Source: Neopararhizobium haloflavum (lineage in GTDB: Bacteria; Pseudomonadota; Alphaproteobacteria; Rhizobiales; Rhizobiaceae). From it: a stretch of DNA of 64,000 nt. Below the pieces are notes generated by a model. That model ran no database searches, had not been told where the DNA came from, and was given only the letters and a program-made list of their open reading frames with translations. Position numbers and translations under genes: made by a program. Below are positions 1 through 64,000 of the stretch, one piece after another. Positions within the stretch are counted from its first letter, which is position 1. Every line of letters begins with the position of its first letter. The stretch spans positions 186,001-250,000 of the forward strand of contig NZ_NWUC01000004.1 in NCBI RefSeq assembly GCF_002750855.1. Direction: 5' to 3'.

Positions 1-885
1 CCCTTCGCCGCGCTGTTCACGGCGATCGGTGTGTTGATCAGCCTCAATAGGCGCCACGAGCTTGTGGTGGTGCGCTCGGTCGGTGTCTCGGTCTGGCAGT
101 TCATGATGCCGATCTGTGCAGCGGCGCTGAGCGTCGGCGTCTTCGCCGTGGCTGTCTTCAATCCGCTGGCGTCCGCCGGCTTCTCCCAGGCCCAATTGCT
201 CGAAACGACAATCTTCAGCCAGAACGCTGCGCCCTCGACCGACAACATCGTGCCGTGGCTGCGCCAGAAGAGCGGCGAGCAGGAAATGATCATCGGTGCG
301 AACCACGCGCTCGACGGCGGCCTGATCATGAACGGCATCACCATGATCTTCTTCGACGAAGAAGGATCGGTCGATTCGCGCATCGAGGCCGAACGCGCGA
401 CGCTCCGCGACGGCTTCTGGCAGGTGGAGAATGCGACGCGCTATCGCGCCGGGGCCCAGCCGGAGCAGGTGGGCAATCTGGACGTGCCAACGAGCGTTCG
501 TCCCGCCTATGTCCAGGAGCGTCTGACGGACCCGGAATCGGTATCGATCTGGGCGCTTCCGGAGAAGGTCGAAGTCGCGCGTTCACTCGGGTTTTCCGCA
601 GCGCAGTTTTCCACACAATTTCAAATTCTTCTGGCCAGACCTTTCCTGCTCGCCGCAATGGTTGTCATTGCTGCAACAGTGTCCCTCCAATTCGTACGGT
701 TCGGGCAGGCAAGCACGGTCATTTTGGGTGGCATCGTCGCAGGGTTCATGCTTTATGTCGTCTCCGTGTTGGTGAGAACTTTCGGGGCTTCAGGGGCAAT
801 TCCGGCATTCGTTGCAGCGTGGCTTCCAGTCGTGGTCGCCTTCGCGCTCGGCGTGACGGTTCTTCTTCACAAGGAGGACGGCTAG
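1..885 (+). CDS. lptG: LPS export permease LptG, 5'-truncated by window edge
   Basis: C-terminal 294 residues of an LptF/LptG (YjgP/YjgQ) family permease. The reading frame is open to base 1, so the gene begins outside the window. LptF and LptG form the inner-membrane core of the LptB2FGC ABC machine that extracts lipopolysaccharide and feeds it to the LptA bridge. Visible here are an N-terminal membrane segment, a periplasmic jellyroll region at about residues 60-200, and three C-terminal hydrophobic helices. LptG is preferred over LptF because this copy directly precedes lptD, as in other Hyphomicrobiales where the order is lptF-lptG-lptD. The stop codon overlaps the lptD GTG by one base, so the two are co-transcribed. 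Confidence 0.88.
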   Translation, partial: PFAALFTAIGVLISLNRRHELVVVRSVGVSVWQFMMPICAAALSVGVFAVAVFNPLASAGFSQAQLLETTIFSQNAAPSTDNIVPWLRQKSGEQEMIIGANHALDGGLIMNGITMIFFDEEGSVDSRIEAERATLRDGFWQVENATRYRAGAQPEQVGNLDVPTSVRPAYVQERLTDPESVSIWALPEKVEVARSLGFSAAQFSTQFQILLARPFLLAAMVVIAATVSLQFVRFGQASTVILGGIVAGFMLYVVSVLVRTFGASGAIPAFVAAWLPVVVAFALGVTVLLHKEDG

Positions 886-3209
886 TGGGCGTGGTGCTCC
901 GGCTTGGACAGAAACGACGGGTGTCGGCGTTGCGCGCAAGCGTGGCGGCGTCCGTGCTGTTGCTGTCGGGCATGGCCCTCACGCACGGTCTTCACGCGCA
1001 GGAACCGGCGCTTGCCGAACGCGAGCAGCCCGAAGGCAACCTGCTGCTGACCTCCGAAGAACTCACCTACAATCTCGACGAAGAGCGCGTCGTCGCGTCC
1101 GGCGCAGTCCAGATCGACTATGGCGGCTACCAGATGGTCGCCGACCGGGTCGAGTACGACCAGCAGACGGGGCGGCTCTACGCAGTCGGCAACATCGAGT
1201 TGATCGAGCCGGACGGCAATCGGATCTATGCCGAGGAACTGGACATCACCGACGATTTCGGTGACGGCTTCGTCAATGCCCTGCGCATCGAGACGCCCGA
1301 CAACACCCGGCTTGTCGCCGAGAGCGCCGAGCGGACCGGCGGCACGGAGACCACCCTCAACAACGGTGTCTACACCGCGTGCGAGGTCTGCGAAGAGAAC
1401 CCCGAACGTCCGCCGCTCTGGCAGATCAAGGCTCGGCGCGTCATCCAGAACGGCGAGAACCAGACGATTCGACTGGAAGGCGCGCGGTTCGAACTGTTCG
1501 GCCGGCCGATCGCCTACCTGCCCTATCTCGTCGTGCCCGATTACCAGAAGAAGCGGCAGTCCGGCTTTCTCTTTCCATCCGCGTCCTATGCGGACGATCT
1601 CGGCCTCGGCGTGACCGTTCCCTATTATTTCGCGTTGTCGCCGCACATGGACGCGACCGTATCGGTCACCGGATATTCCAATCAGGGATTTCTGACGGAA
1701 GCGGAATTCCGCCGCCGGTTCAGCAATGGCGACGTGACCTTGCGGGCCGCCGGCATCTACCAGATGTCCCCGGAAGAATTCGACGAGCGCACCGTGGACT
1801 GGGACGAAGACCTGCGCGGTCTGGTCAATTCGACCGGTCGCTTCGAGATCAATTCGCGCTGGACATTCGGCTGGGACCTGACACTGCAGTCGGACAAGAA
1901 CTTCGGCGAGACATACCGGATCGATGGCTTCGCCGAAGAGGAAGAGATTTCGGAAATCTATCTGACCGGCCTCAACGATCGAAATTATTTCGACATGCGG
2001 GGCTTCTACTTCGATATCCAGACCCCCTTCCCCGACAATTTCGACGAAGAGGTCCAGCCGATCGTTCATCCGACGATCGACTATGCCTATACGCTCGACC
2101 AGCCGATCTTCGGCGGCGAGACCACGCTGGATGTCAACCTGACGAGCCTTTCGCGCGAGCGTGAGGAATTCTTCGACTTCACGGACGACCGGCGCGACCG
2201 GCTGCGCGGGGTCGACGGCTGGAACAATCGGCTGACCGGCGAGGTGGAGTGGCGCCGTCGGATCACCACCGATGCGGGGATCATCATCACCCCGCTTGCC
2301 GCCCTGCGCGGCGATCTCCACGCCAACGACCTTGAGCAGACGGCAGCGCTCGCCTCGGTCGGCGGCTCGGACGACGATTTTCAGTCCCGGTCGATGGTGA
2401 CTGCCGGTGTCGAGGCGAGCTATCCGATCCTTGCGACAACGGCGACCAGCTCGCACGTCATCGAACCGGTCGCCCAACTGTTCGTGCGGCCGAACGAACC
2501 CCTTTCGGGCGGCCTGCCCAACGAGGACGCGCAGAGTTTCGTCTTCGACGCCACATCGCTTTTCGAGCGTGACAAGTTCTCGGGCTACGATCGGATCGAA
2601 GGCGGCACGCGGGCCAATGTCGGCTTCCGATACACAGGCACGTTCGACAACGGCTATCGATTGAACGCGATCGTCGGCCAATCCTACCATCTGGCCGGCG
2701 AAAACTCTTTTGCGACAGACGACTTCGTCAATGCGGGTGCCAATTCCGGGCTGGAAACGGATGTGTCGGATTTCGTCGGCCAGGTCGGCGTCCAGATGCC
2801 CAACAACATCGCGCTGCGGGCCGGAGCACGCTTCGACAAGGACACTTTCGATGTCGACCGGGCCGATGTCGCCGCTCGCTATGCCAACGACAGGTTGAGC
2901 GTCGGGGCCGGCATGACGTTCGTTCGCGCCCAGCCGGAATACAGCTACGATCGTGACCGCTATGAGGTGCGAGGCGATGCTTCGCTGCGCGTCACCGACA
3001 ATTGGAGCGTCTTCGGCGCTGCCTCCTACGACGCGCGTGAGCATGTCTTGACCGACGCATCCATCGGCCTTGGCTATGACGACGAATGCTTCTCGTTCCG
3101 CATTGCCTACATTGAGGAACGTGATCGGCGTGACCTGTCGGGACCGGACTGGAGCATCGGTGCATCGCTCAGCTTCAGAACACTCGGCGACATTGCGTTC
3201 AACGATTGA
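885..3209 (+). CDS. lptD: LPS-assembly outer membrane protein LptD
   Basis: 774 residues. LptD is the outer-membrane beta-barrel that, with the lipoprotein LptE, inserts lipopolysaccharide into the outer leaflet. The open frame extends upstream through lptG, but the GTG at 885 is chosen because AAGGAGG lies seven bases before it and a signal peptide follows at once (basic start, hydrophobic core, cleavage near Ala-Gln-Glu). After the signal come an OstA/LptA-like beta-jellyroll (about residues 45-180) and a long C-terminal part rich in alternating aromatic and charged residues, as expected for a 26-strand barrel. A Cys-x-x-Cys pair lies near residue 165, where alphaproteobacterial LptD forms disulphides. 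The length fits the family. Confidence 0.93.
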   Translation: MGVVLRLGQKRRVSALRASVAASVLLLSGMALTHGLHAQEPALAEREQPEGNLLLTSEELTYNLDEERVVASGAVQIDYGGYQMVADRVEYDQQTGRLYAVGNIELIEPDGNRIYAEELDITDDFGDGFVNALRIETPDNTRLVAESAERTGGTETTLNNGVYTACEVCEENPERPPLWQIKARRVIQNGENQTIRLEGARFELFGRPIAYLPYLVVPDYQKKRQSGFLFPSASYADDLGLGVTVPYYFALSPHMDATVSVTGYSNQGFLTEAEFRRRFSNGDVTLRAAGIYQMSPEEFDERTVDWDEDLRGLVNSTGRFEINSRWTFGWDLTLQSDKNFGETYRIDGFAEEEEISEIYLTGLNDRNYFDMRGFYFDIQTPFPDNFDEEVQPIVHPTIDYAYTLDQPIFGGETTLDVNLTSLSREREEFFDFTDDRRDRLRGVDGWNNRLTGEVEWRRRITTDAGIIITPLAALRGDLHANDLEQTAALASVGGSDDDFQSRSMVTAGVEASYPILATTATSSHVIEPVAQLFVRPNEPLSGGLPNEDAQSFVFDATSLFERDKFSGYDRIEGGTRANVGFRYTGTFDNGYRLNAIVGQSYHLAGENSFATDDFVNAGANSGLETDVSDFVGQVGVQMPNNIALRAGARFDKDTFDVDRADVAARYANDRLSVGAGMTFVRAQPEYSYDRDRYEVRGDASLRVTDNWSVFGAASYDAREHVLTDASIGLGYDDECFSFRIAYIEERDRRDLSGPDWSIGASLSFRTLGDIAFND

Positions 3210-3236
3210 CGACGCCGCGCCGTCGAACCGGCGTCG
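3210..3236. repeat. Hairpin between lptD and surA
   Basis: Perfect 8-bp inverted repeat, CGACGCCG and CGGCGTCG, with an 11-base loop, beginning right after the lptD stop codon. No T-tract follows, so it is not a canonical intrinsic terminator. It may stabilise the lptD message end or partly attenuate readthrough into surA. The function is inferred from position only. Confidence 0.35.
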
Positions 3237-3378
3237 AGGCCTTGAAATCGCCCCATGTTTCGCGCATGGAGCCGGCAATACCCTTTAATCGACCCCGCAG
3301 TATCGATATTGTCGGTCCATGAACGACAAGATGGCTGTTCACGGTATCCGCATAGGCGGACCTCGTGCTTGGAGCGAG

Positions 3379-4338
3379 ATGATGACGACACGCAAGAATA
3401 ACCGCAACCTTCTGCGCACCACGATGACGGGCCTGGTACTGGCCGCGAGTGTTGCGCTTTCCGCACCATTGGTGGCCTCGCCCGTCCAGGCGGCCAGCGA
3501 AGTGGCGATCGTCGTCAACAACCAGGCGATCACGACGGGCGACGTGCAGCGCCGGGCGGCATTTCTTCGCCTGCAGCGCACCGGCGGCGATCTCAATGCA
3601 AAGGCGCGGGAACAGCTCGTCGACGAAGCCATCCAGATGCAGGAAGCGCAACGCATCGGCGCCGTCGTCGGCGACGACCAGGTCGACCAGTCCGTTCAGC
3701 GATTTGCCGACGACAACAATCTGTCCCAGGCGCAACTGCAGGAAGTCTTGAACCGCGCCGGTGTCGGTATCGACCATTTCCGCCGATTCGTCCGCGCGCA
3801 GATGACCTGGCCTCGGGTGGTCAGCGCACGCTACTCGCAGCAGAATTCCGGCGGCATGAGCCAGGAGGATCTGGTCTCTCGGATGCTGGAACGCGGCGAA
3901 AAGCCAACGACGACGGAATACGTCCTCCAGCAGGTGATCTTCGTCGTGCCCGACGATCGGCGCAGCGCGATTCTCGGCCAGCGCCAGCGCGAGGCGGAAC
4001 AGATGCGCGGACGTTTCACCGACTGTGGCAGCACCCGCCAGTTTGCCGCGCAGCTGCGCGACGTGTCGGTGCGCGACCTCGGCCGCGTCATGCAGCCGGA
4101 ATTGCCTGCCGACTGGAAGGAACAGATCGAAGCGACGTCACAAGGCGGGACTACCCCCGTGCGGGCGACCGAGCGCGGCGCCGAATTCATCGCGATCTGC
4201 TCGGCTCAACAGGTGTCGGACGACCTGGCCGCGGAAATGGTCTTTCGCGCGGAAGACCAGGAAAACCAGACGATGCGCGACAATGCGGACAAGTTCCTGG
4301 CGGAGCTGAAGGAAAAGGCGGCCGTCAGCTATCGCTGA
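3379..4338 (+). CDS. surA: SurA-type periplasmic chaperone / peptidyl-prolyl isomerase
   Basis: 319 residues. SurA-like proteins escort unfolded outer-membrane proteins, including LptD, across the periplasm. A cleavable signal peptide (about residues 1-40, ending VQA-AS) is followed by the typical SurA N-terminal fold starting with '[15 protein letters not shown]', then a degenerate C-terminal region where parvulin domains usually sit. The ATG at 3379 (or the adjacent ATG at 3382) follows a GGAG motif and gives a normal signal peptide; an ATG 60 bases upstream lacks one. The position between lptD and pdxA is the conserved surA position. Peptidyl-prolyl isomerase activity is not certain because the parvulin part is short. 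Confidence 0.82.
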
Positions 4339-4354
4339 CAGTCGGCGTCGATGC

Positions 4355-5371
4355 ATGGCTGAAGACAATCCTTCTGCTCCCCTCGTTCTCACGATGGGCG
4401 ATCCAGCCGGTATCGGTCCTGACATCACATTCAGTGCTTGGCTGAAGCGCGATCGCTCCGGCATTGCGCCCTTCTGCGTTCTGGGCGACGCGGCCTGCCT
4501 GGAACGGCGCGCGGCTGCTCTCGGGTTCGACATTCCGCTGATCGCAACCACTCTCGAACGCAGCACCCAAGACTTCGCGACTCACCTGCCTGTGGTCCCG
4601 CTTGAGGCCACAGCGCCCGGCATAGCCGGGCAACCTGATGGCAAGAACGCGCGCGCGGTCATCGAAGCGATAGAGACGGCGGTCGATCTGGCACTGTCCG
4701 GTCAGGCAAGAGCCGTTGTGACGAACCCGATCTCGAAATCTGTGCTTTACGACGAAGGCTTTGCCTTTCCTGGCCACACGGAATTCCTTGCCGATCGCGC
4801 GCATCGCGCGACGGGCGATGTCATTCGTCCTGTCATGATGCTGGCTGGGCCAAAGCTGCGCGCGGTTCCCGTGACCATCCACATTGCGCTGCGCGATGTT
4901 GCCGGTTCGCTGAGCGAGAGCGACATTGTCGAGACGGGTTTGATCGTGGCGCGCGACCTTGCCGGACGGTTCGGCATCGAGAACCCTCGCCTGGTGGTCT
5001 CCGGGCTCAATCCACATGCCGGAGAGAATGGGGCGATGGGACGAGAGGATATCGAGATCATCGCGCCGGCCGTTGCCGCACTCAGGGGCGCCGGGATCGA
5101 TGCGCGCGGACCGTTGCCCGCAGACACCATGTTTCATGATGCGGCCCGCGCCACCTATGACGCGGCCATCTGCATGTATCACGACCAGGCGCTCATTCCG
5201 GCCAAGGCCCTCGGCTTCGACGACACGGTGAATGTGACGCTCGGTCTGCCGTTCGTGCGCACCTCGCCCGATCATGGTACAGCCTTCGACATCGCCGGCA
5301 AGGGCGTTGCGCGCGACGACAGTCTTATAGCGGCGCTGCGCATGGCCGATACGATGACGGCGCCGCGATGA
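4355..5371 (+). CDS. pdxA: 4-hydroxythreonine-4-phosphate dehydrogenase
   Basis: 338 residues, cytoplasmic. PdxA oxidises 4-phosphohydroxy-L-threonine with NAD(P), giving after decarboxylation 3-amino-1-hydroxyacetone phosphate for PdxJ in pyridoxal-phosphate synthesis. The N-terminus has the family motif '[13 protein letters not shown]', and '[11 protein letters not shown]' and '[12 protein letters not shown]' carry the conserved metal-binding histidines. The length equals the family norm (about 330). It starts 16 bases after surA, and its TGA overlaps the rsmA ATG in an ATGA, so translation is probably coupled. Confidence 0.95.
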
Positions 5372-6207
5372 GTGCAATCGACGGACTGCCGCCGCTGCGC
5401 GACGTGATCGCCACGCATGGTCTCGACGCAAAGAAGGCGCTCGGCCAGAATTTCCTGCTCGATCTCAACCTCACGCAGAAGATCGCCCGCGCGGCAGGCC
5501 TCCTCAACGGCGTAACGGTGATCGAGGTCGGGCCCGGACCCGGCGGGCTGACGCGGGCACTGCTCGCGCTCGATGCCGGGTCTGTCATCGCGATCGAACG
5601 CGATGCCCGATGCCTTCCGGCATTGGCCGAGGTCGGCGCTCACTATCCCGGACGTCTGCGCGTGATCGAAGGCGACGCGCTCACCCATGGCTATGACGAT
5701 GGCATTGCCGGACCGGTCAAGATTGTCGCCAACCTGCCCTACAATGTTGGCACGCAACTGCTGGTCAATTGGCTGACGGTCGAGCCCTGGCCGCCGGCCT
5801 ACCAATCCTTGACGTTGATGTTCCAGCGCGAGGTGGCCGAGCGGATCGTGGCACGCCCCGGGGACAGTGCCTATGGCCGGCTCGGCGTCCTTGCGGGATG
5901 GCGCACGGAGGCGCGGATCGTCTTCGACGTTCCGCCGCAGGCTTTCACGCCACCGCCCAAGGTCACATCTTCCGTCGTGCACCTCGTGCCGCGAGCCGAC
6001 CCCGTCGCATGCGAAGGCCCTGTCCTTGCCCGCGTGACGCAGGCGGCCTTCGGCCAGCGCCGAAAGATGCTGCGCCAGAGTCTCAAGGCGCTCGGTGGCG
6101 AAGAACTTCTGACCAAGGCCGCAATCGATCCCACGCGGCGTGCGGAGACGCTGTCGATCGAGGAGTTCTGCACGCTCGCGCGCCTGGTTGCGTCCTGGAA
6201 TCGTTGA
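5368..6207 (+). CDS. rsmA: 16S rRNA dimethyladenosine transferase RsmA (KsgA)
   Basis: 279 residues. RsmA dimethylates two adjacent adenosines in the 3'-terminal helix of 16S rRNA (A1518 and A1519 in E. coli) during late 30S assembly. The sequence opens with the signature '[11 protein letters not shown]', followed by the SAM-binding loop '[12 protein letters not shown]', and the catalytic motif 'NLPYNV'. The ATG overlaps the pdxA stop by four bases. It ends the rightward lpt-surA-pdxA-rsmA run and converges with gmk. Confidence 0.96.
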
Positions 6208-6263
6208 CCATTCGACGCAAGCGAGCCAGCCGGCCCAATTCGTTTCAAGATCAAAAGCTTCGG

Positions 6264-6920
6264 CTAATCTGCCTGACCGAGCAGAGTGCTGACGAAATCG
6301 AACAGGCCGGGACGCCGGTCGCGGCGCAGTCGCTCGGCCTTGACAATCGCCTGGACAGCCGGGAAGGCCCGGTCGAGATCGTCGTTGACGACCACATAGT
6401 CGTACTCGCGCCAATGCTCGATCTCGGCGCGGGAATTGTCGAGGCGCGTTGCGATCACGTCTTCGGTGTCTTCGGCACGGCGATGCAGCCGGGCCTTCAG
6501 TTCGGCCATCGTCGGCGGCAGGATGAAGACCGACACGACATCGGCCCGCATCTTCTCCTGCAACTGCTGGGCACCCTGCCAGTCGATATCGAACAGCATG
6601 TCACGGCCCTCGGACATTGCCACCTCGACGGCCTCGCGGGGTGTTCCGTAGAAATTGCCGTGCACCTCGGCCCATTCGAGCAACGCATCGGTGTCCCTCA
6701 GACGCTCGAACTCGCGCTGCGAGATGAAGTGATAGTGGACGCCCTCGATTTCGCTCGCACGGCGCTTGCGCGTCGTGACACTCACCGACAGCGACAGGCC
6801 CGGATCAGTCTCGAGCAGATTTCTGGCGATGGTCGATTTGCCGGCGCCCGAGGGCGACGAAAGAACCAGCATGAGACCGCGCCGCGCGATCGCCGACGAG
6901 GGAAGAAGCGTTTCGGCCAT
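6264..6920 (-). CDS. gmk: Guanylate kinase
   Basis: 218 residues. It phosphorylates GMP to GDP using ATP. The P-loop '[10 protein letters not shown]' is at residues 21-30, and the GMP-binding region includes '[19 protein letters not shown]'. The length matches the family (about 205-220). It lies 10 bases downstream of yicC on the same strand, the usual alphaproteobacterial arrangement, so it is probably expressed from the yicC/mltG transcript. Confidence 0.96.
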
Positions 6921-6930
6921 GAATTTCGTC

Positions 6931-7815
6931 CTATTCCAGATTCTGGACCTGCTCGCGAAACTGGTCGACGATCACTTTCAGTTCCATGCCTTTCGCCGTC
7001 ACGGACGCTGCATTCGACTTGGAACAGATCGTATTGGTTTCGCGATTGAATTCCTGTGCCAGGAAGTCGAGGCGCCGCCCCACTGCCCCGCCTTTGGCCA
7101 GCAAGGCACGACCTTGCGCGACATGGGCATGGAGCCGGTCGAGCTCTTCGCGCAGATCAGCCTTTGCCGCCAGAAGCACGGCCTCCATGTGCAGGCGATC
7201 CATATCGAGCGTTGGGTTGTCCGTCAGCAGCGCTACTTGGGTGGCGAGCCTTTCACGTATGGTCTCAGGTTGGCGCGATGGATCCTGGTCGATGGTCTGC
7301 GTGATCGTCTCTATCGTCGCCAGATGGCCCTCAAGCACGGTCTTCAGCGCTTCGCCCTCGGCAGCGCGCATCTCGGCCAGTCCGTCCAAGGCTTGCTGCA
7401 GACCTTCCAGAACAGCCGTGTCAAACGCGGCCCGCTGTTCATCCGTCTCTTCCGGCTCGCGCAGTTCGACGATGCCGCGAATGTTGAGCAATCCGTCGAG
7501 GGTCGGCGGTGCGGCCTCGATGCGTGATTTCAGGGTATCCACGAGCTTCAGGACAACCGCGAGCGCCTCTTCGTTGATGACGGGAACACCGGCCGACTGC
7601 AGCCCGCCGAGGCCGAGAGAAAGCTGCATGTTCCCGCGTGCAAAGCGCGCCGCAGCAGCAGATCGCACGGCTGGCTCCAGCCGCTCGCAGCCATTCGGCA
7701 AGCGAAGCCGCGTATCAAGCCCCTTGCCGTTGACGGAACGAATCTCCCAGACCCACCGCACGCTGCCGGCAGTTCCCTCGCTCCGGGCAAAGCCGGTCAT
7801 CGATTGCAGCGTCAT
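6931..7815 (-). CDS. yicC: YicC/YloC family endoribonuclease
   Basis: 294 residues. The N-terminus '[11 protein letters not shown]' and the C-terminal half with 'RREMLR-like' helices and '[13 protein letters not shown]' are the family hallmarks. E. coli YicC is described as an endoribonuclease acting on RyhB sRNA and the Bacillus homologue YloC as an RNase; no function is shown for this copy. It sits between mltG and gmk, the conserved location. The last residues end 10 bases before gmk. Confidence 0.9.
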
Positions 7816-7881
7816 GCGTCTGGTCCCAGCCCGTTGTCGATCGATTTCTGCCCCCGCGTCGGCGTTCAGGGCGTACGCCGT

Positions 7882-9111
7882 CTACTCGGCCACCTCGCCC
7901 TCATACTCGCCTTCGCCATCGTCCATCGGCGCGAATTCTTCCGATTGGGCCGCGTCGTCCTCGCCTTGGCCCGAATCCGCCTCGCCTTCCGCAGCAGCGG
8001 CGGCCTCCTGCTCGGCGCGAATGCGGCGCCAACGCGCAACATTCTCGTTGTGCTCATCGAGCGTGCGAGCGAAGGCATGCCCGCCGGTGCCGTCGGCAAC
8101 GAAATAAAGATCATCGGTTTCCGAAGGATTTGCCACCGCTTCGAGTGCGGCGCGTCCCGGATTGGCAATCGGGCCGGGCGGCAAGCCATCGATGGTATAG
8201 GTGTTGTAATCCGTCGGCGTGTCGATGTCGGAGCGGTAGATGGGCCGATCAGCCGGCCGCCCCTCGCCGCCGAACATGCCGTAGATAATGGTCGGGTCCG
8301 ATTGCAGACGCATGCCTTCACGCAGGCGGTTGATGAAAACGGCGGCAACCCGTGGCCGCTCATCCGCAAGACCGGTTTCCTTCTCCACGATCGAAGCGAG
8401 GGTGACGAACTCCTCTTTGGTCTCGATGGGCAGGCCCTCGTCGCGCCGCTCCCATACCTGATCGATGGCCTCCTGCTGGGCCGCCGCCATCTGATCGAGC
8501 ACTTCCTGGCGCGTCGTCCCGCGACGGAAATTGTAGGTATTTGGCATGAGGGAACCCTCGGCCGGCATGGTCTCCGGCAGATCCCCGGTCAGCTGCTCAT
8601 GCTCTGCAAGGCGCTCGAAAATCTGGTGGACGGTCAGTCCTTCCGGAACGGTCACAGCATACTGAATGCCCTGGCCCGAGCGGAACAGATCCATGATCTC
8701 GCGCATGGATGCGTTGGCGCGTATCTCGTATTCGCCATGCTTCAGCGTATCGTCGCCGATCACCGCTTCCGTGCCGTAGCGGAATATCCGCGCGTCGGAA
8801 ACGATGTTGCGGCGCTCCAGCGAATTGGCGATCTCGATCAGGCCCGCGCCTTCCCGCACCTCGAATGTGGTGTTCTGTGCCAGGGGGCCTGGCGAGTCGT
8901 ATTCGAGCTTGCCGAAATAGAGGATGGCGCCGGCGCCGAGAACGCAGATCACGACCAGGGACATGACAAAGTTCATGAAGATGACCGGCTGGCTGCGAGC
9001 GCGCCTTGAGCGGCGGGGCGGCTGCGGCGCCTTTTCCGGTCTCAGCGCTTCGTTTGCCGATTTCGGGATGATCGGGCCACGCTCACCCTCCGTTGCATCG
9101 CGATGGGACAT
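7882..9111 (-). CDS. mltG: Endolytic murein transglycosylase MltG
   Basis: 409 residues from the ATG at 9111; the frame also opens at TTG 9147 and GTG 9141, the latter with an AAGG six bases upstream, so the start is uncertain by up to 12 codons. MltG cleaves nascent glycan strands next to the membrane and sets glycan length. After a basic, proline-rich cytoplasmic head comes one transmembrane helix, a LysM-like segment and the YceG catalytic domain with 'LASIVEKETGLADERP', whose glutamate is the expected catalytic residue, and 'LQSDPTIIYG'. An acidic Glu/Ala/Gly-rich tail of about 40 residues follows the domain. Confidence 0.92.
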   Translation of the reverse strand: MSHRDATEGERGPIIPKSANEALRPEKAPQPPRRSRRARSQPVIFMNFVMSLVVICVLGAGAILYFGKLEYDSPGPLAQNTTFEVREGAGLIEIANSLERRNIVSDARIFRYGTEAVIGDDTLKHGEYEIRANASMREIMDLFRSGQGIQYAVTVPEGLTVHQIFERLAEHEQLTGDLPETMPAEGSLMPNTYNFRRGTTRQEVLDQMAAAQQEAIDQVWERRDEGLPIETKEEFVTLASIVEKETGLADERPRVAAVFINRLREGMRLQSDPTIIYGMFGGEGRPADRPIYRSDIDTPTDYNTYTIDGLPPGPIANPGRAALEAVANPSETDDLYFVADGTGGHAFARTLDEHNENVARWRRIRAEQEAAAAAEGEADSGQGEDDAAQSEEFAPMDDGEGEYEGEVAE

Positions 9112-9231
9112 GTTCGTGTGTTCCTGATCGCTTGTGCTCACGTCCAACCTTCAATAGCCGATATCGTCAACGCTCTTAACGCGAGCAATGTGTCAAAAGC
9201 GGGATAGTGCCCGTGGCTTGCGCGGTGCTTG

Positions 9232-10494
9232 TCACGCCGCGTAACGGCGCATCACCAGCGAGGCGTTCGTGCCGCCGAACCCGAAGGAATTCGACAACGC
9301 GACGTCGATCTGCTTTTCCCGCGCCTTGTGGGGCGCCAGGTCGACCGCCGTCTCGCGAGCCGGATTGTCGAGATTGAGCGTCGGCGGCGCGATGTTGTCA
9401 CGGATCGCCAACATCGAGAAGATCGCCTCTACAGCACCGGCAGCGCCGAGAAGATGGCCGATCGCCGACTTGGTCGACGACATCACCACGTTCGAAGCGG
9501 AACCACCGACCAGACGCTCCACGGCGCCGAGTTCTATCGTGTCCGCCATCGTGGAGGTGCCATGAGCGTTGATGTAGTCGATATCGGACGGCGCGATGCC
9601 GGCCCGCTTCAGCGCCATGGTCATGCAGCGGAAGGCACCCTCTCCGTCTTCGGACGGCGCGGTGATGTGGTAGGCATCGCCGGACAGTCCGTAACCGATG
9701 ATCTCGGCCAGGATGTTCGCGCCGCGCGCCCTTGCGTGTTCGAGCTCTTCCAGCACCACGATGCCGGCGCCCTCTCCCATCACGAAGCCGTCGCGGTCGG
9801 CATCATAAGGCCGGGACGCTCGCTGCGGATCGTCATTGTGCTGAGTCGACAGCGCCTTGCATGCGGCAAACCCGGCAAGCGAAATGCGGCTCACCGGGGA
9901 TTCGGTGCCGCCGGCCACCATCACATCGGCATCGCCGAGCGCGATCAGCCGTGCCGCGTCGCCGATCGCATGGGCGCCGGTCGAGCACGCCGTCACCACG
10001 GAATGGTTCGGCCCACGCAGCTTGTGCTTGATGGAAACCTGACCTGACGCAAGATTGATCAGACGTCCTGGGATGAAGAACGGCGAAATCCGACGCGGAC
10101 CGCGATCACGCAGCGTATAACCGGCTTCCACGATGCCTTCGATACCGCCGATGCCGGACCCGATCAGGACGCCCGTTGCGATCTGGTCCTCATCCGTCTC
10201 CGGCTTCCAGCCGGCGTCGGCCAGGGCCTGATCGGCAGCGGCGACCGCATAGACGATGTAGGGATCGACCTTGCGCTGATCCTTCGGCTCCATCCACTGA
10301 TCGGCGTTGAAGGTGCCATCGGATCCATCGCCAACCGGTATGCGGCACGCGATTTGGGCGGGAAGGTCATCCACCTCGAATTCGGTGATGCGGCGCGCCG
10401 CGTTCCGGCCTTCGACAAGCCGTTTCCAGGTAGCCTCGGTCCCGCTAGCCAGCGGCGAAACCATTCCCGTACCAGTCACAACAACGCGTCTCAT
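9232..10494 (-). CDS. fabF: 3-oxoacyl-ACP synthase II
   Basis: 420 residues. It condenses malonyl-ACP with acyl-ACP in fatty-acid elongation. The catalytic triad is visible: Cys in 'VTACSTGAHAI', His in 'INAHGTST' and His in 'KSAIGHLLGAAG'. The frame extends 21 codons upstream, but the ATG at 10494, starting 'MRRVVVTGTGMVSPLA', matches the family start. Its Shine-Dalgarno is weak, which leaves some doubt. It follows acpP and precedes mltG on the same strand. Confidence 0.94.
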   Translation of the reverse strand: MRRVVVTGTGMVSPLASGTEATWKRLVEGRNAARRITEFEVDDLPAQIACRIPVGDGSDGTFNADQWMEPKDQRKVDPYIVYAVAAADQALADAGWKPETDEDQIATGVLIGSGIGGIEGIVEAGYTLRDRGPRRISPFFIPGRLINLASGQVSIKHKLRGPNHSVVTACSTGAHAIGDAARLIALGDADVMVAGGTESPVSRISLAGFAACKALSTQHNDDPQRASRPYDADRDGFVMGEGAGIVVLEELEHARARGANILAEIIGYGLSGDAYHITAPSEDGEGAFRCMTMALKRAGIAPSDIDYINAHGTSTMADTIELGAVERLVGGSASNVVMSSTKSAIGHLLGAAGAVEAIFSMLAIRDNIAPPTLNLDNPARETAVDLAPHKAREKQIDVALSNSFGFGGTNASLVMRRYAA

Positions 10495-10615
10495 CGCCTG
10501 TCGATCCGCCTTCAAATGAGTTGCCGGAGGGCGCTGCGAGCGGGCCATATCGTCCAACGACGATCTCCGCCGCCGATGTCAGCAGCAGCGGCGGAACCCG
10601 ACCATGCCTGACGTA

Positions 10616-10852
10616 TCAGGCCTGAGACTTCTCGATGTACTTGATCGCGTCACCGACGGTCAGGATTGTGTCGGCCGCGTCGTCGGGGATCTCGACACCG
10701 AATTCTTCTTCGAACGCCATGACCAGTTCGACCGTATCAAGGCTGTCCGCGCCCAGATCATCGATGAAGCTGGCACCTTCCGTCACTTTTTCGGCTTCGA
10801 CGCCCAGATGTTCGACAACGATCTTCTTCACGCGATCTGCGATATCACTCAT
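10616..10852 (-). CDS. acpP: Acyl carrier protein
   Basis: 78 residues, highly acidic. AcpP carries growing acyl chains on a 4'-phosphopantetheine arm attached to the serine of '[11 protein letters not shown]'. The ATG at 10852 is preferred over the open frame extending 17 codons upstream, because GAGGAAA sits at proper spacing before it and the product has the standard length. It is followed by fabF 121 bases downstream. The 257-base gap upstream towards fabG suggests its own promoter, as acpP usually needs high expression. Confidence 0.96.
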
Positions 10853-11109
10853 GTCGGTTTCCTCGACCTTCTCGTTTCGTCCCCGCCTCGTTAATGGCAG
10901 CAACGGCTCTAATCAAGTTGCGGGTGCCAAATTCACCAATGGCGCCCGTTCGATCGTCGTTTGCTGTGGATTGCAGAAACGAACACTTGGCTCGTCCTTC
11001 ACCGGTATCGTCCGGCAGCCCCGACGGATGGAAGCGCGCCATAACACGCTTTCAGAACGCCTGAAAGCCCTCATTCGGCGCGCTCGACGCGAAAAGACGC
11101 CTGTATTCG

Positions 11110-11847
11110 TCAGATCATCGCCATGCCGCCATTGACGTGAATCGTCTGCCCCGTGACATAGGCGGCTTCCTGCGAGGCCAGATAGGCGACGGCCGATGCC
11201 ACCTCGTCTCCCTTGCCCATCCGCTTGGAGGGGATGGCCGACAGGATCGCATCCTTCTGCTTATCGTTGAGCTTTTCGGTCATTGCCGATTCAATGAAAC
11301 CCGGTGCCACGCAGTTGACCGTGACATTCCGGCTGGCGATCTCCTGCGCGAGCGATTTGGAGAAGCCGATCATTCCGGCCTTGGACGCGCAATAATTTGC
11401 CTGCCCGGGATTTCCCGTCACGCCAACGACAGATGTGATGTTGATGATGCGGCCATGACGCCGACGCATCATCGGATGGGTCAATTCGCGCGTCAGCCGG
11501 AAAACGGCCGTGAGATTGACTTCCAGCACCTTGTCCCAGTCGTCGTCGGACATGCGGACGAAAAGGCCGTCCTTGGTAATGCCGGCGTTGTTGACCAGGA
11601 TATCGACGCCTTCCAAGTCCTTCTCCGCGCTCTCACCAAGCGCCTTCACCGCATCGCGGTCGGCAAGGTCGGCCGGGAACACCTTGACGCGCTCGGAGAG
11701 CTCGCTGGCAAGGGCCTCGAGCTTCTCGGCTCGGGTCCCGTGGAGTCCGACGGTGGCGCCCTGAGCATGCAGCATCCGGGCGATGGCCTCGCCGATGCCG
11801 CCCGATGCGCCGGTGACGAGAGCCTTGCGTCCAGTAAGGTCGAACAT
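11110..11847 (-). CDS. fabG: 3-oxoacyl-ACP reductase
   Basis: 245 residues, a classical short-chain dehydrogenase. It reduces 3-oxoacyl-ACP with NADPH. The cofactor motif 'TGASGGIGEAIA', the 'NNAG' motif and the Ser-Tyr-Lys triad ('ITSVVG...ANYCASKAG') are all present. It lies directly downstream of fabD and upstream of acpP and fabF, the standard fab order, which separates it from the paralogous SDR gene at 26.5 kb. Confidence 0.95.
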   Translation of the reverse strand: MFDLTGRKALVTGASGGIGEAIARMLHAQGATVGLHGTRAEKLEALASELSERVKVFPADLADRDAVKALGESAEKDLEGVDILVNNAGITKDGLFVRMSDDDWDKVLEVNLTAVFRLTRELTHPMMRRRHGRIINITSVVGVTGNPGQANYCASKAGMIGFSKSLAQEIASRNVTVNCVAPGFIESAMTEKLNDKQKDAILSAIPSKRMGKGDEVASAVAYLASQEAAYVTGQTIHVNGGMAMI

Positions 11848-11873
11848 GATGAATTCCTTTTCGTCGCTGGCGG

Positions 11874-12854
11874 CTATTCGAAATCCGGCGCATTGGCCGG
11901 TGCGGTCGGCATCTCGGGCGGGTTGGCGAGAAATGCGTCGATTTCAGCCGGCGTGCCCAATGGCTTGCCTTCCAGATCACGGTTGATGCGGCGCGCCAAG
12001 CCGGTCAGAACCTTGCCTGCCCCGACCTCATAAAGCGTTGTCGTCTCGTTGGCGGCAAACCACTCGACCGTTTCGCGCCAGCGGACCTGCCCGGTGACCT
12101 GCTCGACAAGAAGGTCTGCGATGATGCGCGGATCGGCCACGGGGGCAGCGCGCACATTGGCGATCAGCGGCACCACGGGCTCCTTCATTTCCACCTTATC
12201 AAGCGCCTCGCGCATGGCATCGGCGGCCGGTGTCATCAGCGCCGAATGGAACGGCGCGGAAACGGGCAGCAACAGTGCGCGCTTTGCGCCAGCATCCTTG
12301 GCCAACTCCGCCGCACGCTCCACGGCCGCCTTGCCGCCCGAGATCACCAGTTGTCCACCGCCATTGTCGTTGGCAATCTGGCAGACGCCGTTTGACGCCG
12401 CCTTCTCGCATATCGATTCGACCGCTTCGTGCTCCAGCCCGATGATCGCCGCCATGGCGCCCTCTCCGACGGGAACTGCCGCCTGCATCGCGTCACCACG
12501 CGTTCTCAGGAGACGTGCCGTATCTGCTACCGTGAAGGTCCCGGCGGCGCAAAGCGCGGAATATTCACCAAGCGAATGGCCCGCGACATATCCCACCTTG
12601 TCATGGATCGAGAAGCCGCCGGCTTCCAGAATGCGCACGACCGCCATCGACACCGCCATCAGGGCCGGCTGGGCGTTGGCGGTCAGCGTCAGTTCGCTTT
12701 CCGGGCCGTCGAACATGATCGCCGACAGTTTCTGTCCGAGCGCCTCGTCGACCTCGTTGAAGACGTCGCGCGCCTCGCTATAGGCGTCGGCAAGATCCCT
12801 GCCCATACCGACAACCTGGCTGCCCTGACCTGGAAATGTGAACGCGATGGCCAT
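11874..12854 (-). CDS. fabD: Malonyl-CoA:ACP transacylase
   Basis: 326 residues. It loads malonate from CoA onto ACP. The 'FPGQGSQ' start, the nucleophile motif 'GHSLGEYSAL' and the conserved 'PVSAPFHSALM' histidine region are seen. The start at ATG 12854 places 'MAIAFTFPGQG' at the N-terminus, as in the family; 19 further codons are open upstream. It is the first gene of the leftward fabD-fabG-acpP-fabF set and diverges from rpsF across a 337-base gap. Confidence 0.95.
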   Translation of the reverse strand: MAIAFTFPGQGSQVVGMGRDLADAYSEARDVFNEVDEALGQKLSAIMFDGPESELTLTANAQPALMAVSMAVVRILEAGGFSIHDKVGYVAGHSLGEYSALCAAGTFTVADTARLLRTRGDAMQAAVPVGEGAMAAIIGLEHEAVESICEKAASNGVCQIANDNGGGQLVISGGKAAVERAAELAKDAGAKRALLLPVSAPFHSALMTPAADAMREALDKVEMKEPVVPLIANVRAAPVADPRIIADLLVEQVTGQVRWRETVEWFAANETTTLYEVGAGKVLTGLARRINRDLEGKPLGTPAEIDAFLANPPEMPTAPANAPDFE

Positions 12855-13191
12855 GATGCGTCTATACCCGCTGATGGTTGCTTTTCTGGTGGAGGCTTCT
12901 GACACAGGCATTATTTCGAGGCAACGCCCCCTGCATATTCCCGAAGCGCTTGCCTTTCACTGCGAAATCCGTATAAGCGCGCTGTTCGCAACACCCGGTC
13001 ATCTGGCTGGTGGCTGAACGGAGGGTCGGTTTTCGCTCGCGAAAGCCGGCTGGAAAGAGAACTTTCTTGGCCTCCCGTGTCTCCGCTCTCGACCGTTCCG
13101 GCGCCTTTCTCGGATCGTACCGATCCTGGACAAGTCGTTGAGGCTTAGCCGCCGATCATCGGGTGAACTAGAAAAGAAAGGCAAGTCAATC
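12855..13191. other. Divergent intergenic region fabD / rpsF
   Basis: This 337-base gap has no credible gene. It holds the predicted rpsF promoter (12950-12977) and a leader of about 200 bases before the rpsF start. The leader includes a small hairpin, GGATCG-tac-CGATCC, around 13110-13130. In many bacteria rpsF leaders bind the S6:S18 complex for autoregulation; I cannot confirm that structure here by eye. The fabD side should hold the fab promoter, but no clear -35/-10 pair stands out. Confidence 0.5.
12950..12977 (+). promoter_or_regulatory. Predicted sigma-70 promoter of the rpsF operon
   Basis: TTGCCT at 12950-12955 and TATAAG at 12972-12977, separated by 16 bases, on the plus strand. 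Transcription would start near 12984 and give a leader of about 208 bases ahead of rpsF. This is an assignment by consensus only. Confidence 0.5.
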
Positions 13192-13584
13192 ATGGCTCTC
13201 TATGAACATGTATTCCTTGCCCGGCAGGATGTGTCCGCCCAGCAGGTCGATGGTCTCGTTGAACAATTCAAGGGACTGATCGAAGAGCATGGCGGCAAGG
13301 TCGGGCGTGTAGAAAATTGGGGACTGAAGTCCCTCACCTATCGCATCAACAAGAACCGCAAGGCCCATTACGCGCTGATGGATATCGAGGCACCCGCTGC
13401 CGCCATCACCGAAATGGAACGCCAGATGCGGATCAACGAGGACATCCTGCGCTACATGACGATCCGCGTCGAAGCGCACGAGGAAGGCCCCTCCGCGATG
13501 ATGCAGAAGCGTGACCGCGACGACCGCCCGCGCCGTGGCGATCGCGACGACCGTCCGCGTCGTCCCCGCGAAGACCGCTCGTAA
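13192..13584 (+). CDS. rpsF: 30S ribosomal protein S6
   Basis: 130 residues. S6 binds the central domain of 16S rRNA together with S18. The start '[13 protein letters not shown]' and '[22 protein letters not shown]' are typical. The C-terminus is a charged Arg/Asp-rich tail with 'DRDDRPRRG'-type repeats, common in alphaproteobacterial S6. The ATG at 13192 has an AAAGG motif upstream and gives the normal start; the frame is open 18 codons further. rpsR follows 12 bases later. Confidence 0.96.
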
Positions 13585-13596
13585 GGAGAAGAGATC

Positions 13597-13845
13597 ATGG
13601 TCGATATCAACCAGATCCCGACGCGCCGGCCGTTTCATCGCCGCCGCAAGACCTGCCCGTTCTCAGGCGCAAACGCGCCCAAGATCGACTACAAGGACGT
13701 TCGTCTGCTGCAGCGCTACATTTCCGAGCGCGGCAAGATCGTGCCCTCGCGCATCACGGCCGTCAGCCAGAAGAAGCAGCGCGAGCTCGCCAAGGCGATC
13801 AAGCGCGCTCGGTTCCTCGGCCTGCTGCCTTACGTCCTGAAGTAA
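13597..13845 (+). CDS. rpsR: 30S ribosomal protein S18
   Basis: 82 residues, strongly basic. '[15 protein letters not shown]', '[19 protein letters not shown]' and '[22 protein letters not shown]' are the S18 signature segments. It is the partner of S6 in the 30S platform and is co-transcribed with rpsF, 12 bases away, with AAGGAG before its ATG. Confidence 0.97.
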
Positions 13846-13857
13846 TTTCGACAATCG

Positions 13858-13889
13858 GTCATCCGGCGTCCATACGGGCACCGGATGAC
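13858..13889. repeat. Hairpin after rpsR
   Basis: Perfect 9-bp inverted repeat, GTCATCCGG and CCGGATGAC, with a 14-base loop, starting 13 bases after the rpsR stop. No T-run follows, so it is probably a partial terminator or a 3'-end stabiliser that sets the ratio of rpsF-rpsR to the downstream DUF2232 and rplI genes. The role is inferred. Confidence 0.4.
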
Positions 13890-13990
13890 GGGCCTTTCGC
13901 GATCGGCGCGATCGGCGACATCGACAAACCCGAGTTGGGACAGGCGCGGCCTTTCCCTAACTGCTCAAAGCGGCAGGACAGCGATTGAAA

Positions 13991-14959
13991 ATGAACGTCA
14001 ATTCCTCTGCATTGATGGTGGGCATTCTGGCCGGTGCCGCCGCGGCGCTGCTGTCGATCAGCGCCGGCGAGCCGACCGCATTGTCGATCGTCCTTTTCGC
14101 GACGGCGACGCTTCCCATCCTGATCGCAAGTCTCGGCTGGTCGAACACCGCCGGCTTCGTGGCCGCCGCCATCGCTGGCGGGATCGTCTCGGCAGCGCTG
14201 TCGCCGCTCGCCGGCCTCACCTTCATCGCCACGACACTGGCTCCCGCCGCCTGGATCGGCCATCTTGCCAATCTCGGGCGTCCGGCCGAAGAGCTCGGCG
14301 GACCTGAGGGCGGCGTTGCCTGGTACCCGATGTCGGACATCCTCCAGCAGCTTTGCCTGCTGGTGGTCGCGGGCCTCGTCATCGTCGGCGTCGTCATGGG
14401 CTATGGCGAGGCGATGATCGCCGATGTCGTCGAACAATTCTTTGCCATCATGCAGCAACAAAGCGCCGACTTCACCGTCGGCGCCGACGAACAGGCCGCA
14501 TATGAGCGCTTCTTCCTGACCGCCTTGCCGGTCGTGCAGGGCGCGCTTTGGGTGATGCTGCTGTTTGCCAGCCTCTATATCGCATTGGCGATCGTGCGGA
14601 TATCCGGACGGGCACGGCGGCCCAAGGATGATCTGCCGGCCAGCCTGCGCATGTCGCGCACCAGCCTCTACATTTTCGGCGTCGGCCTAGCCGCCACCTT
14701 CTTCGGAGGCGTCGCCGGACTTATCGGCGCGGTGGTCTGCGGCGCCTTCGCGGCAGGCTTCACGCTGGCGGGGTTTGCGATCGTACACCACCGCACGCGG
14801 GGCAAACCCTGGCGCCCGCTTGTCCTGTGGGGCGCCTATCTCGCCGTGCTGCTGTTCACCTTGCCGATCGTGTTCTTCCTGATTTCCGGAATGTTCGACA
14901 CGGCGCGGGCCGTCCCGGTCAGCCAGACCAAACGGCCGCCAGACAACGACAACCACTGA
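13991..14959 (+). CDS. DUF2232 family integral membrane protein
   Basis: 322 residues with about eight hydrophobic segments spread over the length, separated by short loops. The family is uncharacterised; its position between rpsR and rplI is conserved across Hyphomicrobiales, which is the main reason for the call. A TTG six bases upstream (13985) has better spacing to an AGGA motif and is an alternative start. No catalytic motif is visible. The C-terminus ends in a short polar tail. rplI begins 31 bases downstream. Confidence 0.8.
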
Positions 14960-14990
14960 CTGCCTCAGACAAACCGAAAGGACCAACATC

Positions 14991-15620
14991 ATGGACGTCA
15001 TTCTTCTCGAACGCATCGGCCGGCTCGGCCAGATGGGCGACACCGTCAAGGTCAAGGACGGCTATGCGCGCAACTATCTCCTGCCGCAGGGCAAGGCGCT
15101 GCGCGCCAACGACAACAACAAGAAGCGCTTCGAAGCCGAACGCTCGCAGCTCGAGGCGCGCAATGAAGAGCGCAAGTCGGAAGCGCAGACGATCGCGGAC
15201 AAGCTCGAAGGCAAGAGCTTCGTCGTCGTTCGCTCGGCCGGCGAGACCGGCCAGCTCTACGGTTCGGTCGCCGCGCGCGACATCGTCGCGATCCTCGCCG
15301 AGGAAGGCTTCTCCGTCGGCCGCAACCAGGTCGAGCTCAATCAGCCGATCAAGGCCATCGGCCTGCACAAGGTCGTTCTGGCCCTGCACGGCGAAGTCAA
15401 CGTCGAGATCGAGCTGAATGTGGCACGCTCCGCCGACGAAGCCGAGCGTCAGTCCGCCGGTGAAACGCTGACGTCCGCCGACGCAATCTACGGCGTCGAC
15501 GATTCTCTGCCCGCTGATGGCTTCTTCGATCCAGACGCCGAGTACAACGTTGAAGACGAAGGTGCAGGCGAAGAAGAAGCCGATGCGCAGGAAGACGAAG
15601 GCGACGAAGACAAGGGCTGA
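14991..15620 (+). CDS. rplI: 50S ribosomal protein L9
   Basis: 209 residues. '[36 protein letters not shown]' is split across the typical N-terminal rRNA-binding domain, followed by a long connecting helix and the C-terminal domain to about residue 150. The last 50 residues are an acidic Glu/Asp-rich extension, seen in many alphaproteobacterial L9 proteins. GAAAGGA precedes the ATG. A strong intrinsic terminator follows 32 bases after the stop. Confidence 0.96.
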
Positions 15621-15652
15621 CTTCGCCGCATTTCAGAAAGTGCTTGCCATGG

Positions 15653-15682
15653 CGGCGCCGGATTCTGTCCGGCGCCGTTTTT
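15653..15682 (+). terminator. Intrinsic terminator of the rpsF-rplI operon
   Basis: A perfect 10-bp GC-rich stem, CGGCGCCGGA and TCCGGCGCCG, with loop TTCTG, followed by TTTTT. It has all elements of a Rho-independent terminator and separates rplI from the cyclopropane synthase gene, whose predicted promoter starts within ten bases. Confidence 0.88.
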
Positions 15683-15685
15683 CTA

Positions 15686-15714
15686 TTGAAAATTCCAACA
15701 AATTGGCGAATAAT
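15686..15714 (+). promoter_or_regulatory. Predicted promoter of the cyclopropane synthase gene
   Basis: TTGAAA at 15686-15691 and AATAAT at 15709-15714 with a 17-base spacer, in a locally AT-rich patch immediately after the rplI terminator. The gene starts at 15748 with AGGGA in front of the ATG. This is a consensus match only. Confidence 0.5.
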
Positions 15715-15747
15715 TTTTGACAGTTAGCAGCGTAAAAAGGGATCGCC

Positions 15748-16998
15748 ATGAACCCTTTGATCAAAAGTCTGGCAACACGCCTCATTTCCAGAGGCACATT
15801 GCGCATCACCGATGCCGACCGTCGCACCCAACAGTTCGGGGACGGCACGGGCCAGCCCCTTCATCTTCGCTTTAACAGCAACCACGCCGCGTGGGCCATC
15901 GCTCTCGATCCGGCGCTGAAGCTGGGCGAATGCTACATGGACGGCGAAGTCGATATGGTCGAGGGGGACATGTTTGGCCTTCTCGAACTGATCTTCATGA
16001 ATGCCGGCCCTTATGCGACGAGCACTGCGCCATGGATGCGCGCGCTGAACCGATTTCGGCAAAGCACGCGGCAACTCCGCCAACTCAACACGCTCCAACG
16101 CGCGCGCCGCAACGTCCAGCACCATTACGACCTCTCCACTGCGCTTTACGATCTCTTCCTCGATGAGGACCGGCAGTATTCCTGCGCCTATTTCCGAAGG
16201 CCCGAGATGGACCTGGAGGAAGCCCAGCATGCCAAGAAGGACCATATCGCCGCAAAGCTCAATATGAAGCACCCCGGCCTCAAACTGCTCGACATCGGCT
16301 CGGGGTGGGGCGGGCTGGGGCTTTACATGGCACAAACCTTCGACGCCGACGTCACCGGCATCACGCTTTCGGACGAGCAGCATCTCTATTCGAACGACCG
16401 CATTCCCGCGCACATAAAGCGCAGTATCCGATTTCTGCTGCGCGACTTTCGCACGATCGAGGAACAATTCGACCGAATTGTTTCGGTGGGCATGTTCGAG
16501 CATGTCGGTGTTGGTAATTACGACGCCTATTTCAAAGCCTGCGCGCGGCTTTTGAGACGGGACGGCATCATGCTGCTTCATGCGATCGGCCGTGCCGACG
16601 TGCCTTCGTGGACCAACCCCTTCATTGCCCGCCACATCTTTCCCGGAGGCCATATTCCGAGCCTTTCGGAAGTTCTGCCCGCCATCGAACGCTCGGGTCT
16701 TTACGTCACCGACATCGAAATTCTGAGGCAGCATTACGCCGACACGCTTCGACACTGGCGAGAGCGGTTCATGGCACGGCGGAACGAAGCCAAGCTGCTT
16801 TATGACGAACGCTTCTGCCGGATGTGGGAGTTCTATCTCGCCGCGTCGGAATCGGCATTCCGCTGGCAGCGCCTCATGGTCTTCCAGATTCAGCTGGCTC
16901 ACGATGCGGCGGCGGTGCCTGTGACGCGCGATTACATGCTGGACGACGAGCGTGACCTCGCCGCGCCGCGAGGCCAGCATCGCAGACATGCGTGCTAG
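15748..16998 (+). CDS. Cyclopropane-fatty-acyl-phospholipid synthase family protein
   Basis: 416 residues. Family members transfer the methyl of SAM to cis double bonds of membrane lipid acyl chains, making cyclopropane fatty acids. The SAM-binding loop is 'LLDIGSGWGGLGLYMA', preceded by 'HHYDLSTALYDLFLDEDRQYSCAYF', which carries the conserved acceptor-site residues, and followed by 'FDRIVSVGMFEHVG'. The N-terminal 100 residues resemble the small lipid-binding domain. Rhizobia often have several paralogues, so the numbered symbol (cfa1, cfa2) is left open. The gene stands alone between the rplI terminator and dnaB. Confidence 0.9.
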   Translation: MNPLIKSLATRLISRGTLRITDADRRTQQFGDGTGQPLHLRFNSNHAAWAIALDPALKLGECYMDGEVDMVEGDMFGLLELIFMNAGPYATSTAPWMRALNRFRQSTRQLRQLNTLQRARRNVQHHYDLSTALYDLFLDEDRQYSCAYFRRPEMDLEEAQHAKKDHIAAKLNMKHPGLKLLDIGSGWGGLGLYMAQTFDADVTGITLSDEQHLYSNDRIPAHIKRSIRFLLRDFRTIEEQFDRIVSVGMFEHVGVGNYDAYFKACARLLRRDGIMLLHAIGRADVPSWTNPFIARHIFPGGHIPSLSEVLPAIERSGLYVTDIEILRQHYADTLRHWRERFMARRNEAKLLYDERFCRMWEFYLAASESAFRWQRLMVFQIQLAHDAAAVPVTRDYMLDDERDLAAPRGQHRRHAC

Positions 16999-17215
16999 AC
17001 GATCCCGACCATGCGTTACCGCCAACTCCAGCGGAGCCACCGCGCTTGGCGGCGAATCAGCTACAATCGCGATCGGTCAATGCCGTCGAGCGGACGGACT
17101 CATTTTTGCGTGTGGACGGTGGGGATAAGACTCACAAGGCGTGAATGAAGGTCGCCATGGCGGGGCCACATCTGTAGCTAGGGGCCGAGATGAAGGTGGG
17201 GTGGCGGCAAAGCCG

Positions 17216-18739
17216 ATGAACGAAGTCGTACGGAAACTGACGGAAGCAGGTAGCGCGCAGGCGCATTATCGCGAGGCGCCGAACAATATCGAAGCCGAGC
17301 AGGCGCTGCTTGGCGCCATTCTGGTCAACAACGACGCCTTTTACCGGGTATCGGACTTCCTCAAGCCGGTTCACCTCTTCGAGCCGTTGCATCGAAAGAT
17401 CTACGAGGTCGCCGGCGACATCATCCGCATGGGCAAGACGGCCAATCCCGTCACCATCAAGACCTTCCTGCCGGCCGACGAGAAGGTCGGCGAGCTGACC
17501 GTTGCACAGTATCTGGCCCGCCTCGCCTCCGAAGCCGTGACGATCATCAATGCTGAGGACTACGGCCGCGCGATCTACGATCTTGCCTTGCGCCGGGCAC
17601 TGATCACCATCGGCGAGGACATGGTCAACATCGCCTTCGATGCACCGCTCGACATGCCACCGCAGGGACAGATCGAGGATGCCGAGCGGCGGCTCTTCGA
17701 ACTGGCGGAGACCGGACGATACGACGGCGGCTTCCAGTCGTTCAACGACGCCGTGGCGTTGGCCATTGACATGGCCGGGGCTGCCTATCAGCGCGATGGC
17801 GGCCTTTCGGGGGTCTCGACCGGCATCCATTCGCTTGACCTCAAGATGGGCGGGCTGCAGCATTCGGACCTGATCATCCTTGCCGGCCGTCCAGGCATGG
17901 GCAAGACATCTCTCGCCACCAACATCGCCTTCAACATCGCGCAAGCCTATCAGCCCGGCGAAATCATGCCGGACGGTTCGCAGAAGACGGCGAATGGCGG
18001 TGTGGTCGGTTTCTACTCGCTGGAAATGTCGGCCGAGCAGCTGGCCACACGTATCATTTCGGAACAAACGGAAATCTCGTCTTCGAAGATTCGGCGCGGC
18101 GCCATCAACGAAGCGGATTTTGAGAAGCTGGTCGCCTGCTCGCAGATGATGCAGAAGATCCCGCTCTATATCGATCAGACCGGCGGCATCTCGATCGCCC
18201 AGCTCGCGGCACGCGCGCGGCGACTGAAGCGTCAGCGCGGGCTCGATGTGCTGGTGGTCGACTACGTCCAGCTGATGACCGGTTCGAAGAAGGCCGGCGA
18301 GAACCGCGTGCAGGAAATCACCGAGATCACGACGGGGCTGAAGGCACTTGGCAAGGAATTGAATGTTCCGATCATCGCGCTGTCCCAGCTGTCGCGCCAG
18401 GTGGAAAGCCGCGAGGACAAGCGCCCGCAGCTTTCCGACCTTCGTGAATCCGGCTCGATCGAACAGGACGCGGACGTTGTGCTTTTCGTGTTCCGCGAGG
18501 AATACTATGTCCAGAATCAGGAGCCGCGGCGCTCACCCGATCAGGTCGCCAGCGACTTCAAGGATGAGCAGTATCTCGCCTGGGAAGAAAAGATGTTGAA
18601 GGTCAAAGGCATGGCCGACGTCATCATCGCCAAGCAGCGGCATGGGCCAACGGGCACCGTCACGCTGGGCTTCCAGTCGGAGTTCACCCGCTTCGCGGAT
18701 CTGGCCGATTCATCCTATCTTCAGTACAGTCACGAGTGA
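17216..18739 (+). CDS. dnaB: Replicative DNA helicase
   Basis: 507 residues. The hexameric helicase unwinds DNA at the replication fork. The N-terminal helical domain begins 'APNNIEAEQALLGAIL', and the RecA-like domain carries Walker A 'AGRPGMGKTS', Walker B 'VLVVDYVQLM' and 'SREDKRPQLSDLRESGSIEQDADV'. No intein interrupts it. The ATG at 17216 is chosen because it matches family starts; a GTG at 17201 and the frame back to 17141 are alternatives. Its stop overlaps the alr GTG in GTGA. Confidence 0.94.
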   Translation: MNEVVRKLTEAGSAQAHYREAPNNIEAEQALLGAILVNNDAFYRVSDFLKPVHLFEPLHRKIYEVAGDIIRMGKTANPVTIKTFLPADEKVGELTVAQYLARLASEAVTIINAEDYGRAIYDLALRRALITIGEDMVNIAFDAPLDMPPQGQIEDAERRLFELAETGRYDGGFQSFNDAVALAIDMAGAAYQRDGGLSGVSTGIHSLDLKMGGLQHSDLIILAGRPGMGKTSLATNIAFNIAQAYQPGEIMPDGSQKTANGGVVGFYSLEMSAEQLATRIISEQTEISSSKIRRGAINEADFEKLVACSQMMQKIPLYIDQTGGISIAQLAARARRLKRQRGLDVLVVDYVQLMTGSKKAGENRVQEITEITTGLKALGKELNVPIIALSQLSRQVESREDKRPQLSDLRESGSIEQDADVVLFVFREEYYVQNQEPRRSPDQVASDFKDEQYLAWEEKMLKVKGMADVIIAKQRHGPTGTVTLGFQSEFTRFADLADSSYLQYSHE

Positions 18740-19866
18740 GCGGCGTTCAGGAGATCCCGAGCGCGCTGCGGCTCACGATCGATCTTGCGGCGCTGGTCGA
18801 AAACTGGCGCTTCATGGCGCTCAGGTCGCGGCCGGCACGCACCTCCGCGGTGGTCAAGGCGAACGGCTACGGATTGGGAATCGCGCCGGTCGTGCGCGCG
18901 CTTTACCAGGCCGGCTGCCGCGACTTCTTCACCGCCACGGCGCAAGAGGGTGTCGCCGCGAGGGCCGAAGCACCGCAAGCGCGCATTTTCGTCCTCAATG
19001 GTCTTTATCCAGGGCTTGAGGTCACGCTGTCAGCGGCCGGATTGATCCCGGTTCTGGCATCCCTCGAGCAGGTGCACTCCTGGCGCGATCATTGCGCCGT
19101 GGCCGGTTCCCTGCCCTTCGCCCTTCAAGTCGATACCGGCATGAACCGGCTCGGCGTTTCCCCGGCCGAAGCATGCGCGCTGGCCGCGGAGGGGCGATGC
19201 CAGAGCCGGTTCTCCCCGGAACTGATCATGAGCCACCTGGCCTGCGCGGACGAGCCCTCGCACGCTCTGAATGCGAAACAGCTGCAATCTTTCCAGACGG
19301 TTATGGAAGGCTTTGCAGAGATCGAATCAAGCCTGTGCAATTCGGCCGGCATATTCCTCGGCCGCTCTTATGTTGGCGATCTAACACGTCCGGGGATTGC
19401 GCTTTATGGCGGAGACTGCGTTGAGGGTGTCGCCAATCCGATGAAGCCGGTGGCGAGCGCAAAGGCGCGCATCTTGCAGCTCAGGCGCGTGCCTCATGGC
19501 GGCTGTGTCAGCTACGGCGCCACGCCACTCGCGCGCGACAGCGTCATTGCCACGGCTGCGGTCGGCTACGCCGATGGTTATCTGCGCAGCCTGTCCGGGG
19601 CGGCGATACCCCTGCGCCGGCTCAGCGGCGAGCGACCGGTCGGACACCTTGCAGGCCGCCACGTGCCCATTTTCGGACGGATCACGATGGACCTGACAAT
19701 GTTTGACGTCACCGATGTCGGCCCGGATGTTGCGGTCGGAGATTTCATCGAGCTGTTCGGGCACCAGCTACCGCTCGATACCGTGGCGCGAGCGGCCGGC
19801 ACCATCGGGTATGAAATACTGACATCCCTCGGTGATCGATATGCCCGTCAGTACATTGAAAATTGA
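18736..19866 (+). CDS. alr: Alanine racemase
   Basis: 376 residues, a PLP enzyme that interconverts L- and D-alanine for peptidoglycan. The PLP lysine is in 'SAVVKANGYGLG', and the second catalytic base tyrosine is in 'GCVSYGATPLAR'. 'GRITMDLTMFDVTDV' is the conserved C-terminal signature. The GTG start overlaps the dnaB stop by four bases, so it is translationally coupled to dnaB, the usual rhizobial order. Confidence 0.95.
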   Translation: MSGVQEIPSALRLTIDLAALVENWRFMALRSRPARTSAVVKANGYGLGIAPVVRALYQAGCRDFFTATAQEGVAARAEAPQARIFVLNGLYPGLEVTLSAAGLIPVLASLEQVHSWRDHCAVAGSLPFALQVDTGMNRLGVSPAEACALAAEGRCQSRFSPELIMSHLACADEPSHALNAKQLQSFQTVMEGFAEIESSLCNSAGIFLGRSYVGDLTRPGIALYGGDCVEGVANPMKPVASAKARILQLRRVPHGGCVSYGATPLARDSVIATAAVGYADGYLRSLSGAAIPLRRLSGERPVGHLAGRHVPIFGRITMDLTMFDVTDVGPDVAVGDFIELFGHQLPLDTVARAAGTIGYEILTSLGDRYARQYIEN

Positions 19867-19890
19867 CAATATTTTCAGTTAAACTTTAAT
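19863..19890 (+). promoter_or_regulatory. Strong predicted sigma-70 promoter upstream of the GNAT/JmjC pair
   Basis: A full-consensus TTGACA at 19863-19868 and TTTAAT at 19885-19890 with a 16-base spacer. The -35 overlaps the alr stop codon. The patch is clearly AT-richer than its surroundings. It would drive the two-gene operon starting at 20003 with a leader of roughly 100 bases. Confidence 0.6.
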
Positions 19891-20002
19891 CAATTCCGCG
19901 CATTTACCATCTATTTACTAGCGAGTTGCCGCGCCCGTTCGACCGCTCTACTTTCCCTCTCAGCATCAGCACTGCATGAGCTAGGTGAAAGGCGGCTGGA
20001 CG

Positions 20003-21199
20003 ATGTATCTTGCACATGATTTGGGGCAGTTGGCGTCCGGAACCACCATGCCGCCGGAGCCACTGCGGTCCGATCTGCGCCCCCTCGACAAGGTCGACGC
20101 TATCGAATGGCGTTGGTTGAGCGAACGCGCGGTCGAACCCAATGCCTTTCTCTCGCCGAGCCACTATCTGGCCTTGCATAGCCATGCCTCCAGGGCGAAG
20201 CCGGCAAAGGCGGTAACGGTTCGCGGTCGCGATGGAATGCTGGCCGGGATGCTGCCGCTCGTCGGCGCCTGGGCCGCACTCTTCTTGCCCATTCCCGCCC
20301 TTGTCATCGGACAGCCCTATATTCCGCTTGGAACGCCGCTGATCGGCGGGGACGATACCGTCGCCATTGCAGGAGCGATGATCGACATGGCGCGCGAGGC
20401 TGGCGTTGCAATGATCGCCCTGCCCTTGGTGCGAAGCGACGGCCCAGTCGCAAAGGCGTTCGGCGAAGCTCTTGCCGCGCGGGGCATGCGCGCCACACGG
20501 CGCAATCTCCACCAGCGCGCCGCACTTTCCGCCAAGGGCGACAGCGAAAATTACCTGCGCGGGGGTCTCGGCGCGAAGAAACTCAAGGAACTGCGTCGCC
20601 AGCGCCATCGCCTGGAGGATCAGGGCACGGTTGAGTGGCGTGTGTCACGCACGCCCGCCGAACTCGATGACGCGCTGGAGCGCTTCCTGACTCTCGAAGC
20701 GAGCGGTTGGAAGGGCGACACAGGCACCGCGCTCGGCCGAAACGATGGCGATGCCGCCTACATCCGGTCGGCCTGCAAGGCGTTCGGCGCCGAGGGGCGC
20801 CTGGAGATCTGCGAATTGCTGCTGGAAGAGAAGCCGGTCGCATCGGGCATCGTCTTTCGCTCGGCCGACCACGCCTTCTTCTTCAAGACCGCTTACGACG
20901 AAGACCACATGCGCATGTCGCCAGGGGTTCAACTGACGGTGGAACTGACGCGTCACCTCATGGCCGATCCGCAGGTTCGCCTCACCGATTCCGTGGCGAT
21001 CGCCGACCACCCGATGATCGATCATATCTGGAAGGATCGCATCGACATCTGTGATCTCTATCTGCCGACGCGCAAGGGCATCGTTCCACGCATATGCATG
21101 GCGGCCTTCGACACGCGCGGTCTCTTGAAGCGGGCCGCCAAGGCCGCGCTTTCCATTCTGTCTTCAAGCCGCCAAGTTCACGGGAGAACAGCGCGATGA
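20003..21199 (+). CDS. GNAT superfamily acetyltransferase, BioF2/FemAB-like
   Basis: 398 residues. The C-terminal half (about residues 170-340) fits the acetyltransferase domain of the BioF2-like/FemAB-like group, with 'KLKELRRQRHRLEDQG' and 'FLTLEASGWKGDTGTAL' as the recognisable segments. Related proteins act in cell-envelope or polysaccharide acylation, but nothing here fixes a substrate. No signal peptide or membrane helix is certain. The ATG at 20003 has AAAGG ten bases upstream; a GTG at 19985 is an alternative. Its stop overlaps the next ATG in ATGA, so the two products are made together. Confidence 0.75.
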   Translation: MYLAHDLGQLASGTTMPPEPLRSDLRPLDKVDAIEWRWLSERAVEPNAFLSPSHYLALHSHASRAKPAKAVTVRGRDGMLAGMLPLVGAWAALFLPIPALVIGQPYIPLGTPLIGGDDTVAIAGAMIDMAREAGVAMIALPLVRSDGPVAKAFGEALAARGMRATRRNLHQRAALSAKGDSENYLRGGLGAKKLKELRRQRHRLEDQGTVEWRVSRTPAELDDALERFLTLEASGWKGDTGTALGRNDGDAAYIRSACKAFGAEGRLEICELLLEEKPVASGIVFRSADHAFFFKTAYDEDHMRMSPGVQLTVELTRHLMADPQVRLTDSVAIADHPMIDHIWKDRIDICDLYLPTRKGIVPRICMAAFDTRGLLKRAAKAALSILSSSRQVHGRTAR

Positions 21200-22143
21200 C
21201 CGGCACGCTTCACGTTCAGAATCAAGAATTTCGCAGCCACTTTCCCGCGCGTCCCTTCCGGATCGCGCATTCACTCGCCGCGGACCCGAGGCTGACGCTT
21301 CCCGCCATTCTGGAACTGGTGCAACAGCTGCCCGGCGACCGAATCGAATACAATTCCGGCAAGGTCGGCATCACGCAGGACCCCTCGACCACGCCACTCG
21401 TCGACCTGTCTCCGGATGCGGTGATCGCCCGGATCGAGACGGCGGGCGCCTGGATGGTGCTGAAGCGCATCGAATGTCTGCCGGCCTATCGTGCGCTTCT
21501 TGAGGAGGGCCTTCTGTCCGTTGCCCGCGCTCGGGGCCATTCCAGCATCATGGCCGCCGGCTTTTCAGACATCCAGGGTTTCCTCTTCGTCTCGTCGCCT
21601 GACTCCACGACGCCTTTCCATGTCGATGGCGAGGACAATTTCTTTGTCCAGATCCACGGCGACAAGCAGTTCAACGTCTACGACAACGAGGATCGCGCCA
21701 TCGTTTCGGAAGACCAGATCGAGCACGCGCTGACGCAGCACCGCAACATGACGTTCGATCCCGCTTATGAGGATCGCGGCATGCACAATCATCTCGAACC
21801 CGGCGACGGCCTGTTCATCCCCTATCTCTGGCCGCATTACGTAAAGACAAAAGGCAGCTATTCGATCTCGCTGGCGATTACGTGGAAGAGCAAGGCGGTG
21901 CGGCGGCGCAACCATCTTTACGTCGCCAATTCGATGCTGCGGCGGCGGGGCCTGCCCCAGAAGGCGCCTGGCGTCCATCGCGTATGGGACGAGGTGAAAA
22001 TCCTTGCGATGCAGATGGCCGCCGCGACAGTGGATCCGCTGCGCCGATCGGAACGGTTGCGCAAGGCCATCCGCGGCCTCATCCTCGGCAAGGGTGCGAA
22101 CTACTACTACCGTGACAGGGGGCCCGAGGCCGGCAAGGTCTGA
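21196..22143 (+). CDS. Cupin-8/JmjC-like putative Fe(II)/2-oxoglutarate oxygenase
   Basis: 315 residues. The region around residues 125-230 resembles the JmjC/cupin-8 fold: 'TTPFHVDGEDNFFVQIHG' contains His142-x-Asp144, and 'GDGLFIPYLWPHYVKT' contains His214, together a plausible iron-binding triad. JmjC-like bacterial enzymes hydroxylate proteins, RNA or small molecules; the substrate here is unknown. The ATG at 21196 overlaps the stop of the upstream acetyltransferase by four bases. A C-terminal basic tail of about 80 residues follows the core. The next gene is on the opposite strand. Confidence 0.75.
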   Translation: MTGTLHVQNQEFRSHFPARPFRIAHSLAADPRLTLPAILELVQQLPGDRIEYNSGKVGITQDPSTTPLVDLSPDAVIARIETAGAWMVLKRIECLPAYRALLEEGLLSVARARGHSSIMAAGFSDIQGFLFVSSPDSTTPFHVDGEDNFFVQIHGDKQFNVYDNEDRAIVSEDQIEHALTQHRNMTFDPAYEDRGMHNHLEPGDGLFIPYLWPHYVKTKGSYSISLAITWKSKAVRRRNHLYVANSMLRRRGLPQKAPGVHRVWDEVKILAMQMAAATVDPLRRSERLRKAIRGLILGKGANYYYRDRGPEAGKV

Positions 22144-22159
22144 CGGTTCGGCGCGTTCT

Positions 22160-22762
22160 TCACGCCAACACGAAATCGAACCGCGCGAGCAAGCCGTCAG
22201 CTGCCTCGCTCATGTCCATCACAAGGCGGGCATCGAAGATGCCGTCGGATCGATTGGCGGGATCGCCGGGGAAATAGAGCTGGGTTGTCAGCAGGCTGGC
22301 AGCTTCATTGCCCACCTTGACGTGAAAGTGCCGTGTGCGGCCGGGATAGAGGCCGGGAACGATCGTCTCGAAGATGTAGCGACCGTTCGCGTCGCTCACC
22401 TGGTGGCCGCGAAACCGGTAGGTCTCGTTGTCATACCTGCCAGCGTCGTCGGCATGCCAGAGATCGACGTTGATGCCGCTGAGCGGCCGGCAGGCGGTGT
22501 CGACCACAAAACCATGGAGCGCAACCGGGCGACCGGCCCCGTCCGCGCGAAAATTCCGCTTCTGCGGCGTGACGGGCGTGAAGAACGGACCCTCCGTCTG
22601 GGCCGGCGTGACCGCATCCGTTTCGCCGCAGCCCGGTGTCGGCGCAAGACCCTGCGCCTCGACCCTGCCGGCCGCGATCAGAATGGGGGCAGACAACCAG
22701 GCTTCGAGAAACGTGCGGCGGGAAATGTACGGGGGCACGGCGTTTCTCCTCAATGACTGCAT
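22160..22762 (-). CDS. Exported intradiol ring-cleavage dioxygenase-like protein
   Basis: 200 residues. The N-terminus has a Tat-like motif 'SRRTFLEA' followed by a hydrophobic stretch and a cleavage-like 'RVEAQG', so the protein is probably exported folded. The rest matches the intradiol dioxygenase fold. 'DLWHADDAGRYDNE' gives one tyrosine ligand, 'VPGLYPGRTRHFHVKV' gives the second tyrosine and both histidines, so the Fe(III) set appears intact. Cytoplasmic relatives cleave catechol or protocatechuate. Exported ones are poorly understood, and no aromatic-degradation genes lie nearby. Confidence 0.82.
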   Translation of the reverse strand: MQSLRRNAVPPYISRRTFLEAWLSAPILIAAGRVEAQGLAPTPGCGETDAVTPAQTEGPFFTPVTPQKRNFRADGAGRPVALHGFVVDTACRPLSGINVDLWHADDAGRYDNETYRFRGHQVSDANGRYIFETIVPGLYPGRTRHFHVKVGNEAASLLTTQLYFPGDPANRSDGIFDARLVMDMSEAADGLLARFDFVLA

Positions 22763-22844
22763 GGGCGCGCCCTGTCGCTCGCCCGTTTGCCTATGCTAGT
22801 CGAAAGAAGCCGATTCCGCAGCCTTCTCCGAAAGACCGACAGAC

Positions 22845-24245
22845 ATGGCCAAACCCCGCACCCAATTCGTCTGCCAGAACTGCGGGACCGTTCACACGCG
22901 CTGGGCCGGCCGCTGCGACGGGTGCGGGGAATGGAACACCATCATCGAGGATGATCCTCAGGCCGGCATTGGCGGCGGTCCAGGCCGTTCCCCGAAGAAA
23001 GGGCGCCCGGTCGCACTCACTTCACTTTCGGGCGAGATCGAGGAGGCACCGCGAATCCCGACCGGCATGAACGAGCTCGATCGCGCCACCGGCGGCGGCT
23101 TCGTGCGAGGCTCGGCCCTGCTCATTGGCGGCGATCCGGGTATCGGCAAGTCGACGATGCTGATGCAGGCCGCAGCGGCGCTGTCGCGCGGCGGTCACCG
23201 TATCATCTATGTCTCCGGCGAAGAGGCGGTGGCACAGGTGCGGTTGCGGGCCCAGCGCCTCGGGGCAGCCGATACCGACGTCCTGCTTGCCGCGGAAACC
23301 AATGTCGAGGACATCCTCGCAACGCTCTCGGAAGGCAAGCGTCCCGATCTGGTCATCATCGATTCCATCCAGACCCTTTGGAGTGATCTGGCCGAAAGCG
23401 CGCCGGGCACGGTGACCCAGGTGCGTGTCGGGGTGCAGGCGCTGATCCGATTCGCCAAACAGACCGGCGCCACGGTGGTGCTGGTCGGTCACGTCACCAA
23501 GGACGGACAGATCGCCGGTCCAAGGGTGGTCGAGCACATGGTCGACGCGGTGCTTTATTTCGAAGGCGATCGCGGACACCACTATCGCATCCTGCGCACG
23601 GTCAAGAACCGCTTCGGCCCGACCGATGAGATCGGCGTGTTCGAGATGTCCGACAAGGGGCTGCGCGAAGTGGCAAATCCATCCGAACTCTTTCTCGGCG
23701 AGCGAAACGAGAAATCGCCCGGAGCGGCGGTCTTCGCCGGCATGGAGGGGACGCGCCCGATCCTAGTGGAAGTGCAAGCGCTGGTTGCCCCCTCACCGCT
23801 GGGCACGCCGCGACGCGCCGTCGTCGGGTGGGATTCAGCGCGACTGTCGATGATACTGGCCGTGCTGGAGGCGCATTGCGGTGTCCGTCTGGCTCAGCAC
23901 GACGTCTATCTCAATATCGCCGGCGGATACCGGATCAGCGAGCCGGCCGCCGACCTGGCCGTCGCTTCGGCCCTCGTTTCATCGCTGGCCGGCCTTGCCC
24001 TTCCGGCCGATTGCGTCTATTTCGGCGAAATCAGCCTCTCGGGTGCCGTGCGGCCAGTGGCCCATACCGCTCAGCGCCTTAAAGAAGCCGAAAAACTGGG
24101 GTTTCAGCGGGCCGTTCTGCCGTCAGCGTCAGCCGACATGCCGGCGCGCACGACGAAGAGCTTGACTGAGGTGGAGGCGCTGGCCGATCTGGTCGTTCAG
24201 ATCGCGGGGGCCAAGGCCACACAAGGATCAGACGACGACGCTTAG
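22845..24245 (+). CDS. radA: DNA repair protein RadA (Sms)
   Basis: 466 residues. RadA promotes branch migration in recombination and transformation. Domains in order: a C4 zinc finger with Cys10, Cys13, Cys24 and Cys27; a RecA-like ATPase with Walker A 'GGDPGIGKST' (residues 95-104) and the RadA-specific 'KNRFG' motif; and a C-terminal Lon-protease-like domain ('ISLSGAVRPV'). The length matches the family. It is followed 68 bases later by cvpA. Confidence 0.96.
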   Translation: MAKPRTQFVCQNCGTVHTRWAGRCDGCGEWNTIIEDDPQAGIGGGPGRSPKKGRPVALTSLSGEIEEAPRIPTGMNELDRATGGGFVRGSALLIGGDPGIGKSTMLMQAAAALSRGGHRIIYVSGEEAVAQVRLRAQRLGAADTDVLLAAETNVEDILATLSEGKRPDLVIIDSIQTLWSDLAESAPGTVTQVRVGVQALIRFAKQTGATVVLVGHVTKDGQIAGPRVVEHMVDAVLYFEGDRGHHYRILRTVKNRFGPTDEIGVFEMSDKGLREVANPSELFLGERNEKSPGAAVFAGMEGTRPILVEVQALVAPSPLGTPRRAVVGWDSARLSMILAVLEAHCGVRLAQHDVYLNIAGGYRISEPAADLAVASALVSSLAGLALPADCVYFGEISLSGAVRPVAHTAQRLKEAEKLGFQRAVLPSASADMPARTTKSLTEVEALADLVVQIAGAKATQGSDDDA

Positions 24246-24313
24246 GTGCCAAGCGCGTCTTCGTCACGACAACAACGCGGCGACCCGCGCGGCGCTCCTG
24301 GAGTAGCAATCGC

Positions 24314-24889
24314 ATGCCAATTACCATTCTCGACGGAATCCTGATCGGGATAACCCTGTTTTCCGCCGTCTTGGCAATGGTGCGCGGCTTTTCCCGCGAG
24401 GTTCTTTCGGTCGCGTCATGGATCGCAGCCGCCTTCGCGGCCTATACGTTCTATCCGCTGCTCGTACCGTTCGCCTCCGACTACACGACGAGCGCAACGG
24501 TCGCGACGATCGGATCGGCCGCCGTCATCTTTCTCGTGGCGCTCATCATCGTTTCCTTCATCACGATGCGCATCGCTGATTTCATCATCGACAGCCGCAT
24601 CGGCGCGCTCGACCGGACGCTCGGATTCGTCTTCGGCGCTGCGCGCGGCGTGCTGCTGGTGGTCGTTGGCATGCTCTTCTTCAATTGGCTCGTCGACGAG
24701 CCGCGCCAGCCGCCATGGGTGACCGAGGCGAAATCGAAGCCGCTGCTCGACCAGCTTGGTGACCAGCTCGTCAACATGTTGCCGGAAGATGCAGACGCCA
24801 CCATCCTCGACCGGCTGCGCGGCGGCAGCGCCGGCGAAGCCGAAGGCCAGGAGGCTACGCCCGCCGACCCAGGTGCCGCCGGCAACTAG
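24314..24889 (+). CDS. cvpA: CvpA family membrane protein
   Basis: 191 residues with four hydrophobic segments in the first 140 residues and an acidic, Ala/Gly-rich tail. CvpA was named for colicin V production in E. coli; its true function is unclear. It lies directly upstream of purF, as in many proteobacteria. 'ILDGILIGITLFSAVLAMVRGF' spans the typical N-terminus. Confidence 0.9.
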   Translation: MPITILDGILIGITLFSAVLAMVRGFSREVLSVASWIAAAFAAYTFYPLLVPFASDYTTSATVATIGSAAVIFLVALIIVSFITMRIADFIIDSRIGALDRTLGFVFGAARGVLLVVVGMLFFNWLVDEPRQPPWVTEAKSKPLLDQLGDQLVNMLPEDADATILDRLRGGSAGEAEGQEATPADPGAAGN

Positions 24890-24908
24890 GACAAAGACGA
24901 CCTGATGG

Positions 24909-24926
24909 CGCGGGGGAGCCCCCGCG
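24909..24926. repeat. GC-rich hairpin between cvpA and purF
   Basis: CGCGGGGG and CCCCCGCG flank a two-base centre, forming a compact hairpin 19 bases after the cvpA stop. It is followed by TTGTCGC, with no real T-tract. It could be an attenuator or partial terminator before purF; evidence is structural only. Confidence 0.35.
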
Positions 24927-24986
24927 TTGTCGCATCGACGATGCACCCGCCCCGTATAAGGGGCAAAACACACAAAGGCCGAAGCC

Positions 24987-26462
24987 ATGGCAGACTTGTC
25001 TGCAGCGACCGTTCAGCCAGACCAATCGGAATCCGATGCCTTCCGCGACGAATGCGGCGTCTTCGGGATATTCGGCAAGCCGGAGGCCTCCGCCGTTGTC
25101 ACGCTCGGGCTGCACGCCCTCCAACACCGCGGACAGGAGGCGGCCGGTATCGTCGCCTATGACGGGCGGCAGTTCTTCATAGAGCGCCATGTCGGATTGA
25201 TCGGCGATACGTTCACGAAGCAATCGGTGATCGATCGGCTCCAAGGCAATCGCGCAATCGGTCATACGCGCTACTCCACGACGGGCGGCGAAGGTCTGCG
25301 TAACGTTCAGCCATTCTTCGCCGAGTTCGCGGGCGGCGGATTTGCCGTTGCGCACAACGGCAACATCACCAATGCCATGACGTTGCAGAAGCAGTTGCAG
25401 AAGCGCGGTGCCATCTTCTCATCCACGTCCGACACCGAAACGATCCTTCACCTGATCGCGGTATCGAGCGGCACGCAGCTCATCGACAAGTTCATCGACG
25501 CGATCACGCAGCTCGAAGGCGCGTTTTCGCTTGTCGGCCTCTCGGAAAAGAAGATGATCGGGGCGCGCGATCCACTTGGCATCCGGCCACTGGTCATCGG
25601 CGATCTCGACGGCGCCTATATCCTTGCGTCGGAGACCTGCGCGCTGGACATCATCGGTGCCCGCTTCGTGCGCGACGTCAAGCCCGGCGAGGTCGTCGTG
25701 GTGACGGAGAAAGGCATCGAAAGCCATTTCCCCTTCGAGAAGAGCCGGCCCCGGTTCTGCATTTTCGAGTATGTCTATTTCGCCCGCCCCGATTCCATGA
25801 TCGAGGGTCGCAATGTGTACGAGGCGCGAAAGCGGATCGGTGAGGAACTTGCTGCGGAAAGCCCGATCGAAGCCGATGTCGTCGTTCCGGTTCCCGATTC
25901 CGGCGTGCCCGCGGCGATCGGCTTCGCGCAGGGCTCCGGTATTCCCTTCGAACTCGGCATCATCCGCAATCACTATGTCGGTCGCACGTTCATCCAGCCC
26001 ACGGCCGCGATCCGCCACATGGGCGTCAAGCTGAAGCACAATGCCAACAAGCGGATGCTGGAAGGCAAGCGCGTGATCCTCGTTGACGATTCGATCGTGC
26101 GCGGAACCACGTCACAGAAGATCGTCCAGATGGTGCGCGAGGCCGGAGCGCGCGAGGTACACATGCGCATCGCTTCGCCGCCGACGATGTCGTCATGCTT
26201 TTATGGCGTTGACACACCGGAGAAGGCCAAACTGCTTGCATCGCGCATGTCGATCGAGGAGATGGCCGAGTTCATCCGCGTGGATTCGCTCGCCTTTCTT
26301 TCGATCGACGGGCTTTACCGCGCCGTCGCCGAACCCGGTCGCAACGCCGAAGCGCCGCAGTTCTGCGATGCCTGCTTCACGGGCGATTACCCGACGCGGC
26401 TGACCGACCAGGATGCGGTCGACAACGTGCGCACGCTGTCGCTGCTCGCCAACAACGGATAA
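24987..26462 (+). CDS. purF: Amidophosphoribosyltransferase
   Basis: 491 residues. It makes 5-phosphoribosylamine from PRPP and glutamine, the first step of purine synthesis. The glutaminase N-terminal cysteine lies in 'DECGVFGIFG', after a propeptide of about 22 residues that is normally removed. The PRPP motif is 'VILVDDSIVRGTTS', and 'RDPLGIRPLVIG' is also conserved. The SDR gene follows nine bases after the stop. Confidence 0.96.
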   Translation: MADLSAATVQPDQSESDAFRDECGVFGIFGKPEASAVVTLGLHALQHRGQEAAGIVAYDGRQFFIERHVGLIGDTFTKQSVIDRLQGNRAIGHTRYSTTGGEGLRNVQPFFAEFAGGGFAVAHNGNITNAMTLQKQLQKRGAIFSSTSDTETILHLIAVSSGTQLIDKFIDAITQLEGAFSLVGLSEKKMIGARDPLGIRPLVIGDLDGAYILASETCALDIIGARFVRDVKPGEVVVVTEKGIESHFPFEKSRPRFCIFEYVYFARPDSMIEGRNVYEARKRIGEELAAESPIEADVVVPVPDSGVPAAIGFAQGSGIPFELGIIRNHYVGRTFIQPTAAIRHMGVKLKHNANKRMLEGKRVILVDDSIVRGTTSQKIVQMVREAGAREVHMRIASPPTMSSCFYGVDTPEKAKLLASRMSIEEMAEFIRVDSLAFLSIDGLYRAVAEPGRNAEAPQFCDACFTGDYPTRLTDQDAVDNVRTLSLLANNG

Positions 26463-26471
26463 GGACCCTTC

Positions 26472-27209
26472 ATGTTCGACCTTTCGGGCCGCACCGCGCT
26501 GGTGACCGGCGCCTCTCGCGGCATTGGCTATTTCATCGCGCTGGAACTGGCCAGACGCGGGGCGCATATCATCGCTGTCGCGCGCACGGTCGGAGGGCTT
26601 GAGGATCTGGATGACGACATCAAGGCCGTGGGCGCCAGCGCAACGCTCGTCCCCCTCGATCTGACCGACATGAAAGCAATCGATGCACTCGGCGGCTCCA
26701 TCCACGAGCGGTGGGGCAAGCTTGACGTGCTCGTCGCAAATGCTGGAGTGCTCGGCACGATTTCGCCGATCGGCCACATCAAGGCAAAGGATTTCGAGAA
26801 AGTGATGACGCTCAACGTCAACGCCACCTGGCGGTTGATGCGCAGCGTGGAGCCGCTCATCCGTGCGTCTGATGCCGGCCGGGCCATCTTCCTGTCATCG
26901 GGCGTTGCCCATTCCTGCCGGCCGTTCTGGGGCGGCTATGCCGCATCGAAGGCCGCGATCGAGGCGCTGGCGCGCATATGGGCCAACGAACTCGTCAACA
27001 CCGCGGTTCGCATCAACTGCGTCAACCCGGGCGCCACTCGCACGGCGATGCGGGCGCAGGCCGTTCCAGGCGAGAATCCCGATACCCTGCCCGATCCACG
27101 GGACGTCGCGGCAAAGATCATCAAACTCGCAGACCCGGCGTTGACGGAAACCGGGATGCTATACGACGTACGCGAAGATCGGATGCTGCGATACCGCGAG
27201 CCCGAATAG
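26472..27209 (+). CDS. Short-chain dehydrogenase/reductase
   Basis: 245 residues. Cofactor motif 'VTGASRGIGYFIA', 'ANAGVLG' and the triad region 'FLSSGVAHSCRPFWGGYAASKAA' are present. The specific substrate is unknown. It starts nine bases after purF with AAGGA before the ATG and is followed by an intrinsic terminator, so it is the last gene of the cvpA-purF-SDR unit. The same purF-SDR linkage is known from other Hyphomicrobiales. Confidence 0.88.
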   Translation: MFDLSGRTALVTGASRGIGYFIALELARRGAHIIAVARTVGGLEDLDDDIKAVGASATLVPLDLTDMKAIDALGGSIHERWGKLDVLVANAGVLGTISPIGHIKAKDFEKVMTLNVNATWRLMRSVEPLIRASDAGRAIFLSSGVAHSCRPFWGGYAASKAAIEALARIWANELVNTAVRINCVNPGATRTAMRAQAVPGENPDTLPDPRDVAAKIIKLADPALTETGMLYDVREDRMLRYREPE

Positions 27210-27234
27210 GCGCCCGGCAGCACCCTGAATGATC

Positions 27235-27264
27235 AACCCGCGTCCATCCGGCGCGGGTTTTTTC
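27235..27264 (+). terminator. Intrinsic terminator after the purF-SDR unit
   Basis: Perfect 8-bp stem AACCCGCG and CGCGGGTT with a nine-base loop, running into a T-tract of about seven T residues, 26 bases after the SDR stop. It insulates the purine genes from the padR efflux operon. Confidence 0.88.
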
Positions 27265-27317
27265 ATTTGACGATCAAGGCAATGCGATTTTCGAAGCAGC
27301 AGCGGCGACCTATGCCG

Positions 27318-27346
27318 TTGCAATATATTCTCGTTCGATATATGTA
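27318..27346 (+). promoter_or_regulatory. Predicted promoter of the padR-RND operon
   Basis: TTGCAA at 27318-27323 and TATGTA at 27341-27346 with a 17-base spacer, in an AT-rich patch. It overlaps the left arm of the dyad at 27323-27374, so an occupied dyad would block RNA polymerase. Confidence 0.5.
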
Positions 27347-27374
27347 ATGTCAGCATATAGCGAACGAATATATA
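27323..27374. promoter_or_regulatory. Long dyad, probable PadR operator
   Basis: Two inverted arms of about 21 bases, 27323-27344 and 27354-27374, share ATATATTC, GTTCG and TATATG with one mismatch and a two-base insertion in the left arm. The dyad covers the predicted -10 box and lies just before padR. PadR repressors normally bind dyads in their own promoter, so autoregulation is the simplest reading. Confidence 0.6.
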
Positions 27375-27415
27375 GGGACGCATGAATGTGTCCCGGACAG
27401 GGGTTATCCGGCCAG

Positions 27416-27964
27416 ATGAACATCCGCACTCTTTGCCTCACCATTCTGAATTTCGGCGATGCGACGGGCTATGAAATCAAGAAAATGGCGACGGAGTCGC
27501 GCTTTTCCTATTTCATCGATGCCAGCTATGGCTCGATCTATCCGGCCCTGACACGCCTTGAGAAGGATGGCTGCGTCACCGCCCGTGAGGAAAGGGAGGC
27601 CGGCAAGCCGGCGCGCAAGGTCTATTCGATCACCGAAAAGGGACATGGCGAGCTTTGCGACTGGCTGTCGTCGCCGCCAAAGCCGGATGTCTTCAAATCG
27701 GAATTCCTGCTGATCGCCATGTGCGCCGACATGCTCGACGAGGAAACGTTGACGCGCGCAATCGACGTTCGCGTCAAGCAGCTGGAAGCTGAGCTCACCC
27801 AGATCCGCGAGGCGTCGACCTGCACCGAGCACGCCGGCACGAACTGGATCGCCGACTACGGCAAGGCCTGCATGAGCTTCAATCTCGACTACCTGAAACA
27901 GCGCCGAAACGAATTGCAGGCCCTTGCGCGGGATACCTCCCAATCCGCGCAGGCCGCTGAATGA
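27416..27964 (+). CDS. PadR family transcriptional regulator
   Basis: 182 residues. The winged-helix N-terminal domain runs 'IRTLCLTILNFGDATGYEIKK' through 'YGSIYPALTRLEKDGCVTARE', the PadR signature, and a C-terminal helical dimerisation domain follows (about residues 85-170). It most likely represses the RND operon that starts 13 bases downstream and responds to a drug or phenolic ligand. Two starts are possible: the ATG at 27416 fits family starts, while the ATG at 27386 has AGGGA at better spacing. Confidence 0.9.
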   Translation: MNIRTLCLTILNFGDATGYEIKKMATESRFSYFIDASYGSIYPALTRLEKDGCVTAREEREAGKPARKVYSITEKGHGELCDWLSSPPKPDVFKSEFLLIAMCADMLDEETLTRAIDVRVKQLEAELTQIREASTCTEHAGTNWIADYGKACMSFNLDYLKQRRNELQALARDTSQSAQAAE

Positions 27965-27977
27965 CAGGAGTGCCGTC

Positions 27978-29117
27978 ATGGCCTTTCGGATTCGTGGATC
28001 CCACATCGCCGCGATGGTTTTCGCCGGCGCCGTCATCGGGTGGATGGCAACCGGCGACGTAATGATCGGCGGACAGGCTGATTCCGCTGAGGCAACGCCG
28101 CCGCCAGCAGAACGGCAGGCCAGCGAGGATGCGATCTTCAAGGTTCGCTATGCCACGCTCCAGCCCGAAGAGCGGGTCGACGCCCTCACGCTGCGCGGGC
28201 GCACCGCGGCCGACACGATCGTGTCCGTGCGGGCTGAAACGACCGGCACGGTGCGCGAGCGGCTGGTCGACAAGGGTGATGCTGTCAAGGCCGGCGACCT
28301 CGTCTGCCGGCTCGATCAGGGCACCCGCGAAAGCGCGCTTGCCCAGGCAGAGGCCGCGCTGACCCAGGCGCAGTTCGACTTCGACGCGAACGAGCAGTTG
28401 CAGCAGCGCGGCTTTGCCTCCTCCACCCAGCTCAACGCGTTGCGGGCGGCCCGCGACAGTGCCAAGGCCGAACTCGACGCGGCCCGGCAGGAACTGGAGC
28501 GGACGCAGATCAAGGCAACGACCGATGGGATCGTGCAGGATCCGATCGTGGAAGTTGGCGACAATCTCGCCACGGGCGACGTTTGCGTTACGCTGATCGA
28601 TACGGACCCGATGCTCTTCATCGGCCAGGTTTCGGAACGGCGCGTGGGGGCACTCACCACCGGGGATTCGGCGACGGTGACGCTCGTCTCTGGCGAAACG
28701 CGTGACGGAACGATCCGTTATGTGGCCCGCTCGGCGGACCCGCAGACCCGGACATTCATGATCGAAATCGCTATCGAGAATTCGGATGGCAAGCTGCGTG
28801 ACGGGATCACGGCCTCAGCGCGAATTCCGCTTGAGAGCGCGCCCGCCTATCGCGTGAAGTCGTCGTGGCTGACGCTGGCCGACGACGGCACGATCGGCCT
28901 GCGCGCCATCGGCAAGGACGATGAGGTGGAATTCGTACCGGTCGAGATCCAGGCCCAGACCAGCGAAGGTGTATGGCTGACCGGGCTGGAGCCCGGAATG
29001 CGGGTGATCACGGTCGGGCAGGATTATGTCGAGAGCGGCCAGACCGTTCAGCCGGTCCGCGCTGACAGCGAAGCAGGCGAAGCCGCTGAGGCCGCATCGT
29101 ACGAGGCGCGGTCATGA
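27978..29117 (+). CDS. RND efflux membrane-fusion (periplasmic adaptor) protein
   Basis: 379 residues. A hydrophobic N-terminal anchor or signal is followed by the biotinyl-lipoyl-like half ('VSVRAETTGTVRERLVDKGDAVKAGDLVCRLD'), an alpha-helical hairpin (about residues 120-175), the second lipoyl half ('TTDGIVQDPIVEVGDNL') and beta-barrel domains. It links the RND pump to an outer-membrane channel. AGGAG precedes the ATG at 27978. Its stop overlaps the pump ATG in ATGA. No outer-membrane factor gene is present here, so a channel encoded elsewhere must be used. Confidence 0.9.
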   Translation: MAFRIRGSHIAAMVFAGAVIGWMATGDVMIGGQADSAEATPPPAERQASEDAIFKVRYATLQPEERVDALTLRGRTAADTIVSVRAETTGTVRERLVDKGDAVKAGDLVCRLDQGTRESALAQAEAALTQAQFDFDANEQLQQRGFASSTQLNALRAARDSAKAELDAARQELERTQIKATTDGIVQDPIVEVGDNLATGDVCVTLIDTDPMLFIGQVSERRVGALTTGDSATVTLVSGETRDGTIRYVARSADPQTRTFMIEIAIENSDGKLRDGITASARIPLESAPAYRVKSSWLTLADDGTIGLRAIGKDDEVEFVPVEIQAQTSEGVWLTGLEPGMRVITVGQDYVESGQTVQPVRADSEAGEAAEAASYEARS

Positions 29118-32100
29118 TCAACGCCCTCGATGCGATTCTGGAACGACCGAAGACGGTCGTCGCCTTGATGCTCGTCATGATCGTCGCGGGGATCATGGCC
29201 TACGTCAACGTGCCCAAGGAAGCCAACCCGGACGTCGATGTTCCGGTCTATTTCGTCAACATCCCCCAGCAGGGCATTTCACCCCGCGACGCCGAGCGTC
29301 TTTTGGTGCGCCCTATGGAAACGGCCCTGCGCGGTATTGACGGGCTGAAGGAGCTCACGGCGATCGCGTCGGAGGGCAATGCGACGATCGTCCTGGAATT
29401 CACCGTCGATACGGAAAAGGAAATCGTTCTCGCGGATATTCGCGACAAGGTGGACCAGGCCGCTGCAGAACTGCCGGAAGACGCGGACGAGCCGGTGGTC
29501 AGCGAAACGAGCTTCGCTCTGATGCCCACCATCGTCGTCACGCTTTCCGGCCAGGTGCCCGAGCGCACGCTGACGACGCTCGCACAGGGGCTGGCCGACG
29601 AACTGGAATCGATCTCCACGGTGCGCGAAGCCAATATCAGCGGCGATCGCGAGGAATTGCTGGAGGTCGAGCTCGATCTGATGCGGCTGGAGTCCTACGA
29701 CATCACGCAGGACGAGCTTCTCAACGCGCTCAATCGCAACAATCAGCTTGTGCCCGCCGGCTTTCTCGACAATGGCGAAGGACGCTTCAACGTCAAGCTT
29801 CCCGGCCTTATCGAAACGGCAGAAGACGTCTATTCGATCGCGATCAAGCAGAACGAGGAAGGCGTCGTCACGCTTGGCGATGTCGCCGAGATCAAACGCA
29901 CATACAAGGAGCCGTCCTCCTTCACCCGCGTCAACGGCAATCCGGCGATCTCAATCGACGTCGTCAAGCGAAACGGCACCAACATCATCTCGAACAATGA
30001 TGAGGTGCGGACAGTCGTCGAGGCCTATACGCGCGAATGGCCGGAAACGGTGAAGGTCGATTATCTGCTCGATCAATCCTCCTTCATCTACGAAGTTCTG
30101 GGTTCGCTGGAATCGTCGATCCTGACTGCCATCGTGCTCGTCATGATCTGTGTCGTCGCCTCGCTCGGCATCCGTTCCGGGCTTCTGGTCGGCCTGGCGA
30201 TTCCGACCTCGTTCATGATCGCCTTCATGATCGTCGGCGCGCTCGGCATGGTCGCGAACATGATGGTCATGTTCGGCCTGGTGCTCACGGTGGGCATGCT
30301 GGTCGACTCGGCCATCGTCGTGACCGAGTATGCCGACCGGAAGATCGCCGAGGGGATGCACCCGGACGAGGCATACAAGCGCTCCGCGCGGCTGATGTTC
30401 TGGCCGGTGGTCTCCTCGACCGCGACCACGCTCGCTGCATTTCTGCCGCTGCTCTTGTGGCCCGGCGTGCCCGGCGAGTTCATGGCGTATCTGCCGCGCA
30501 TGGTGATCATCGTGCTGTCGGCATCCCTGCTGACGGCCTTGATCTTCCTTCCAGTGACGGGCGCGCTGATCGCACGGCTGGCGGCCGCCATCTCGCGTCA
30601 TGGCGCATCGTTCTTCGGCCTCGTTGCGGCAGGCTGCGTCGCGGCTGCCTATCATTTCGGGCCGGGCCAGGCCGTCGGCGCCGGGGTCGGTCTCGTTACC
30701 GCTGCGATTTTCGGTATCGTTTTCCTCGGAGCGGCGTGGCTCTTCCGCCTGGTGGCCTCGCGCCGACGTCCCGCCGTTCATGAACCCGACGCGCAAGCCG
30801 TCATGCTTTCGGCGGGCTCCAAGCTCGAAATCCATCGTATCACCGGCTTAACCGGCGTTTACGCCCGTTTCCTCAACCTTGTCGCCGGAAATCTGGTGGG
30901 CAACGTCGCCGTCATCGTCGCCATCATCGGCCTCACCATCGGCACCTTCATGTATTTCGGCGAGAACAATGCTGGCGTGGAGTTCTTCATCGAAGAAGAA
31001 CCGGATGTTGCCATCGTGCTTGTCTCAGCGCGCGGCAATCTGTCGGCTAACGACATCCGCGATCTGGTCGGCGAAGTCGAAGCCGAGGTTCTGCAGGTCG
31101 AAGGCGTGGACAACGTCGTGATGAAAGCGACTGCGCCAGGCGGTGGTGCCGGGGCAAGCAGTCCGCTCGGCGGCGTGCAGGACAAGCCGGCCGATGCCAT
31201 CGGCGAGCTGCAGATCGAACTGGCGGACTATTGCTGCCGCCGCCGCGCCAGCGAAATCTTCGAGGACATCCGCGTGCGGACGGCCGATCTCGGCGGCATC
31301 AAGGTGGAGGTCCGCAAGATCGAGGGCGGTCCGCCGACCGGCAAGGATCTTCGCCTCGAAGTGAAGTCGACCAATTACGACACGATGGTCGAAACCGTCG
31401 GACGCATCCGCGAGCATGTCGATACGATCGATATCTTCACTGACCAGGAGGATGGTCGCCCCCTGCCCGGCATCGAATGGCAGTTGACTGTCGATCGCGA
31501 ACAGGCCGGACGATACAACGCCAGCATTCAGGAAGTCGGCGGAATGATCCAGCTCGTCACCAATGGCGTGCTGATCGGAAAGTACAGGCCCGACGATTCC
31601 GATGACGAGGTGGAAATCCGTGCGCGTCTGCCGGAAGAGCAGCGAACGCTTGACCAGTTCGAGGCTCTGAAGCTGAGAACGGCCAACGGGCAGGTTCCGC
31701 TTTCCAACTTCATCACCCGAACCGCCGAGCAGAAGGTCTCGTCGATCACCCGGCGCGACGGTCTCTACGCCATGGACATCAAGGCAAGCCTTGTCGAGGG
31801 CGCTCAGTATCAGGGACGCGCGGCGACTGCCGATGACGGCGTGCGCATCGTGGACGAGTGGCTTGAGGCACAGGAATGGCCGGAGAACGTGCAACTGACA
31901 TTCCGCGGCGCGGATGAAGAGCAAAAGGAATCGGAGGCGTTTCTCGGGCGGGCCGCACTCGGCGCGCTGTTCATGATGTTCATCATCCTGTTGACCCAGT
32001 TCAACTCGTTCTACCAAACGTTTCTGACGCTCTCGACGGTGATCATGGCGATCACCGGCGTTCTGACCGGCATGCTGGTCACGGGGCAGACCTTCTCGAT

Positions 32101-32593
32101 CATCATGACCGGGACCGGCGTCGTCGCGCTTGCCGGTATCGTGGTCAACAATGCCATCATCCTGATCGACACCTTCAACCGTCTCAAGGAAGAAGGCGTC
32201 ACAGACATGCGCGAAGCGGTGATCAAAACGGCTGCGCAGCGTCTTCGGCCGATCATGCTGACAACCGGCACGACGATCCTGGGCCTCGTGCCGATGGCAC
32301 TTCAGATCAATATGGATTTCTTCTCGCAGACGATCGTGGTGGGCGGAATTACCGCGATCTGGTGGGTCCAGCTTTCCACGGCGATTATTTCGGGCCTGGC
32401 GTTCTCGACGCTGCTCACGCTGGTGTTCATACCGGTCATGCTGGCCCTGCCCTCAAATGTCGGGCGCACCTGGCGGGCCGCCGGCTCTTTGACCCGGCAT
32501 GTCCGGCGCACGCCGGAAGCGGCGGCTCAACCGCCCGAGCGCGAGAAGGAAGACGACGCACCGATCCATCATCACCGCGAGGCGGCGGAATGA
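29114..32593 (+). CDS. RND efflux permease, with an enlarged central loop
   Basis: 1159 residues, about 110 longer than typical AcrB-type pumps. It is a proton-driven inner-membrane pump with two repeats of six helices and two large periplasmic loops; 'LVMICVVASLGIRSGLLVGLAIPTSF' and 'GVVALAGIVVNNAIILIDTFNRL' are typical helices. The TM4 acidic region 'VGMLVDSAIVVTEYADRKIAEG' is intact. The extra length lies between TM6 and TM7 (about residues 490-580), where two added hydrophobic stretches are seen, and in a 60-residue C-terminal tail. Sequence features suggest the HAE1-like or NolG-like group; substrate unknown. Confidence 0.92.
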   Translation: MINALDAILERPKTVVALMLVMIVAGIMAYVNVPKEANPDVDVPVYFVNIPQQGISPRDAERLLVRPMETALRGIDGLKELTAIASEGNATIVLEFTVDTEKEIVLADIRDKVDQAAAELPEDADEPVVSETSFALMPTIVVTLSGQVPERTLTTLAQGLADELESISTVREANISGDREELLEVELDLMRLESYDITQDELLNALNRNNQLVPAGFLDNGEGRFNVKLPGLIETAEDVYSIAIKQNEEGVVTLGDVAEIKRTYKEPSSFTRVNGNPAISIDVVKRNGTNIISNNDEVRTVVEAYTREWPETVKVDYLLDQSSFIYEVLGSLESSILTAIVLVMICVVASLGIRSGLLVGLAIPTSFMIAFMIVGALGMVANMMVMFGLVLTVGMLVDSAIVVTEYADRKIAEGMHPDEAYKRSARLMFWPVVSSTATTLAAFLPLLLWPGVPGEFMAYLPRMVIIVLSASLLTALIFLPVTGALIARLAAAISRHGASFFGLVAAGCVAAAYHFGPGQAVGAGVGLVTAAIFGIVFLGAAWLFRLVASRRRPAVHEPDAQAVMLSAGSKLEIHRITGLTGVYARFLNLVAGNLVGNVAVIVAIIGLTIGTFMYFGENNAGVEFFIEEEPDVAIVLVSARGNLSANDIRDLVGEVEAEVLQVEGVDNVVMKATAPGGGAGASSPLGGVQDKPADAIGELQIELADYCCRRRASEIFEDIRVRTADLGGIKVEVRKIEGGPPTGKDLRLEVKSTNYDTMVETVGRIREHVDTIDIFTDQEDGRPLPGIEWQLTVDREQAGRYNASIQEVGGMIQLVTNGVLIGKYRPDDSDDEVEIRARLPEEQRTLDQFEALKLRTANGQVPLSNFITRTAEQKVSSITRRDGLYAMDIKASLVEGAQYQGRAATADDGVRIVDEWLEAQEWPENVQLTFRGADEEQKESEAFLGRAALGALFMMFIILLTQFNSFYQTFLTLSTVIMAITGVLTGMLVTGQTFSIIMTGTGVVALAGIVVNNAIILIDTFNRLKEEGVTDMREAVIKTAAQRLRPIMLTTGTTILGLVPMALQINMDFFSQTIVVGGITAIWWVQLSTAIISGLAFSTLLTLVFIPVMLALPSNVGRTWRAAGSLTRHVRRTPEAAAQPPEREKEDDAPIHHHREAAE

Positions 32594-32603
32594 GCGGGCT
32601 CGG

Positions 32604-33497
32604 TCAGAAACCTTCGGTATGCGGGGTTGAAGGTGACGCGATCCCGCCGTCCGCCTCCCGCCCATAGCGCTTCTTCCATGCGCGATAGCCCATGGGCAGC
32701 GAGGCCAGGTAGACGAGGGTCGTGATCGTCAGCGTCATCCAGCTGAAGCTCATCAGGAGCCCGACATAGATCGCGATGGCGAAAAGGACCGGGAGCACGA
32801 GATCGCGCCGCACGCGGCCAATGGACTTGCCTGAAAACACCGGCAGCCGGCTGACCAGCAGAAAAGCGATCAAGAGCGTGTAGATGCTCGCCAAAGCGGC
32901 GAAGGTCGAGCCCGGCTCTATGCCGAGATGCCCGAGATAGACCGGTAGAAGCACCAGCATGGCCCCGAATGGCGCGGGCACGCCGACAAAATAATTGGAC
33001 TGCCACTTCGCTTTCGGTCGTTCGTCCATCACGTTGAAGCGGGCAAGGCGCAATGCGGCCGCCAGAACGTAGATCAGCGCCGCGATCCAGCCGAGCGAAC
33101 GCAACTGGTCCAGCAGGAAGGCGTAGAGAACGAGCGCTGGGGCAACACCGAAGTTGATGATGTCGGCGAGCGAATCCATCTGCGCGCCGAAGCGCGACGA
33201 GGATTTCATCAGCCGTGCCACCCGGCCATCAACACCGTCCAGAAACGCTGCGATCAACACCATGACGACCGCCAGTTCCACACGGCCTTCGAATGCCAGG
33301 CGTATGCCGGTCAGGCCGGCGCAAATCGCCAAAATGGTGATGATCGTCGGGATCATCATGCGGAACGAGATTTCGCTAAGGCGCGGGCCGCGGCCTTCAT
33401 CGACCTCTTCGTCGTCCTCACCGTTCAGATCAAAAGACGAGAACGGGGTATCGAGAAAGTCGTCGTCCCTGCGGTCATCTCGCGATGTGTCGTCCAT
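32604..33497 (-). CDS. pssA: CDP-diacylglycerol-serine O-phosphatidyltransferase
   Basis: 297 residues. It makes phosphatidylserine from CDP-diacylglycerol and serine in the inner membrane. The CDP-alcohol phosphotransferase motif D-G-x2-A-R-x8-G-x3-D-x3-D reads 'DGVDGRVARLMKSSSRFGAQ' followed by MDSLAD. About seven hydrophobic segments follow an acidic N-terminal head of some 45 residues. The ATG at 33497 has AGGA seven bases upstream; an open frame continues another 71 codons but lies antisense-like over psd. It follows psd by 17 bases, so both are in one operon. Confidence 0.94.
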   Translation of the reverse strand: MDDTSRDDRRDDDFLDTPFSSFDLNGEDDEEVDEGRGPRLSEISFRMMIPTIITILAICAGLTGIRLAFEGRVELAVVMVLIAAFLDGVDGRVARLMKSSSRFGAQMDSLADIINFGVAPALVLYAFLLDQLRSLGWIAALIYVLAAALRLARFNVMDERPKAKWQSNYFVGVPAPFGAMLVLLPVYLGHLGIEPGSTFAALASIYTLLIAFLLVSRLPVFSGKSIGRVRRDLVLPVLFAIAIYVGLLMSFSWMTLTITTLVYLASLPMGYRAWKKRYGREADGGIASPSTPHTEGF

Positions 33498-33514
33498 CAA
33501 ACCATCCTGTTCGC

Positions 33515-34213
33515 TCAGTCGCGGCGTGTTACCACCGGGCCCCTGGAGGCGTTGAATGCGGCGATGACCGTCTCTCCGGCGATTGCGGTCTGGCCGACGG
33601 CGACCCGCGGTGTCGCGCCATCCGGCAGGAAGACGTCGAGGCGGGAGCCAAAGCGGATGAGGCCGAAGCGCTGCCCGGCATCGAGCCGCTCGTCCTCTTC
33701 GCTCCAGCACAGGATGCGGCGGGCGACCAGCCCAGCGATCTGCACCACACCGACCGCCCCGTGAAGCGTCTCCAGCACGATGCCGTTGCGCTCGTTCTCG
33801 CTGCTGGCCTTGTCGAGCTCGGCGTTCATGAAGTTGCCCTTGCGATACACCACCCGCGTGACAAGACCGGCGACAGGCGCGCGGTTCACGTGGCAGTCGA
33901 AAACGTTCATGAAGACCGAGATCCGCAGCATCGGCTCTGCGCCGAGCCCCAGTTCGGCGGGCGGCTGGACGCGCGTGACGGCCGAGACCCGTCCGTCGGC
34001 CGGGCTCACCACCAGATCATCATCGACGGGCGTGAAGCGCTCGGGGTCACGGAAGAAATAAGCACACCATGCTGTCAGGATCAGACCGATCCAGAACAGC
34101 CAATCAGCGATCAGGCCGAGGACGAGCGTGGCGATGAAAAAAGCTGCGATAAAGGGATAACCTTCACGGCGAACCGGCACGAGTGCGTTCCGGATGCTGT
34201 GCCAAATGGTCAT
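33515..34213 (-). CDS. psd: Phosphatidylserine decarboxylase proenzyme
   Basis: 232 residues, the short type common in rhizobia. It decarboxylates phosphatidylserine to phosphatidylethanolamine. The self-cleavage site that produces the pyruvoyl group is '[11 protein letters not shown]', at the Gly-Ser bond. An N-terminal membrane helix pair ('[20 protein letters not shown]') is visible, and '[13 protein letters not shown]' holds the conserved His. GGAG precedes the ATG at 34213. Together with pssA it completes the phosphatidylethanolamine branch. Confidence 0.94.
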
Positions 34214-34295
34214 GAATTGCTGTTCTCCGCTGTTCGCATGCTCTCTACCGCTTCGCACGTGCTACGGCAACGAGGCGGAAGGCGGACGGTTCCGA

Positions 34296-36197
34296 TCAGG
34301 TGACTTCGGGCGTTCGACGGCGCACGACGATGCCCATTTCGTCTTCCTCACGGACCTTGTTCAGCTTTTCTTCCGCCTCGATCGCTTCACGCTGACGGTC
34401 CCACATCGCGGCATACAGCCCGCCTTTGACGATCAGGGCCGAATGGGTTCCGCGTTCGGCAATATGGCCGTCCTGCAAGACGATAATCTCGTCTGCACTG
34501 ATGACCGTCGAAAGGCGATGCGCGATGACGAGCGTCGTGCGGCCCTTCGAGACGAAATCGAGCGAGGCCTGGATTTCCTGCTCTGTGGCCGTATCGAGCG
34601 CAGAGGTGGCCTCGTCAAGGATCAGGATTGGCGGCGCCTTCAGCAGCGTGCGCGCGATCGCCACGCGCTGTTTTTCCCCGCCCGAGAGCTTCAGGCCACG
34701 TTCGCCGACCATCGTCTCATAGCCGTGCGGCAACGAGGCGATCAACGGGCCGATCTGCGCAAGTTCAGCGGCGCGGACCACTTCCTCGCGGCCGGCCGAA
34801 GGGCGACCGTAACGGATATTGTAGGCGATGGTATCGTTGAACAACACCGTGTCCTGCGGCACCATGCCGATGGCAGCGCGCAGCGAGGCCTGCGTGACCT
34901 CTCGCACATCTTCGCCGTCGACGGTGATCGCGCCGGACTGGATGTCGTAAAAGCGATAGAGCAGACGCGAAATGGTCGACTTGCCTGCCCCCGACGGTCC
35001 GACGATGGCGACCGTCTTGCCGGCGGGCACCTGGAAAGAAATGCCTTTCAGGATCGGGCGCTGCGGGTCATAGGCAAAGTGCACGTTGTCGAAGCGGATT
35101 GCACCACGATCGATGGCGAGCGGCCTGGCATGCTCCGCGTCCTCCACTTCCGGTCCCACTTCCAAGAGGTCGAACATCTGCTCGATGTCCGTCAGCCCCT
35201 GCCGTATCTCGCGGTAGACAAAGCCTATGAAATTGAGCGGCACGGAAAGCTGCATCAGCATGGCGTTGACGAAAACGAAATCGCCGATGGTCTGCTCGCC
35301 GCGGCTGAGCGCCAGCGCCGACAGCACCATCATGATGGTCATGCCGATGCCGAAGATCAGGCCTTGCCCGAAGTTCAGCCAGCCGAGCGACGTCCAGACC
35401 TGCGTCGCGGAGCGCTCATAACGTTCCATCGACTGATCGAAGCGCTCCGCCTCCATGGCCTCGTTGCCGAAATACTTGACGGTCTCGAAATTCAGAAGCG
35501 AGTCGATCGCCTTGGTGTTGGCCTCGGTATCGGAATCGTTCATCGCCCGGCGAATGCCGATGCGCCAATCGCTCGCCTTCACCGTGAACCAGATGTAGAC
35601 CAGAACGGTCAGTGCCGTGACGAGAAAGTAGGAGAAGCCGAAGGCAAAGGCGAAGATGACGGCCACGAGCGCGAATTCGAGAAGCGTCGGCACGGTGTTG
35701 AGGATCGTGAAGCGAACGATCGTCTCGATGCCCTTGGTGCCGCGTTCGATAATGCGCGAAAGCCCTCCGGTGCGCCGTTCCAGATGGAAGCGCAGCGACA
35801 GGCGGTGCATGTGCACAAACGTCTTGAAGGCAAGCTGGCGCACCGCGTATTGGCCGACGCTGGCAAACAATGCGTCGCGGAGCTGGTTGAAACCCCACTG
35901 GACGATCCGCGCGACATTGTAGGCAACGACGAGCGCGACGCCGCCAAGCAGAATCTGCGGGACGAAGCCCGGCAGTTCCAGCGATCCGTTCAGCGCATCG
36001 GTTGCCCATTTGAAAAAATAGGGCACCAGGATCAGCACAAGCTTGGACAGGACGAGGTAGCCCGTCGCCCATACCACCCGAGCCTTCAGGTCCGGTCTTG
36101 CCGACGGCCACATATAGGGCCAGAGGTTGCGCAATGTACCGATAGGGTTTCCGGCGTCAGCCGAGACTTTCTTGCCCGCCACGTTCTCGTCTTTCAC
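34296..36197 (-). CDS. Atm1-type ABC exporter (fused permease and ATPase)
   Basis: 633 residues. A six-helix transmembrane domain (about residues 20-330) is fused to an ATPase with Walker A '[11 protein letters not shown]', the signature 'LKLSGGEKQRVAIA' and Walker B 'ILILDEATSALD'. The strong similarity to mitochondrial Atm1/ABCB7 and bacterial NaAtm1 suggests export of glutathione-linked metal or sulphur compounds; heavy-metal detoxification is likely but not shown. The GTG at 36197 overlaps the TGA of the arsR gene (GTGA), so the pump is translationally coupled to its putative metal-responsive repressor. Confidence 0.9.
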   Translation of the reverse strand: MKDENVAGKKVSADAGNPIGTLRNLWPYMWPSARPDLKARVVWATGYLVLSKLVLILVPYFFKWATDALNGSLELPGFVPQILLGGVALVVAYNVARIVQWGFNQLRDALFASVGQYAVRQLAFKTFVHMHRLSLRFHLERRTGGLSRIIERGTKGIETIVRFTILNTVPTLLEFALVAVIFAFAFGFSYFLVTALTVLVYIWFTVKASDWRIGIRRAMNDSDTEANTKAIDSLLNFETVKYFGNEAMEAERFDQSMERYERSATQVWTSLGWLNFGQGLIFGIGMTIMMVLSALALSRGEQTIGDFVFVNAMLMQLSVPLNFIGFVYREIRQGLTDIEQMFDLLEVGPEVEDAEHARPLAIDRGAIRFDNVHFAYDPQRPILKGISFQVPAGKTVAIVGPSGAGKSTISRLLYRFYDIQSGAITVDGEDVREVTQASLRAAIGMVPQDTVLFNDTIAYNIRYGRPSAGREEVVRAAELAQIGPLIASLPHGYETMVGERGLKLSGGEKQRVAIARTLLKAPPILILDEATSALDTATEQEIQASLDFVSKGRTTLVIAHRLSTVISADEIIVLQDGHIAERGTHSALIVKGGLYAAMWDRQREAIEAEEKLNKVREEDEMGIVVRRRTPEVT

Positions 36198-36529
36198 TTT
36201 GCGTTGTCTTTGCCGCTCGCAGCGGTCCCACGGTCTTCCAGCAATGTTCCGACGATGCGGGAGAGATCGGAGAGCGCGTGGCGGTCGAGGCTGTAACGCG
36301 AGGCCTGCCGGTCCGGGCGATAGCGCACCAGCCCGGCTTCGACCAGGCATTTCAGATGTTGCGACACGGTCGACTGCGCCAGCCCGATTTCGCCAACCAC
36401 ATCCTTGCAGCAGCAGGCGTCGCGACGTGACAGCAGGCGAAGGATGCGCAGCCGCGCCGGATGCCCTAGCGCCTGCAACCTGCGCGCGGAGACCGCATCG
36501 GCTTCATCATCGAGCGAGGCAGCTTTCAT
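36194..36529 (-). CDS. ArsR/SmtB family metal-responsive repressor
   Basis: 111 residues. Winged-helix motif 'LGHPARLRILRLLS' and recognition helix 'GLAQSTVSQHLKCLVEAGL' are seen. Three consecutive cysteines (39-41) lie before the recognition helix, where ArsR-type sensors place their thiolate ligands, so a soft metal or metalloid is the likely signal. The ATG at 36529 is the only start, because an in-frame TAA lies ten codons upstream with no other start codon between. No Shine-Dalgarno site precedes it, which suggests a leaderless or very short-leader mRNA. It is followed by the Atm1-like exporter. Confidence 0.9.
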   Translation of the reverse strand: MKAASLDDEADAVSARRLQALGHPARLRILRLLSRRDACCCKDVVGEIGLAQSTVSQHLKCLVEAGLVRYRPDRQASRYSLDRHALSDLSRIVGTLLEDRGTAASGKDNAK

Positions 36530-36557
36530 CGTATATCGACGATATACGATGAAAGCT
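36521..36557. promoter_or_regulatory. Perfect 37-bp palindrome on the arsR start codon
   Basis: Eighteen-base arms pair perfectly around a single central base at 36539. The core is TCGTATATCG and its complement. The palindrome covers the arsR ATG (36527-36529 on the minus strand) and the probable -10 region. It is most likely the autoregulatory operator of the ArsR repressor. A mirror-image ATG occurs on the plus strand but opens no credible gene. Confidence 0.8.
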
Positions 36558-36591
36558 TACCGGGCAATGGCCGTGCTGGACGTCGATGCGC

Positions 36592-38475
36592 TCAGCGGTC
36601 ACTCAGCATGCGCTGGCGGTGGAGTTCTTCGGCATTCTCCAGTGCCTCATCCGGCACGGAGAATATCTGTCCGGGCAGGATTCGGTCGGGATCAGCGATC
36701 TGCTCCTGATTGGCCATGTAGATCGTGGTGTACCGCACGCCCTGCCCATAAACCCGCCGCGATATCTGCCAGAGCGTGTCGCCGCGCCGGATGATCACAG
36801 ATGCGTCGGTGGGCTGCAGAGCCTCTTGTTGAACCGTCACGGGCTCCTCGGGGGTGGTCTCGTCGCTCGATTCGGCACCGACCGGGGCCACGGCGACTTC
36901 CGTTTCGATGGAATCGACTGCCTCCTCGACCGAGTTCGCCGACGGCTCCGACACATCAGGCTCCCGTGGTTCTGCTGCGGATCGATCGGCAGTGGTGGGG
37001 GAGGCTGCGACGCGTGCCTCTTCAGCCTCCCCGTCAGCCGGAACGATCGCGGCATCGTCGGCGCTCGCGCTCGTCGTAGGGGTTCCCTCGTCATCCGAAC
37101 GTGGCACGCTGGACGCTTCGGAACGCTCGCCCTCGCCTGGCTCGTCCACCGGAGTGGCAAGCGAGAGAACTGCGTCATCCTCAAGCGCGGCAACCGCGGC
37201 GGCACTCTGCCCCTCCGGTCGATGGAACGGCACGATGGCGCGGGCGACCACTCGCCCATCGTCGATGAAATCAGCGCGAATATCGTGTTCGCCGACATCG
37301 AGAGGCACGCGGCCCTCCACGAGGAAGCGGCCCCCCTCGCCCACGGCATCGTCGCCCACCAGCGCATCGTTGGCGTAGACCCGGACCGTGCCACCCGTCG
37401 GCGCCGATCCGGTGACGAAGAGGCGATCGACCTCGACCTCAACGGCCTCGATCCGAACACCTGCTTCGCGGTTCCCATCCGCTGCAGAAGCGGCACCCGA
37501 GGACCCTGCCGCGCTCGCTGACGCCTCACCGTCCGCGTCGGTCTGCGCCGCGGCCACTTCCGGCGCGCCCGCTTCGTCGTTTTCCGGCTCGGCCATCTCA
37601 TCAGGGGAAGCGTCGTCGTCGGCCATGACGCGCGATGCGATGTCCTCTTGAATTCCCTCTTGCGAGCCTGCCGGGGCTGGAGCGTCGCCTTGCGCGGGCA
37701 TCTCGCCCTGCTCACCCTCTAAGGAACGCTCATCGGCCGCCGGCCCTTGCGACCCACCGGGGGCCTGCGCTGGCGCGGGTGCATCGCCACCCGAGCGATC
37801 CGGCGCTGCAACAATGCGGCTCGCCTCACCGGGCTTCGTCACCATGGCAAGCAGGTCTCCGCCGCGATCGGCGGGGATGGTGATCGTTGCGACCTCTTCG
37901 GACGTTTCGCTGGTTCCCGTCTCTCCCGTCACCCGCAAGGTCAACTGATAGTCGCCGGGCGCCAGACGGTCCTTGAGCACGATCGCGAAATCGCCGCTTG
38001 GCCCGACCTTGGTCGAGTCAATCACGTCGCTGCCGTTCATCACGTCGAGGCGCTTGCCGGGGTCCGCCCGGCCGGCGATCACCGCCGAGCCGTCCGGCTC
38101 TACACGAAGCACGTCGAATGCCGGGCCGTCGGCCGGTTGGCCGGCACGATCGGTTTTGCCCGACGCGGCCAATTGCGACAGGTCCGTCAGGCCGGGCTCG
38201 TCCTGCGCAACGTCCGCGACAGCGTCATCTTCCGACCCGGTGCCATCGTCGCTCTCGGCGGCACGGCCCTGCTTCTGGGTGGTCCGCTCCGGTCCGACAT
38301 CGGCGGCCTCACTGGCCGGCTCGGTCGTCTCCTCCGGCACGGTCGCAGCACGCTCGTTTGTCTCGACCGTCGCTTCGTTCGCGCCCATGAAGCGCGGCGC
38401 AACGAACAGCACACCGAAGGCAATTCCCCCCAAGAGAATACAAAGCGCCAGCAGACCGGCGTTTCCCTGATTCAT
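36592..38475 (-). CDS. LysM-domain protein with long acidic linkers
   Basis: 627 residues. An N-terminal hydrophobic segment ('AGLLALCILLGGIAFGVLFV') anchors the protein. Two Ig/Big-like beta modules with 'SAVIAGRADPGKRLDV' and 'VTGSAPTGGTVRVYAND' lie within long Glu/Ala/Pro-rich low-complexity linkers, and one LysM domain closes the protein ('IIRRGDTLWQISRRVYGQG' to 'LPGQIFSVP'). LysM binds peptidoglycan, so the protein probably spans from membrane to wall. The same architecture is common in Hyphomicrobiales. GGAG sits seven bases before the ATG at 38475; 56 further codons are open upstream. Confidence 0.85.
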   Translation of the reverse strand: MNQGNAGLLALCILLGGIAFGVLFVAPRFMGANEATVETNERAATVPEETTEPASEAADVGPERTTQKQGRAAESDDGTGSEDDAVADVAQDEPGLTDLSQLAASGKTDRAGQPADGPAFDVLRVEPDGSAVIAGRADPGKRLDVMNGSDVIDSTKVGPSGDFAIVLKDRLAPGDYQLTLRVTGETGTSETSEEVATITIPADRGGDLLAMVTKPGEASRIVAAPDRSGGDAPAPAQAPGGSQGPAADERSLEGEQGEMPAQGDAPAPAGSQEGIQEDIASRVMADDDASPDEMAEPENDEAGAPEVAAAQTDADGEASASAAGSSGAASAADGNREAGVRIEAVEVEVDRLFVTGSAPTGGTVRVYANDALVGDDAVGEGGRFLVEGRVPLDVGEHDIRADFIDDGRVVARAIVPFHRPEGQSAAAVAALEDDAVLSLATPVDEPGEGERSEASSVPRSDDEGTPTTSASADDAAIVPADGEAEEARVAASPTTADRSAAEPREPDVSEPSANSVEEAVDSIETEVAVAPVGAESSDETTPEEPVTVQQEALQPTDASVIIRRGDTLWQISRRVYGQGVRYTTIYMANQEQIADPDRILPGQIFSVPDEALENAEELHRQRMLSDR

Positions 38476-38686
38476 TGAATATCTCCAAAACGGGCCCCGA
38501 TCCCGTTCATTAACGCTACAAACTACCGAGTTTACCAATCGGTAACAAGTATCGTGCCACCCCGCGAAAAGCCGGTTTTCAGGCATTTCCCTGTCCCAAT
38601 TTGGGAAAACACGCGCCGTTCGAAGATAAGCGATTTGCCGCACTGTCGGCTTGACGCAGACCGCGCGCGAATGCTTCCTCGCTCAT

Positions 38687-39304
38687 ATGAGCCAGACCTT
38701 CAAAGAGATTCGTTCGATCTGTGTCTATTGCGGATCGCAGCCGGGCCGCGACGAGGCCTATCGGGCCGCCGGCAAGGCTCTCGGACGCGCGATCGCCGCG
38801 CACGGCATGCGGCTCGTCTACGGTGGCGGCACGCGCGGCGTCATGGGCGCCGTCGCCGACGGCGTCATGAGCGGCGGCGGCGCGGTGACCGGCATCATTC
38901 CCGAGTTTCTCATGGAGAAGGAAGCGACCAAGCACGCCCTCGGCCAATTGGACGAATTGGTCGTCACCGCCGACATGCACCAGCGCAAGCACACGATGTT
39001 CGAGCGTTCCGACGCGTTCGTGACGCTTCCCGGCGGGATCGGGACACTGGAAGAAATCGTCGAGATCATGACATGGGCCCAACTCGGCCGTCACACAAAG
39101 CCGATGGTGCTTGCCGATATCGGCGGCTTCTGGGACCCGCTCGTGCGATTGATGGACCATATGTCAGCGGAAGGCTTTTTGCATACGGCCCACCTCGTCA
39201 AGCCGCTCGTCATCTCCAAAGTCGATGATATCGTGCCGGCCATCATCGCTGCAGCCGCCTCGAACGGCGGCAGCGGCGAGAGCCGCATCATCGAACGGAT
39301 GTAA
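38687..39304 (+). CDS. LOG family protein (cytokinin riboside 5'-monophosphate phosphoribohydrolase-like)
   Basis: 205 residues. Motifs 'GGGTRGVMG' and 'LPGGIGTLEE' are the defining LOG signatures. LOG enzymes release free base from nucleoside monophosphates: cytokinins in plants, and AMP-like or other nucleotides in bacteria. The ATG at 38687 gives the usual start; a TTG at 38651 is possible but adds an atypical leader. No clear Shine-Dalgarno is seen. It is divergent from the LysM gene across a gap of about 210 bases. Confidence 0.9.
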   Translation: MSQTFKEIRSICVYCGSQPGRDEAYRAAGKALGRAIAAHGMRLVYGGGTRGVMGAVADGVMSGGGAVTGIIPEFLMEKEATKHALGQLDELVVTADMHQRKHTMFERSDAFVTLPGGIGTLEEIVEIMTWAQLGRHTKPMVLADIGGFWDPLVRLMDHMSAEGFLHTAHLVKPLVISKVDDIVPAIIAAAASNGGSGESRIIERM

Positions 39305-39443
39305 TGGCTTTGGCCAGTGCGGTTGCCGGCCGTGCCGGTGAGTCCTAAATTCGTTACATCGGAACGGAATTTCCCGCGCCGGCCGGCATCCGTCCGGACG
39401 TCTTCTTCTGAAAATGCGAACGCACAGGCAGCCTCGATCCGCA

Positions 39444-40991
39444 ATGACGACCCTTGCCAAGAAACCCATCCTTGAAGTCAGGAACGCCACGACACGGGAC
39501 ATTCCGCAGATCCTGGCGCTGACGTCGCGCGTTTATCCCGAAGAACAGCCGTATCTGCCCGGCATCATCCGGGGCCAGATCAATGCTTTTCCCGACGGGC
39601 AGTTCGTGGCCGTCTTCGACGATCAGATTGTCGGCTATGCGGCAACGCTGCAACTGGCCGAGCGGCAGATCTTCCGCCAGCACACCTGGGACGACATCAC
39701 CGGCGGCGGTTATGCCAGCCGGCACAACGGCAAGGGCGATTGGCTTTACGGCGTCGAGGTATGCGTCGATCCCGGGCGGCGGCGCGCGCGCATAGGCAAG
39801 CGCCTTTATGAAGTCCGCCAGCGGCTGTGCGAGCAGATGGACCTGAAGGGCATCGCCTTCGGCGGACGCCTGCCCGGCTATCGGCGCAACAAGCGAAAAT
39901 TCCCCAAGCCGGACGACTATCTGGCTGCCGTGAAGAACCGCGACATCATCGATCCGGTCGCAAGCTTCCAGATGCGGCTCGGATTCGAACCCGAACGGGT
40001 GCTCAAGAACTATCATCCGGACGACAAGGCCTCGGGGGGCCATGCCGCGCTGATGCTCTGGCGCAATCCGTATTACGATCCGGAGGCGGCAACCCAACCG
40101 CTTTCCCAGCGCGGGCGCGACACCGTGCGTGTTTCGACGGTTCAGATCGGCGCGCGAAAGGTCAAGGACCATGACGAGTTCTTCGATCATGTGCGCTATT
40201 TCGTGGAGGTGGCCGCCGACTACGGCTCGGACTTCGTCGTCTTTCCCGAGCTTTTCACCCTGATCCTTCTATCGAGCGAGCCGGAGCGCCCGCCCTCGGA
40301 AGCGATCAAGCGGCTGAGCGAGTATACGCCTGAGTTCATCGAGCGCATGCAGGCGCTGGCGCTCGGCTCGAACATCAACATCATCGGCGGGTCGCATCCG
40401 ACGATCGCCGACGATGGCGATATCCAGAACGTGTCCTACGTCTTTCTGCGCGACGGGACGATCCACGCGCAGGAAAAGCTGCATCCAACGCCCGACGAGC
40501 GCGAATACTGGGGTATCGTCGGCGGCGACGAGATCGATGTGATCGATACCGATTGCGGCCCGATCGGCGTGATGGTCTGCTATGATTCGGAATTTCCCGA
40601 ACTCGCGCGCCGTCTTGCCGATCAGGGGGCGCGTATTCTGTTCGTGCCTTATTGCACGGACACGCGGCACGGCCATCTTCGGGTGCGCTATTGCAGTGCC
40701 GCTCGCGCGATCGAAAACCAGTGCTACGTCGTCACGTCCGGCATCACGGGCAATCTCTCCAATGTCGACAACCTCGACATCAACTATGCGCAGTCGGCGA
40801 TCCTGACGCCTTGCGACATGCCGTTCGCGCGCGACGGCATCGCGGCTGAAGCGAGTGAGAATGTCGAGATGGTCACCGTTGCCGATCTCAATATCGGGAC
40901 TGTACAGTGGGCACGCGCGCAAGGAGCGGTGCGCAATCTGCGTGACCGCCGTTTCGACCTTTACAGGGTTCGCTGGAAGGATGGCGGCTGA
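39444..40991 (+). CDS. GNAT acetyltransferase fused to nitrilase-family amidohydrolase
   Basis: 515 residues. The N-terminal GNAT domain (about residues 10-215) is followed by a carbon-nitrogen hydrolase domain (about 225-510). The nitrilase triad is intact: Glu in 'VFPELFTL', Lys in 'AQEKLHPTP' and Cys in 'MVCYDSEFPE'. The architecture equals that of Bacillus YhcX, whose substrate is not settled. An ATG at 39414 is an alternative start. It stands alone and converges with rarD. Confidence 0.9.
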   Translation: MTTLAKKPILEVRNATTRDIPQILALTSRVYPEEQPYLPGIIRGQINAFPDGQFVAVFDDQIVGYAATLQLAERQIFRQHTWDDITGGGYASRHNGKGDWLYGVEVCVDPGRRRARIGKRLYEVRQRLCEQMDLKGIAFGGRLPGYRRNKRKFPKPDDYLAAVKNRDIIDPVASFQMRLGFEPERVLKNYHPDDKASGGHAALMLWRNPYYDPEAATQPLSQRGRDTVRVSTVQIGARKVKDHDEFFDHVRYFVEVAADYGSDFVVFPELFTLILLSSEPERPPSEAIKRLSEYTPEFIERMQALALGSNINIIGGSHPTIADDGDIQNVSYVFLRDGTIHAQEKLHPTPDEREYWGIVGGDEIDVIDTDCGPIGVMVCYDSEFPELARRLADQGARILFVPYCTDTRHGHLRVRYCSAARAIENQCYVVTSGITGNLSNVDNLDINYAQSAILTPCDMPFARDGIAAEASENVEMVTVADLNIGTVQWARAQGAVRNLRDRRFDLYRVRWKDGG

Positions 40992-41001
40992 ACGGGTCTG
41001 A

Positions 41002-41964
41002 TCACGTTCGCGCCGCCGCCAGCGTGCGGCGCTCCGCAAAAAGCGTCCAGGTGTAGATGATCAACGCCAGCCAGATCAGCGCGAAGGCGATGAGCTGCGG
41101 CAGGGCAAAAGGCTCGCCGAAGACGAACACCGCGATCACGAAGATCAGTGTCGGCACCAGATATTGCAGCACGCCGATGGTGGAAAGCCGCAGACCCTTC
41201 GCGCCGAACGCATAGAGAACCAGGGGTATGGCGGTGACCGGGCCGGCCGCGATGAGCATGATGGTGTCGAATGCGCTGCCGGCCAGGAAATGACTTTCGC
41301 CCTGCGCGATATACCAGCCGATCAGTGCGATCGCGATCGGCGAGAGAATGATGACCTCAAGCAGAAAGCCCTGGCTCGGACCGATCGGCAGGGTCTTGCG
41401 CAGATAGCCGTAGGTCCCGAAGGAAAGCGCCAGAACGAGCGAGATCCATGGCAGGCGCCCGGCAAACACGGTGAGGATGATGACGGCGAGCCCGGCGAGT
41501 GCGATCGCGACCCATTGCGGCCGGTTGGGCTTTTCGCCGAGAAAGACCATGCCGAGGACCACGCTGATCAGCGGGTTGATGTAGTAGCCCAGCGACGCCT
41601 CCAGCGCCTGATTGGATACGATGGCATAGACGTAGATCCCCCAGTTCAGGGAGATGACGGTAGCCGTCACCGCGGCCATGGCGACAACGCGCGGTTTGAT
41701 CAGGGCCGCCTTCAGATCAGCGGTTCGGCCGAGCCAGAGTAGGATGAGCGCGCCAGCCGGCAGAGCCCACAATACGCGGTGCGCGACGATCTCGACTGGC
41801 GAGACATGACTCAAGGCCTTCATGAAGAACGGCAGCACGAGGCCCCAAAGCAGGTAGGCGGCGATTGCTGTGGCAAAACCCTGCCTGGTGTCACCGGGCG
41901 AAACAGGCGCCTGTGCACCCGTCGCAGCCGGCCCGGCGGCGCCGCATTCTTCTGAAGCTCTCAT
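41002..41964 (-). CDS. rarD: EamA family transporter RarD
   Basis: 320 residues with ten hydrophobic helices. 'GFATAIAAYLLWGLVLPFFMK' and 'VEIVAHRVLWALP' are RarD signatures. RarD proteins belong to the drug/metabolite transporter superfamily; the E. coli name comes from chloramphenicol sensitivity and the substrate remains unclear. It begins ten bases after the cimA stop and is the last gene of the leftward cysS operon. Confidence 0.9.
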   Translation of the reverse strand: MRASEECGAAGPAATGAQAPVSPGDTRQGFATAIAAYLLWGLVLPFFMKALSHVSPVEIVAHRVLWALPAGALILLWLGRTADLKAALIKPRVVAMAAVTATVISLNWGIYVYAIVSNQALEASLGYYINPLISVVLGMVFLGEKPNRPQWVAIALAGLAVIILTVFAGRLPWISLVLALSFGTYGYLRKTLPIGPSQGFLLEVIILSPIAIALIGWYIAQGESHFLAGSAFDTIMLIAAGPVTAIPLVLYAFGAKGLRLSTIGVLQYLVPTLIFVIAVFVFGEPFALPQLIAFALIWLALIIYTWTLFAERRTLAAART

Positions 41965-41974
41965 GACAATTGCC

Positions 41975-45034
<3,060 letters not shown>

Positions 45035-45038
<4 letters not shown>

Positions 45039-46444
45039 CGCATCACCTCCCAGGTTGTCACGCGTTCGCCGGTTTCGGGATCCTTGCCGTCCTTGAGCTG
45101 GATACCCTGCTCCAGCAACGCATCGCGGATCCGGTCGGCCTCAGCCCAGTTTTTCTGTCCGATCAGCGAGAGGCGTCGCTCGATATGCGCCGCGACATCG
45201 ATGTTCGTATCCAGTTGGGAAAGGTCGAGCCCGACAAGCTCGGCCGCAGCGAAGAGTTCTTCGGCCGAGGTGTCGGAAGCGCTCATCAATCGGAAATATT
45301 CGGAAAAATCGAGATCATCGGCGATGGCGCCCAGGAAACGATCCGACACGCGCACCGACGCATCCCTTTTTGCACGACGCCGCCATCTGGCCAGCAGTGC
45401 CTCGGCTTCCTCCAGCCGTTTGAGGCTGAAATCGATGGGCTCGCGATAGTGCGTCATCAGCATTGCCAGGCGCAGCACTTCCCCCGGCCATTTGCGGCCA
45501 CCGAAGGTCTCGGTCTCCAGGAGTTCGTTGATGGTGACGAAGTTGCCTTCGCTCTTGGCCATCTTGCGCCCTTCGACCTGCAGGAAGCCATTGTGCATCC
45601 AGACATTGGCCATCACCGGCGTTCCGTGAGCGCAGCGTGATTGCGCGATCTCGTTCTCGTGGTGGGGAAAGATGAGGTCCAACCCGCCGCCATGAATGTC
45701 GAAGGTCTCGCCAAGATAGGCGGCGCTCATCGCCGAGCATTCGATATGCCAGCCAGGACGACCGCGGATCGTCACATCTCGGCCGTCGACCTGGAAGGTT
45801 GCGTCCCAACCCGGTTCGCTTTCGTCCGATTGCTTCCACAGGACGAAATCTCCGGGGTTCTTCTTGTGGGTGTCGACAGCGACACGGGCACCGGCCTGCT
45901 GGTCTTCCAGGCGGCGATTCGACAATCGGCCGTAGTCCGCCATGGAGGAGATATCGAAGAGGACTTCGCCTGTCGAAACATAGGCATGGCCGCGATCGAT
46001 CAGACTTTGAATCAAGCCTTTCATGTCCGTCTTGCCGTCGGCACGCGGCATGACGAAATCGGTCGCGCGCGGCTGCACCGTCGGCTCGAGGCATCCGAGC
46101 GCGCCGACATCGGCCTGGAACTGTTTCTCGGTCTTTTCGGTAACGGCCCTGATCGCCTCGTTGAGTGGCTGGCCGGGATAGTCCCGCAAAGCCCGCGCGT
46201 TGATCTTGTCGTCAACGTCGGTGATGTTGCGCACGTAGGTCACATGCTCTTCGCCATAGAGATGGCGGAGCAAGCGAAAGAGAACGTCAAAGACGATCAC
46301 AGGTCGCGCGTTGCCAATATGCGCGAAATCGTAGACCGTCGGACCACAAACATACATGCGCACGTTGTCGGCATCGATCGGCGCGAAGCTCTCTTTCGCG
46401 CGGGTCATGGTGTTGTAGAGCTTGAGTGTCGGTCCCTCGACCAT
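45035..46444 (-). CDS. cysS: Cysteinyl-tRNA synthetase
   Basis: 469 residues from the ATG at 46444; an ATG at 46462 is the alternative. It charges tRNA-Cys. The class I motifs are 'FAHIGNARP' (HIGH) and 'KMAKSEGN' (KMSKS), and zinc ligands include the Cys of 'YVCGPTVYD'. GGGAG lies 11 bases before 46444. It leads a five-gene leftward operon in which the first four genes overlap by four bases each. Confidence 0.94.
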
Positions 46445-46659
46445 GCGACGAAAATCTCCCATGCCTGCCGGCCTGGTCGTTTGTCGGGTCTGTCAGGAGG
46501 ACGAAACGGGCCGGGCCAGCGAAATCGCTAGCAAATAATGATCCGGCTAATGCAGATGGCGAACGCGCCATGACCGTTCTTCATGGCCCGCTTATCGCGT
46601 TTCGCCGCCGACAGGTCAAGGCCCGTGGGCATTCGTGTCCATTTTAGACCAAAAAGTCA

Positions 46660-46800
46660 AAAACCTCCCCCAAATGGGGGATGCCGCGCCATTCGGCTTC
46701 AACTAACTTCGTAATCCTGACATGTCCGGCCCGCACGGTGCCCCAATCACCGGGCCGGTCGTTGGCCCGGTGCCGTCTTCAGAGGCGGCACCGGGTTTTT
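46660..46800 (+). ncRNA. Candidate small RNA ending at an orphan terminator
   Basis: The candidate begins near a C-rich hairpin (six-base arms TCCCCC and GGGGGA around AAAT, about 46667-46682) and ends at the terminator. The C-rich segment could pair with Shine-Dalgarno sequences, a feature of several rhizobial sRNA families. The 5' end is a guess, and no specific Rfam family was recognised. Confidence 0.35.
46766..46800 (+). terminator. Orphan intrinsic terminator
   Basis: Perfect 10-bp stem CCCGGTGCCG and CGGCACCGGG, ten-base loop, then TTTTT. It meets all criteria of a Rho-independent terminator on the plus strand, though no plus-strand gene ends within several kilobases upstream. Confidence 0.85.
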
Positions 46801-46902
46801 ATGTGTGGTTAACATATTTCCATCACGATCGAGTCTTTGCTTGACTATGGTTCGTCGCATGAGTTGCGGCGAACGTAAGTGCCAGCTTACAGGAGCACCG
46901 AT

Positions 46903-47091
46903 ATGGCACGGACCGACACGCTCGATCGCAGAGAAACGGGCGACAAGAAGACGGCGAACAAGCCAGACGCACTGGAAACACGTTATGGGGCCATCGGCTG
47001 CGCCGCGGTGAAGGCCGCAAGCCTGCTTTCGCGCCGCGATGACGGCCTCAAGAGCAAGGGCTTCGCGTCACAGACGAAGCGCAAGCCCTGA
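46903..47091 (+). CDS. Small conserved-type hypothetical protein
   Basis: 62 residues, basic and polar, no signal peptide or helix. A central 'RYGAIGCAAVKAASLL' is the only segment with a defined character; similar short rhizobial proteins with 'RYGAIGI' are known to me, but without function. AGGAG lies seven bases before the ATG, a strong ribosome site that supports it as a real gene. It converges with the LysE gene two bases away. Confidence 0.65.
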   Translation: MARTDTLDRRETGDKKTANKPDALETRYGAIGCAAVKAASLLSRRDDGLKSKGFASQTKRKP

Positions 47092-47093
47092 GC

Positions 47094-47711
47094 CTAGCGC
47101 ATGCCGGCGAGAAGGCTCGCTGCGAGCGCCCACATGACGATGCCGATGACGGTATCGAGAATGCGCCACGCAGACGGCCGAGCAAAGAGAGGCGCCAGGA
47201 AGCGTGCGCCGTAGCCGAGTGCGAAGAACCACGCGAATGATGCCGCCATGGCCCCGGCCGCGAACCATCGACGGTCATCGACGTCGTACCGCGCCGAATA
47301 CGAGCCAACGAGCACGACCGTATCGAGATAGACATGCGGGTTGAGGAATGTGAAGGCGAGGCACGCCATGATGGCCGCCATCAGGTCCGACCCATCGCCC
47401 TGCCTCGCTTCAAGCGCTTTCGGACGCAGTACGCGGCGAAAGGCAATGGCGCCGTAGGCCAGAAGAAACCCGGCGCCGGCCACAGTGACGATCGGCAACA
47501 GCGTATCGGATCGGGCAACGAGCGTTCCGAGGCCGGCGACGCCGGCGGCGATCAAAAGCGCATCGGAGAGCGAGCAGATCAGGCAGAGAACGAAGACGTG
47601 CCGACGCAAAAGACCCTGGCGCAGTATGAATGCGTTCTGCGCTCCGATGGCGATGATGAGCCCCGCCCCGAGAAAGAAGCCCGCCACGGCAGGGTTCGCG
47701 AAAAATGACAT
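47094..47711 (-). CDS. LysE/ArgO family amino-acid exporter
   Basis: 205 residues with six hydrophobic helices. 'LIIAIGAQNAFILRQGL' and 'FTFLNPHVYLDTVVLVGS' are the LysE/ArgO signatures, the latter in the form found in true basic amino-acid exporters. It probably exports lysine or arginine. Expression is often under ArgP/LysG, but no such gene is nearby. Confidence 0.9.
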   Translation of the reverse strand: MSFFANPAVAGFFLGAGLIIAIGAQNAFILRQGLLRRHVFVLCLICSLSDALLIAAGVAGLGTLVARSDTLLPIVTVAGAGFLLAYGAIAFRRVLRPKALEARQGDGSDLMAAIMACLAFTFLNPHVYLDTVVLVGSYSARYDVDDRRWFAAGAMAASFAWFFALGYGARFLAPLFARPSAWRILDTVIGIVMWALAASLLAGMR

Positions 47712-47732
47712 GGAACGATCAGGCCTTCGGGT

Positions 47733-48485
47733 TCAAAGCAGCGAGAGCTGTTCGCCCGGCGGCGAAGGCTCGGCTGCGGCCTCGTCATCGTCGCACCGCG
47801 CCTGAAGGTCCGGATTGTCGTTGGCCACCTTGTTGACCGCCTGGGAAACCGGCACCCGTTCGAAGAAATCGTCGTCTGCGGGGCCGAGCAGGTCGGCGAC
47901 ATCGCGCGGCTCGCTGTCCTTGCAATCGAGCCAACGGGAAAAGGCGTCGGGAGCGATGACCACCGGCATCCGATCGTGGATTGGTGCAAGGGTCGCGTTC
48001 GCCCGCGTGGTCAGCACAGCCGCGGTGTCGATTTCCGAACCGTCCGCGCCGAGATAGGTTTCCAGGAGCCCCGCAAATGCGACGATGCCACCTTGCCGCG
48101 GGCGGATCCAGAAGGGTCGGGCGCCGCTGCGCCCCTTGTCGCTTCGCCGCCATTCGTAGAATCCACTTGCAGGCACGAGGATGCGGCGGTGGCGCATTGC
48201 CGCGCGAAACGCTGCCTTTTCATGGGCGGTCTCGCTGCGGGCATTGAAAAGGAGCGGCAGCTTGGAGGGATCCTTCGCCCAACCGGGAATGAGGCCCCAG
48301 CGCGCAAGCATCAACTCGCGCATCGGACGATTGCTGCCGGGCGGCAGGTTCTGACGCGCCCTGACGATGAGGATCGGCTGCGTCGGCGCAATATTGTAGC
48401 GCGGCGGGAAGTCCTCGGCCTCCATGACGCCGAAGACTTCTCGCAATTCCTCCGGCATGGCCGTCAATGCAAAACGTCCGCACAT
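47733..48485 (-). CDS. SOS response-associated peptidase, YedK/HMCES family (SRAP)
   Basis: 250 residues. The protein begins 'MCGRFALTA', leaving Cys2 exposed after Met removal; the conserved Asn in 'RYNIAPTQP', the Glu in 'GFYEW' and the His in 'IHDRMPVV' complete the active site. SRAP proteins form a stable thiazolidine cross-link with abasic sites in single-stranded DNA and so protect them. It lies 21 bases from the LysE gene on the same strand. Confidence 0.94.
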   Translation of the reverse strand: MCGRFALTAMPEELREVFGVMEAEDFPPRYNIAPTQPILIVRARQNLPPGSNRPMRELMLARWGLIPGWAKDPSKLPLLFNARSETAHEKAAFRAAMRHRRILVPASGFYEWRRSDKGRSGARPFWIRPRQGGIVAFAGLLETYLGADGSEIDTAAVLTTRANATLAPIHDRMPVVIAPDAFSRWLDCKDSEPRDVADLLGPADDDFFERVPVSQAVNKVANDNPDLQARCDDDEAAAEPSPPGEQLSLL

Positions 48486-48584
48486 CGCGGTTTGATCTCA
48501 CCACCGACCGATGGCGTCAAGCACATTGCCAGGCAGGCCGGAGGGCTGTAGGCGAAGCCTCATCGCTTCACAACGAGCGGAGTC

Positions 48585-49019
48585 ATGTGCCAGCAGCCAC
48601 GAAAAGCGGTATCCGCAATCGTCGTCGACCAGGAACGCGTGCTCCTCGTCAAGCGGGCGAACCACCCTGCCCGCGATCTCTACGCATTTCCTGGCGGCCG
48701 GGTCGATGTGGACGAAGCACCAGCAGCGGCAGCATTGCGCGAACTTGCCGAAGAGACGGGTCTCATCGGCGGCGCGGCGCGCCCCTATCGCGACTACGAT
48801 CTGATCGACCGCGACGAGAGCGGGAGGGTGCTGTCCCATTTCCTTCTCACCGTCTTCCGCGTCTCGCTCGACCCCGCCTCACCGGTGCAGCCTGTGGCAG
48901 CGGACGACGCGGCGGAAGCGGGATGGTTCACCCGGGACGAAGCGCTGGCCTTGCCGATGCCTGACAGTGTCGCCGAATGCATACGGGAAATTCTCGCGCA
49001 AACCGGAACGACATCTTAG
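48585..49019 (+). CDS. Nudix hydrolase, intact Nudix box
   Basis: 144 residues. The box G-x5-E-x7-R-E-U-x-E-E-x-G-U is complete: 'GRVDVDEAPAAAALRELAEE' followed by TGL. 'VLLVKRANHP' and 'LYAFPGG' resemble ADP-ribose or nucleotide-sugar pyrophosphatases. The exact substrate is unknown. GGAG lies very close to the ATG. Confidence 0.88.
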   Translation: MCQQPRKAVSAIVVDQERVLLVKRANHPARDLYAFPGGRVDVDEAPAAAALRELAEETGLIGGAARPYRDYDLIDRDESGRVLSHFLLTVFRVSLDPASPVQPVAADDAAEAGWFTRDEALALPMPDSVAECIREILAQTGTTS

Positions 49020-49106
49020 CGGCGCGCCGGAAAGATGCTACGCCGGGCCCGAAGGACGACCACGGCGCCGCAACAGAATGCGCGGCCGACATACCAGCCA
49101 AGGCCA

Positions 49107-49577
49107 ATGACCAAGCGATCCATTGCACGTTCCATCATGCGAACAGGATTGAGCGCAGCGTTGTTCGCCGCCGCACTGAACGGCATGTGCGCCGCACAGG
49201 AGGCAGAGAGCGATGCCGATGATCCGGCAAGCGCGGAGAGCGAGACGGAAAGCACTGCGCCTGAGCCTGCGCCGACGGCTCCTTACGACGACCGCCTGAT
49301 TCGCCTCTCCGAGATCGTCGGCTCGGTGCATTACCTGCGCGAGCTGTGCAATGCTCAGTCAGACCGGCAGTGGCGCGAATTGATGCGCGATCTGATCGAG
49401 GCGGAAGCGCCGGAACCCGACCGCCGGGCACGGCTCACCGCAGCATTCAACCGCGGATATCGTTCCTTTGCCTCGGTCTATACCGACTGCACGCCAGCAG
49501 CGACTGCTGCAGAAGCCCGATATCGTAGCGAAGGCGCAACACTTGCGTCGGAAATCATCGCCAGGTTCGGAAATTAG
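49107..49577 (+). CDS. Exported protein of the TIGR02301 type
   Basis: 156 residues. An N-terminal signal peptide (cleavage near CAAQ-EA) is followed by an acidic Glu/Ser/Pro linker and a helical domain with 'LSEIVGSVHYLRELCNAQSDRQWRELM' split across it and 'FNRGYRSFASVYTDCTPAA'. Two cysteines could form a disulphide. This is a conserved Hyphomicrobiales family of unknown function. An ATG at 49137 is an alternative start. Confidence 0.75.
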   Translation: MTKRSIARSIMRTGLSAALFAAALNGMCAAQEAESDADDPASAESETESTAPEPAPTAPYDDRLIRLSEIVGSVHYLRELCNAQSDRQWRELMRDLIEAEAPEPDRRARLTAAFNRGYRSFASVYTDCTPAATAAEARYRSEGATLASEIIARFGN

Positions 49578-49671
49578 GGGGTTGTTAACCCCTTTCGCCG
49601 CGCGGACGTCCCGTTTTGAGATGAACCGTGTTAGTGCTGTTAAGAAACTCGCAAGGAGTGGATTGCGCCAT

Positions 49672-49941
49672 ATGAGCATAGGCATGGAACATCGCCTCAA
49701 CGAAATCGACGAGATGATCGTGCACGAGAAGATGCAGGTCGCGCTGGAACATCAGAGCGACGCCTGGGCCGATGGCGTGGCTGACGGCATCGAACCTGAG
49801 ATCCTCGCGGACGCGGCTCTTGCCACAGCGATGCGTGAAACGGTTCGCCTTTTTGGCGAAGACGGCGCTGAAGCCTTGGTCGAACAGCTCAAAGAGCGCA
49901 TCCTGTCGGGCGAATTCTCACCGCTTCGTTCCGTGCAGTAG
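49672..49941 (+). CDS. Small hypothetical protein
   Basis: 89 residues, acidic and mostly helical; no signal peptide. The open frame starts far upstream, inside the previous gene in another frame, so only the 3' part is likely used. The ATG at 49672 or the in-frame TTG at 49663 follow AAGGAG; spacing favours TTG while family-like composition favours ATG. 'MEHRLNEIDEMIVHEKMQVA' suggests an amphipathic helix. No function recognised. Confidence 0.5.
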   Translation: MSIGMEHRLNEIDEMIVHEKMQVALEHQSDAWADGVADGIEPEILADAALATAMRETVRLFGEDGAEALVEQLKERILSGEFSPLRSVQ

Positions 49942-50005
49942 GACGTTCGCCCCACGCGATCCGCCGGAACGGCGCATCGGAATCATGAGCGCCAGCGAGG
50001 GACAC

Positions 50006-50752
50006 ATGGCAGCTTTGATTCGAGACGGGCGGCTCATCGGCGCCGTTCTTGCCTCATTGGCGCTTGGTGTCACGGTCACTCATGCCGGTGAGGATGCCCT
50101 TGCGCCCGGCAAGGAGCCCGCCATCCTCGCACTGAGCGATCTCAACGCCTTCGATCCCGACTCAGCCCAGGACGCCAGTCCGGAAACGCCGGCGATTCCC
50201 GATCCAGAACCGTTGCTCCAGACCGGCGAGCCCGATGCGCCGGATGGAGAAGCAGAGGGCGCCAGCCAGCCGGAAACGGACGGCGCAGTCGCAATCCTTT
50301 ACGACACAGACATCCTGCCCGAGCCGGCCGCACGCATGCGCACCCTCATCATGGAGGCGGCCGCCACGGGTGACCTGGAGGCGCTGCGCCCCCTCATCGG
50401 AATCGGGCCGGAAGCAACGCGTCTGACGATCGGCGGTCTTAATGACGATCCGATCGACTTTCTGCGCGCCTCATCAGGCGACGAGGGCGGGCAGGAAATC
50501 CTCGCCATATTGCTCGACGTTCTCGACGCCGGTTTTGTCCTCGTCGAGCGCGAGGGCGAAACGCCCGTCTATCTCTGGCCCTATTTCTTCGCCGTTCCGC
50601 TGGAAGAGCTGACGGACCCTCAGAAGGTAGAGCTCATGCGGATCGTGACAGCCGGTGACTATGCCGAAATGCAGGTCTATGGCGGCTATAATTTCTACCG
50701 GATCGGCATCACGGCCGAAGGCGCTTGGTCCTATTTCGTGGCGGGCCACTGA
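50006..50752 (+). CDS. Conserved exported protein of unknown function
   Basis: 248 residues. A signal peptide (cleavage near THAGE) is followed by a Pro/Glu-rich spacer and a compact C-terminal domain (about residues 105-245) with 'GLNDDPIDFLRASSGDEGGQ' and 'VYLWPYFFAVPLEELTDPQK'. Similar proteins occur across rhizobia without a function. GAGG sits five bases before the ATG at 50006; an ATG at 49985 is also possible. Confidence 0.72.
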   Translation: MAALIRDGRLIGAVLASLALGVTVTHAGEDALAPGKEPAILALSDLNAFDPDSAQDASPETPAIPDPEPLLQTGEPDAPDGEAEGASQPETDGAVAILYDTDILPEPAARMRTLIMEAAATGDLEALRPLIGIGPEATRLTIGGLNDDPIDFLRASSGDEGGQEILAILLDVLDAGFVLVEREGETPVYLWPYFFAVPLEELTDPQKVELMRIVTAGDYAEMQVYGGYNFYRIGITAEGAWSYFVAGH

Positions 50753-50826
50753 GGAGCGCCCTGGCTTGCGGGCGGCAGGTCGAAACGCTACCTGTGGCGG
50801 CGAAGCCAATCTCAGCGGAGCATCCC

Positions 50827-51669
50827 ATGCCAAGCGTCGCATTGAACGACAGGGCTGTCGTTCGGATTTGCGGGCCCGAAGCCGGGCGTCTTTTGCAGGA
50901 CGTGCTGACCCCCGATCTCGACAAGCTCGCCATGAATGAAGCGGTCGGCGGTGCGCTCCTAACGCCGCAAGGCAAGATCATGTTCGATTTTGTCATCGCC
51001 CGGGATGGCTCGGACGGGTTCCTGATCGATCTCGATCGCGCCATCCGGGATGATTTCATCAAGAGGATGATGCTCTATCGCTTGCGGGCGAAAGTCGAGA
51101 TCGCGGCCGCTTCCGACATCGCCGTTTCGGCTGCGTGGGACGAAGCGTCACCGGCGCAAGCTCATCGCGACCGGCGTTTTCGCAGCGGCGCGGATGTCTA
51201 TCGCGTCTATGGTCCGAACGCTTCCGATCCGCAGGATATGCTGGCCTATGATGCGCTTCGAATATCCGCAGGCGTAGCCGAATCCGGCAGGGACTACGCC
51301 CTTTCCGATATATTCCCGCACGATGTCCTGATGGATCTCAATGGCGGCGTGTCGTTCCGCAAGGGTTGTTTCGTCGGGCAGGAAGTCGTCTCCCGCATGC
51401 AGCACCGCGGAACCGCGCGCCGGCGTCTGGTGCAGGTGGCCGCCGATGAACCGCTGCCTGCGGCGGGAACGGCTGTTTCAGCCGATGGAAAACAGCTTGG
51501 GGTGCTCGGCACGGTCGTCGAGCGAAGCGGACTTGCGATCGTTCGCACCGACCGCGTCGCTGCCGCTCTCGAGCGCGAGGATGAAATTTCGGTCGATGGC
51601 TTGGCAGTTAAGCTGATGCTGCCCGAATGGACCGGCCTTGGCTTCCTCTCCGCAACAGAAGAGGCCTGA
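50827..51669 (+). CDS. ygfZ: tRNA-modifying/Fe-S maturation protein YgfZ (GcvT-like)
   Basis: 280 residues. The hallmark 'KGCFVGQEVVSRMQHRG' carries the essential cysteine of the YgfZ/IBA57 family, which needs folate and supports maturation and repair of [4Fe-4S] proteins such as MiaB. GGAG precedes the ATG at 50827; the open frame extends into the previous gene. The HD hydrolase starts two bases after its stop. Confidence 0.9.
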   Translation: MPSVALNDRAVVRICGPEAGRLLQDVLTPDLDKLAMNEAVGGALLTPQGKIMFDFVIARDGSDGFLIDLDRAIRDDFIKRMMLYRLRAKVEIAAASDIAVSAAWDEASPAQAHRDRRFRSGADVYRVYGPNASDPQDMLAYDALRISAGVAESGRDYALSDIFPHDVLMDLNGGVSFRKGCFVGQEVVSRMQHRGTARRRLVQVAADEPLPAAGTAVSADGKQLGVLGTVVERSGLAIVRTDRVAAALEREDEISVDGLAVKLMLPEWTGLGFLSATEEA

Positions 51670-51670
51670 C

Positions 51671-52303
51671 TTGGCGGTGCGTTCCGGCGCCCCGCCGCGC
51701 GCCTGGCAGCGCATGCTGTCAGGCCGGCGCCTCGATCTGCTTGATCCGTCACCTCTCGATATCGAGATCGCCGACATTGCGCACGGCCTTGCCCGCGTGC
51801 CTCGGTGGAACGGTCAGACGCTTGGCGACCACGCTTTCTCGGTTGCCCAGCATGTTCTTCTTGTCGAAAAAATCGCGGGGATGATCGAGCCTGACCTGTC
51901 GGCCGAGACGCGCCTGATCGTCCTGCTCCACGATGCGCCGGAATACGTGATCGGCGACATGATCTCGCCATTCAAGGCGGTGATCGGCGGCGATTACAAG
52001 GCGATCGAGAAGCGCCTGGAGGCTGCGATCCACATGCGCTTTGCCTTGCCGGCCATTCCGCCGCGTGCCGCCAAGGCGCTTACCAAGAAGGCCGACACGA
52101 TCGCCGCCTATTTCGAAGCGACGCGGCTGGCAGGTTTTTCGGAAGGCGAGGCGCGGCGCTATTTCGGGCAGCCGCGCATGATCGATCCTGATACGCTCGA
52201 TCTTCACGCAGTCGCCACGGCCGAGGCGCAGGCCCGGCTGCTTGCCCGCTTCGATGCGCTGGAGCGCGATCGGACCGCCGCTTCACGGAGATTTCCGCCA
52301 TGA
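51671..52303 (+). CDS. HD-domain hydrolase, YfbR-like
   Basis: 210 residues. The HD pattern is seen as 'GDHAFSVAQHVLLVEK' followed by 'LLHDAPEYVIGDMISPFK' and a later Asp in 'KKADTIAAYFEA'. YfbR relatives are 5'-deoxynucleotidases. The TTG at 51671 is chosen because AAGAGG sits six bases upstream; GTG 51677 is an alternative. It starts two bases after ygfZ and its stop overlaps the next ATG. Confidence 0.85.
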   Translation: MAVRSGAPPRAWQRMLSGRRLDLLDPSPLDIEIADIAHGLARVPRWNGQTLGDHAFSVAQHVLLVEKIAGMIEPDLSAETRLIVLLHDAPEYVIGDMISPFKAVIGGDYKAIEKRLEAAIHMRFALPAIPPRAAKALTKKADTIAAYFEATRLAGFSEGEARRYFGQPRMIDPDTLDLHAVATAEAQARLLARFDALERDRTAASRRFPP

Positions 52304-52824
52304 GCTTCATCGTGGTCGCACCGCTCAGCCGCATCGGCGAAGTGGCTGCCAGATACGGCGCTGGCAACATGATCAGCCTTCTTGGCGAGGGGCACGCTTT
52401 CCACCGACCGGGCCGGGTGCCTGCCGACCGCCATCTGCACATCGGCGTCAACGACATCGACAAGGCGATGAGCGGCCTGGTGCTTGCGCAGGAAGACCAT
52501 GTGCGCGCAATCGTCGAATTCGCGCGGCGCTGGGACCGGGGTACTCCGCTGCTGGTTCATTGCTGGATGGGTATCTCGCGATCGCCGGCCGCAGCCCTCA
52601 TCGCGGCCCTCGCCTGCAATCCGGAACAGGACGACGCCGCGCTGGCGCAACGACTGAGGAGGGCTGCGCCGGCTGCGACCCCCAATTCCCGGCTGATCGC
52701 CATTGGAGACGAGGCACTGGGACGCGGCGGAGCACTTGTGGCGGGTGTTGCCGCCATCGGCCGCGGAGCGGATGCTATGGAAGGCGAGCCATTCCGCTTC
52801 GATATCGCAGCGGGCGACCAGTGA
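52300..52824 (+). CDS. Tyrosine-phosphatase-like protein
   Basis: 174 residues. The phosphatase loop C-x5-R is intact, 'VHCWMGISRSP', with Cys88 and Arg94; a general acid Asp is likely in 'GVNDIDKA'. The substrate could be a protein or a small phosphoester. The ATG overlaps the HD gene stop (ATGA), and its own TGA overlaps the next gene ATG (TGATG). Confidence 0.82.
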   Translation: MSFIVVAPLSRIGEVAARYGAGNMISLLGEGHAFHRPGRVPADRHLHIGVNDIDKAMSGLVLAQEDHVRAIVEFARRWDRGTPLLVHCWMGISRSPAAALIAALACNPEQDDAALAQRLRRAAPAATPNSRLIAIGDEALGRGGALVAGVAAIGRGADAMEGEPFRFDIAAGDQ

Positions 52825-53798
52825 TGAAGGCTGACGCGGTGACCATCGCCATAGGGCTCAATGCGGCGATCATCGCGATTTCCGGCCTGACACCGCGTGT
52901 CCTGATCGTCGACGAACCAGGCAATGGATCAAAGAGCGATTCGTTACCGCTCGGCCCTTTCGACCCGCAGGTTCATCGCACGTTCGAAATGGGGCTGCGC
53001 GCATCTGTCGCCGATCAGACCGGCCTCGACCTCGGGTATGTCGAGCAACTCTATACATTCGGCGATCGCGGCCGGCATGAACGCAGAGACGATGCCGGAT
53101 TGCATATCGTCTCCGTGGGCTATCTCGCCCTCACACGCATAGAGAGCGAGGCAGATACAGGGGGGCGAGGCTGGACGGACTGGTACCGGTACCTGCCATG
53201 GGAGGATTGGCGGCCGGGCCGACCGGCGCTGCTCGATCGGACGATCCTGCCGCGTCTTGCCGCATGGGTGAATGGACCACCTGCTGCCGGCAAGGCGCCA
53301 TCGGCGCTCAGCCGTCGTTCAAGGGTTCGCCTGGCCTTCGGTCTCGACGACTTTCCCTGGGATGAGGAACGTGTGCTGGAGCGATACGAACTGCTTTATG
53401 AAGCCGGACTGGTCGAGGAGGCCGTTGCGGACGGACGCATCGTGCAGACGTCCCTCCCCCAGCCGCTCGGCCGCAGCATGGCATTCGACCACCGCCGCAT
53501 TCTGGCAACGGCCGTTTCGCGGCTGCGAGGCAAAATCAAGTATCGACCGGTGATCTTCGAGCTGATGCCGCCGCGGTTCACGTTGACGGAGTTGCAGGCG
53601 ACCGTCGAGGCGATTTCGGGCCGTCATGTGCACAAGCAGAACTTCCGGCGGCTCGTCGAAGGCGCGGAACTGGTCGAGCCGACGGGCGAAAGCAGCGCGC
53701 GCACCGGCGGCCGGCCGGCGGCGCTCTACCGATTCCGCCGCGCGATCCTCGAGGAGCGGCCGGCGCCCGGTCTCAAGCTCGGCGGGCGAAACGTCTGA
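52824..53798 (+). CDS. nadQ: Nudix-like NAD regulator (NadQ/NrtR-type)
   Basis: 324 residues. The N-terminal half has a Nudix fold (about residues 1-150) and the C-terminal half a winged-helix-like region ('FTLTELQATVEAISGRHVHK' then QNFRRLVEG), the arrangement of NrtR-type NAD regulators; I recall the alphaproteobacterial branch being called NadQ. The Nudix box is degenerate: residues 60-68 read A-S-V-A-D-Q-T-G-L where R-E-U-x-E-E-x-G-U is expected, so it is probably a sensor, not an enzyme. The de novo NAD genes lie 3-7 kb downstream, with a palindrome ahead of nadA. The symbol is tentative. Confidence 0.72.
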   Translation: MKADAVTIAIGLNAAIIAISGLTPRVLIVDEPGNGSKSDSLPLGPFDPQVHRTFEMGLRASVADQTGLDLGYVEQLYTFGDRGRHERRDDAGLHIVSVGYLALTRIESEADTGGRGWTDWYRYLPWEDWRPGRPALLDRTILPRLAAWVNGPPAAGKAPSALSRRSRVRLAFGLDDFPWDEERVLERYELLYEAGLVEEAVADGRIVQTSLPQPLGRSMAFDHRRILATAVSRLRGKIKYRPVIFELMPPRFTLTELQATVEAISGRHVHKQNFRRLVEGAELVEPTGESSARTGGRPAALYRFRRAILEERPAPGLKLGGRNV

Positions 53799-53824
53799 GA
53801 TCGTTTTCGACTGAACGGGACCGA

Positions 53825-54220
53825 TCAGGAAAGGCTCAGCTGCCAGGACACGCCGAAGCGGTCGTTGAGCCAAGCGTATTTGCGCGCAAAGGGATAGGTG
53901 TCGAGCGGCATCAGAACCAAGCCACCCTCGCCCAGCATCGAAAATGCGCGATCGAGCTCGGCCTCCTGATCGAAATGAACGAACAGCGACGTTGCGGGCG
54001 TGAAGGTGAAATCGTGCACGGGCGGACTGTCGATCACCATGACCTCCAGGCCGTTCAAGATTATCCGGGCCTTGACGACCTTGCCCTCACCGGCTCCTTC
54101 ACCGGGACCGTAATGCGATATCTCTGCGATCCGGCCCTCAGGGAAGACGGCGAGATAGTGGTCGATCGCCGCCTGCGCATCACCCTGGAACATGAGAAAC
54201 GGATTCATCGTCGATGGCAT
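53825..54220 (-). CDS. VOC family protein, PhnB-like
   Basis: 131 residues. The vicinal-oxygen-chelate fold of the PhnB/3-demethylubiquinone-methyltransferase-like group is suggested by 'PFLMFQGDAQAAIDHYLAVF' and 'RKYAWLNDRFGVSWQL'. Its function is unknown. GAGGGA lies six bases before the ATG at 54220. It follows the anti-sigma gene by ten bases and may be part of that operon. Confidence 0.82.
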   Translation of the reverse strand: MPSTMNPFLMFQGDAQAAIDHYLAVFPEGRIAEISHYGPGEGAGEGKVVKARIILNGLEVMVIDSPPVHDFTFTPATSLFVHFDQEAELDRAFSMLGEGGLVLMPLDTYPFARKYAWLNDRFGVSWQLSLS

Positions 54221-54230
54221 GGCACGTCCC

Positions 54231-54974
54231 TCATCGTGGCTGCTTGGCAAAGCCCTTGCCCAGGATTTCGCCCGTGGGCCGGCCCGTCGGCGAGCCGCCA
54301 TCCTGTTCGATCGTGATCTCATAGAGCTGATCGGCCTGTGGAGCGGGCAGTTGCGGCCCATCGTCCAGGATCATCGTCTCCGGTTCCTCGATCAGCCCGA
54401 GCGAGACGGGGCCCGTCTCCTCGTCAGGCAAGGTCCAGAGCTGCATCGTCTGCCCAGCCGGCACGGTCACATCCACAAGAGGCGTTACCCGTGTGCTGCG
54501 GTCGCCGAAATCCTCGACGATGACCAAGGGTTCGCCCGCCTCATCGACAAGAACGGCGATGACGGCTGCGGAAGGCGTTGTTGATGGCATGCGCAACAAT
54601 CCGACAGCCAGGACCAGCGAAGCTGCTATGCCGGCCAACGCCGCCCACCGCCAGCGCCGAACCGCGTTGTCGTTCGCCGCAGTCACGGTTCTTGCGCCGC
54701 TCGCGCTGGGCAAGGGCGGCCCGTCATCGACGCGCTCAGCCGCCGCCGTCTCGATGTTTTCCCAAAGATGCGGCGACGGCGTCACCGGCTCGGCCGTCAG
54801 GTCCAGCTCGTGGAACCTGTCGCGCGCATTATCCACGGCCCGGCGCAAATCATCATCGTGCAAAAGGGCATCTTCGACCTGCGCACGTTCCTGCGCGTCG
54901 AGAAGGCCAAGAGCATACTCATCAGCCAGTTCCAACAAGTTTTGCCCGTCCATGGGGGTGGTGGTGCTGGTCAT
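54231..54974 (-). CDS. Anti-sigma factor, RskA-type
   Basis: 247 residues. A cytoplasmic anti-sigma domain (about 1-75) is followed by one transmembrane helix ('WRWAALAGIAASLVLAVGLL') and an extracytoplasmic anti-sigma-K domain ('VTVPAGQTMQLWTLPDEETG'). There is no clear zinc His-x3-Cys-x2-Cys motif. It should bind the ECF sigma factor encoded just upstream, whose stop codon overlaps the ATG (ATGA). GGGAG precedes this start; a GTG nine bases upstream is an alternative. Confidence 0.88.
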   Translation of the reverse strand: MTSTTTPMDGQNLLELADEYALGLLDAQERAQVEDALLHDDDLRRAVDNARDRFHELDLTAEPVTPSPHLWENIETAAAERVDDGPPLPSASGARTVTAANDNAVRRWRWAALAGIAASLVLAVGLLRMPSTTPSAAVIAVLVDEAGEPLVIVEDFGDRSTRVTPLVDVTVPAGQTMQLWTLPDEETGPVSLGLIEEPETMILDDGPQLPAPQADQLYEITIEQDGGSPTGRPTGEILGKGFAKQPR

Positions 54975-55549
54975 CCCATGCACTCCCGCAATGCCGAAAG
55001 TCCTCGGCGAACCCAGGCTTTCGCCGTGCCGAGCGGCACGTTCATTCTTCCGGCGATCTCGCCATGGGTATAGCCGGACATATAGGCCATCAAGAGACTT
55101 CGCCGCTTGGCCTCATCCAATTGCTGAAGGCACTGCCTCAGGCGGCTCGTTGCGTCCAGTCGGTCCAGGACCCGGTCGTCGTGGAGATTGGCCGTCTCGC
55201 TCAAGCGCGTCAGATCCGCTTCGTCAGCCAGATCCTCGCGCCGCCCATCGCGCAGTACGTTCAATGCACGGTTGCGAACGACCGCATAAATCCAGCCGCG
55301 CGCCGATCCGCGATCGGCGGAGTATTGATCGGCCTTTCGCCATATCTGGATAAAGGCATCCTGAACGACTTCTTCAGCGACATCGCGGCGGCGCAGGATC
55401 CGCTCGGCGACTGCGATCAGGCGCCCTGCTTCGGCTTCGAACAGTGCCTTCAGCGCCGCACGATCCCCATTTGCACAGCGCGAAAGCGCCTCCGCATGAT
55501 CCAGCATCAATTCACCATCCAGAGGTCGAGTTGCTTCGCGGCACAGCAT
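54971..55549 (-). CDS. ECF-type RNA polymerase sigma factor
   Basis: 192 residues from ATG 55549, which has GAGG eight bases upstream; starts at 55579, 55582 and 55507 are also possible. Region 2 reads 'VAEEVVQDAFIQIWRKADQY' and region 4 'MSGYTHGEIAGRMNVPLGTA' then KAWVRRGL. The pairing with an RskA-type anti-sigma factor suggests the SigK-like group, so it probably responds to an envelope or oxidative signal. The divergent DUF4394 gene is its likely target. Confidence 0.88.
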   Translation of the reverse strand: MLCREATRPLDGELMLDHAEALSRCANGDRAALKALFEAEAGRLIAVAERILRRRDVAEEVVQDAFIQIWRKADQYSADRGSARGWIYAVVRNRALNVLRDGRREDLADEADLTRLSETANLHDDRVLDRLDATSRLRQCLQQLDEAKRRSLLMAYMSGYTHGEIAGRMNVPLGTAKAWVRRGLSALRECMG

Positions 55550-55709
55550 CGATGCCACCTCTCGGTTCAGTTGGCACATCACATGCGGTCCCGTCCAGCA
55601 TCACCGTGGAGATGCGCGCGACGATCCGCCGTTCCGGCAGTGCCGTTGCCAGGAATACACAAGGCTCACCGGTGTGGACGCAGTCGGAGAATTTTTTTTG
55701 CAAAGGGTG

Positions 55710-55737
55710 CATCCATCCGCATCCGCCGCGTGTCGTA
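55710..55737 (+). promoter_or_regulatory. Candidate ECF-type promoter of the DUF4394 gene
   Basis: CATCCA at 55710-55715 and CGTA at 55734-55737, 18 bases apart. This resembles the CATCC / CGTC-type boxes used by some ECF sigma factors with RskA-like partners. It lies about 60 bases before the DUF4394 start. The match is weak evidence without a second copy; the sigma gene side shows no clear equivalent. Confidence 0.3.
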
Positions 55738-55796
55738 GCCATGAAGACGTGCGGGCAAAGACCCTTGTCTTCATCCGTTTCACAGGGAGAACCACC

Positions 55797-56585
55797 ATGA
55801 CAAGTCTGAAACGTGCACTGATCACCTCGACCTTCATCTTCGCTGCAGGCGGCGCCGCGCTGGCCGCGCCGGTCGTCGGCCTGACCGGCGACAAGACTCT
55901 GGTGATGTTCGATACCGAGGGGCTTGAGGTCACCGGTACGATGGACGTCACAGGCGTCGACAGCCTCGTCGGAATCGACTTGCGCCCGGCCGACAACACC
56001 CTTATCGGCGTCACGCCGGAAAGCGTCGTCGTTTCAATCGATCCCGAAACGGGCGAAGCGACCGAGCTTTCGACGATGGACACCCCGCTTGAAATCGGTG
56101 ACGGGCCCGTTGTCGTCGACTTCAACCCGATGGCCGACCGCCTGCGTTACATGACGGGCACCACCAACCACCGCGTCAACGTCGATACCGGCGAAGTCAC
56201 CGTGGACGGGGAACTCGCCTTCGAGGAAGCCGACATGCATGCCGGTGAGGCACCGAATATCGTCGCCGCCGCTTACATCAACTCGTTCGGCACGCCTGAA
56301 GAGACGGCCATGTACGACATCGATGCGACTATTGGCGGGCTGATCCAGCAGACGTCGCCCAATGATGGAACGCTGGCCGCAATCGGCAAGCTCGGCATCG
56401 AGGACGGCGGCACCAACCATGCCTTCGACGTGCAGACCACAGAAGACGGCACCAACACCGCGTGGCTCGCGACCGGTGGCATGCTCTACACCGTGGACCT
56501 GGAAACGGGCGCCGCAACGGAAGCCGGAGAAATTTCCGGTCTCGAAGGCGAACTCGTCGACCTGACGGTTCTCCCTGCGATGTGA
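55797..56585 (+). CDS. Exported DUF4394 beta-propeller-like protein
   Basis: 262 residues. A signal peptide (cleavage near ALAAP) is followed by repeated beta-strand segments such as 'VVGLTGDKTLVMFDTEGLEV' and 'DLRPADNTLIGV'-like blocks, matching DUF4394. The protein is acidic and lacks cysteines, so it is probably periplasmic. AGGGAG precedes the ATG. DUF4394 genes often sit beside sigma/anti-sigma pairs, as here, and I infer regulation by the divergent ECF factor. Confidence 0.85.
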   Translation: MTSLKRALITSTFIFAAGGAALAAPVVGLTGDKTLVMFDTEGLEVTGTMDVTGVDSLVGIDLRPADNTLIGVTPESVVVSIDPETGEATELSTMDTPLEIGDGPVVVDFNPMADRLRYMTGTTNHRVNVDTGEVTVDGELAFEEADMHAGEAPNIVAAAYINSFGTPEETAMYDIDATIGGLIQQTSPNDGTLAAIGKLGIEDGGTNHAFDVQTTEDGTNTAWLATGGMLYTVDLETGAATEAGEISGLEGELVDLTVLPAM

Positions 56586-56599
56586 TTCGCAAACCAGAG

Positions 56600-56626
56600 A
56601 TGAAGCCGGCCCTGCGCCGGCTTCAT
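56600..56626. terminator. Bidirectional hairpin between convergent DUF4394 and nadC
   Basis: Perfect 10-bp stem ATGAAGCCGG and CCGGCTTCAT with loop CCCTGCG, placed between the stops of the two convergent genes. There is no T-tract on either side, so termination would be weak or Rho-assisted. Confidence 0.5.
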
Positions 56627-56631
56627 TCGCC

Positions 56632-57513
56632 TCAAGCCTCTATCGAAATATCCAGACCAATATCGAGGGTCGGCGCCGCCATCGTGATCTTCGATGTCGA
56701 GATATAGTCGACACCCGTCTCGGCAATAGCCCGCACCGTGTCGAAATCGACATTCCCCGAGGCTTCCAGTCGGCAGAATGAACCCGCATCGCGGTTCATT
56801 TGCACCGCTTTGCCAAGGCTTTGCGTCGACATGTTGTCAAGAAGAATCACGTCGGGCTTTGCCGCAAGCGCCTCTCCGAGTTGGTCGAGTGTATCGACCT
56901 CGACCTCCACCGCCACCAGATGTCCGGCTGCCGCCCGCGCCTTTTCGATCGCTCTGGCGACGCCCCCGGCTATGGCGATGTGGTTGTCCTTGATCAGGAT
57001 CGCATCGTCGAGTCCGAAGCGGTGGTTGGATCCGCCGCCAATGCGCACAGCGTATTTCTGAAACACCCGCATGCCGGGTATGGTCTTGCGGGTGCAGCAA
57101 ATCCTTGCACCGGTTCCTGCAATCTGTGCGGCGAAACGCGCGGTATGACTGGCAACACCGGACAGATGCATAAGGTAATTCAGCGCGGTCCGCTCGGCTG
57201 AAAGGATTGCCTGCGCCGGACCGGCGACGCGCGCCAGTTCTGCGCCTGGTGCAAGTATCTTGCCATCGCCAAAGGCGCTCTCGATCCTGATCGTCGGATC
57301 CATCAACTGAAACGCCATCCGCGCCATCGGCATGCCGCAAAGAAAGCCGTCCTGCCGGCTTACGATGCGGGCGGTGGCTTGCGCGCCGGGGTCGATCGTC
57401 GCTGCCGATGTGATGTCGCCGGCCCGGCCGAGATCTTCCAGCAAGGCTGCACGCACGGCCCCCTCGACCATGATCGACGGCAATTGGGGAAGCGGAGGTC
57501 TGTCGGTCATCAT
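56632..57513 (-). CDS. nadC: Nicotinate-nucleotide pyrophosphorylase (carboxylating)
   Basis: 293 residues. It converts quinolinate and PRPP to nicotinate mononucleotide, the last step of the de novo branch. 'AALLEDLGRAGDITSAAT', 'TRKTIPGMRVFQKYAVRIGG' and 'HRFGLDDAILIKDNH' are family signatures with the quinolinate-binding Arg, His and Lys residues. It starts three bases after nadB; ATG 57510 has AGGA at better spacing than ATG 57513. Confidence 0.95.
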   Translation of the reverse strand: MMTDRPPLPQLPSIMVEGAVRAALLEDLGRAGDITSAATIDPGAQATARIVSRQDGFLCGMPMARMAFQLMDPTIRIESAFGDGKILAPGAELARVAGPAQAILSAERTALNYLMHLSGVASHTARFAAQIAGTGARICCTRKTIPGMRVFQKYAVRIGGGSNHRFGLDDAILIKDNHIAIAGGVARAIEKARAAAGHLVAVEVEVDTLDQLGEALAAKPDVILLDNMSTQSLGKAVQMNRDAGSFCRLEASGNVDFDTVRAIAETGVDYISTSKITMAAPTLDIGLDISIEA

Positions 57514-57516
57514 GTC

Positions 57517-59103
57517 CTATCCAGCGATGTCGCGAATGACCGCGTCCGCATCTTGAAGCGTGAGGTAGCTACGGCTCGGGCGGCCAGGCGCCGTCTCGGG
57601 AAAATCGGATCGGTAGTGGCTGCCCCGGCTTTCTTCCCGCTTCAGCGCAGCGACGGCGATCAGCTTGGCGGTTGCCACGATGTTGGCGAAGCGAAGCCGG
57701 TTGCCGGCGGCCTGGAGTTCGGCGATTTCGCGGATGGCCGCGACAAGCGCCCCACGCTCGCGAACGACGCCGACCTTGTCGGACATGATGGCACGCAGGC
57801 GCTTCAGCGGCGGGCTGTCCTCGATTGTGAAGACATCGTCACTCTCCTCCGACAACCCACCCCAATCGTTGAGCTTCGGCGTCGGCAGCAGGCCCTGGAT
57901 GTCCTCGGCGATCCTGGCCGCAAAGACGACTGCCTCGAGCAGGGAATTGGAGGCGAGCCGGTTGGCGCCGTGCGCGCCCGTCGAGGTGACCTCGCCGGCC
58001 GCCCACAACCCGTCGAGCGACGTCCTGCCCTGCGCGTCCGTCAGGATGCCGCCCATGTGGTAATGGACGGCGGGAACCACGGGAATGGGATCGTGGACGG
58101 GGTCGATGCCCGCTTCCTTGCAATAGCCGTAGACCGTGGGAAAAATCTCCGGAAAGCGAGCGCCAACCGCCCGTGTGCAGTCGAGAAAAGCGCCCTTGCC
58201 CGATTGCACCTGACGGAAAATTCCGCGTGCCACGATATCGCGCGGTGCAAGCTCACCATCTGGATGAAGGTCGAGCATGAAACGATGGCCATCGCGATCG
58301 ACAAGCGTTGCACCATCACCTCGCAGCGCCTCGGTCGCCAGCGGCGCGGGGTCACGTCCGACGTCGATGGCTGTCGGATGAAATTGCACGAATTCCGCAT
58401 CGGCGATCACCGCGCCGGCGCGTGCGGCCATGCCCATGCCGCCCCCCCTCGCCTCGAATGGGTTCGTCGTCACTCTGTAAAGGTGGCCGATGCCGCCCGT
58501 GCAAAGAACGACCGCGCGGGCCGGAAAGGTGACGCGCTGGGTGGCACGACCGGCATCCGGACGTGCCACGACGCCTGCGATGTAGCGCCCCTCCGACACC
58601 AGATCCTCAACGACGTAGCCTTCCATGACGCGAATGGACGGCGTTTGGCGCACTGCCGCGATAAGGGCTTCCATGATCGCGCGGCCCGCCATGTCGCCAC
58701 GTACCCGGACCACGCGCCGCGTCGAGTGGGCCGCTTCACGGGAGAGCGCGAGCCGCCCTTCCAGATCGCGATCGAAGGGCACGCCATAGGCCAGCAGGTC
58801 GTCGATCCGCGCCGGGCCTTCCTCCACCATCATGCGTGCGATGCGTTCGTCGACAAGGCCGGCGCCGGCAGCCAACGTGTCTGAGAGATGGCTTTCGGCC
58901 GTGTCGCCCTCGCTCACCGCCGCCGCTATGCCGCCTTGCGCCCAGGCAGATGAGGCGCCCTGACCGATCGGCGCAGCCGCGAGAACGGTAACGGGCCTCG
59001 GGCTCAGCTTCAGCGCGCAGAAAAGCCCTGCCAACCCGCCGCCGACGATGACGACGTCGTCAATGCCCGTCCAGGATACCGGCGGAAACGTGCTGGAATT
59101 CAT
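57517..59103 (-). CDS. nadB: L-aspartate oxidase
   Basis: 528 residues, FAD-dependent. It oxidises L-aspartate to iminoaspartate for NadA. The dinucleotide fold '[17 protein letters not shown]' and the flavin-contact motif '[12 protein letters not shown]' are clear, with '[17 protein letters not shown]' near residue 370. GAGGA lies seven bases before the ATG at 59103; 11 further codons are open upstream. It is separated from nadA by an opposite-strand LysM gene. Confidence 0.95.
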
Positions 59104-59194
59104 TGCCTCATCCTCGGCCGCTGGTCGGCCCCACATGGAAAATCGCCAGTGCCGGCGCTAGATTGCATGAAAGGACAGCAACGATGCCAACACA

Positions 59195-59737
59195 ATGGAC
59201 CAAGCCATGCCCCACGGCACACAACGCCGCATATTCCCGAGCTTGACGATCGCAGGGGGCGCCATCGTCGCGTCGCTGCTTCTTGCCAGCGGCGTCGAAC
59301 CGGCCGGCGCGCAATGCACCTCGCGATTGCAGACGGGTGTCGGATCGAGCGCCGTGGCCCTTGCCCAACGCTGCGGCACCACCGTTGGCGATCTTCGCCG
59401 TGCCAATCCGGGCCGCGACCTCGACAGGCCGGGACTGCTCAACATTCCCGGAGGCAGGACCTCCGCTGTTCCGAACACGCTCAACAACGAGATCGCGCCG
59501 CGCCCGCCACGCATTCGTGCCACACGGCAAAAGCCGATCGTCAGCCAGGGCGGTCGTCCGGCGCCGACCATGCGGCAGGAGACCGGGGGCGCTCTTTACC
59601 GCATCCAGCGCGGCGACACGCTCGGCGCGATCGCACGCTCGCGCGGCCTTGCCCTGCAATCGCTGCTCCAGGCCAACCCCGGCGTCGTGCCCAATCGTCT
59701 GTCGGTCGGACAGACAATTCGCGTTCCGGCTAGCTGA
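59195..59737 (+). CDS. Exported LysM-domain protein inserted between nadA and nadB
   Basis: 180 residues. A signal peptide (cleavage near AGAQC) is followed by two LysM-like segments: a degenerate one around 'ALAQRCGTTVGDLRRANPG' and a good one, 'YRIQRGDTLGAIARSRGL' to 'LSVGQTIRVPAS'. The Cys after the signal and one in the first LysM could pair. It likely binds peptidoglycan in the periplasm. Starts at 59195 and 59207 are possible. It lies head-on to the nad genes. Confidence 0.82.
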   Translation: MDQAMPHGTQRRIFPSLTIAGGAIVASLLLASGVEPAGAQCTSRLQTGVGSSAVALAQRCGTTVGDLRRANPGRDLDRPGLLNIPGGRTSAVPNTLNNEIAPRPPRIRATRQKPIVSQGGRPAPTMRQETGGALYRIQRGDTLGAIARSRGLALQSLLQANPGVVPNRLSVGQTIRVPAS

Positions 59738-59818
59738 GGCGAAAGACCGGCCGCCCCTGGCGACGCGCGCGCCGCCGGACCTTGGCCCAAAAAGGATCGA
59801 GAGGGGGCGCAACGGCCG

Positions 59819-60895
59819 CTACTGCGACAGGGCGACCATGCGCTCGACGGCAAGCCGGGCGCGCGATGCAATGGCTGGATCGACAAGCACTTCTTCGCGC
59901 ATTTCCAAGAGGCTATCCAGGATCTTGGGCAATGTGATGCGCTTCATGTGCGGACACAGGTTGCAGGGCTTCACAAAGTCGACCTCAGGAACCTCGGACT
60001 GGATGTTGGACGCCATCGAGCATTCGGTGACAAGCAGCGCGCGCGCCGGCTTTTTATCCTTGACGTAGTTGATCATTCCCGAAGTGGAGCCGGCATAGTC
60101 CGCGACCGCGATGACGTCAGGATGGCATTCGGGATGAGCGATGATCTCAATCGATGGATCGGCTTCGCGGTAGGCGTTCAGTTCCTCGGCGGTGAAGCGC
60201 TCGTGGACTTCGCAGTGCCCTTTCCAGGTCAGGATGGTCTTTTTGGTCTGCTTGGCAACGTTGAGCGCCAGGTACTCATCGGGAATGCAGAGCACCGTAT
60301 CGGAAGCGAGGCTTTCAACGACTGCGACGGCGTTCGATGAGGTGCAGCAGATATCCGTCTCTGCCTTCACGTCGGCCGATGTGTTGACATAGGTGACGAC
60401 CGGAACGCCGGGATAGCGCTCACGCAGCAGACGGACATCGGCGCCAGTGATCGATTCGGAAAGCGAGCAACCGGCACGCATGTCCGGGATCAGCACGGTT
60501 TTCTCGGGGTTGAGAAGCTTGGAGGTCTCCGCCATGAAATGAACGCCGCACTGGACGATGATCTCGGCATCAACCTTGGTCGCCTCCCGGGCAAGCTGAA
60601 GCGAGTCGCCGACGATGTCGGCAACGCAGTGGAAAATTTCCGGCGTCTGGTAATTGTGCGCCAAAATGACAGCGCCACGCTCGGCCTTCAACCGATTGAT
60701 CGCATGAATGTAGGGCGCATGGACCGGCCATTCTATCGCGGGGATGTGGTGCTTCACGCGTTCGTAAAGATGCGCCGTCTCGCGGGCCACCGCCGGCGTA
60801 TAGGACAGATCAGGACGGCTTTTCACGCCGTATCGCTCTGCCGCGTTGCGTGCTGAGTTCACTTCATTGTTGGAAGCAATTGCCGTCGCGACCAT
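59819..60895 (-). CDS. nadA: Quinolinate synthase
   Basis: 358 residues. It condenses iminoaspartate with dihydroxyacetone phosphate to quinolinate, using a [4Fe-4S] cluster. The three cluster cysteines are expected in '[12 protein letters not shown]', 'DICCTSSNA' and 'CNLCPHMKR'. '[13 protein letters not shown]' and '[11 protein letters not shown]' are further signatures. GGGAGA lies about six bases before the ATG. A palindrome lies 29-43 bases upstream of the start. Confidence 0.95.
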
Positions 60896-60923
60896 GCCGC
60901 TTCTCCCTGCGCTGCGGCCCTAT

Positions 60924-60938
60924 TGCTCAATTTGAGCA
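60924..60938. promoter_or_regulatory. Probable NAD-regulator operator upstream of nadA
   Basis: Inverted repeat TGCTCAA-T-TTGAGCA, perfect seven-base arms around one base, in the promoter region of nadA. The location fits repression of NAD synthesis by the NrtR/NadQ-type protein encoded at 52.8 kb. I recall no exact published motif to test it against. Confidence 0.55.
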
Positions 60939-61168
60939 TAAGAGGGTCGAAAAGAAAGCCGACAGTGCCGACGCGCCTGATGTATGACCTCGCCGCGCCA
61001 ATTGCAAGCCGACCTAAGTCGCGTTGCTGGAGGTGCAGCAATCAATTGTGTTGAACGATACATGTCAAAAAAATGGCTTCCGGGCTTCGTCCGGTTGCAG
61101 TACCAACGGCCGACAGATGCCTTTTGGCAGATCAGCCCGGCTGACGGCGGGCGCCAGCGAGGACGCGC

Positions 61169-62410
61169 ATGAGCACCCAGTCTTCCGTTTCATCACTGCC
61201 CGCCGCCCCCCTGCCCCTGATGATCATCGTCTCGGGGTGCCTCATCGCGCTGCTCGCCTTCGGGCCGCGCTCGGTCATGGGCTTCTTCCAGTTGCCGATG
61301 CTGGCAGATACCGGGTGGGATCGCACGACCTTTGGCCTCGCAATGGCGCTGCAGAACCTTTTCTGGGGCGTCGGCCAACCATTCTTCGGCGCGATCGCCG
61401 ACAAGTACGGCACCTGGCGGGTCCTTCTGCTATCGGCTCTGCTTTATTCGACGGGGCTGGTCATCATGGCTTTTGCCGACGCGCCGATCTGGCTGCATAT
61501 CGGCGGTGGAATTCTCGTCGGCCTGGCGGTCGCGGCCGGATCGTTCGGCATCATCCTGGCAGCCTTCGCCCGCAACGTCGAACCGCAGCAACGTTCCTTC
61601 GCCTTCGGTCTGGGCACGGCGGCCGGTTCTGCGGGCATGTTCGTGTTCGCCCCAATCTCTCAGGGCCTCATCGTATCGCTCGGCTGGTCGGACGCGCTGG
61701 TCGTGCTGGCCGTCATCATGCTGGCAATTCCCGTTCTCGCCATCCCGCTGCGCGGCAATGCCGCGAGCGGCAGCCAGAAGCAGACCGATGTCGAGCAGAC
61801 CATCCGAGCCGCCCTCTCGGAAGCGCTGGGACACCGCAGCTATCTTCTTTTGACGGCCGGCTTTTTCGTGTGCGGATTCCAGGTCGCTTTCATCACGGCG
61901 CATTTCCCCGCATATATCGGCGACATCGGCATCGATGCGACCTATGCCGTGACGGCCATCGCGCTGATTGGGTTCTTCAACATCATCGGCTCGCTTGCCG
62001 CCGGCATCATCGGGCAGCGCTATTCCAAGCCAGCCTTCCTCGCCCTGATTTACATCGGGCGCTCGATCGCGGTCACCGCATTCCTGCTCCTGCCGCAAAG
62101 CGGTTTTTCCGTGGTCGTCTTCTCGATCGTGATGGGGCTTTTGTGGCTGTCCACCGTCCCGCCGACCAACGGACTGGTCGCGATCATGTTCGGTACGCGC
62201 TATCTCGGCATGCTGGGTGGGATCGTTTTCTTTTCACACCAGATCGGCTCGTTTCTCGGCGTCTGGCTCGGCGGCTTTCTCTACGACCGGCTGGGCACCT
62301 ATGACCCCGTCTGGTGGCTCGGCGTGGCGCTCGGCCTTTTCGCCGCCCTCGTTCACTGGCCGATCGAGGAGCGCGCCGTCGTTCGCGACGTCGTGCAACC
62401 GGCGGAATAG
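61169..62410 (+). CDS. Major facilitator superfamily transporter
   Basis: 413 residues with twelve hydrophobic helices. 'GAIADKYGTWRVLLLSALL' is the MFS loop 2-3 motif. The pattern 'GFFQLPMLADTGWDRTTFGLAMALQN' resembles the OxlT/monocarboxylate-like group, so a small organic acid is a possible substrate. GAGGA precedes the ATG. It is divergent from nadA and is not visibly part of any operon; it converges with the HprK-PqqD gene three bases away. Confidence 0.88.
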   Translation: MSTQSSVSSLPAAPLPLMIIVSGCLIALLAFGPRSVMGFFQLPMLADTGWDRTTFGLAMALQNLFWGVGQPFFGAIADKYGTWRVLLLSALLYSTGLVIMAFADAPIWLHIGGGILVGLAVAAGSFGIILAAFARNVEPQQRSFAFGLGTAAGSAGMFVFAPISQGLIVSLGWSDALVVLAVIMLAIPVLAIPLRGNAASGSQKQTDVEQTIRAALSEALGHRSYLLLTAGFFVCGFQVAFITAHFPAYIGDIGIDATYAVTAIALIGFFNIIGSLAAGIIGQRYSKPAFLALIYIGRSIAVTAFLLLPQSGFSVVVFSIVMGLLWLSTVPPTNGLVAIMFGTRYLGMLGGIVFFSHQIGSFLGVWLGGFLYDRLGTYDPVWWLGVALGLFAALVHWPIEERAVVRDVVQPAE

Positions 62411-62413
62411 GCT

Positions 62414-63613
62414 TCAGCCTTTTTGCTGCGCCAGGCCTTCTGCCAGGAAGGTCTGCAGCAGCGCGCCGACATCCGCCTCCACGACCTCCTCGGGAACGTC
62501 GGCAAAGGCGCCTGCGACGATTGTGCGAATGGTCGCCTCATCCATATCATTCTCAAGCAGGTTCCACAGGCCGAGGCCCAAGGTGTTGAGATGATGGATC
62601 TTGTCATTTCGCTGGTCGACGAGAAAGGCGCTGTCGCCGACCACGCGGACCGCGACCTCGTCGACACGCCGATATACTGGCATATCCGTTGCAGGCGTCG
62701 GCCAATCGAAACCGGACGCCGATGCCGATTGCCGGCGCGGATCACTCCGGGCCAAAATCTCGGTCGCTGGCCAGGTGGAGAAGCCTTCCTCCAGCCGTGC
62801 TTGCGCATCCGATATGTCTGAATAGACCAGCCGATAGACGGCAAGATGTGCCAGCAGGTCCAGATAGGCATCGAGCATGCACTGCGCCGGAACCTCGCTC
62901 GTGTCCTGCACAAGCAACCGCGTCAACCCATCTTCAAGAGCCACAGGTTCGAGACGGGCCGCGCATGGCTGGTCGGACCGTTCCAGCAGAACGATGGCAC
63001 CGATCGACGCTTTCTCTCCATGCTGGACGCTCCGTCCCTTCGTTGCCGAGAGAAACGCATAGTAGCCATCAGTGACCTCGGTATGGGATTCGACATACCG
63101 CTTCAGCCGCTCAGGCGCGCCATCCGGCAACGGCAATCGGATACGCGGCAGACAGCCTGACGCCACGCCATCTCCAGTTTTCAGATCGATCGGCAGAAGA
63201 TCATCGCTGAACACCCGCCGACCATCAGCGGCACACGCGCTGACCAGTGTCGATTTGCCGGCGCGATTCGTCGCGGGAAAGACGACCAGGCGGCCGCCGA
63301 ACTCTACCGCTGCCGCATGCAGATTGCCGATTGATTGCACGTTGCGGACAAAAGCGGCCATCAATTCCACGATGATCGTGCAGATCGCGCTCGTCGTGCT
63401 CGGCTCACTTCGGGTCTCGCCGGACGGTTGGCGCCGAACGATCACATGGTCCGGGGTCCCTGAAACGGTGAGGAACGGTTGATCGAAGGGCATGTCGGCG
63501 GGATCAACCTGCGGCCAGCCTACCAGGACGGTGCGCAAGTCATCGGCAATGCGGCTGACATCGGGATCGATGCCGATGGGAGCCGGCAATCCGCGAAAGC
63601 AACAAAGTTGCAT
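62414..63613 (-). CDS. HprK-like kinase fused to a C-terminal PqqD domain
   Basis: 399 residues. The central part (about 95-290) is like HPr kinase: 'NLHAAAVEFGGRLVVFPATN' runs into the P-loop 'ATNRAGKST' (residues 114-122), and 'RRVFSDDLLPID' supplies the acidic pair. The C-terminal part (about 310-395) is a PqqD/RRE-like domain: 'VRVVGDSAFLVDQRNDKIHH' then LNTLGLGLWNLLEN. PqqD domains bind leader peptides in RiPP pathways; HprK homologues phosphorylate some lasso peptides. The start 63613 has AAGGA ten bases upstream. It follows the glycine-rich gene on the same strand. Confidence 0.82.
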   Translation of the reverse strand: MQLCCFRGLPAPIGIDPDVSRIADDLRTVLVGWPQVDPADMPFDQPFLTVSGTPDHVIVRRQPSGETRSEPSTTSAICTIIVELMAAFVRNVQSIGNLHAAAVEFGGRLVVFPATNRAGKSTLVSACAADGRRVFSDDLLPIDLKTGDGVASGCLPRIRLPLPDGAPERLKRYVESHTEVTDGYYAFLSATKGRSVQHGEKASIGAIVLLERSDQPCAARLEPVALEDGLTRLLVQDTSEVPAQCMLDAYLDLLAHLAVYRLVYSDISDAQARLEEGFSTWPATEILARSDPRRQSASASGFDWPTPATDMPVYRRVDEVAVRVVGDSAFLVDQRNDKIHHLNTLGLGLWNLLENDMDEATIRTIVAGAFADVPEEVVEADVGALLQTFLAEGLAQQKG

Positions 63614-63651
63614 CGTTCCGTTGTCCTTCCGATCTCGTCCCCAAGTCATGC

Positions 63652-63678
63652 GGGGAGCGCCGCACAGCCGCGCTCCCC
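63652..63678. repeat. Strong hairpin between the glycine-rich gene and the kinase gene
   Basis: Perfect 9-bp stem GGGGAGCGC and GCGCTCCCC with a nine-base loop, 26 bases downstream of the glycine-rich stop (minus strand). No T-tract follows in the minus direction. Such hairpins often sit behind precursor-peptide genes and reduce readthrough into the processing genes, so that the peptide is made in excess. That role is inferred. Confidence 0.55.
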
Positions 63679-63703
63679 TTGCCGTTACATGCTCCGTCTT
63701 TGA

Positions 63704-64000
63704 TCAGCGGCGCAATACGTCGCCCATGGCGTTGCCCATGCTGCGGCCGAAGCTGCCGAGCGTCTGTGGGCCGCGTCCACCGGAGCCGCCGCCCCAGCCG
63801 CCTCGCCCGCCCGAACCGCGGTTGCCGCCGCCGAAACCGCCACGTCCGCCCGAGCCGCCATTCGAGCCGCCGCCGCCGAAACCGCCGCGTCCACCAGAAC
63901 CGCCGTTCGAGCCGCCGCCACCGAAGCCGCCGCCATTGGAGCCACCGCCGCCAAAACCGCCGCCATTCGAACCGCCGCCGCCGAAGCCGCCAGAGCCGCC
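63704..64000 (-). CDS. Glycine-rich repeat protein, N-terminus outside the window
   Basis: The last 98 residues are visible; the start lies beyond the window. Residues 1-77 are built from Gly-rich units: three of ten residues (GGGGSNGGGF type), then two of 15 residues (GGGGSNGGSGGRGGF type), then variants with RGG and a single Trp. The final 21 residues, from PQTLGSFGRSMG to the C-terminus, are non-repetitive. No Cys or Thr occurs within the repeats. It may be a RiPP-like precursor, a secreted structural protein or an RGG-type protein. The adjacent HprK-PqqD gene favours a modified substrate. Confidence 0.6.
   Translation of the reverse strand, partial: GGSGGFGGGGSNGGGFGGGGSNGGGFGGGGSNGGSGGRGGFGGGGSNGGSGGRGGFGGGNRGSGGRGGWGGGSGGRGPQTLGSFGRSMGNAMGDVLRR
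63770..64000. repeat. In-frame Gly-codon-rich repeats
   Basis: About 230 bases of degenerate 30- and 45-base direct repeats encode the Gly/Ser/Asn/Phe/Arg units. The arms are nearly identical at the DNA level apart from third-base changes, so the array can expand or shrink by slippage or recombination and may vary between strains. Codon use is biased to GGC. Confidence 0.75.

Follow-up and report, generated by a model that had tools for sequence, protein, structure and literature searches.

Organization of the kinase locus

At the end of the window (the whole stretch of DNA that was analysed, 64,000 nucleotides), a P-loop kinase fused to a PqqD-like RRE is encoded on the reverse strand, and the ORF of a Gly/Ser/Asn/Arg repeat protein (hereafter, the partner) lies 54 bp upstream of it on the same strand. 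Both genes had been described in an earlier note from the sequence alone, and both descriptions held. The features are as follows.

62414..63649, - strand: HprK/PEPCK-type P-loop kinase with C-terminal RRE (PqqD-like) fusion, 411 aa; codon 13 may be the true start
62771..63610, - strand: kinase domain, residues 14-293; PEPCK/HprK fold in the AlphaFold2 model
63248..63274, - strand: P-loop ATNRAGKST, residues 126-134; G131, K132 and T134 invariant in 19/19 aligned proteins
63200..63205, - strand: Asp pair D149-D150 (SDD motif), invariant in 19/19 aligned proteins
62417..62677, - strand: RRE domain, residues 325-411; closest solved relatives TbiB1 (lasso RRE) and LppB (LPP RRE)
62585..62587, - strand: N355, aligned with LppB N33 (LppB numbering inferred from residue spacing in PMC13381572)
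62471..62473, - strand: D393, aligned with LppB D70 (numbering inferred in the same way from PMC13381572)
63704..64000, - strand: Gly/Ser/Asn/Arg repeat tail of the partner protein, last 98 codons inside the window

The structure of the fusion protein was predicted with AlphaFold2 (pLDDT 89, pTM 0.85), and the best structural match of its kinase part was PEPCK, not HprK; HprK was listed by Foldseek at E 2.9e-3 and was absent among the best 50 VIA-align matches listed, whose rows were PEPCK and TbiB1. H111, like K132, D149 and D150, was invariant in the 19 aligned proteins. Since the best NCBIfam match of the kinase part, TIGR04352 (HprK_rel_A), scored 41.2 bits against a cut-off of 200, the protein was not assigned to that family. 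The C-terminal part matched Pfam PqqD (PF05402) at residues 342-406 with an E value of 5.8e-8. Among the PDB matches of this domain LppB was second best, and PqqD of PQQ synthesis, which has the fold and PF05402 in common with it, matched more weakly than the lasso and LPP RREs. According to PMC13381572, LppB N33 holds the kink at the Pro of the YxxP leader in place and D70 forms a hydrogen bond to its Tyr; the aligned residues were kept in 17/19 (N355) and 19/19 (D393) of the aligned proteins. The reading of the PqqD domain as an RRE of the peptide-gripping kind, as the earlier note had it, is supported, and its closest relatives are the lasso- and LPP-type RREs.

The N-terminus of the partner had been expected outside the window, and extension past position 64000 gave the full gene of 167 codons (L003:4704-5207, - strand), which starts 207 bases past the window at contig position 250207. 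The protein begins with a Tat-like signal, SRRKMLGILGLTAAAAYTAPTLLTIRQARA, followed by SGSGGGG after the predicted A-x-A site, and matched no family at E ≤ 1. In the hydrophobic stretch of this signal sits YTAPTL; [Y/W]xxPx[L/V/I] is the motif bound by lasso- and LPP-type RREs.

Ten neighbouring proteins were scanned, comprising NadA and MFS on one side of the pair, thioesterase, RecO, Era-like GTPase, RNase III, S26 signal peptidase and ACPS on the other, and LysM and DUF4394 proteins. The S26 signal peptidase gene is located approximately 3.8 kb from the pair, amid housekeeping genes. Neither a lasso macrolactam cyclase (in agreement with the earlier note) nor a B2 leader peptidase, MsbA-like transporter, NTP transferase or PQQ gene was found among these ten proteins, and a lasso or PQQ cluster, neither gene set being present among them, was rejected for the window. 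Genes for nadC, nadB and nadA, named by reading translations, lie near the signal-kinase pair both in the window (56632-60895; NadA confirmed by Pfam) and in Gemmobacter tilapiae (L242:921-4384). A sigma-70 factor gene (assigned by Pfam) and a small gene are placed divergently beside the S8 gene of the system at L173:1900-3116, L222:1840-3041 and L242:6165-7431, the small gene of L173 being a zf-HC2 match just below the cut-off; the window has a sigma/RskA-type pair at 54231-55582, about 7 kb from the kinase.

Conserved signal of the partner proteins

A signal model was built from 26 signals (A2), in which RR, L, LG, Y and P were invariant. In the genome of the window it gave three strong places, all adjoining the two kinases present there, and a fourth match at 12 bits that was noise. 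The YxxP motif, within the hydrophobic part of the signal and always with Tyr, never Trp, was present in 111/111 signal genes collected, a set in which closely related sequences and the 26 model rows are included and which was gathered with a script requiring RR and [YF]xxP (no match of ≥30 bits failed this requirement). The residue at P+2 was L in 52, M in 25, I in 16, V in 16 and F in 2 of these signals. The motif was found in 0/30 ordinary Tat signals used as control, these being the 30 of 180 matches that were returned as loci.

The twin Arg, the hydrophobic stretch and the A-x-A site agree with a Tat signal. The curated Tat signal model scored above its cut-off for G454, G311 and one signal on contig C10 of the window's own genome, and below it for G714 and the second gene on C10. 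TatC was found in 40/40 genomes tested, which is a weak test, as TatC is nearly universal here.

Behind the signal, the cargo consisted of Gly-, Arg- or Ser-rich repeats, a PepSY-like protein or subtilases. In the small tails Ser averaged 16%, versus 5.7% in neighbouring genes, and was often the first residue after the predicted cleavage site; 18/110 signal genes had no Ser within 6 residues of that site. Because tails with 16% Ser would give about two thirds of them a nearby Ser by composition, only the excess at +1 is telling.

The earlier note had paired the kinase with a glycine-rich substrate gripped by its leader. The pair proved to be conserved far beyond chance and a docking motif is present at the N-terminus of the partner, but glycine-richness was rejected as the defining trait, because the partners of kinases found by the kinase alone (Gly-, Arg/Ser-, Asp/Ser- or Pro/Ser-rich, PepSY-like, subtilase) have only the signal in common. 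As corrected from these sequences, the constant element is a Tat-like signal with an RRE docking motif, followed by unrelated cargo, and glycine-richness is incidental. Since the conserved part is this signal and contains the docking motif, the leader is to be read as an export signal. The motif RR..YxxPx[LVIM]..A-x-A can be used to find more members.

Occurrence of the pair in related genomes

Kinase matches at E ≤ 1e-3 were obtained in 24 of the 297 genomes of the order, and eight matches at E ≤ 1e-15 in seven genomes, two of the eight being in the window's own genome. Seven of these eight have a neighbouring gene on the same strand whose product shows this N-terminal pattern, upstream in six cases and downstream in one (G016, L037, where the kinase reaches the contig end); the eighth, in G002, is a kinase with an internal stop for which no partner was found. 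The search for the pair in relatives, proposed in the earlier note, recovered an adjacent signal gene, but the cargo was not consistently glycine-rich: it was Gly/Ser, Asp/Ser, Arg/Ser/Lys, PepSY-like (23.3 bits, just below the Pfam 24-bit cut-off) or, in the second copy of the window's genome, a subtilase. G016 has three signal genes next to one kinase, and genomes of the order with weak signal matches (e.g. G039, G068) had no kinase. The PepSY-like partner (L037:318-3452) lies beside a response regulator and a sensor kinase, both named by reading, and input to a two-component system may therefore come from one variant.

The second copy (L035:7174-10014, contig C10) consists of an S8 subtilase (E 1.8e-27), a small Gly/Arg-rich protein and a kinase-RRE fusion. 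The same set recurs on Shinella and Paracoccus plasmids; on the Shinella and Paracoccus marcusii plasmids the kinase is annotated 'PqqD family protein' and is preceded by genes for an S8 peptidase and a 'hypothetical protein'. A single-protein search of the named-genome contigs with the window protein gave no match, and 36 loci were obtained with three plasmid kinase proteins as queries, the majority with Rhodobacterales names and, in addition, Shinella yambaruensis and Mesorhizobium sp. YM1C-6-2. Three loci were left out: L251, where the match falls within the first 434 bases at the end of a contig, and L252 and L253, from a Sulfurimonadaceae and a Bythopirellula MAG, where it is short and weak. 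Gene calling in all retrieved loci relied on a simple codon-usage script in place of a standard gene finder. Of the remaining named loci, found by the kinase alone, 31/33 had a same-strand signal gene within 2.1 kb upstream, and the other two start at contig ends, with no more than 197 and 405 bp before the kinase. Of 51 signal matches in the 338,532 bases of these named loci, 49 fell in the upstream zone of ≤2.1 kb, so that 18 loci have two upstream signals. Kinase and RRE formed one ORF in 30/30 named loci checked; in G037, as in many genomes of the class, they are encoded separately.

Co-occurrence in the class was scored at signal E ≤ 1e-7 and kinase model E ≤ 1e-20. Among 385 genomes, 33 had both, 2 the signal only, 3 the kinase only and 347 neither, and after removal of the 17 genomes supplying model rows the counts were 16, 2, 3 and 347, respectively; these counts ignore relatedness and are not independent. 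The signal-only genomes were G409 and G668 and the kinase-only genomes G399, G481 and G605, the last on a match to PqqD only, its genome being 79% complete. Because at most 4 candidates were scored per genome in the class kinase scan, weak kinases may be missed; repeating the search with more candidates recovered neither a kinase in G409 and G668 nor a signal in G399 and G481. The signal gene was directly upstream of the kinase in 19 of the 33 co-occurring genomes (in G312, beside one of three kinases), and in the other 14 it was either on a different contig (6 genomes) or at a distance of 25-119 kb (8 genomes). A scan of 398 genomes of the phylum added five new ones with the signal (E ≤ 1e-7), four from outside the class; a kinase was encoded directly downstream in 5/5 (E ≤ 2.1e-82). 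To judge from these sequences, the signal-kinase pairing appears to be kept across many Proteobacteria with very different partners.

Signal genes were also observed in other settings. Seven loci (L155-L158, L163, L166, L167) carry short signal genes with a P-S-P-C type core (e.g. KVLPSPCPPPG) that are not beside a kinase, several of them near HldE-like and MmcB-like genes (named by reading). Signal-bearing genes are present at G409:C62 (L168) and G668:C3 (L167), in genomes with no recognisable kinase.

Comparison with known systems

The closest studied system is LPP (LppA/LppB/LppK/LppS) of Bacillota, in which one Ser near the cleavage site is phosphorylated (PMC13381572). Both systems combine an HprK-like kinase with a lasso-type RRE and no cyclase, both have precursors with a YxxPx[V/L] N-terminus and highly variable C-termini, and the Asn and Asp residues that hold the Pro and the Tyr are conserved in both RREs; the Ser near the cleavage site is at Y+18 in the LPP motif and typically at Y+14 to Y+19 here (PMC13381572). 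Of the full LPP motif given there, YxxPxVLxHQxIxFETxxS, only the YxxPx[VL] part occurs here, followed by A-x-A, and the leader here is, unlike that of LPP, a Tat-like signal with twin Arg and A-x-A. LPP clusters hold an MsbA-like exporter and an NTP transferase, neither of which was among the ten proteins scanned beside the window pair. They also have a dedicated SipW-like (archaeal-type) signal peptidase; the S26 signal peptidase near the pair, in its housekeeping setting, may or may not be of that subtype. The kinase-RRE fusion of the window and the named loci also differs from LPP, and substrates here include 400-aa proteases in proteobacterial hosts. Since two defining features of LPP, the full leader motif and the exporter and transferase in the cluster, were not found, the system was not filed as LPP, although it probably works in the same manner.

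Paeninodin-type lasso clusters (PqqD-like B1, HprK-like kinase, NTP transferase) have the same enzyme pair and motif class, but no lasso cyclase was among the ten scanned neighbours here, and the RRE here keeps the Tyr-type contact residues, which PbaB1 (9x90) lacks in the alignment. The enzyme pair and the motif are already known from lasso and LPP clusters. Literature searches, within the texts accessible to them, returned no description of this signal-leader/kinase-RRE system; as far as they show, what is new is the use of an export signal as leader, the fusion of kinase and RRE, the occurrence in Proteobacteria and substrates that are whole proteins.

Proposed mode of action and alternatives

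The window protein is probably a leader-guided kinase for exported proteins, with docking, Ser phosphorylation and Tat export taken as one reading. The RRE would grip Y-x-x-P-x-[L/V/I/M/F] within the hydrophobic stretch of the adjacent partner's Tat-like signal, a recognition step that is well supported by sequence. The tethered PEPCK/HprK-type kinase would then move a phosphate of ATP to Ser, most likely to the first serine(s) after the signal and possibly to further ones in the Ser-rich tail; that serines all along the repeat are phosphorylated, as the earlier note suggested, is possible. The phosphorylated protein would leave by the Tat route, and the general signal peptidase would cut at A-x-A. 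The Tat route carries proteins matured in the cytoplasm, and modification would precede export in this order. A single short N-terminal tag would therefore order modification before export and could be placed on unrelated cargo such as repeat proteins, subtilases and a PepSY-like protein. Several observations weigh against this reading: the genomes with a signal but no recognisable kinase (G409, G668) or a kinase but no signal (G399, G481), the 14 co-occurring genomes in which no signal gene directly precedes a kinase, the 18/110 genes that have no Ser close to the predicted site, the signals scoring below the Tat cut-off, and PEPCK rather than HprK as best structural match.

Chance adjacency of the two genes has practically no probability left: its only footing is a few unpaired genomes (G409, G668, G399, G481), and it is refuted by the counts for linkage, class co-occurrence, the forward test in the phylum and the named loci. 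The fusion might instead be a signal-peptide chaperone or proofreading ATPase, resembling the TorD/NarJ kind in its logic, in which the signal stays covered by the RRE until ATP binding or hydrolysis by the P-loop domain sets it free, with the cargo left covalently unchanged. The position of the docking motif in the hydrophobic part of the signal and the diversity of the cargo, subtilase included, would fit such a function, which is nevertheless unlikely in view of the invariant kinase residues and the enrichment of Ser, often first after the cleavage site; moreover, characterised relatives with an HprK-like domain and a YxxP-binding RRE are Ser kinases (PMC13381572).

It is also rather improbable that the phosphate serves as a handle only, to be built on by a nucleotidyl- or glycosyltransferase in the way suggested for paeninodin-type and LPP clusters. 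These clusters hold an NTP transferase, not necessarily PF14907, and a PF14907 (NTP_transf_5) gene adjoins a sister architecture in L041, but no such gene was among the ten proteins scanned at the window pair, and the named loci inspected through their annotation or by reading showed none either.

Phosphorylation before export, by a kinase docked on the signal, remains the preferred reading. Signal peptides are usually regarded as export tickets only; if this signal also recruits a modifying enzyme, RRE-guided chemistry extends past small RiPPs to full-size exported proteins, extracytoplasmic phosphoproteins gain a defined route of modification followed by Tat export, and substrates are supplied for proteins annotated only 'PqqD family protein'. 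The chances are about even that the tag, Tat signal and RRE leader in one, is transferable and marks a general pre-export phosphorylation of whole proteins in Proteobacteria, with the lasso and LPP peptides as small-peptide cousins.

Related gene arrangements

Another group with HprK and PqqD neighbours (L096-L103, L105 and L108-L119, in part) has no signal gene directly upstream, and most genomes of the L096-L119 group carry a signal gene elsewhere. A sister architecture, with PqqD first and then the HprK-like kinase, was observed at L041:6733-9751, L042:8438-10725, L046:6274-8820, L047:6366-8808, L048:5892-8439 and L120:4076-6696 (in L120 with PqqD as a separate gene). The PF14907 gene is next to it in L041, and look-alikes were noted by reading in L046-L048. 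One to three short peptides are encoded alongside, with RR...[YW]xxP in L041, L042, L047 and L120 and a looser pattern in L046 and L048, and some of these peptides stop at A-x-A or one Ser beyond.
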